This document shows positions 1-29,598 of a stretch of 29,598 nucleotides of DNA, one piece after another. This DNA comes from a virus. Location of the stretch: IMG/VR virus record IMGVR_UViG_3300026320_000022, positions 1 through 29,598 of that record. One strand, written 5' to 3'. Position 1 is the first letter of the stretch; the number at the start of each line of letters is the position of its first letter. The notes beneath the pieces are model-generated. The model did no database searches. It saw only the letters and a program-made list of their open reading frames with translations, and was not told the DNA's origin. Made by a program: the position numbers and the translations under genes.

Positions 1-1
1 T

Positions 2-157
2 GAAGAGGGCACAGGTATTTTGATATTGCCTGAACCGATCTCCGATGGAGAAGTCGAGATTATCCTGGCCTTGGTCTCTCCAGATGTTCGTGATGAACTT
101 GAGAAAATCAGGAAGATGAAACGATGGACATCGCCGCATACAGCAACGCCGAGATGA
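2..157 (+). CDS. 3' end of an unidentified gene (5' partial)
   Basis: Of the three forward frames only this one is open from the window edge. It encodes about 51 residues and stops at TGA 155-157. The visible part is acidic and then basic (ILILPEPISDGEVEI, then DELEKIRKMKR), so it looks like the C-terminal tail of a soluble protein. It overlaps the start of the next gene by 34 bases, which fits the tight packing of the rest of the window. No domain can be recognised. Given the gene order downstream it could be the tail of a portal or other head gene, but nothing in the sequence shows that. Confidence 0.5.
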   Translation, partial: EEGTGILILPEPISDGEVEIILALVSPDVRDELEKIRKMKRWTSPHTATPR

Positions 158-465
158 GGCTATACGATCACCTCGGACCATTAGCCAAGGCGGCGATTGG
201 CAACGCGCACCGCATCTTGGACATCGCATTCTGCCTCAACCAGTTCCAGCGGGGACGGGAGCCGATCGAGCGCGGTGGCGAGTTCTATCCGGCGCCTGCG
301 TTCAACAGCCCGGATGGCGACGCCGAGTTCGCGCGCTGGATCGAGGACAAGGTGATCCGCAAGGACGCGAAGATGTCCGTCGACCAACTCATCCTGAGGC
401 CGCTGCGGACAGGTCCCATGACGAAGCGCGCCACGCGTGCTAATGCTGTCCGCGGAGTCAGGTAG
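124..465 (+). CDS. Small phage protein of unknown function
   Basis: This encodes 113 residues from ATG 124, with a purine-rich AGGAAG about ten bases upstream acting as a plausible ribosome binding site. It is not a recognised family. The sequence is soluble and mixed alpha/beta in character, with a basic C-terminal tail (TKRATRANAVRGVR), and it has no signal peptide or membrane segment. Its stop codon TAG shares one base with the GTG start of the next gene (TAGTG), so the two are probably translationally coupled. Its position just before the protease gene suggests a head-region accessory protein, but this is only context. Confidence 0.6.
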   Translation: MDIAAYSNAEMRLYDHLGPLAKAAIGNAHRILDIAFCLNQFQRGREPIERGGEFYPAPAFNSPDGDAEFARWIEDKVIRKDAKMSVDQLILRPLRTGPMTKRATRANAVRGVR

Positions 466-788
466 TGACCCTCATCAGATTGATGGAAAGTACCCTATAC
501 AAATCGCCAGGGACTATCATCGTCAGTCGAGATGACGACGGCGTCCATCATTTCTCTAGCTCCGAACGTCCAGACCGCATCATCATCGACATCCACAATC
601 TGAGCATCGGCTTCGGTTGGATGAACGTGAACAGCGTCCAGAAGACGATCACGTTCTCCCTTGACGGGGAGGTTTTGGTGTATCGTCGCATCGGCAAGGA
701 CCCCCACGGGTGGTGGGTCTGCGATCGGGTGCATGATGGCGATCAACTTCACGAAGGCGATAGAGCTTCAGGTAGTCCGCAAGCTTAA
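465..788 (+). CDS. Small phage protein of unknown function
   Basis: This encodes 107 residues from GTG 465. CGGAG lies seven bases upstream of this start; an in-frame ATG at 483 has no visible ribosome binding site, so GTG is preferred. The middle is rich in alternating hydrophobic residues (RIIIDIHNLSIGFGW, KTITFSLDGEVLVYR), which suggests a small beta-sheet protein. I do not recognise the family. The last 56 bases overlap the proposed start of the large protease gene in another frame. That is a long overlap, so either the C-terminus here or the next start could be misplaced. Confidence 0.5.
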   Translation: MTLIRLMESTLYKSPGTIIVSRDDDGVHHFSSSERPDRIIIDIHNLSIGFGWMNVNSVQKTITFSLDGEVLVYRRIGKDPHGWWVCDRVHDGDQLHEGDRASGSPQA

Positions 789-3774
789 GTCCCATGCCAA
801 GGTCGGCTACCAGGACCATCCCAATGGCGACAAGCGGTGCTCTGGCTGCTCGATGTTCGTTGAGGGCAACCCGCCGGCATGCACCCACGTTGCACCTCCG
901 ATAGCCTCCCACGGCTACTGCGACGACTATGAACCGCTCGATCCCAACGCCAGGGCGCGCGCGGCCATTGGGAAGGCCAAGTCTTTCGCCGAGGTGCTGA
1001 AGGACGGTCCTCCGGACGAGTCTCGCGACAATCAGGGCAAATGGACGACGGGGTCTGGCGTTGGCCAAGGGACGACGAGGCAGAGCGGCAGGACCGGTGG
1101 CAGGATTGCTGGTCGGCGCGGCCAGTCAGTGAGCACCTACCTGGATGCCGAGCTTCGCCGGGAAGAGCGCCAGCAGGCCCGCGACGAGAAGCAGATGGCC
1201 GATGCTCAACAGAAGGTGAATGACCTTCAGCGCCAACTCAGCGAGCACAGCCAGGACAAGAGCGAGGACCTCTATTGGGGCATTCACCGGATGTACCAGC
1301 AGGCGGTGACGGATCTTCACGAGTTGCACCAGCAGATATTCGGGAAAGCATTTAGCAAGGCGTTCGATCCAGGCGAACCTCGCGACGAGAAGGGACGATG
1401 GACGGCAGGTGATTCCCCGGGCCATCCTGACCAGCTAAACGCCGAAGACAGTAGCAAGTTGGCTGCCGCCATGGAAGACGTGCCGCAAGGTATGCACGAT
1501 AGTGTTGATCATATTGAGGAGGCTCGTCAGGCGTTGCAGGATGCAACCGACAACGCCGACGATGTCGCTAGCGAGGAGGAACCTATTCTTGATGAGCACG
1601 GTGCGAATTCTAAAGAATATGCCGCATGGGAGAAACAGCTAGAGGTTGCGCAGAGAGACAGCGCAGACAAGGCGATGGCGTTGCATAAAGCGATTGAGGA
1701 CCACATGGACGCGACTACCGGTGTGCTAGGGCAGGTTCGCGCTCGCCTCAGCACGCATGTCGAGGAATATGGCGGTAGAGTGGGCAAGAGCATGACCGTC
1801 GGCGACGTCCATGCCGCCACTGCGCTCGGCAACCAGTCTCCCAACAAGCGCAAGGCGAAGGACTTCCTGACCACCATCGGGGAGATCAATGGTGCGCGCG
1901 TCATGGCGATTCCGGCCATGAACTTCGGCAAGGCGCTGGAGAAGATCAAGGCGGATGTGCTCGGCGGCATAGCGATCCCGGTGGAATGGGGAAAGAACCG
2001 CATCGCGCCGAATCTGACGCATTATTGGCCGTTCGAGAAGCGCACCGTCAACGTCCTGTTCATGCGTCATGGCCCGACCCGGTTCAACAATCAGACCGAC
2101 ATGTCGAAGGACAGAGTGCGGTCGTGGAACAACGTCCCGCTGACGGCGGAGGGCATCGAGGACGCCGAGAAGGCCGGCGAGAAACTGGCGAAGCAAGACA
2201 TCGGCTACATCGTCAGTTCTGATCTCGGCCGCGCCATCCAGACGTCTAAGATCGTCGGCAAGGCGATTGGGATCAAGCCCATCCATGACTATGGAATGCG
2301 GCCGTGGAACCTCGGCAAGTTCACCGGACAGACGACGGACGAGGCCCATGACGGTATTTTGGAGCACGTCGAGAACCCGGACGAGATGGTGGACGGCGGC
2401 GAGTCGTTCAACACGTTCAAGGCCCGCGCCGCCCAGGCGATGCTGAACCACATCAAGAAGGCAGGCAGCAAGAAGATGCTTGTGGTTTCCCACCACCGCA
2501 ACGAGCGCCTGTTCGCCGCGATGCGGCCGGACGGGACGGTCGACGCCAAGAAGTTCATGAAGACCGGCGAGGACCCCGGCGACGTCACCGAGATGGAGTT
2601 CAGCACCGATGAACTCCAGAATGCCCTCAGGGGCGCCAAGGAAGGTCCTGGGGAGGAGAAGATCGGCAAGGTGTGGGGCAGCAACGATGAACTTCCGGAC
2701 GGCGTCAGGAACGTCCTGCCGCAGGAGGCGCAGACCGTCTGGCGCAAGGTGGCCAACGACCGCATCAAGGCAGGGCAGTCCGAGAAATCCGCCATCCGGC
2801 AGGCGTGGACCGCCGTCAAGAACGGATGGAGCAAGACCAAGGACGGTTGGGTGCGCAAGACGTGGCTGGAGTCGGACGGCGTCCACGAGTTCCTCGAGGC
2901 GGAACTGGCCAAACTGGGGGGTAGCACGTCGTCCATCGCCAAGCCCACAGACCAGGTCAACGTATCGCTCCAGCTGATCCCGTTGGACGATCAGAATGCG
3001 CGTTCTCCGTTCCCGTACGACCAGTACTTCTTCTCTGACCTGCGCAACGACCAGAAGGAGCGCGTGCTGGCGGCGCTGACGGACCAGGATTCGCTGGAGG
3101 AGCGGGAGATCCCGTTGTCCATGCTGTCAGCCGTCCAGGACCGGGTCGACCCGGGGAAGATACAGTCGATGATCGAGGGTGCCCCTGAAAAGCGTCCGGT
3201 GGTGGTACGCATTGGCCCGGGGCGCTACTGCATAGTCGACGGTCACCATCGGCTGACGGCGGCGAAGCTTAGCGGTGTGAAGACGGTCACGGTCAAATAC
3301 CTCGACATCGAGGACTATGACCCGCGCGTCCATACCGATGAAAATCAAGGCAGCAAGGGCGAGCCCGTGAACAAGGCGCTCGACATGGAGATCGAGTTCG
3401 ACGTCCGGAAGACCGACGAGGACCAGCAGCTTGTGTTCGGCTGGGCGTCGGTCTGCTCCATCGGCGGTGTGGATGTGGTCGACAAGCAGGACGACATCAT
3501 TCCGGAGGACGAGCTGGAGAAGGCGGCATACGACTTCGCGCTCTACTGCCGCCAGCAGGGCGACATGCACGAGCGGATGGGTGTCGGGCGGTTGGTCGAA
3601 TCCATGATGTTCACCAAGCAGAAGCAGGACGCTATTGGGATCGACCTGGGGTTGACGGGGTGGTGGGTAGGATTCAAAGTCGATGATCCTGGCGTCTGGG
3701 CCAGAATTAAAGATGGGTCGTTGCCTGAGTTCAGCGTGGGGGGGAAGGCGCGGCGGGAAACAATCGACGCTTGA
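733..3774 (+). CDS. Multidomain prohead protease: Cys motif, histidine phosphatase, ChaB-like, ParB-like and XkdF-type protease domains
   Basis: This encodes 1013 residues from ATG 733; the frame is open back to TTG 661. Seen in order are a Cys cluster at about 36-62 (CSGC, then ACTHV, then GYC) and two copies of an RD-x2-G-[KR]-W-T-x-G motif near 98 and 217, with a charged helical stretch between and after them. A histidine phosphatase domain spans about 437-600 with RHG at 445-447, R500, E557 and H587 or H588. A ChaB-like domain lies at about 653-709 (LPDGVRNVLP to DGWVRK), and a ParB-like domain at about 795-870 (VDGHHRLTAAKL). The C-terminus (885-1013) resembles the XkdF prohead protease family, with H946 and S1001 (PEFSVGG) as likely catalytic residues. 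The protease would mature capsid proteins inside the prohead. XkdF-type proteases are usually far shorter, so the upstream 880 residues are fused cargo of the polyvalent-protein type. Domain calls come from motifs; the protease and phosphatase are the most secure. Confidence 0.85.
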   Translation: MMAINFTKAIELQVVRKLKSHAKVGYQDHPNGDKRCSGCSMFVEGNPPACTHVAPPIASHGYCDDYEPLDPNARARAAIGKAKSFAEVLKDGPPDESRDNQGKWTTGSGVGQGTTRQSGRTGGRIAGRRGQSVSTYLDAELRREERQQARDEKQMADAQQKVNDLQRQLSEHSQDKSEDLYWGIHRMYQQAVTDLHELHQQIFGKAFSKAFDPGEPRDEKGRWTAGDSPGHPDQLNAEDSSKLAAAMEDVPQGMHDSVDHIEEARQALQDATDNADDVASEEEPILDEHGANSKEYAAWEKQLEVAQRDSADKAMALHKAIEDHMDATTGVLGQVRARLSTHVEEYGGRVGKSMTVGDVHAATALGNQSPNKRKAKDFLTTIGEINGARVMAIPAMNFGKALEKIKADVLGGIAIPVEWGKNRIAPNLTHYWPFEKRTVNVLFMRHGPTRFNNQTDMSKDRVRSWNNVPLTAEGIEDAEKAGEKLAKQDIGYIVSSDLGRAIQTSKIVGKAIGIKPIHDYGMRPWNLGKFTGQTTDEAHDGILEHVENPDEMVDGGESFNTFKARAAQAMLNHIKKAGSKKMLVVSHHRNERLFAAMRPDGTVDAKKFMKTGEDPGDVTEMEFSTDELQNALRGAKEGPGEEKIGKVWGSNDELPDGVRNVLPQEAQTVWRKVANDRIKAGQSEKSAIRQAWTAVKNGWSKTKDGWVRKTWLESDGVHEFLEAELAKLGGSTSSIAKPTDQVNVSLQLIPLDDQNARSPFPYDQYFFSDLRNDQKERVLAALTDQDSLEEREIPLSMLSAVQDRVDPGKIQSMIEGAPEKRPVVVRIGPGRYCIVDGHHRLTAAKLSGVKTVTVKYLDIEDYDPRVHTDENQGSKGEPVNKALDMEIEFDVRKTDEDQQLVFGWASVCSIGGVDVVDKQDDIIPEDELEKAAYDFALYCRQQGDMHERMGVGRLVESMMFTKQKQDAIGIDLGLTGWWVGFKVDDPGVWARIKDGSLPEFSVGGKARRETIDA

Positions 3775-3861
3775 CCGCCACGTGAAGACGTGACAGCGTG
3801 ACCGGGTTGGAGTTTCTCCCTGAATTTCAACATCTCAGAGATCCCCTCTCAGAGAGCGAAG

Positions 3862-3899
3862 TCGGGCCTCCCGCCACACTGGAGGCCCGATTTGATTTT
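3862..3899 (+). terminator. Rho-independent terminator after the protease gene
   Basis: A perfect 10-base-pair stem (TCGGGCCTCC at 3862-3871 with GGAGGCCCGA at 3881-3890) encloses a 9-base loop. TTTGATTTT follows. It starts 88 bases after the protease stop and separates the first operon from the downstream region. Confidence 0.85.
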
Positions 3900-3970
3900 G
3901 GCTCCTCAAATGATATAGCTAGCGACACTGTGCGGGCGTCTGTCCGTTCAGCTACGAAGCAGTTGACTTT

Positions 3971-4002
3971 CAGGCGGCGTGTTGAAAGCGTCGCCTGTTT
4001 TT
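3971..4002 (+). terminator. Second terminator-like hairpin with a T run
   Basis: CAGGCGGCG at 3971-3979 pairs with CGTCGCCTG at 3989-3997 with one G-T wobble, and five T residues follow. A third hairpin with a 9-base-pair stem and one wobble lies at 4008-4029 but has no T tract. Two terminators within 140 bases suggest a firm transcriptional boundary, or else the 3' end of a short RNA made between them. Confidence 0.6.
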
Positions 4003-4163
4003 CTCTTAGCCTCCGGCGTGCCGGGGGCTATTCTCGCGGAAGTGGCTACGGCCCCTTAGTGAAGCCAGATTAGGTGTCCAGGGCATTCGCGTGCGAGGTG
4101 CTGCACGCTACCGAATCTGGATAATTGCCGGCCGACGAACCGGCCCGCGAGAAGCTAAAGCTA

Positions 4164-4229
4164 GGCGGCTCGCTGTCCGTTAGGCTCTCATCCGGATGGC
4201 GGCTCGCTGCACAAACGGCTCTCATCCGC
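4164..4229. repeat. Two-unit tandem repeat, period about 34 bases
   Basis: GGCGGCTCGCTG occurs at 4164-4175 and again at 4198-4209, and each copy is followed by GGCTCTCATCCG (4183-4194 and 4218-4229) after a variable 7-8-base spacer. The first element returns at 4566-4577, and its reverse complement (one mismatch) lies at 4336-4347 just before the next gene. These repeats link the non-coding region to the leaders of the following small genes. Confidence 0.75.
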
Positions 4230-4336
4230 CATGGTGAGAGTGAGCCTATGAATGGGGGATGCGGGTTTGTATCCGTGTCTTAAACGAGCCCCCTACGGCG
4301 GGACGCCCCTATTCGCACCGTGAGGTAGGCTTGGCA

Positions 4337-4354
4337 GCGAGCCGCTGACTGACG
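4337..4354 (+). repeat. 18-base direct repeat, copy 1 (gene leader)
   Basis: GCGAGCCGCTGACTGACG at this position is repeated exactly at 4580-4597. This copy ends nine bases before the ATG of the 75-residue gene and sits beside its GAGGGA ribosome binding site, so it forms part of that gene's leader. Confidence 0.85.
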
Positions 4355-4363
4355 AGGGAAGAC

Positions 4364-4591
4364 ATGAGCGATTTGATCGAACGGCTGCTCAATAAGAACT
4401 GGCTATGGACGGTTCCTGGCGCATTGCGCGAAGAAGCCGCCGCCCGTATCCGCGAGCTGGAAGATGAACGAGACGCTCTTCAGATGGCAAATACGGAAAC
4501 TGGAATGCAGGCCATCTTATGGAAAGGGCGCGCCGAGAAGGCCGAGGCTGAAAGTGAATCTATTAGGCGGCTCGCTGCCGCGAGCCGCTGA
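4364..4591 (+). CDS. Small helical phage protein of unknown function
   Basis: This encodes 75 residues from ATG 4364 with a good GAGGGA ribosome binding site. The sequence is mostly helical and charged (EEAAARIRELEDERDALQMA), typical of a short coiled coil, and resembles the many small accessory proteins of phages that begin MSDLIERL. The last codons (RRLAAASR) are encoded by a hairpin at 4567-4588, and the second copy of the 18-base leader repeat overlaps the stop codon. The gene is therefore bracketed by direct repeats, which suggests it is a duplicated or swappable cassette. Its function is unknown. Confidence 0.7.
   Translation: MSDLIERLLNKNWLWTVPGALREEAAARIRELEDERDALQMANTETGMQAILWKGRAEKAEAESESIRRLAAASR
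4567..4588 (+). other. Hairpin overlapping the end of the 75-residue gene
   Basis: GCGGCTCG at 4567-4574 pairs perfectly with CGAGCCGC at 4581-4588 across a six-base loop. There is no T tract, so it is more likely a regulatory or mRNA-stability element, or a product of the repeat family, than a terminator. Confidence 0.55.
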
Positions 4592-4597
4592 CTGACG
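4580..4597 (+). repeat. 18-base direct repeat, copy 2 (gene leader)
   Basis: This is an exact copy of 4337-4354. It ends eleven bases before the TTG at 4609, so both copies sit at the same kind of place: immediately ahead of a start codon. Confidence 0.85.
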
Positions 4598-4608
4598 GGG
4601 TACGAAAC

Positions 4609-4707
4609 TTGACACAGGACGGCGTTCGGAGTGTCACTTTTGGCACGATCCAGGGTAGAGGTATCGTGAGGTACGTGCCTGTTGAGGTGTCCACCGAGGA
4701 GGAGTAA
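4609..4707 (+). CDS. Candidate 32-residue small protein
   Basis: A TTG-started frame runs from 4609 to TAA 4705-4707, and its stop abuts the ATG of the next gene (TAAATG). ACGGGG upstream could serve as the ribosome binding site, and the repeat copy at 4580-4597 mirrors the leader of the 75-residue gene. The peptide is TFGTIQGRGIVRYVPVEVS flanked by polar ends, with an acidic C-terminus (STEEE). I do not recognise it. Its short length and rare start codon keep confidence moderate; it could instead be a leader whose translation is coupled to the next gene. Confidence 0.4.
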   Translation: MTQDGVRSVTFGTIQGRGIVRYVPVEVSTEEE

Positions 4708-5031
4708 ATGACAGACACAGCCTCAATGAAAAAGTATACACTGGTCCAGCCCGTCGTGATGGAAGGCTTCCCCGACGCGCACAATGTCTTCCTGCAAGTA
4801 ACGAACCAGCGCTTTTGCGTCTCGCCGCACGGCTGCGATACCAAAGAAGATGCGGAGTGGATGCAAGATCAGCTATGCGTCGCTTTGGCAAAGCTCGTTG
4901 ATGACGAGCTTGTAGGCTACCGCACGCCGGCGACACCGCCTGATTTCGCGAACATCCTTGATGCTGCCGGCAAGCCTTTTGGCAGCTATCCGCCGACTAC
5001 GTCGACACCGGCGCATGCTGGAACGGAATGA
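4708..5031 (+). CDS. Small phage protein of unknown function
   Basis: This encodes 107 residues from ATG 4708, preceded by an excellent ribosome binding site (GAGGAGGAG). The middle (YTLVQPVVMEGFPDAHNVFL, then CVSPHGCDTKEDAEWMQDQL) suggests a small alpha/beta fold, and there is no signal peptide or membrane segment. I do not recognise the family. The 3' end overlaps the convergent PadR-like gene by 35 bases. Its neighbours are other small genes of a regulatory or moron-like patch between the protease and scaffold genes. Confidence 0.65.
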   Translation: MTDTASMKKYTLVQPVVMEGFPDAHNVFLQVTNQRFCVSPHGCDTKEDAEWMQDQLCVALAKLVDDELVGYRTPATPPDFANILDAAGKPFGSYPPTTSTPAHAGTE

Positions 5032-5338
5032 GGGCATCGCGGATAGCGACGACGCCGTCAGCGGTGAGGTCGTATAGGATCCTTGGTGGCCTATATTCCG
5101 TGGCGGCGTTAACTTTCTCATGGTGGCACCGGACCCAGCCACGGCGCTCGAAGCTGCGGAATATCTGAGACACCGAAGTGGGCGATGTCCCGACCCGCTT
5201 GGCGATCTCCCAGCCCCAGTGCTTCTTGTCCCGCTCCGTAAGCATGATGCTGCCGACCTTGAGCGATATGGTGGGGATTCTCCCGTTGCTTCCCGAGTAT
5301 CCCCGGCGCTGCCGGTAGTCTTTCATCGCGTGGGACAT
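4997..5338 (-). CDS. PadR-like winged-helix transcriptional regulator
   Basis: This encodes about 113 residues on the - strand. The core KHWGWEIAKRVGTSPTSVSQ followed by FRSFERRGWV is a DNA-recognition helix-turn-helix, and RPPRILYDLTADGVVAIRDAL matches the wing and C-terminal helix of PadR-type repressors. The start is taken at ATG 5338, with GGAGCGAAG upstream; TTG 5383 and the in-frame ATGs at 5326 and 5245 are alternatives. PadR proteins usually repress nearby genes, often their own. It is one of only two - strand genes here and points away from the scaffold operon, so it may control expression of an accessory or lysogeny-related function. The family is fairly clear; the target is not. 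Confidence 0.7.
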   Translation of the reverse strand: MSHAMKDYRQRRGYSGSNGRIPTISLKVGSIMLTERDKKHWGWEIAKRVGTSPTSVSQIFRSFERRGWVRCHHEKVNAATEYRPPRILYDLTADGVVAIRDALIPFQHAPVST

Positions 5339-5412
5339 CTGATCGTTCTTCGCTCCATTATGCGCGCGCTCATGAATTTCCAACGTTTTGACGTGGCTGT
5401 AAATAGCAATGC

Positions 5413-6813
5413 ATGGCCCGCGTACTCCGGAACCTTCGCATAGATGATGTGAGCAGCGTCGATGTGGGCGCGGGACGTGGCGTCAAGGTGGTTCTCACGA
5501 AGCGCAACATGCCTTCGCTGTACGAGTCCATGGGGCCTGACGAGATTGCGGACCTCTCCGAGGAAGTGGCGGAATATCTAAAGCGCGAGTTCAGCGGCAA
5601 GGAGCGCCAGTCTGCCGCGGACAGCGGCGCTGCCCTTCCTGATGGTTCATTCCCGATCAAGACCAAAGAAGACCTTGGCAACGCCATCCAGGCGATCGGC
5701 CGCGCGAAGAATCCGGCGAAGGCGAAGGCGCACATCAAGGCGCGGGCATCTGCGCTCGGCGCGTCAGACATGCTGCCGGATTCCTGGAGCAAGGGCCTCA
5801 CCAAGGCCGACGTCGAGTTGGTCGCCGAGCGCAACGTCTTCGCCAAGGTGTGCAAGGCGGCGAAGGACTTCAGCGACATGGCAGACGCCATGGAGACGGC
5901 CGAGGACGCGTCGGAACTGATGTGTGCCGTTCGCGACGCGATGTGCGCGCTCGATTGCTCGATACAGTCCATCCTTTGCGACGAGGACATCACCGACAAG
6001 GTCCCGTCGATCACCACCAGCTACAACCAGTTCAAGGACCACATCGCCGGACTCGGACTTGAGGACGACGCTGATGACGACACGGAGAAAAAAGACATGT
6101 CCCAAGTGACAGCCCTGACCACCGCAGCGGTCCAGAAGATGATCGACGAGGCCGTCACCAAGGCCGGCGCCGAGAAGGACGTGCGCATCGAGAAACTTGA
6201 GATGGAACTCCTCATCTCGAAGATGTCGGACGCCCAGAGGACCTACCACGACAACCTGGGATCGGACACGGACAAGAAGAAGTTCCGCGACATGTCACCA
6301 GATGCGCGCGACGGCGAGATGGACAAGACGAAGAAGCGTTTGTCCGACGATCCGATTGTCAAGGGTTTGATGGCCGAGAACGCAGATCTGAAGAAGCGCC
6401 TCGACGCCATGGACGACGAGCGCGACCTCAAGATCGCCAAGCAGGACGCGAAGGACTCTGGGTTCACCCAGACCGACGCCGGCGAGGTGCTGATGAAGAT
6501 GCGCCGCGGCGACAAGGACGCCATCAAGAAGTACGAGGGCATGGTCGCCGAGTTGGCGAAGTCCAAGAAGGCGTTCGAGAAGTCCAGCCGCGCGTTCGAG
6601 GAGATCGGCGTCACCGGTTCGCCGGAAGGCGAGGGTGCCACCGCGATGGACGCCATCGCCACGATGGCCAAGGCGCTGCGTGAGAAAGACCCGTCCCTCA
6701 CCGAGGCCCAGGCGTTCGACAAGGCCTACAACGATCCGGCCAACATCAAGCTGCGCCAGGCCGAGGCCGACGCGCGCATGGCCAAGATCCACGGCCGGTC
6801 CCACGCCGCCTGA
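5413..6813 (+). CDS. Scaffold protein with an N-terminal XkdF-associated domain
   Basis: This encodes 466 residues from ATG 5413. The N-terminus (ISSVDVGAGRGVKVVLTKR style) is typical of proteins encoded next to XkdF-type proteases. Residues about 78-130 match a small helical domain (FPIKTKEDLGNAI to LPDSW). From residue 229 to the end the protein is highly charged and predicted coiled coil, as expected of a capsid scaffold that assembles the prohead and is then removed by the protease. An in-frame ATG at 6097 has its own ribosome binding site and may yield a shorter 238-residue scaffold. It lies directly upstream of the decoration and capsid genes. The role is inferred from composition and position. 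Confidence 0.75.
   Translation: MARVLRNLRIDDVSSVDVGAGRGVKVVLTKRNMPSLYESMGPDEIADLSEEVAEYLKREFSGKERQSAADSGAALPDGSFPIKTKEDLGNAIQAIGRAKNPAKAKAHIKARASALGASDMLPDSWSKGLTKADVELVAERNVFAKVCKAAKDFSDMADAMETAEDASELMCAVRDAMCALDCSIQSILCDEDITDKVPSITTSYNQFKDHIAGLGLEDDADDDTEKKDMSQVTALTTAAVQKMIDEAVTKAGAEKDVRIEKLEMELLISKMSDAQRTYHDNLGSDTDKKKFRDMSPDARDGEMDKTKKRLSDDPIVKGLMAENADLKKRLDAMDDERDLKIAKQDAKDSGFTQTDAGEVLMKMRRGDKDAIKKYEGMVAELAKSKKAFEKSSRAFEEIGVTGSPEGEGATAMDAIATMAKALREKDPSLTEAQAFDKAYNDPANIKLRQAEADARMAKIHGRSHAA
6084..6087 (+). promoter_or_regulatory. Internal ribosome binding site for a nested scaffold start
   Basis: GGAG at 6084-6087 sits nine bases ahead of an in-frame ATG at 6097 (codon 229 of the scaffold gene). 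The run GAGAAAAAAGAC between them is unusually A-rich for this gene. The shorter product (6097-6813) would be the coiled-coil scaffold alone, as in phage lambda, where the scaffold is made from a nested start. Confidence 0.45.
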
Positions 6814-6851
6814 GCCACGCACGACATCCGTTCCATGGAGGAGCAGTAGCC

Positions 6852-7442
6852 ATGTACTTCGAGAAAGAGATCGGCCAGGGCCGCGCCTTCATGGAGCTGG
6901 AGCGCCGGACGGACGGCGGTTTCGGCATCAAGCGCCGCGGGTTCATCCAGCGCGCCAAGGGCCGCCCGGTCCAGCAGCAGCAGGCGACGGAATCGCCGCT
7001 CATCCACGACGGGTCTCAGACTATCCTGTCGACCGGGCAGGATTTCCGCAACTCGACGATCACTGGTACGACCCTAGCTGGTCCAAGCGGCAGTGGTCAG
7101 TACTTGTTGGTCACGCTCAGCACCGGTCGCACCATCACTCTGTTCACGTCGACGATGATCAATTTGTCGTCGGCCCAATCAGTGTATGGCGTCTGTCAGA
7201 ACAAGCCACGCGCTGGTGATGCGGTCGACGTCGGTATCTTTGGCATCACGAAGGTGGTGTCAGCATCCACTGCAATCGCTGGCGGATCATTGCTGCAAGC
7301 ATCATCCACATCATCCGGCTCAGTTGTTCCGTGGGCTAGCGGCAATGGCAGAGCAGTCGGCATCGCAATCGAGAACGCGCTTAGTGTCGGTGCGGTATTC
7401 ACTGCCTTCGTTGGCGGCGTCCAGATCGCGTCAAGCTTCTGA
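6852..7442 (+). CDS. Putative capsid decoration protein (DUF2190-like)
   Basis: This encodes 196 residues from ATG 6852 with a GGAGGAG ribosome binding site. The C-terminal half (GDAVDVGIFGITKVVSAST, then GNGRAVGIAIENAL) has the small beta-rich pattern of phage head decoration or cement proteins of the DUF2190 kind. These bind the outside of the mature capsid and stabilise it. The N-terminus is basic and Gln-rich (RPVQQQQ). It lies between the scaffold and capsid genes, the usual place. Its stop overlaps the next start (TGATG). The family match is by pattern only. Confidence 0.6.
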   Translation: MYFEKEIGQGRAFMELERRTDGGFGIKRRGFIQRAKGRPVQQQQATESPLIHDGSQTILSTGQDFRNSTITGTTLAGPSGSGQYLLVTLSTGRTITLFTSTMINLSSAQSVYGVCQNKPRAGDAVDVGIFGITKVVSASTAIAGGSLLQASSTSSGSVVPWASGNGRAVGIAIENALSVGAVFTAFVGGVQIASSF

Positions 7443-7771
7443 TGACCAAAGTCACGCAAATATATGCCAGTTTCAGTCCAGCAGTCCCCGCTGATGCGGT
7501 GGGCACAATGTGGATGAAATGGGAAGGCGGCTTTGGTCACGTTATCGTGGTCGCCGGAGTTACGTTCAACGGCACATCAAAACTCACCATGGGATGGGAT
7601 GCTGATTCGCCGTGGGCGTCTGGAGAGAGAATAGGTCTGGTTTCGTTGAACATGCCTTCCATAACTGCTGCTGGAGACTACACGTTCAACATGCCGGAAG
7701 GATTCCTTTCTTTTAAGTGCGATGTGAGTGGAGGAGCAATATCTGCGCTCACTGTCTTGGTGGTGCGTTAG
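7442..7771 (+). CDS. Small virion-like protein of unknown function
   Basis: This encodes 109 residues from ATG 7442, overlapping the previous stop. It is beta-rich (HVIVVAGVTFNG, then DYTFNMPEGFLSF) with no signal peptide. It probably belongs to the virion, as a second decoration or surface protein, because of its coupling to the preceding gene and its position before the capsid gene; no family is recognised. Its stop codon overlaps the stop of the HNH gene on the other strand by four bases. Its base composition is more AT-rich than the capsid gene. Confidence 0.6.
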   Translation: MTKVTQIYASFSPAVPADAVGTMWMKWEGGFGHVIVVAGVTFNGTSKLTMGWDADSPWASGERIGLVSLNMPSITAAGDYTFNMPEGFLSFKCDVSGGAISALTVLVVR

Positions 7772-8421
7772 CGGAGTTGATGCAGCGGATACGTTTTCTC
7801 GAACCAGGAGATCAGCGCCTTACGGTCGCGCGATGAGATGAGACGATGAACGGCTCGGTGGCAATCGAAGCACAGGCAGGCGAAGTTTTCGAACGTGTTG
7901 TTCGATTGATCTTCGTCAATGTGGTGCACGTGTATGGCGATCTCGCCGTACGCTGCGCCGCAGGCTTCGCACTTTGCCTCAGCGTGCTGCCAGCGTTTCC
8001 ACGCATCAGCGCCGTATCGTTCGAGAAGATCGTCCTGTTTTTGCTTGGGCGTGCATGGGCCTCTGCGCTTCTGGTATCTTTCATTCCGTTCACTGGCCGC
8101 CTCGTTGCATGCCGAACAATGAATGCGAAGACCAAGAGCGCGAGGCTGTCCGCAGTTAACGCAGAGACCTTGTCTCCTTCGTTCCTTTCGTTTTGCCGCC
8201 ATGCGGTTTTTGTTCCACTCCAGACATTTGGCGCAGAATGTCTTTCCGAGCGCGACGACTGGATCGCGACATCGAACGCAAATCTTCAAATTAGCTCTGG
8301 CGATAGCGCGGATGCTGTTCTCATGAACTCCCATGCGCCGAGCAACTTCAGCCGCATTACCAATTTGTTCCAGCAGTTCGAGAGCTTTTGTTCGATCGAT
8401 ATACTTTTGGGTCTTAGGCAT
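7768..8421 (-). CDS. HNH homing-type endonuclease
   Basis: This encodes 217 residues on the - strand from ATG 8421, preceded by a strong GGAGG seven bases upstream; a GTG at 8457 would extend it. The N-terminal 35 residues include a helix-turn-helix (NAAEVARRMGVHENSIRAIA) for DNA recognition. Three Cys pairs then form zinc ribbons (CVRC/CAKC, CVNC/CSAC, CEAC/CFDC). The catalytic HNH motif HVHHIDEDQSNN lies near residues 164-175, with CHRAVH closing it. Such enzymes nick or cut DNA and spread their own gene to related phages. It faces opposite to the head genes, is AT-richer than they are, and sits between the decoration and capsid genes, so it is probably an acquired mobile gene. Confidence 0.85.
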   Translation of the reverse strand: MPKTQKYIDRTKALELLEQIGNAAEVARRMGVHENSIRAIARANLKICVRCRDPVVALGKTFCAKCLEWNKNRMAAKRKERRRQGLCVNCGQPRALGLRIHCSACNEAASERNERYQKRRGPCTPKQKQDDLLERYGADAWKRWQHAEAKCEACGAAYGEIAIHVHHIDEDQSNNTFENFACLCFDCHRAVHRLISSRDRKALISWFEKTYPLHQLR

Positions 8422-8457
8422 GTTGCCGCCTCCAATGATCGAACAATCACCAGCCAC

Positions 8458-8540
8458 GTGTTGTCGTCAACACTACGTGGACGTCGCAGTCGGCAATCTG
8501 CAAACTTTGCAGAAAAGCCTTATGAAATAGGAGGTTAGCC
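8458..8540. other. Intergenic region upstream of the capsid gene
   Basis: Two short hairpins are seen: GTGTTG/CAACAC at 8458-8473 and CTGCAA/TTGCAG at 8498-8512. AGGAGG at 8529-8534 is the ribosome binding site for the capsid gene, six bases before its GTG. No clear promoter was found, although high capsid expression would benefit from one. Confidence 0.5.
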
Positions 8541-9557
8541 GTGCCCTCACCCACGTTCGGGGACGTCCACGTAGCTGCAGCGTTGACCCAAATTGCCGTC
8601 GCCTACTTCCAGAGCGACGACAACTACGTGGCGGACAAGGTTTTCCCGATGGTGCCGGTCCAGCACCAGACGGACGTCTACTTCGTGTGGAGCAAGGCGG
8701 ACTTCTTCCGCGACGAGGCGCAGGTCCGCGCCGACGCGTCGGAGTCGGCGGGCACCGGCGTCAACCTGACGACGCAGACCTACAGCGCCAAAGTTTGGGC
8801 ATTGCACCAGGACGTCGGTCCGCAGGTCCGCGCCAACCAGGACCCGGCGATCGACATCGATGTGGTGAGCACCCGCCAGCTGATGCAGAAGCTGATGATC
8901 AGGCGCGACCGCTTCTTCATGTCGAAGTACATGATCACGGGTGTCTGGAACACGCTGGGCGGCGGCGACGCCACCGGCACCACCGCGGCGCTCGGCAGTC
9001 CCGGGACCTTTGCGCCCGTATTCTGGGACGACGACGCGAACTCCGACCCTTTCACGGACATCGCGTTCGGCCAGACGACCATCCTGACGAACACCGGCTT
9101 CCTGCCGAACGTGTTCCTGATCTCGTGGAATGTCTACCAGGCGCTGCGCAAGCACCCGCTGGTGATCGATCGTATCAAGTACACGAACCCCGCGTTCGCC
9201 GGCACGATCACGCCGCAGCTCCTTGCGCAGGCGTTCGCGATCGACCGCATCGTGGTCAGCAAGGCCGTCTACAACACTGCGGCCGAGAACCTGAGTGCAT
9301 CGATGGCGTTCGTCGCCGGCAAGAACGCGCTGCTGCTCTACGTGCCGGGACAGCCCGGCCTGATGATCCCGTCGAGCGGCTACACCTTCGGCTGGCAGGC
9401 GTTCACCGGGCTGAACTCGCTGGGCATCAGGGTGTCGCAGATCCCGATGAACTGGTTGGGGCTCGGGACGATCCGCAACGAGGCTGAGATGGCGTTCGAC
9501 ATGCAGGTGGTCGGGGCCGACCTCGGGTTCTTCTGGTCAGCCATAACGACGGTCTGA
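8541..9557 (+). CDS. Major capsid protein (HK97-like)
   Basis: This encodes 338 residues from GTG 8541 with a strong AGGAGG ribosome binding site. The sequence has the composition and length of HK97-fold capsid proteins from phages with this head-gene order. An N-terminal helix is followed by DNYVADKVFPMVPVQHQTD, which resembles the start of such proteins. The middle includes a long helix (STRQLMQKLMIRRDRFF), and IDRIVVSKAVYN with FVAGKNALLLYVP resembles the A domain. It would form the icosahedral shell on the scaffold and be matured by the protease. No separate N-terminal delta domain is obvious; the protease may act on the scaffold instead. Confidence 0.85.
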   Translation: MPSPTFGDVHVAAALTQIAVAYFQSDDNYVADKVFPMVPVQHQTDVYFVWSKADFFRDEAQVRADASESAGTGVNLTTQTYSAKVWALHQDVGPQVRANQDPAIDIDVVSTRQLMQKLMIRRDRFFMSKYMITGVWNTLGGGDATGTTAALGSPGTFAPVFWDDDANSDPFTDIAFGQTTILTNTGFLPNVFLISWNVYQALRKHPLVIDRIKYTNPAFAGTITPQLLAQAFAIDRIVVSKAVYNTAAENLSASMAFVAGKNALLLYVPGQPGLMIPSSGYTFGWQAFTGLNSLGIRVSQIPMNWLGLGTIRNEAEMAFDMQVVGADLGFFWSAITTV

Positions 9558-9598
9558 TGTCGATAATTGCGACCAACAAGTAGGTAGAGAAAATCGAC

Positions 9599-9964
9599 AT
9601 GATCCCCATCCGTCACACCCACATCGGCGGCGGCAAGGTCGAGCGCCCGTTCCGGATGGGCGACAAGACGCTGCCGCGCGGCACGGTGCTCACCGGCGAC
9701 GAGGTGCGGTCTATCCGCACGTCGAACCGGTCTTCGCTGATCGACCGCGGCTACTTGGCGATATGGCCGATGGAGGCGGTCGCCCAGCAGGCCCAGCACT
9801 CATCCGAGCCGCAGGAGCGCCACATCGTGAACTGCGGGTTCGGCCGCTACAACGTGGTCGAGGGCCGCAGGCTCAACGAGCAGGCGCTCGACAGGGAGTC
9901 CGCCTACCTGCTGGCGGGGAAGCCGCTGCCGGCGAACGGCAAGGGCGACGACAAGTCGAACTGA
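9599..9964 (+). CDS. Phage head-region protein of unknown function
   Basis: This encodes 121 residues from ATG 9599, with an AGGTAGAG-type ribosome binding site upstream. The first half reads like a small beta-barrel (RPFRMGDKTLPRGTVLTGDE), and the second contains GFGRYNVVEGRRLNEQAL, a pattern I associate with small genes just after the capsid gene in related phages. The C-terminus is polar and probably disordered. It may help head completion or bind the capsid, but this is inferred from position. It ends 14 bases before the next start. Confidence 0.6.
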   Translation: MIPIRHTHIGGGKVERPFRMGDKTLPRGTVLTGDEVRSIRTSNRSSLIDRGYLAIWPMEAVAQQAQHSSEPQERHIVNCGFGRYNVVEGRRLNEQALDRESAYLLAGKPLPANGKGDDKSN

Positions 9965-9978
9965 GGAGAACCTGACAA

Positions 9979-10416
9979 ATGGGCGTCAGCGGCATCGTTC
10001 AACGCATCAAGGGCAAGGCCCAGGCCGACAACGTCTTCATCGGCAAGGGTGGCGTCAACGAGTACGTCTACGGTGTAGTGGACGCCAGCGTGACGCCTGG
10101 CTCTACTTTGCCGAACAACGGAGTCAGCATCGTCAAAACTAGCAGCGCGACACAGCTTCTGGTTCTTGCTGCGCCAGAGCCTGGGATCGAGAAGACGATT
10201 GTTGTCACGACCATGTCAACGATTGGTGGATTGACCATCAAGACGAACAGCACGGGCGTCGTGTTCTTCGACGGCGTCAACTCATTTTGGAAGGTTAGCA
10301 CGACGGCTGGCGTTGCCGGAGCGATGGTCTTGGTTGGCATTTCGACGGCGCAATGGGCCAACTTGGGCGTGTGGCCGAGCACCGTCGGTACAGCCGGCAT
10401 GAGCGCGAGCAGCTAA
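9979..10416 (+). CDS. Small beta-rich virion-like protein
   Basis: This encodes 145 residues from ATG 9979 with a GAGGAG ribosome binding site. The N-terminal helix-forming stretch (GVSGIVQRIKGKAQADNVF) is followed by repeated Thr/Ser/Val-rich strands (TTMSTIGGLTIKTNSTGVVF, then AGAMVLVGISTAQWANL). This fits a small structural or surface protein made in large amounts. It has no signal peptide and no recognised family. It begins a run of similar small Ser/Thr-rich genes, which could be substrates for the glycosyltransferases encoded nearby; that link is inference. Confidence 0.55.
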   Translation: MGVSGIVQRIKGKAQADNVFIGKGGVNEYVYGVVDASVTPGSTLPNNGVSIVKTSSATQLLVLAAPEPGIEKTIVVTTMSTIGGLTIKTNSTGVVFFDGVNSFWKVSTTAGVAGAMVLVGISTAQWANLGVWPSTVGTAGMSASS

Positions 10417-10460
10417 TTTGTGCTAAGGAACGCGACTTACCCATCGAAAGGATACCGCCA

Positions 10461-11360
10461 GTGAAGGTCGCGATACTCGGTACTGTCCCCACGTCCAAGA
10501 TGCTCGCCCCGTTCGAGGACGACACGTGGGAGATCTGGGTGTGCTCTCCCGGCAACCGCGGCGGCGTGATCCCCCGGGTGACGCGGTGGTTCGAGTTGCA
10601 CGGCGTCATCGACATGTATGGCCCCGAGAATAACGAGTGGCGCGGGCCGTACTTCGACTGGCTGAAGACGCAGTCGTTCCCTGTGTACATGCAGGAACCG
10701 AACGACCTGCTACCGCAGGCGAAGGTCTTCCCGCGCGACGCGCTGCTGAGGGAGTTTGGTTCCTTCGGGCGCAACAACTTCACGTCGTCGATCTCGTGGA
10801 TGATCGCCTACGCCATGCACCTCAAGACCGAGGAGATCGGCATCTACGGCGTCGACATGGCGGCGACGGAGGAGGCCTACGGCGCGCAGAAGTCGGGCTG
10901 CCTCAACATGATGTGGCTGGCCAACGATCGCGGGATCAAGGTGTCCGTGCCGCTGGAGTCCTGCCTCGCCAGCCCGCCGCCGTTGTACGGTTACGCCGAG
11001 GCGACGCGGATGGGCCGCAAGCTCTTCGTGAGGGAGTTGGAGATCAAGGCGGCATTGACCAACCACCGCGAGGTGGTCCGGCATCACTCCGAGCTAGTGA
11101 AACACTACGAGGGCGCGCTGGAGGCCATCCAGTACGTGCGCCGCACGTTCGTCGACGGCGAGCACGATGCCGAGTTGGACGCGGCTCCGGCCGAGATGAT
11201 CACCGCGGAGATGAAAGGTACGACCGCAGCGCCCGTGCGGACCGCGCCCGTGCGTGTTCCTGATGGCCTTGGTCCTGCCAGCATGGACGCTGAAAAGCTT
11301 CCCAGCGGTCTACTGGTGCCCAGGACGAAGGGCAACAGCGGCGAGCATCACCCGGAGTGA
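10461..11360 (+). CDS. Rossmann-like phage protein of unknown function
   Basis: This encodes 299 residues from GTG 10461, preceded by AAAGGA; the frame is open back to 10353, but that would overlap the previous gene. The N-terminus VKVAILGTVPTSK is a nucleotide- or sugar-binding Rossmann start. TRWFELHG, PVYMQEPND, and EIGIYGVDMA with a following QKSGC are conserved-looking motifs that I recall from uncharacterised phage proteins, sometimes found with glycosyltransferases. A charged helical section follows (HREVVRHHSELVKHYEGAL) and a Pro/Ala-rich tail. A role in nucleotide-sugar handling is possible but unproven. Confidence 0.6.
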   Translation: MKVAILGTVPTSKMLAPFEDDTWEIWVCSPGNRGGVIPRVTRWFELHGVIDMYGPENNEWRGPYFDWLKTQSFPVYMQEPNDLLPQAKVFPRDALLREFGSFGRNNFTSSISWMIAYAMHLKTEEIGIYGVDMAATEEAYGAQKSGCLNMMWLANDRGIKVSVPLESCLASPPPLYGYAEATRMGRKLFVRELEIKAALTNHREVVRHHSELVKHYEGALEAIQYVRRTFVDGEHDAELDAAPAEMITAEMKGTTAAPVRTAPVRVPDGLGPASMDAEKLPSGLLVPRTKGNSGEHHPE

Positions 11361-11363
11361 GCG

Positions 11364-11648
11364 ATGACGGTCTATGTCAGCGAGCACGTCAGCGACGCCA
11401 ACCCGAGGCAGCCAGGAAAGACGGCTATCGTCTCCTACTCGCTGTCGTCAGCTAGCACGGCTCCGTTCCCGGGGGCAGGAACGAAGTATATCCGCGTGAA
11501 CTCTGATGTTGGTTCGTTCATCTGCCTTAACTCGACGAGCACCGCCACGACGCCGACAGCGACCAACTCCTTTCATCTTCCAGCAATGGGGATTGGCGAA
11601 CCGTTCGCAGTGTCGACGGGCTTCAGGATCAACGTCGCATCGACCTAA
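11364..11648 (+). CDS. Small Ser/Thr-rich virion-like protein
   Basis: This encodes 94 residues from ATG 11364, a few bases after the previous stop, with GGAG upstream. It is beta-rich and full of Ser, Thr and Ala (SLSSASTAPFPGAG, then NSTSTATTPTATN), with no charge clusters, membrane segment or signal peptide. No family is recognised. It resembles other small proteins of this island in composition and probably belongs to the particle. The Thr-rich stretch would be an attractive glycosylation target. Confidence 0.55.
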   Translation: MTVYVSEHVSDANPRQPGKTAIVSYSLSSASTAPFPGAGTKYIRVNSDVGSFICLNSTSTATTPTATNSFHLPAMGIGEPFAVSTGFRINVAST

Positions 11649-11662
11649 GAGGAGATCACGTT

Positions 11663-12160
11663 ATGGCAAACTTCGGCGTTCAGCTTCTCGGCTCGGTCGG
11701 CGTCGCGTTCCGCTCGGCCGGCGTCATCTACGTCTCGACCGCGGCCGCATCGACACGCAGGATCAACTTGTACGAGGCCAACGTCGGGCAGGTGGCCAGC
11801 GCCTACGCCAACACGGACACCTCGATGCTGTGGGACGTGTCGCGGATCGGGGCCAGTGCGTCCCTTGCCTCCACCCTGGTCACCCCAAACCCGTTGGACG
11901 GCACGGCCAGCTCAGCTGCGCTTTCGACCTATTCCAATCTCGCGACGACGGAGGCGGTAGTCACCACCCAGGGCAACGGCCTGTCGCTATACAGCTGGCC
12001 CATCAACCAGCGCGGGTTCAACCGGTGGCGCGCTCTGGACGACGGCGACAACATCATCGTCCCGTCCGTCTCGCAGAACGGTCTCGCCATCCGCATGCTC
12101 TGCTCAGGCGGTGCCCAGGCGTTCTCGGGCATCGGGACGATAGCGTTTGGCGAGGCCTGA
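11663..12160 (+). CDS. Beta-rich virion-like protein
   Basis: This encodes 165 residues from ATG 11663, with a GAGGAG ribosome binding site. The sequence alternates short hydrophobic strands with small polar residues (VGVAFRSAGVIYVSTAAAST, ALSTYSNLATTEAVVTTQGN). It ends in a glycine-rich strand pair (IRMLCSGGAQAFSGIGTIAF). It looks like a capsid or tail surface component, but no family is recognised. Its stop overlaps the next start (TGATG), tying it to the two zinc-finger genes that follow. Confidence 0.55.
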   Translation: MANFGVQLLGSVGVAFRSAGVIYVSTAAASTRRINLYEANVGQVASAYANTDTSMLWDVSRIGASASLASTLVTPNPLDGTASSAALSTYSNLATTEAVVTTQGNGLSLYSWPINQRGFNRWRALDDGDNIIVPSVSQNGLAIRMLCSGGAQAFSGIGTIAFGEA

Positions 12161-12468
12161 TGAAGCTACAGAACTTCAAGCCTGGCGGGGTGACGTTCCG
12201 GAGCGACGGTTGGACGTGCGTCGAGATGCACAGTTCCACCTGCAGCCATTGCCAGCACGTCACCGAGTTTCCGTCCCTTAAGAAGATGACGGACTACATC
12301 GACTTCTGTCGGTCGTGCATGGAGGAAGTCTGCATAGATCGTCCGGGTCCTAACGGCACCACCATTCCGGGATGTGCCGGCAGGCCGTGCAGGTCTTGGC
12401 TCAAGAAGTGCGACATCGATGAGGCCGTCTATCGTCAGAAGTTTTATGGAAGCCTCACGGAATACTGA
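12160..12468 (+). CDS. Small zinc-finger-type phage protein
   Basis: This encodes 102 residues from ATG 12160 (TGATG overlap). Four Cys pairs or clusters are seen: CSHC, FCRSCMEEVC, GCAGRPC and a later KKC, enough for two zinc sites. The pattern CxHCQHVTEFPS and CxxCMxxxC is familiar from small proteins next to head genes in phages of Rhizobiales, where the role is unknown. It may bind nucleic acid or act in protein-protein contacts. It overlaps the next gene's start and is probably co-translated with it. Confidence 0.6.
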   Translation: MKLQNFKPGGVTFRSDGWTCVEMHSSTCSHCQHVTEFPSLKKMTDYIDFCRSCMEEVCIDRPGPNGTTIPGCAGRPCRSWLKKCDIDEAVYRQKFYGSLTEY

Positions 12469-12905
12469 TGGGACACTGCTTCAACTGCGTCCACTGGATC
12501 ATGGGCAAGAAGACCGTCTACAGCGACGGAACCGAGATATTCACGCCCACCTCGGCTCCTGGGAAGGGCCAGTGCCAGGCGCTGAATATCGAGACCCCGC
12601 CAGAGTTCGGCTGCAACGCCCATTCCCTCGGCGAAGTCCACGTCACCGTCACGCAGAAAGACGGTGCTCCCTGGCAGAATTTCGAATATCGGCCTTGCCC
12701 GGATTGTGGCGGGCGCGGTAGCACTCCAGAGGCCGGCATGTGTTATCGATGCTACGGCACGTCTCGGGTGCGCTTCTATGACGACGGCTACATCGGCGAA
12801 GAGCGGACCCGCCTCCACCCGAAGGAAACGGAACCGCCATGCATGGAACCGCCCACGATGACAAACGAACGACCCAATCCGTTCGTGGCCCAGGATACTC
12901 CGTAG
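12468..12905 (+). CDS. Zinc-finger protein with a DnaJ-like Cys motif
   Basis: This encodes 145 residues from ATG 12468 (TGATG overlap). The N-terminus has CFNCVHW, and residues about 78-100 carry CPDCGGRG followed by CYRCYGTSRVRF, a close match to half of the DnaJ-type Cys-rich zinc finger. DnaJ itself has four such repeats and a J domain, neither seen here. The C-terminus is Pro-rich and disordered. It overlaps the start of the methyltransferase fusion by 67 bases. A role as a folding or binding partner for neighbouring products is possible. Confidence 0.6.
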   Translation: MGHCFNCVHWIMGKKTVYSDGTEIFTPTSAPGKGQCQALNIETPPEFGCNAHSLGEVHVTVTQKDGAPWQNFEYRPCPDCGGRGSTPEAGMCYRCYGTSRVRFYDDGYIGEERTRLHPKETEPPCMEPPTMTNERPNPFVAQDTP

Positions 12906-15286
12906 ATTTCTGGAAGTGGTACGAGGAGCACGCGGTCTCGCGGCTCAAGTCGTGGCCCGTCCCGTCGTATCACACCCGCGCCGACACCTTTCGCATGATG
13001 TTCGAGCACCTCGACCGGTTCGACCGGCCAGTGCTCATCGTTGAGACGGGCTGCGCGGAGAGGCTCAACGATGATGGTTGGGGTGGAAACGGGTGTTCGA
13101 CTCTGCTGTTCGACAAGTACGTGAGGACGCATCCCGGGTCATCGTTCGAATCCGTGGATACGGACGCCGCATCCGTCGAGTTGTGCAGGGGAGCGGTGTG
13201 CGCTTCCTCGTACATCCACTGCGGCGACAGCGTTCAATATCTGAAGGCGGCGGCCGATGTTTCTTCCGATCCCATCGACCTGCTCTACCTCGACGCATCG
13301 AACCTGAACTGGGCGGCGACGCTCCTTGCCCAGAAGCACCACCTAGACGAACTGTTGGCGGCGTTGCCGATCCTGCGGCCGAACACGCTCGTCGCTGTCG
13401 ACGACGCCCCGATCGTCCTTGAGAACTGTCCTTACATCGAGGTCGGCGGCAAGGGCGGGCTGGTCGCGAGGTATGCCGCGGAGGTAGGTGCCGAGCAGGT
13501 GTTCCAGCATTACCAGGCTGGCTGGGTTGGGATGGTGTCGTCCGTCGATGTGGCTCCCGTCCCGAGCGAGACCGTCAACCTCAAGGACATGCTGGCGCAG
13601 GCCAGCGGGTACTACCACGCCGGCCGCGTCTTGGACGCCAACAACCTATTCCGTTTGATCTACACGATCACGAAGAATCCAGAGACCAAGGCGCAGCGCA
13701 TCGCCCGTGGCGAGGCATGTTTCTTCTTCGCGAAGATCGCGGCCAGCCAGAAGAAGCTGGGGACGGCGTTCGACTGGTACCAGGAAGCGATCAAATGCGT
13801 CCCGGATGCGGTCGAGTACATCCTGGAGATGGTGGGGCAGACATTGCGGCCGATGCGGCATTGGGACCGGGCGATCAACGAGGCCATCGTGGCGACGCGC
13901 ATCGAGCCGGACAACGTTCACGCGTGGCGCATGCTCGGCGGCCTCTACCTCTGGTCGGAGAAGCTGGAGGAGGCTAAGTCCGCCTTCCGGCGCGCGATGG
14001 AAGTCGACCCGGACGCTGTTGAGCCGAAGTTGGACATGATCTCGGCGCTGTTCGACGACGAGCCGACGAAGGAGGTTTACGCCGAGGCCGAGAGGCTGGC
14101 GCACGAGGTCCGCTTCGCCAAAGAACCGCCCACCGCGCATGGTGACGCGACGCTGACCCTGGCCTTCACCGCCTACCGCGAGGGGCGGCACGAGGACGCG
14201 ATAGCGCTCTACGACGAGGCCTTGGAGGTCGGCGTTAGCGAGCCCGCGACGTGCCACTGGAACAAGAGTTTGTCGCTCCACGCGTTGGGCCGCTACAGGG
14301 ATGGATGGAAGGAGCACACATGGAGGTCCGTGGAGCGCACCCAGCTGCCGCTGTACGTGCCGGTCAATCGCTTCGATCTGCCGATGTGGAATGGCGAGGG
14401 GTCGGTTGCGAACTATAATTATGACACCAGTGCAGATAAGAGTACCGTTACTAGAACACGTATCCATGTCCACGCCGAGGCCGGGTTCGGCGACAACCTT
14501 TGTTGCTCGCGGTACCTTCGGCTGATGACCGATAAGGGATATGACGTTCGCTACGAAGCCTATGAGAACATGCTGTCCCTGATGCAGCGCAGCTTTCCAG
14601 AGGTGAAGGTCGTCCCGCAGGCCATAGACTATCCAGGCGCGATCGGCATCGAGGCGTTTGACTATCACATCCCGATCGGCGAGCTCCCGCACGTGTTCGG
14701 GACGGAGGTCGACACCGTGCCGTGGTTCGGGCCGTACCTGCACACTGATCCGGAATTGGTAGATCGGTATCACTGGATATTGAAGCGCAGCTGCGATCCC
14801 GGTCAGAAGAAGGTCGGCCTGTGCTGGTCGTCCGGCATCCGCGAGGGTCTGTGGATCGCGAGGTACGGCAAGCGGAAGTCGATGCACTTCGACGATCTCA
14901 AAAACATAGTTTACCTGGACATTCCAGTTAGATTCTTCAGTCTCCAGGTCGGACCAGAACGGGATCAGATGAAGTCGTGCAAATATATCCACAATGTCCT
15001 TCCCGAGAAGCCGTCTTGGGACGACACCGCGGCGCTGATCGCCAACCTCGACCTCGTTATCTCCGTCGACACCGCGGTGGTGCACCTCGCCGGCGCGATG
15101 GGAAAGCCCGTGTGGCTGATGAACTCGGCCGAGCCCGGGTCGTGGCACTGGATGGCCGAGCGCCCAGGCTCCCCTTGGAACGAGCGCAGCCCGTGGTATC
15201 CTAGCGTCAAGATCTATCGGCAGAAGAAGGTCGGTGAGTGGGACGAGTTGGTGAGAAGGGTTGCAAACGACCTGAGCGCGGCCTGA
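12839..15286 (+). CDS. Methyltransferase - TPR - glycosyltransferase fusion
   Basis: This encodes 815 residues from ATG 12839. The N-terminal region (about 30-230) is a class I SAM methyltransferase: VETGC at 68-72 is the SAM-binding loop, with SVDTD and DLLYLDAS downstream. The middle (about 245-500) holds tetratricopeptide repeats, such as EEAKSAFRRAMEVDPDAVEP. The C-terminus (about 540-815) is a GT-B glycosyltransferase of the heptosyltransferase (GT9) or SPINDLY-like kind: HAEAGFGDN, KKVGLCWSSG, and SVDTAVVHLAGAMGKP near 742-755. It has no signal peptide, so it acts in the cytoplasm. It could add and methylate sugars on virion proteins or surface polymers. Substrates are unknown; the TPR region would select a protein partner. 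Confidence 0.8.
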   Translation: MHGTAHDDKRTTQSVRGPGYSVDFWKWYEEHAVSRLKSWPVPSYHTRADTFRMMFEHLDRFDRPVLIVETGCAERLNDDGWGGNGCSTLLFDKYVRTHPGSSFESVDTDAASVELCRGAVCASSYIHCGDSVQYLKAAADVSSDPIDLLYLDASNLNWAATLLAQKHHLDELLAALPILRPNTLVAVDDAPIVLENCPYIEVGGKGGLVARYAAEVGAEQVFQHYQAGWVGMVSSVDVAPVPSETVNLKDMLAQASGYYHAGRVLDANNLFRLIYTITKNPETKAQRIARGEACFFFAKIAASQKKLGTAFDWYQEAIKCVPDAVEYILEMVGQTLRPMRHWDRAINEAIVATRIEPDNVHAWRMLGGLYLWSEKLEEAKSAFRRAMEVDPDAVEPKLDMISALFDDEPTKEVYAEAERLAHEVRFAKEPPTAHGDATLTLAFTAYREGRHEDAIALYDEALEVGVSEPATCHWNKSLSLHALGRYRDGWKEHTWRSVERTQLPLYVPVNRFDLPMWNGEGSVANYNYDTSADKSTVTRTRIHVHAEAGFGDNLCCSRYLRLMTDKGYDVRYEAYENMLSLMQRSFPEVKVVPQAIDYPGAIGIEAFDYHIPIGELPHVFGTEVDTVPWFGPYLHTDPELVDRYHWILKRSCDPGQKKVGLCWSSGIREGLWIARYGKRKSMHFDDLKNIVYLDIPVRFFSLQVGPERDQMKSCKYIHNVLPEKPSWDDTAALIANLDLVISVDTAVVHLAGAMGKPVWLMNSAEPGSWHWMAERPGSPWNERSPWYPSVKIYRQKKVGEWDELVRRVANDLSAA

Positions 15287-15429
15287 GGGGAAGGCGATAT
15301 TTCACCGGGAATCCGTGCCGGCACGGTCACGTTGCCGAGCGCTACGCATCAAATGGGCGGTGCGTAGTGTGCTCGAAAATGGGCGACAACAAGATTTATC
15401 TAAAGGCCGCCACCAGGAGGATGAAGGCA
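15238..15429 (+). other. In-frame zinc-motif segment upstream of the secreted protein gene
   Basis: A frame opens at GTG 15238, with AGAAGG seven bases upstream, and runs into the next gene without a stop. It carries GRRYFTGNPCRHGHVAERYA and then CVVC, a small Cys/His motif common in phage zinc proteins and HNH-related proteins. It overlaps the previous gene by 49 bases. Either the secreted protein has this extension, which would hide its signal peptide, or this is a remnant of another gene that now shares its frame. The latter fits better because a strong ribosome binding site lies just after it. Confidence 0.45.
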
Positions 15430-16107
15430 ATGCGCATCGACGTTCCGAAGGTAGTTTTTACGATATTGCTGAGTGTGGTTCCATTTCTGCATTGGACCGA
15501 GCCGACATTCTCGCAATCGTGTCCTGTGCCCGGCGGGACGGTGATCGCCCCTCCACTAGCAGCGATGACAGCGCCGTTTTCAGGTCCCGCAAACCCAAAT
15601 ATTGATTGTAGCGGTGCGCCTCCACCTCCTCCACCTCCCCCACCTCCTCCACCTCCCCCACCTCCCGCTACGACGATCACGATGGGCGAGACATCATGCA
15701 ACCTCGCTGGCACTGACGGCGGCAACGGCGGCTTGATCTTGGCGCAAGCCGCTGAACTGGCGCAGGCCGGAACGCTCAAGAGTTTATCGTTCTGCGTGGT
15801 AAATCCTGCTGGCCAGCTCCGCCTTGGCGTCTACACATTGGACAACCAGATCGTCGTCCAGACCGGGACGTTCACGCCAATCGCTGGCCGGAACATCCAA
15901 CCCGTTGGCAATGTGCCGATCCCGGCGGGAACTTATTGGCTGGCCTACGAGCCGAGTAGCAGCAACCTGAGCTTCCCCGTCGATCAATCCTCTGGTCAGG
16001 CCAAGTGGGCCGGGCAGACGTTCGGGGCCATGCCAGCCACGTTTCCCACCGTTGATTGTTGCACTGGCCTACATTGGGGGTTCTCGGCAACGCTGGTCCC
16101 GCAATGA
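15430..16107 (+). CDS. Secreted protein with a poly-proline linker and a beta-sandwich-like domain
   Basis: This encodes 225 residues from ATG 15430, preceded by AGGAGG at a nine-base spacing; ATG 15421 is too close to it. Residues 1-30 form a signal peptide (basic start, hydrophobic VVFTILLSVVPFLHW, then TFSQ). A stretch of 16 prolines follows at about 64-79. The rest is a beta-rich domain with six or so cysteines (TSCNLAG, SFCVVN, DCCTG), as expected outside the cytoplasm. It might be surface-exposed on the host or attached to the phage. It has no enzyme motif I recognise, and it overlaps the next gene by ATGA. Confidence 0.65.
   Translation: MRIDVPKVVFTILLSVVPFLHWTEPTFSQSCPVPGGTVIAPPLAAMTAPFSGPANPNIDCSGAPPPPPPPPPPPPPPPPATTITMGETSCNLAGTDGGNGGLILAQAAELAQAGTLKSLSFCVVNPAGQLRLGVYTLDNQIVVQTGTFTPIAGRNIQPVGNVPIPAGTYWLAYEPSSSNLSFPVDQSSGQAKWAGQTFGAMPATFPTVDCCTGLHWGFSATLVPQ
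15619..15666 (+). repeat. Proline-codon run with an 18-base tandem duplication
   Basis: Sixteen consecutive CCN codons encode the linker. Within them, 15625-15642 and 15643-15660 are identical 18-base units. Such runs expand and contract easily and can stall ribosomes unless EF-P is present. Confidence 0.9.
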
Positions 16108-16718
16108 CCTTTGCGAGCGGGCCGATAGCAAGGAATCCGTTTTCTCTTGTACCGCCACCGACCGGAAATCTAGGCGATATGAGTTTACTGAAAAACGTGC
16201 CCAACCAGAACTTCACGTTCGAACTTGTCAACGTGACGAACAGCAACGCGCTCACGGGCGCCACCATCGTTGGGTTCACGTCAAAAGATGGCAGTGCCCA
16301 GGCTTCCACCACGGGGACGTTCTCCGAACTCGGAAACGGTGTCTACAACTATGCCCCCACCCAGGCGGAGACCAACGGGAACTGCGTCAGCTTCCTGATC
16401 ACGGCGAGTAGCGCCGTTCCCGAGAACCTGATGCTCCTGACGGGAGGCTTGCACAAGAACAGTGCATCGCCGCAGCAACACGTCACTTTCGTGATGATGA
16501 CGACGGCCGGCATCGCAGATACGGGTGCCACCGTTTCGGTCTTTGTCTCCAAAGATGGCGGCGCGCAATCGGCTGGTGGCGGGACCGTGACGAACCTCGG
16601 CAACGGTCAGTATGACTACGCGCCGACGCAAGCCGAGACCAACGGAACCAACGTCTCGTTCCTGTTCACGGCGACGGGTGACATCCCGATAAACATCTCG
16701 ATATTCACGGTGCCATGA
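16104..16718 (+). CDS. Two-domain Ig-like virion or surface protein
   Basis: This encodes 204 residues from ATG 16104 (ATGA overlap with the previous stop). After a short Pro-rich lead, two domains of about 80 residues repeat each other: GTFSELGNGVYNYAPTQAET in the first matches GTVTNLGNGQYDYAPTQAET in the second, and SKDG also recurs in each. The repeat is beta-rich and resembles small Ig-like or adhesin modules found in phage fibres. There is no signal peptide at this start. It is coupled to the large beta-helix gene by an ATGATGA overlap, so the two products may act together. Confidence 0.65.
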   Translation: MTFASGPIARNPFSLVPPPTGNLGDMSLLKNVPNQNFTFELVNVTNSNALTGATIVGFTSKDGSAQASTTGTFSELGNGVYNYAPTQAETNGNCVSFLITASSAVPENLMLLTGGLHKNSASPQQHVTFVMMTTAGIADTGATVSVFVSKDGGAQSAGGGTVTNLGNGQYDYAPTQAETNGTNVSFLFTATGDIPINISIFTVP

Positions 16719-18919
16719 TGAAGAAGCTGGGAACCGTTCTCTTTGCCGCGCTCGTTGCGATGATGGTTGTCGATCTCCACGCGCAGCCGGTGGTGACGCC
16801 GCCCGTATTCTCCGGCAACCCGACGTTCGGAGTGCTGCCATTTTACAACGACGCGAACGCCAATTGGCGGATGGCGGGGATGCAGTCGGTCGGCGGCATC
16901 CCGAACCGGACCACCATCTGCGGCTCAGTGCTCACTCCGCTCGGTGGCGGGATGGATGACAAGCCGCAGATCCTGACGGCCATCAACAACTGCACGCCGG
17001 GACAGGTCGTCCAGCTCGGGGTCGGCAGATTCCTGATCGGCGAGAGCGAGACGCTGAACGTCGAGAAAGGCATAACGATCCGCGGCTGCACGCAAACGTC
17101 GAACTGCGCTACTTCGGCCATGACAGACGATTGCAACGCCTCTTCCGGCACCTCGGCGAACGGCACCGTCGGCACGGGCGCGAACTTCACCGGAAGCCCG
17201 TATTGCGCGACGATATTAGATTCCAGCGCCTGGGGCGCGGTGGTCAGCGGGGCAAATATTGCTGCCAACAATGGATGCAATCTTAATGGCTGCGTCCCGA
17301 ACCCCGTCATCACGCTGGGGCTCGGTTATCCCGAGAGTGCCAACAACAGTTGGACGACGCCGACGACGCTGACGGCGGACGCGGCGCAGGGCGACACCAA
17401 GATCACCGTCGCCAGCGTGAGCGGGTTCTCTGTCGGCCAGTGGGTCCTGCTCAACCAGGGCAACAATCCGTCCTTCCAGGCCGATCCCGCAGCCGGCACG
17501 GGGTACGCGACCGGGGGGATGGTCTATGCTTCGCCTGATTTTCTCAACAGCACCGGCAGCAGCCTGGTCGACGGGAAGCAATCGGCGACCAACAGGTTGG
17601 CGTGGCAACTCCACAGCCCGACCATAACCGGCGACGAGTGCGGGACCGTCGCCAGCTGCTTCGTGTTCTGCGCCTACACCCAGAGTCTATGCTCGACCAC
17701 GGACGGTTACGTGGTGAACGAGATCAAAAAGATCATCGCGATAAACGGGAACACGATCACCTTCGACAGTCCTCTGACCATTGCCTTCCAGACTTCCCTC
17801 GTCTCGCGCCTGTATGCCCCGACACCGCTGGCGTTCGTGCAGAATGTCGGCATAGAGAACTTGACCATCCACGGCGCCAGCAGCGGTGGGGTGGTGTTCA
17901 ACGTATGCGCCTACTGCTGGGCCAAGGGCGTCGAGTCGGATACGTGGTTCGGTGGCGGCATGTCATCGACTTACTCGGCAAGGATCGAGATCAACAAGAG
18001 CTTCATCCACCACTATGTTCATCCGGCCTCGAACGGGGCGGAGTACGGGATCAACCTTCAAACCACGACCGAGGCGTACATCGTAAACAACATATCGGTC
18101 CTCAACGGCAAGGGCATGGTGATGAAGGCCGGAGGTGCGGGCAGCGTCGTGGCCTACAACTACATGGACATGATACCGGGCGTTCCTCCCACGTTCGTTG
18201 AGCTGGGGGCGAACGGGTCACATCTCGCCGGGAGCCACCACATGCTCTTCGAAGGGAACTGGTCGCACAACCTGGACGACGATTCGACTCACGGGTCGGC
18301 GTTCTACCACACGAGGTTCCGTAACCTTGGGACCGCCATACGAAGTCCCTACCTGTATTACTTCTCCGGTCAGAGCAACTCGGGCTTCACGATTACTGAT
18401 TCAGCCGGGTCGAACTGCAACGGGAACAGCAGCGGATGCGGCGTCCTCCGTGCCGCGGGGGTGCAGGAGTACAACTACTGGCACGCCTTCGTCGGCAATG
18501 TCCTTGGCGTGTCGGGTGTGACCGTGGCCGGAAACGCGTTCCAACTAAACGCGCAGTTTTCCAACAACGGAGCTAATCAGAATCCCGGGATCTGGCTGCT
18601 CGGTTGGCGCGACGTTGTCCCGCAGCCGGTCGACCCCAACGGCACGACGTGGACGTTCCGCCATGGTAACTATAACTACTTCAACAGCTCGATACAGTAC
18701 GATGCGGGCACGCCGGATCACAACCTGCCGAACTCGTTCTACTTGCCCGCCAAACCGTCGTTTTTCACCGGGGCCTCCTGTGCCTATCCGTGGCCGCCAG
18801 TGACGCCTGCTGGAGCGAGTCAGTTGCCATCGCCGACTGGCCCTGGGGCGTGTACAACTTCTTCTGGCTTTCCGGCCAAGGCTCGCTTTGATGCCGGCAC
18901 TCCGTTCGTGCAGCCATAA
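16715..18919 (+). CDS. Secreted right-handed beta-helix protein
   Basis: This encodes 734 residues from ATG 16715 (ATG 16718 is equivalent). Residues 1-24 form a classical signal peptide (MMKKLGTVLFAALVAMMVV, ending HAQ). The next 700 residues have the pattern of a right-handed parallel beta-helix (pectin-lyase fold): PGQVVQLGVGRFLI, KGITIRGC, then VGIENLTIHGASSGG and HHMLFEGNWSHNLD. It has many cysteines, consistent with disulfides after export. Proteins of this kind, often of unknown substrate, occur in soil bacteria. A phage spike would not normally carry a signal peptide, so this may be an acquired host-like protein acting on the cell surface or on polysaccharide. Confidence 0.7.
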   Translation: MMKKLGTVLFAALVAMMVVDLHAQPVVTPPVFSGNPTFGVLPFYNDANANWRMAGMQSVGGIPNRTTICGSVLTPLGGGMDDKPQILTAINNCTPGQVVQLGVGRFLIGESETLNVEKGITIRGCTQTSNCATSAMTDDCNASSGTSANGTVGTGANFTGSPYCATILDSSAWGAVVSGANIAANNGCNLNGCVPNPVITLGLGYPESANNSWTTPTTLTADAAQGDTKITVASVSGFSVGQWVLLNQGNNPSFQADPAAGTGYATGGMVYASPDFLNSTGSSLVDGKQSATNRLAWQLHSPTITGDECGTVASCFVFCAYTQSLCSTTDGYVVNEIKKIIAINGNTITFDSPLTIAFQTSLVSRLYAPTPLAFVQNVGIENLTIHGASSGGVVFNVCAYCWAKGVESDTWFGGGMSSTYSARIEINKSFIHHYVHPASNGAEYGINLQTTTEAYIVNNISVLNGKGMVMKAGGAGSVVAYNYMDMIPGVPPTFVELGANGSHLAGSHHMLFEGNWSHNLDDDSTHGSAFYHTRFRNLGTAIRSPYLYYFSGQSNSGFTITDSAGSNCNGNSSGCGVLRAAGVQEYNYWHAFVGNVLGVSGVTVAGNAFQLNAQFSNNGANQNPGIWLLGWRDVVPQPVDPNGTTWTFRHGNYNYFNSSIQYDAGTPDHNLPNSFYLPAKPSFFTGASCAYPWPPVTPAGASQLPSPTGPGACTTSSGFPAKARFDAGTPFVQP

Positions 18920-18922
18920 TTC

Positions 18923-20569
18923 ATGTCTCTACCGACGCTCATTTGGCACATCTCATCGTCGGCGAATCCGGCTGGTCAAGGGCTAGACGGGAATAATTAC
19001 ATGATTCCGCTCCCCGACCCTGGGGCGGGTAATTGCATTGTCCTTGCATTGTCATTCCTCGTTGGCAACACGCCGACGATCACCGACAACAACGGCAACA
19101 CTTGGCCAGCAGCATCCGTGAGCGCGGGCGCTTTAGATACCGAGGCAGCAATCTTCGTCTTGAAAAATGCAAACGCGGGAAACTTCACGGTCACAATTGC
19201 TTTTTCGGCGCCTCTCCGTCCGCTTCAATACACGGCGAGCTGTTTCAACAACATCGACACGGCGAGTCCCGTCAACGGCACGAGCGCGACCGCAGACGTA
19301 CATGCTTCGGCAGGTTCGTTGACCACAGGCTCGTTCACACCGACCACCAACAACGATGCCAACGGCGGCAACATCATATGGAACTATTACGCGAGCGCCC
19401 AAGGTGGCGCGATCAGCAATCCGTCGAATTGGGTGAAAGGAACAAATTTCACTTTGCTGGATGCTGATAGAGCATGGACCAGCAACAATGGGTTTCCCCA
19501 TGCGTCGCAGTGGTTCATCCAGACCGCGTCGGCCGCGATCAATCCTGGTATCACAGCCACGGGTGAAACTGGAACAACTACTCTCTGGAACTGCGTGGCC
19601 GTCGCGCTCAAGGTGGCCACGGCCGGCACACCGAGCCAATCTGGTATCCGCATCAGAAAGATGATCCACCAGACCAACCAGTCGCCAGGACCATTCACTT
19701 TGGCGCTCCAGATGCCGGCAATTGGCAACCTCCGCGTGATAACCGACACGCTCGGTGACTCGAACATAGGTGCTATATCGGACAACGAGGGAGGGACTTG
19801 GTCGTCGGCGACGACCGGCGGTGCCAAGATTTGGTGGTCTGTGAACAAGTCCGCCAATCCCGATTTGGTCGTCAGCTTTCCGGTGCTTTCAGGCGTTGTC
19901 CCCAACTCGATACGGTTCTATGACATCTCAGGAGCGGCCGACGCTCCATTTGATGTTTCTGCGCTTGAGAACAGCACTAACGTTGGCGGAACGACATCCC
20001 TCACTCATGCGCCAGACATCACGCCGACAACGGCGAATGGCCTGGTAATCGCCTCGCTGGCCATCGGGCATGGCCCTGGTGCCACGGTAACCAGCCCTGC
20101 CGGAGCGATCTTCAGCCTAGTGACGTACATCACGCGCTTTACCGCATCGATCAATGGAACGGTGATGACGGTCCCGGTCAGTGGCGTCACTCAAGGCAAA
20201 CTTCAGGTCGGCTACACGGTCTTCGGGGCCGGCCTAACGGCGACTAACCCTACCATCTCATCGTTCGGTACCGGCACCGGTCTCGACGGCACTTACAATC
20301 TTTCCTCATCGCAAGGGACTATCGCTAGTGAGCAGATGACGGCCGGAGAGACCGACCTCGATCTTATGGAGAACGCCGACCTGGAGGGATATTTCTACAA
20401 CGCGGCGTCCGGGGCCATCCATTGGGATTGGACCTTCACTTTGATAGGATCAGCGGCCGCTGACAACGGCGTCAACGGAGTGGCTGTGGCTTTCAAGGCC
20501 GCGCCGGCCGGTGGTGCTCCCGCCGGGGTTCCCTTCGGTGTCCTGGGGATGGCATCATGTGACTGGTAG
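18923..20569 (+). CDS. Two-domain beta-rich surface protein, paralog family member 1
   Basis: This encodes 548 residues from ATG 18923, three bases after the previous stop. Two related domains can be seen: one ends near residue 230 with VAVALKVA, and the other near the C-terminus with VAVAFKAAP. Each has a TDNNGNTW- or SDNEGGTW-type turn near its start. The fold is probably a jelly-roll or lectin-like sandwich, rich in Asn, Ser, Thr and Gly. The last ten residues, GVLGMASCDW, match the ends of two neighbouring proteins. It lacks a signal peptide. A virion adhesin is likely; function is inferred. Confidence 0.6.
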   Translation: MSLPTLIWHISSSANPAGQGLDGNNYMIPLPDPGAGNCIVLALSFLVGNTPTITDNNGNTWPAASVSAGALDTEAAIFVLKNANAGNFTVTIAFSAPLRPLQYTASCFNNIDTASPVNGTSATADVHASAGSLTTGSFTPTTNNDANGGNIIWNYYASAQGGAISNPSNWVKGTNFTLLDADRAWTSNNGFPHASQWFIQTASAAINPGITATGETGTTTLWNCVAVALKVATAGTPSQSGIRIRKMIHQTNQSPGPFTLALQMPAIGNLRVITDTLGDSNIGAISDNEGGTWSSATTGGAKIWWSVNKSANPDLVVSFPVLSGVVPNSIRFYDISGAADAPFDVSALENSTNVGGTTSLTHAPDITPTTANGLVIASLAIGHGPGATVTSPAGAIFSLVTYITRFTASINGTVMTVPVSGVTQGKLQVGYTVFGAGLTATNPTISSFGTGTGLDGTYNLSSSQGTIASEQMTAGETDLDLMENADLEGYFYNAASGAIHWDWTFTLIGSAAADNGVNGVAVAFKAAPAGGAPAGVPFGVLGMASCDW

Positions 20570-20578
20570 GAGGAATGG

Positions 20579-21241
20579 TTGACCGATTGGACATTCATCC
20601 AAGGGGTCGTGAACACGGCTGGCGGGGTTACCACAGTCAATGAATCGTTCGCGTCAATCATCGTCAGCGGCGACATCGTGCTCGGTGCAGTGCTGCTGGA
20701 CGCGGGATTTACCCTGACGTCGGTCACGGATGACAAGAGCAATGCATACACGGTTTTCGATCCGCACGATGACGGCACCCTGTACACCGTCGCATTCAGA
20801 TCAAACGGTTTCCTGACCAACGGTCCCAAAATTCTGACTTTTAATTTCTCCGGTGCATCCGGCAATCAATGGATGGTGCAGGACGAGTTTCAGCCGTTCA
20901 CCGGGGCGACCGCCATCAGCGTCGACGGGTCGTCACAGACGTTCAACTCGGCGGGCACGTCGTTCGCCAGCTTCAACACCAGCTTGCCCGACGACCTCGT
21001 ATACGCGGTGGCGATGAGCAGCGGGACATCGACCCATGGTACGAGCTTCAATCTTGGCAGCGGTAACGGGACAGCACGGTGTTCTGAGTGGGGAATACAA
21101 GCTACGGCTGGGTCGGTGACGATGGACCTTGCGACGCAGACCAATCATTTCTGGGGCCCGGCGTTCGCCATCAACGGAGGTTCATCACCACCGGCATCGG
21201 CACCCAGCGGCATCGTCGGCGTCGTGACTTCAGAATGGTAG
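20579..21241 (+). CDS. Beta-rich surface protein, paralog family member 2
   Basis: This encodes 220 residues from TTG 20579, with AGGAGG five bases upstream deciding the start. It has one domain of the same kind as the gene before it (VTDDKSNAYTVFDPHDDGTL near the start, GPAFAINGG near the end), followed by a Pro/Ser linker and the C-terminal GIVGVVTSEW. It has no signal peptide. The family is unnamed to me; small adhesin or fibre component is the best guess. The divergence from the paralogs is large, so the duplication is old or under strong selection. Confidence 0.6.
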   Translation: MTDWTFIQGVVNTAGGVTTVNESFASIIVSGDIVLGAVLLDAGFTLTSVTDDKSNAYTVFDPHDDGTLYTVAFRSNGFLTNGPKILTFNFSGASGNQWMVQDEFQPFTGATAISVDGSSQTFNSAGTSFASFNTSLPDDLVYAVAMSSGTSTHGTSFNLGSGNGTARCSEWGIQATAGSVTMDLATQTNHFWGPAFAINGGSSPPASAPSGIVGVVTSEW

Positions 21242-21251
21242 GGCGGAATCA

Positions 21252-21551
21252 ATGGCCACAAGGTTCCTTGGGAGTTCCGATGGCTGCGTTGTGAATCTGA
21301 ACTACGATGCGATCCTTTTGGTCGCGACCGGCGTCTCGATTGACAATGCTCAGGGCATCGAAACGGTGACTTTCTGGATCGTGGTAGCTGGCGTGGTCAT
21401 GTCCAAAACCGTGGTCCAGGGCGCGACGGGCTCGATCGTGTTCCCGGTGACTATCGGTGTTACCGTGTCCGGCAGTTCTTTGTCCATGTCCACGGTCGGT
21501 TCTTATGGGATTGGCGCTGGCGTAGATATGGCCATTATAGGACTGCCCTGA
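21252..21551 (+). CDS. Small beta-rich protein of unknown function
   Basis: This encodes 99 residues from ATG 21252, with GGGCGGAA upstream. It is strongly hydrophobic and beta-forming (ETVTFWIVVAGVVMSKTVVQ, GSIVFPVTIGVTVSGSSLSM) but has no single membrane helix or signal peptide. Its stop overlaps the start of the next paralog (TGATG). It could be a small structural protein that packs with the beta-rich neighbours. No family is recognised. Confidence 0.5.
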   Translation: MATRFLGSSDGCVVNLNYDAILLVATGVSIDNAQGIETVTFWIVVAGVVMSKTVVQGATGSIVFPVTIGVTVSGSSLSMSTVGSYGIGAGVDMAIIGLP

Positions 21552-29508: not shown

Positions 29509-29598
29509 GTTGCATCCACGTCGACACGTCCGGCAAGCTGCTGCTGCCCTCACCAGTTAAGTGGGAGCCGACTGGGCGCGTGAATGCTTTCTTTGATG
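29505..29598 (+). CDS. 5' part of the next phage gene (3' partial)
   Basis: ATG 29505 overlaps the previous stop (ATGA) and the frame is open to the window edge, giving 31 residues (MSCIHVDTSGKLLLPSPVKW and on). No family can be assigned from this fragment. By its place after the connector it is probably another joining or tail gene. Confidence 0.55.
   Translation, partial: MSCIHVDTSGKLLLPSPVKWEPTGRVNAFFD

Follow-up and report, generated by a model that had tools for sequence, protein, structure and literature searches.

Judged from their sequences, a HiPIP (an iron-sulfur domain resembling electron carriers) and a phage histidine phosphatase are repeatedly encoded as one gene or as neighbours in unrelated phages, and both lie in a single gene of the window (the whole 29,598-nt stretch of viral DNA analysed, positions 1 to 29,598 of IMG/VR record IMGVR_UViG_3300026320_000022). 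We give an even chance to the proposal that the product of this gene is a polyvalent head polyprotein, packaged in the head, whose HiPIP and phosphatase would act as a pair.

Architecture of the fusion gene

The gene starts with ATG and runs uninterrupted for 1013 codons, encoding in order a HiPIP, a linker, a coiled coil, a second linker, a helical region, a phosphatase, a ChaB domain, a ParB-like domain and an XkdF-type protease (Table 1). The whole architecture recurs at 74–85% identity in L002, L004 and L005 (the ORF of L003 is the same as that of L002), and since these full-length copies lie on contigs from other samples, an assembly artefact is ruled out. An earlier note, made from the sequence without database searches, had proposed a one-gene fusion of a phosphatase, a ChaB-like, a ParB-like and a protease segment, open to refutation if assembly error had split the frame; the frame is intact in the relatives as well, and all four segments are matched, the ParB-like one weakly. 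The virus is described as a soil virus of bacteria.

Table 1 Features of the window and the evidence for each
Feature	Position	Strand	Evidence
Candidate head polyprotein gene, 1013 aa	733..3774	+	ORF, domain matches, full-length relatives L002, L003, L004, L005
HiPIP domain, residues 16-68; Cys36, Cys39, Cys50, Cys63, Tyr62, Tyr66	778..936	+	profiles, model, shuffle test
Linker motif copy 1 (FAEVLKDGPPDESRDNQGKWTTGSG)	982..1056	+	recurs in relatives
Coiled-coil segment, residues 132-206	1126..1350	+	predicted helices 132-171 and 178-206
Linker motif copy 2 (KAFDPGEPRDEKGRWTAGD)	1345..1416	+	motif copy
Short conserved motif VHAATALGN	1807..1833	+	V359, H360, L365, G366 invariant, n=9 family members
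Histidine phosphatase, branch 1, residues 441-625	2053..2607	+	PF00300, phrog_12933, catalytic residues, fold match
ChaB domain, residues 654-709	2692..2859	+	PF06150 E 3.9e-10
ParB-like domain with DGHHR, residues 748-870	2974..3342	+	phrog_8071, SbnI/SerK-type models, sub-cut-off Pfam
XkdF-type prohead protease, Peptidase_S78_2, residues 891-1008	3403..3756	+	PF14550, phrog_3017, H946 + S1001
Separate gene, begins with LRNLRIDDVSSVD strand, then scaffold-like region	5413..6813	+	same split in other phages
Head decoration/cement-like protein	6852..7442	+	PF09956 E 7e-4 (under cut-off); phrog_673 E 1.8e-6
Major capsid protein	8541..9557	+	phrog_1005 E 2.3e-71

The phosphatase is matched by His_Phos_1 (Pfam PF00300, E 9.1e-30) and by phrog_12933 (PHROGs, E 1.1e-19). 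It carries the RHG motif (R445 H446 G447), second arginine (R500), glutamate (E557) and second histidine (H587/H588) of branch 1 enzymes, at the positions given in the earlier note, which had likewise read the phosphatase as intact. An alignment of 8 phage phosphatases shows no variation at R, H, R, E or the first H. The full-length model is too poor (mean pLDDT 54.6) for the domain arrangement to be read from it; in a fold search with this model histidine phosphatases rank first, and no ParB fold appears among the 50 matches listed. The proposed ParB-like domain stands by its profile match to phrog_8071 (ParB-like, E 5.2e-6), which supports it better than Pfam does (ParBc_2, residues 821–863, E 0.0078, under the cut-off), and is also backed by SbnI/SerK-type models (E 0.003–0.004) and by Rhizobium phage genes that join ParB and protease. 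The ChaB domain was recovered by its Pfam profile.

At the C-terminus, PF14550 (E 1.6e-18) and the head maturation protease family phrog_3017 (E 3e-9) agree with the XkdF-type protease proposed earlier, and H946 and S1001, which we take to be its catalytic residues, sit in invariant columns of Peptidase_S78_2. The last strand(s) of this family, after the Ser region, are absent from the chain and begin the next gene instead; the LRNLRIDDVSSVD strand follows the protease directly in some other phages. Because other phages show the same split, it is compatible with membership of the family. The separate gene taking up this strand had been overlooked in the earlier note. An intron or insertion at 3775–5412 was considered as the cause of the split and rejected: it has no Rfam match, the spacer varies among relatives, and the split occurs elsewhere too.

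Two RDxxGxWT linkers, also overlooked before, divide the N-terminal half. Copies of this motif lie at module borders in relatives and also in MuF genes, where a single site holds a ParB-like cassette in L002 and L026, a different cassette in L010 and none in L004; the three inserts share this motif at their start. Further cassettes flanked by further linkers occur in L006 and L007. HiPIP and protease are kept without the phosphatase in L031, and L027 is a protease fusion that also lacks it.

The protein combines a number of unrelated domains, and its gene belongs to the packaging module and is followed by capsid genes; the multi-enzyme fusion of polyvalent type expected in the earlier note holds as a domain architecture. 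As far as the available text of Iyer et al. 2017 (PMC5512222) describes them, polyvalent proteins share with the window protein a multi-domain build, a phage packaging context, a ParB-like domain and predicted processing and packaging, but carry zincin-type peptidases in place of its prohead serine protease and HiPIP; the main text does not name ChaB, phosphatase, iron or XkdF. A zincin-like peptidase, a common but not required theme of polyvalent proteins, has no Pfam match in the window protein. Rhizobium phage fusions (MN988470 and others) show the same order of ParB-like domain and XkdF-type protease and the same next-gene split but, unlike the window gene, have no HiPIP, phosphatase, ChaB or linkers.

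An N-terminal HiPIP domain

The earlier note was right about a rare multi-enzyme fusion in the head module but missed the HiPIP at residues 16–68, the recurrent partner of the phosphatase. This domain matches PioC (6xyv, E 7.3e-7) and the Iro family NF041615 (E 1e-6), and scores 44.4 bits with an HMM built without the window family, against 12.6 for the best of 5000 shuffles. In structure searches with its model (pLDDT 84.9), 18 of 20 PDB matches were HiPIPs. The Pfam HIPIP model (PF01355) gives no match at E<=1, its cut-off being a recognition score and not a defining trait; it finds a protein of Synechococcus phage S-SRM01 above the cut-off and that of L184 just under.

The C-x2-C-xn-C-xn-C arrangement of HiPIPs is present with spacings of x2, x10 and x12, and aromatic residues surround the fourth cysteine, with Y62 (Tyr for the usual Trp) directly before it and Y66 after, HiPIPs having their second aromatic at Cys4+2 or +3. 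The likeness to the PioC/Iro-type HiPIP of Rhodopseudomonas palustris TIE-1 (6xyv; available text of PMC7462912) extends to a length of about 50 residues, four cysteines, a Tyr before the cluster and the aromatics around the fourth cysteine, and the predicted model of the window domain has the same fold; PioC differs in its second spacing (Cys 22/25/34/47; x2, x8, x12). Cellular HiPIPs are there described as normally exported, free electron carriers with potentials of +50 to +500 mV, whereas the window domain opens a phage head protein and has no apparent export signal. By eye, no twin-arginine is seen at the N-terminus of the window protein. A Tat export signal is usual in cellular HiPIPs. 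We consider it quite likely that the window domain holds a 4Fe-4S cluster; it may instead bind Zn.

Pairing with the phosphatase and links to head genes

In order to follow the pairing outside the window, loci were collected with the phosphatase only. Of the 66 loci obtained, 17 have a HiPIP fused into the phosphatase ORF, 8 encode one in a different ORF, and 41 have none in the stretch examined; leaving out the window family and L020/L026, the counts are 10 and 8 of 58. Many scanned loci overlap on one contig; clustering at 60% identity, which allows for this, gives 34 clusters, 10 of them with the pairing. By comparison, neither a HiPIP nor the phosphatase was found at 80 Peptidase_S78_2 loci outside the window family (18/58 against 0/80, Fisher p 3e-8, related loci being counted apart). 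These come from a control set (L042–L127) of 78 viral and 8 genomic protease loci, the viral part drawn from the best 80 of 120, and exclude L006 (phosphatase present, N-terminus cut off) and L031 (HiPIP without phosphatase), the latter of which would bring the HiPIP count to 1/81. The phosphatase occurs at only 6 of these 86 loci, all in the window family, in agreement with the earlier description of the combination as uncommon. A tree of 55 phosphatases, those left of the 66 once identical or short sequences had been removed, gives 8 linkage changes, at least 5 of them forced by supported branches, with bootstrap values that had not settled. HiPIP and phosphatase also occur without RDxxGxWT linkers, as adjacent genes or two-domain proteins (L184, L225, L276, L283, L305), and the L184 gene is flanked by portal/adaptor genes on one side and major capsid genes on the other. 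The phosphatase stands alone in the phages of L032–L035.

Sequence comparison likewise shows HiPIPs recurring in fusions with head proteases or portals, or following an N-terminus that resembles the capsid-targeting sequence (CTS) of T4. A pattern scan returned at least 120 loci, a sample in which the fixed columns (four Cys, V, I, GWC) prove nothing since the pattern imposes them; the HiPIPs of L029, L020, L026 and L031 were found independently of it. Over all 120 listed loci (another look covered 80 of the 120), HiPIPs are fused with DUF2213 head proteases (L130, L140, L180, as also in L029), an S78 head protease (L231) and portals (L162, L174, L191), and 81 are short stand-alone ORFs, 37 of which have a CTS-like start. 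In S-SRM01, 3 of 427 ORFs start in this way, the HiPIP among them; in T4 there are 4 such ORFs of 114, three being ipI, ipII and ipIII. The CTS-bearing HiPIPs belong mostly to one cyanophage-like lineage.

T4 internal head proteins are cut by the prohead protease and injected. They are small anti-defence proteins packed in the head behind a conserved CTS, as given in the available text of PMC3012670, and the stand-alone HiPIPs of T4-like cyanophages begin like ipII and ipIII. The window protein differs in being linked to the protease itself and in having no CTS-like start; by eye, it begins MMAINFTKAIEL.

Cultured phages yielded almost no HiPIP relatives: S-SRM01 (GenBank and RefSeq copies), whose protein is already named in UniProt by automatic annotation as a HiPIP-profile protein, and, weakly, the metagenomic record LR756508. 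A whole-family genome scan gave 217 pattern matches, none a relative, and searching genomes with the protease yielded 8 loci, mostly in clostridial MAGs with one in a Thiotrichales MAG, none with a HiPIP or phosphatase. Literature searches with thin coverage of subscription journals found no discussion of phage HiPIPs, nothing on the phosphatase with a portal or on polyvalent proteins with ParB and ChaB together, and only tetrapyrrole genes for phage c-type cytochromes.

A proposed role and its alternatives

In the proposed mechanism, the protease part would probably carry the chain into the prohead and might, more tentatively, cut it at the linkers. Whether the freed HiPIP and phosphatase would then remain inside the head and reach the cell together with the DNA is evenly balanced; that they would act as a pair in the cell is somewhat favoured. 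The HiPIP may be a redox-responsive or anchoring partner of the phosphatase, which we think rather unlikely, and perhaps the two are redox-coupled. It is doubtful, if slightly less so, that the phosphatase would dephosphorylate a small molecule or a defence signal of the host; the earlier note had suggested host nucleotides or signalling molecules. Several observations count against this explanation. The window HiPIP is divergent (no Pfam match, Tyr for Trp, a Cys2–Cys3 spacing longer by two residues) and may bind Zn; in the stretch examined, a HiPIP is missing from 41 of 66 phosphatase loci, and 81 of 120 listed HiPIP loci are stand-alone; most CTS-bearing HiPIPs belong to a single cyanophage-like lineage; the L031 and L027 fusions do without the phosphatase. 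In addition, at typical HiPIP potentials the cluster would stay reduced in a reducing cytoplasm.

The HiPIP could instead be a structural or docking knob, stabilised by Fe-S or Zn, that serves prohead entry without redox work and accompanies the phosphatase as fellow head cargo. Its attachment to portals and three protease families without the phosphatase, and its many stand-alone copies, are consistent with this, but a second docking tag would be superfluous in T4-like phages, whose stand-alone HiPIPs already begin in a CTS-like way, and the pairing with the phosphatase far exceeds the S78_2 control; we regard this alternative as unlikely. We find it improbable that the cargo domains do their work in the producing cell, ahead of packaging (the phosphatase might, for instance, act late in infection on a metabolite of the host), with the protease fusion setting only expression or turnover: the protease could release the domains and some phages have stand-alone phosphatases, yet the fusions to prohead proteases and portals and the CTS-like starts of cyanophage HiPIPs indicate the head interior. 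Equally low in probability is a fusion that arose passively as cassettes were shuffled among head genes, with the linker motif as a landing site at which domains are gained and lost and no joint function of the domains. The variable MuF-site inserts that begin with the same motif and the linker-bounded cassettes of L006 and L007 point this way; the linker-free pairs argue against it.

Extending the preferred reading, of a packaged HiPIP–phosphatase pair, it is conceivable, with a likelihood we put low, that tailed phages bear a widespread, undescribed head-borne Fe-S ejection protein, packed through a prohead protease or portal fusion or a CTS, in which the HiPIP and its phage-specific phosphatase would form a redox-gated enzyme, switched on when passing from the virion to the reducing cytoplasm and removing a host defence signal. 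A packaged HiPIP–phosphatase pair would add a metal-cofactor protein to the known contents of phage heads and give the unnamed phosphatase family phrog_12933 a partner, and, being small and easy to express, would open the host effects of injected head proteins to testing. The linker and CTS-like motifs offer a practical handle for finding more head cargo, and the recurrence of HiPIP with phosphatase hints at unknown cargo that phages may bring into cells.

HiPIP domain at the N-terminus of the window protein

The window derives from a 29,598-base virus contig, in which the gene for a 1013-aa protein lies upstream of head genes encoding a cement-like protein and the major capsid protein (PHROGs). 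The phosphatase, ChaB and XkdF-type protease domains proposed in the earlier note were recovered well above cut-off by Pfam models His_Phos_1, ChaB and Peptidase_S78_2; the C-terminal protease is a head maturation protease in PHROGs (E 3e-9), and the phosphatase belongs to phrog_12933, a family without assigned function. The proposed ParB-like domain was matched in PHROGs (E 5.2e-6) but only below cut-off in Pfam. This domain list proved incomplete, having overlooked an N-terminal HiPIP domain: residues 16–68 match the NCBIfam Iro model (E 1e-6) and the PioC chain in the PDB (E 7.3e-7).

Residues Y26, C36, C39, C50, V53, I57, G61 and C63 are invariant in an alignment with relatives, a result that, Y26 apart, is circular for the 56 of 61 rows picked by a pattern fixing the others. 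When the window protein and the four rows closest to it were left out of the profile, the window protein scored 44.4 bits, compared with 12.6 for the best of 5000 shuffles of its first 80 residues. An AlphaFold2 domain model (mean pLDDT 84.9; blocks of residues 21–70 above 90 except the last) retrieved HiPIPs at ranks 1–18 of 20 PDB structure matches; a viral structure-model search also returned XkdF, prohead protease and ParB/Sulfiredoxin names, weakly (E 0.06–0.23). Excerpts of PMC7462912 place the PioC cluster cysteines at 22, 25, 34 and 47, with aromatics before the last of these and two or three residues past it. The window protein has Tyr at both aromatic places and, relative to PioC, two additional residues between the second and third cysteines. 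The Trp-to-Tyr substitution and the lack of a HIPIP match in the Pfam search of the protein are negative points.

Features located in the window and in loci found by the scans (L numbers, mostly viral contigs)
Locus	Position	Feature
Window	733-3774	gene of the 1013-aa protein; protease chain end at 3774
Window	5413	next gene, opening with LxNLxIxEVSSVD-like strand
Window	12839-15286	after capsid genes; 815 aa, methyltransferase-like start, then TPR-like repeats (by eye)
Window	24553-27057	834 aa, many GWEIxPFQPPHPRPE-like repeat units
L002	98-2542	B12-binding/radical SAM protein split by intein; HNH_3 match below cut-off
L002	4492-5562	signal-peptide-like start and a pair of CxxCH motifs; di-haem oxidoreductase by Pfam model DHOR, E 3.8e-27
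L021	3384-4508	counterpart of L002 DHOR protein by similarity (Pfam match from L002 copy only)
L026	1078-3774	Portal_Mu portal gene with LAGLIDADG-type insert, intein-like in appearance
L028	1208-3502	portal with C-terminal histidine phosphatase; Phage_portal_3 E 1.3e-72, His_Phos_1 E 3.1e-32
L029	6465-8582	likewise a portal protein with C-terminal histidine phosphatase
L177	5422-11046	very large HiPIP-bearing protein

Relatives, linkers and the protease end

Relatives came from scans with three queries: the full protein, the N-terminus alone, and the stretch from phosphatase to protease. HiPIP, phosphatase, ChaB, ParB-like domain and protease occur in one shared order in L002/L003, L004/L005 and the more distant L020; L026 lacks ChaB, and L031 retains only HiPIP, ChaB and protease. 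The front HiPIP and back protease are therefore the most constant parts. In L027, a Cys-rich start, rejected by the HiPIP profile, precedes ChaB, a ParB-like DGHNR stretch and the protease. An RDxxGxWT linker sits between modules and is present twice in the window, four times in L006 and three times in L007; in L006 an additional ParB-like domain lies between copies. In the MuF head gene, cassettes inserted at a single site open with the same motif in L002, L026 and L010; at that site the L004 gene has neither cassette nor motif, and the L021 gene has a short insert without the motif.

The DHOR protein of window relatives lies in the head operon between the MuF gene and the HiPIP fusion, placing a c-type cytochrome close to a HiPIP in one phage. 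Another phage protein family (L288–L291) joins phosphatase and XkdF-type protease without HiPIP. Many XkdF-type proteases, in the window and the loci L042–L127, end 7–13 residues past the Ser region of the active site, and the gene after them opens with an LxNLxIxEVSSVD-like strand. A simple pattern, which overlooks known cases such as L042, placed this strand at the next-gene start in 22 of 88 loci and in the same chain in one, and did not find it in 65; the protease may consist of two chains.

Among known kinds of protein, polyvalent proteins come closest; the main text of PMC5512222 mentions no ChaB, phosphatase, iron or XkdF. Rhizobium phages carry ParB-like/XkdF fusions like that of the window but without its other domains.

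Recurrent linkage to phosphatases and head proteins

Scanning IMG/VR with a DNA pattern for PioC-spaced HiPIPs gave at least 120 stretches; all 120 matches listed contain the HiPIP profile, in 81 ORFs of ≤110 aa and 39 longer ones. Five of these loci carry the phosphatase, three in the same ORF (L184, L187, L225). Conversely, when only the phosphatase served as query, 66 loci were recovered: 17 encode HiPIP within the phosphatase ORF, 8 encode it in another ORF of the locus, and 41 lack it, the last a point against pairing. Setting aside the window family, L020 and L026, the counts are 10 and 8 of 58, and linkage occurs in 10 of 34 clusters (60% identity). With the same profiles, neither domain was found in 80 control Peptidase_S78_2 loci outside the family (L031 not included). 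On the phosphatase tree, linkage changes eight times, and at least five of the changes fall on supported branches. Linked rows group together (shuffled labels average 15), and therefore a common origin accounts for some of the 18. HiPIP ORFs overlap the phosphatase ORF end in L276 and L283 and begin 27 bases past it in L305. In L029/L030, profile search found HiPIP ahead of DUF2213, another head protease family, and a phosphatase of this kind is fused to the portal gene there.

Among the 120 loci listed, HiPIP is also fused to DUF2213 (L130, L140, L180 and L205, the last on L029's contig), portal-like proteins (L162, L174, L191), an S78 head protease (L231) and ParB-like domains (L177, L218). 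The L184 phosphatase-HiPIP gene is flanked by portal/adaptor (phrog_332, E 1e-107) and major capsid (phrog_3437, E 5e-56) genes, and terminase genes lie near those of L187 and L225. Very large HiPIP-bearing phage proteins (up to 1875 aa; L177, L183, L181, L143) have, by eye, a nucleotidyltransferase-like start; a ParB-like DGHHR stretch was seen in the first three and not in the part of L143 read, and L177 has an amidoligase match just below cut-off.

The stand-alone HiPIP of Synechococcus phage S-SRM01 matches HIPIP PF01355 above cut-off, and its like share a start type with T4 ipII and ipIII (MKSYQEFIAEEE in L170 and L203 vs MKTYQEFIAEA). According to excerpts of PMC3012670, T4 internal proteins are packaged, act against host defence and have only the capsid-targeting sequence (CTS) in common. 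Of the 81 stand-alone HiPIP ORFs among the 120 loci listed, 37 have a CTS-like start (29 of the 68 distinct ones); these come mostly from one cyanophage-like group, a further negative point. Such starts occur in 3 of 427 ORFs in 150 kb of S-SRM01, the HiPIP included. In 50 kb of T4, 4 of 114 ORFs have one, and ipI, ipII and ipIII account for three of these.

Proposed role in the virion

In the library searched, no paper on phage HiPIPs or on phosphatases with portals was found. What is established, at the level of sequence, is the sequence itself, the domain order and the recurrent linkage. The window protein would be a head polyprotein, whose protease would bring cargo in and free it, and HiPIP and phosphatase would act as a pair; we infer packaging, cleavage and delivery of the chain and the loading of a cluster. 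Cellular HiPIPs, in excerpts of PMC7462912, are exported and work at +50 to +500 mV, and therefore a HiPIP in the cytoplasm would be reduced, and an extracellular virion could be oxidised. Redox control of the putative HiPIP-phosphatase pair would be the boldest step of this proposal.

Follow-up and report, generated by a model that had tools for sequence, protein, structure and literature searches.

A phage methyltransferase-TPR-glycosyltransferase fusion that probably glycosylates and methylates a virion protein

What use would a soil phage have for a single protein that joins a methyltransferase (MT), a TPR array and a glycosyltransferase (GT)? The question is raised by an 815-residue reading frame (12839-15286, + strand), running from ATG to TGA without an internal stop codon, in the window, by which we mean the whole 29,598-nucleotide stretch analysed here, a 29.6-kb virus record that is a fragment of the phage. 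The original prediction placed this gene in a head operon, and genes for a head protease (661-3774), a scaffold-like protein (6852-7442) and a major head protein (8541-9557) are indeed present in the window. The last of these shares at most 40% identity with its counterparts in Pseudomonas phages RSP and KPP23, the best matches in the phage records searched. The protease frame itself has an unusual combination of Peptidase_S78_2, a histidine phosphatase domain (E 9.6e-30), ChaB and a ParB-like region, and its listed TTG start may lie too far upstream. An HNH endonuclease-like gene (7768-8457, - strand) sits just before the major head gene, and a divergent counterpart occupies the same place in a sister phage, L002.

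The predicted three-part architecture held up, each part being backed by profile matches and the MT and GT parts also by models. By profile and AF2 fold, the first part (residues about 22-235; 12902-13543, + strand) is a predicted class I SAM O-methyltransferase. It is followed by a TPR array (residues about 245-490; 13571-14308, + strand), a putative substrate-binding module that matches TPR_2 (E 3.8e-12), TPR_12, TPR_14 and TPR_19, and then by a GT domain of the GT9-type GT-B class (residues about 540-815; 14456-15283, + strand), assigned by Glyco_transf_9 and fold. The fusion thus contains, in one chain, the TPR module and GT-B domain in the order known from FlmG-type enzymes. The residues that had been singled out for mutation were also read correctly: positions 68-72 are VETGC, and D744 and H749 are as given.

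The full fusion occurs in 15 distinct phage loci, with identities of 41-91%: L002 has it at 90-91% identity to the window, and alignment-based scans recovered it at 41-54% in other phages; a scan with alignment A2 gave no yield, and many of the viral records compared are fragments. Recurrence in 15 distinct loci rules out an assembly artefact or a frameshifted fusion. Between the window and L002, dN/dS is about 0.10 for the MT, 0.06 for the TPR and 0.18 for the GT part, and the fusion is under purifying selection. This selection, together with the invariant motifs described below, argues against a degenerate or dead domain. The reading frame and all three of its parts are confirmed as real. 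Most of the fusion is more than 90% identical between the two phages outside GT residues 521-560 and 641-720 (window 14399-14998), where divergence is high and synonymous sites are saturated. Positive selection on these patches was considered and set aside; since dS is saturated there too, replacement by a diverged allele fits better and is their likely origin.

The TPR-GT half had been likened to O-GlcNAc-type (GT41/SPINDLY) enzymes, a kinship that finds no support. Glyco_transf_41 (PF13844) gave no match to the fusion at E 0.1, and in the same profile library it matched bacterial neighbours in loci L121 (3e-86) and L149 (2e-75). The GT domain instead exceeds the curated cut-off of Glyco_transf_9 (26.8 bits vs 22), over 41 positions only, a cut-off also passed by the proteins of L116 and L117. 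The best fold matches of its AF2 model (pLDDT 85) were 3tov (Z 18.0), WaaF (17.8), WaaC (16.2) and TibC (16.1); GT9 enzymes were followed by GT9-like plant NDH complex subunits, after which scores dropped to about Z 12. OGT was not among the matches listed for the model, which GT9 enzymes lead at Z 16-18. The profile result rejects a GT41/SPINDLY identity, and the GT half is of the GT9/heptosyltransferase type, an assignment made by predicted fold beyond the 41 Glyco_transf_9 positions. Across 22 GT sequences, the glutamate, both glycines and the aspartate of the motif E547-x-G-x-G-D552 are invariant, and by its position D552 is a candidate catalytic base. The domain also has a D744-T-x3-H749 motif, which a profile alignment pairs with D261/H266 of WaaC within a weak overall sequence match (E 0.065).

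The MT domain matches PHROG 24975 over residues 44-230 (E 9.2e-33) and reaches Methyltransf_24 (PF13578) with E 3.6e-4 and 21.8 bits, under the gathering score of 26.3; by sequence it is a distant Methyltransf_24-like protein. An AF2 model built on 54 phage sequences (pLDDT 90) found its best structural matches among metal-dependent O-methyltransferases, with COMT on top (Z 15.9) and the sugar enzymes MycF (14.7), NovP (14.5), SpnH (14.1) and CalS11 (14.0) one to two Z units behind, and Foldseek placed MycE, SpnK and CalS11 near the top. Across the 54 sequences, 18 residues never vary and D107 is kept in at least 90%. The invariant positions include E69-T70-G71 of the IVETG SAM loop, D130-S131, Y150 and D152 of a Y150-x-D152 motif, H167, E171 and D188-D189. 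D152, D188 and D189 are candidate metal ligands, and their invariance fits metal-dependent O-methylation. By predicted fold, SAM loop and acidic motifs, the domain belongs with class I O-methyltransferases of the COMT/TylF-MycF type. Because sugar methyltransferases do not outscore COMT-type enzymes, fold alone gives no sugar acceptor, and the model is compatible with a sugar or another hydroxyl acceptor and does not choose between them.

Comparison across phages suggests that the methyltransferase is a swappable module around a constant TPR-GT. In L101 and L116, a TPR-GT gene without an MT domain shares 4 bp with a gene for an FkbM methyltransferase, and in L117 a TPR-GT gene has a separate Methyltransf_11-type gene upstream. 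L109 carries an extra Methyltransf_11-type gene, and L002 has, relative to window 12449-12471, an additional segment of about 1.1 kb (L002 6548-7633) with an FkbM methyltransferase gene and a small gene, around which the two phages are otherwise collinear. Looser arrangements also occur: Synechococcus phage BUCT-ZZ01 encodes a GT and then a probable methyltransferase (match under cut-off) in one chain in its tail-fibre region, and in podovirus ctDrO704 the major capsid gene is followed, three genes on, by one for a TPR-GT, beyond which come a separate methyltransferase and a GT8 gene. In a TPR-GT tree rooted through distant rows, the unfused forms of L101, L116 and L117 fall outside a single fusion clade (95/98). 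The fusion thus looks to have arisen once, from a separate-gene state that appears to be the older. In an MT tree, the 15 fused domains group together as one clade (100/95), itself nested in a clade of 58 mostly bacterial rows (99/99), and nearly all standalone phage MTs are placed elsewhere, which rules out derivation of the fusion from these common standalone phage methyltransferases.

Most fusion loci share one conserved cassette among virion genes, in which 4-bp gene overlaps are frequent and the order is a MANYEA-family protein, Cys-rich gene A, Cys-rich gene B and the fusion, followed by Ser/Thr-rich beta proteins and a GWEI-repeat protein. In the window, the MANYEA-family gene (11663-12160, + strand) encodes a small putative virion protein of 165 residues, which also precedes the cassette enzymes in 12 further loci. 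Gene A (12160-12468, + strand; 9 Cys), with homologues in 7 other cassettes and in 3 of the loci found later, starts at the stop codon of the MANYEA-family gene. Gene B (12468-12905, + strand) has 7 invariant cysteines across 10 sequences and a weak match to the DnaJ-type CxxCxGxG pattern (E 0.0086, under cut-off). The fusion follows immediately after it, and the two genes share 4 bp in 8 of the 11 loci compared and 67 bp in the window. Portal, terminase, head protease or head-tail adaptor genes are close to the cassette in L095, L101 and L109. The neighbours described as Ser/Thr-rich are so, with serine plus threonine at 28% (gene at 11364), 20% (11663) and 31% (22282) vs 15% overall. PHROG searches with the small cassette proteins, as well as Rfam and tRNA scans, gave no yield. 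In the gene after the fusion, a tandem CCTCCACCT repeat (15619-15665) encodes a proline run whose length differs in L002.

Further downstream, the window encodes a possible second glycosyltransferase (23213-23947, + strand), GT-A-like by inspection only, which matches PHROG 1574 (unknown function) and no Pfam family. Next to it is a separate Methyltransf_11-type methyltransferase (23958-24566, + strand; PHROG 6636) that is weakly related to the separate MT of the L117 cassette. This candidate pair (23213-24566) was also seen in L092. The following gene (24553-27057, + strand) encodes an 834-residue protein with about 17 imperfect copies of GWEIxPFQPPHPRPE; it belongs to no known family and has homologues near the cassette in at least nine other phage loci. 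Among 12 cassette records, no NTP_transferase was found, and three have an epimerase-family gene elsewhere; two such genes scanned with NCBIfam fell under every curated cut-off. The cassette phages L202, L203 and L204 each have a further sugar locus, which encodes a member of a nucleotide-sugar epimerase family and a TPR protein some 480 residues long.

No bacterial homologue of the full fusion was recovered, either with the fusion's own patterns or among 80 bacterial MT loci, and the MT itself is rare: in one phylum, 2 of 398 genomes carry it, the seed included. In 10 of these 80 loci the MT nevertheless has a TPR-GT gene no more than 8 kb away, vs about 1 expected (P = 1.8e-7, or 1.5e-5 with three closely related loci counted once), the expectation being derived from about 72 TPR-GT genes in 69.3 Mb of MT-carrying genomes with thresholds that differed between searches, so that the figures are approximate. 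Six or seven of the 10 are directly upstream of the MT on the same strand. In L121, from a Rhodocyclales MAG, a single protein encoded at 4992-7940 combines TPR, a GT region and an FkbM domain, and the gene immediately after it encodes an MT of the family studied here. TPR proteins, GT4-type transferases, FkbM methyltransferases and GT41 were among the commonest families in a Pfam tally of 96 neighbours picked by hand, with no matched controls, in 33 loci. In a Hyphomicrobiales locus (L149, 1223-13299), the MT lies together with dTDP-sugar genes, a GT41 TPR protein, flagellin and an FkbM methyltransferase, an arrangement that looks like a flagellin glycosylation island. Other MT relatives lie near an AIDA-repeat adhesin (L145) and a filamentous haemagglutinin-family protein (L118); these surface-protein neighbours are individual examples, with no counted enrichment.

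Several known systems resemble parts of this picture. In domain layout, the fusion is like FlmG of Caulobacter crescentus, a soluble, cytoplasmic enzyme with an N-terminal substrate-binding TPR domain and a C-terminal GT-B domain, whose TPR domain binds flagellin and which requires both domains to glycosylate it (PMC7591256). FlmG, however, has no methyltransferase domain, its substrate is flagellin and its donor is pseudaminic acid. TibC, whose GT9-like fold is shared with the phage GT domain (Z 16.1), is a heptosyltransferase that glycosylates protein serine (PMC4358343), but TibC/AAH enzymes lack TPR, form a dodecamer and have a four-Cys iron site; no invariant cysteine was found among 22 aligned GT domains of the present type. 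In the viosamine island of Pseudomonas syringae, VioM methylates the terminal sugar of the flagellin glycan (PMC3927599). VioM and VioT likewise pair a methyltransferase with a glycosyltransferase on a surface-protein O-glycan, but from separate genes and without a TPR-GT9 fusion. The L121 protein has TPR, GT region and methyltransferase in one chain, although its methyltransferase is of the FkbM type and C-terminal. In A064R of the algal virus PBCV-1, a chlorovirus, two glycosyltransferases and a methyltransferase in one protein serve the glycan of the major capsid protein (PMC9614988), so that one viral protein builds and methylates a capsid glycan. It differs in its GT-GT-MT order, its GT-A-like first domain and the absence of TPR, and it extends an existing N-glycan in a eukaryotic virus.

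From the precedents of FlmG, VioM and A064R, we infer TPR docking of a virion protein, transfer of a sugar to Ser/Thr and O-methylation of that sugar. We consider it reasonably probable that the fusion is a FlmG-like enzyme that would O-glycosylate a phage virion protein and O-methylate the glycan, with activities, substrate and sugar all deduced from such comparisons. The enzyme would be soluble, cytoplasmic and produced during virion morphogenesis, and its TPR superhelix would dock one of the phage's own virion proteins. The best candidates for this substrate may be the MANYEA-family protein just upstream, the foremost of them, or the Ser/Thr-rich beta proteins downstream, the tie of the TPR-GT to any one of them being by gene position only. 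The GT9-fold domain would transfer a sugar from a nucleotide-linked donor to Ser/Thr; D552 is its candidate base, and D744/H749 would lie in the nucleotide site. The putatively metal-dependent MT domain would then O-methylate a hydroxyl of the transferred sugar, so that the fusion could couple glycosylation and methylation on one docked substrate. As originally conjectured, the methyl group might end chain growth or shield the sugar from lectins or immunity. The earlier picture of an enzyme that selects, glycosylates and methylates a protein, with a virion protein as the likeliest substrate, gains indirect support from the conserved place of the fusion among virion genes in many phages, from methyltransferase swapping around a constant TPR-GT and from bacterial relatives beside surface-protein genes. 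A more elaborate version, which we offer tentatively and regard as doubtful, is a self-contained virion-glycosylation cassette in which a MANYEA carrier, two Cys-rich handover adaptors and a TPR-GT with interchangeable fused or separate methyltransferases would produce a phage-specific methylated surface sugar.

Among the alternatives, modification of a host surface polysaccharide (LPS or capsule), which would alter phage receptors or block superinfection, is unlikely. It draws on the GT9 fold being that of LPS heptosyltransferases and on an MT relative in a sugar-gene cluster of cyanophage P-TIM68, such jumbo-phage clusters having been interpreted as capsule or outer-polysaccharide modification (PMC7824862). 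TPR arrays, however, are protein-binding modules, the cassette lies among virion genes in the loci examined for position, an integrase occurs in only one of 12 cassette records, many of them fragments, and some bacterial relatives are near protein substrates. We hold it improbable that, during infection, the GT acts on a protein of the host, for instance its flagellin, pilin or adhesins: bacterial relatives of the MT and TPR-GT do in some cases adjoin flagellin and adhesin genes, but in phages the fusion keeps a conserved position in virion gene blocks, with the same phage protein neighbours in many phages. An equally improbable reading is that the MT methylates a side chain or terminus of the virion protein itself, independently of any glycan. 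The flagellin of Aeromonas caviae is both glycosylated and methylated (PMC9290775), and COMT-fold enzymes rank at or above sugar O-methyltransferases in the fold comparison; against this, MycF, NovP, SpnH, CalS11, MycE and SpnK are among the fold matches, the invariant D152 and D188-D189 fit metal-dependent O-methylation, and MT relatives occur in sugar-biosynthesis loci. Modification of phage DNA bases, for which DNA-hypermodifying phage glycosyltransferases provide a model (Pyle et al. 2024, cited in PMC12619734), is scarcely credible given the TPR module, bacterial neighbours that are protein or sugar genes, and no recognised base-modification gene among the window proteins scanned.

How new would a FlmG-like, methylating virion glycosyltransferase be? 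Searches of open-licence papers for the MT-TPR-GT architecture gave no yield. The claim that a single enzyme for both steps would be novel is weaker than first put: A064R already joins them, and phage-encoded glycosyltransferases and capsid protein glycans are known from mycobacteriophages Che8 and Rita (as cited in PMC11256854), although the citing text there describes no fused TPR-methyltransferase enzyme. Together, these precedents lower the novelty of the phage fusion.

If the proposed function is correct, tailed phages, several of them from soil samples, would carry bacterial-style cytoplasmic O-glycosylation for their own virions, with glycosylation and methylation fused in one polypeptide. 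The system would offer a compact, testable model in which the TPR array sets the substrate, the GT sets the sugar and a swappable MT adds the methyl group. It would also single out certain proteins encoded nearby as probable glycoproteins, and would connect the glycans of phage virions with the glycosylation of flagellins and adhesins.
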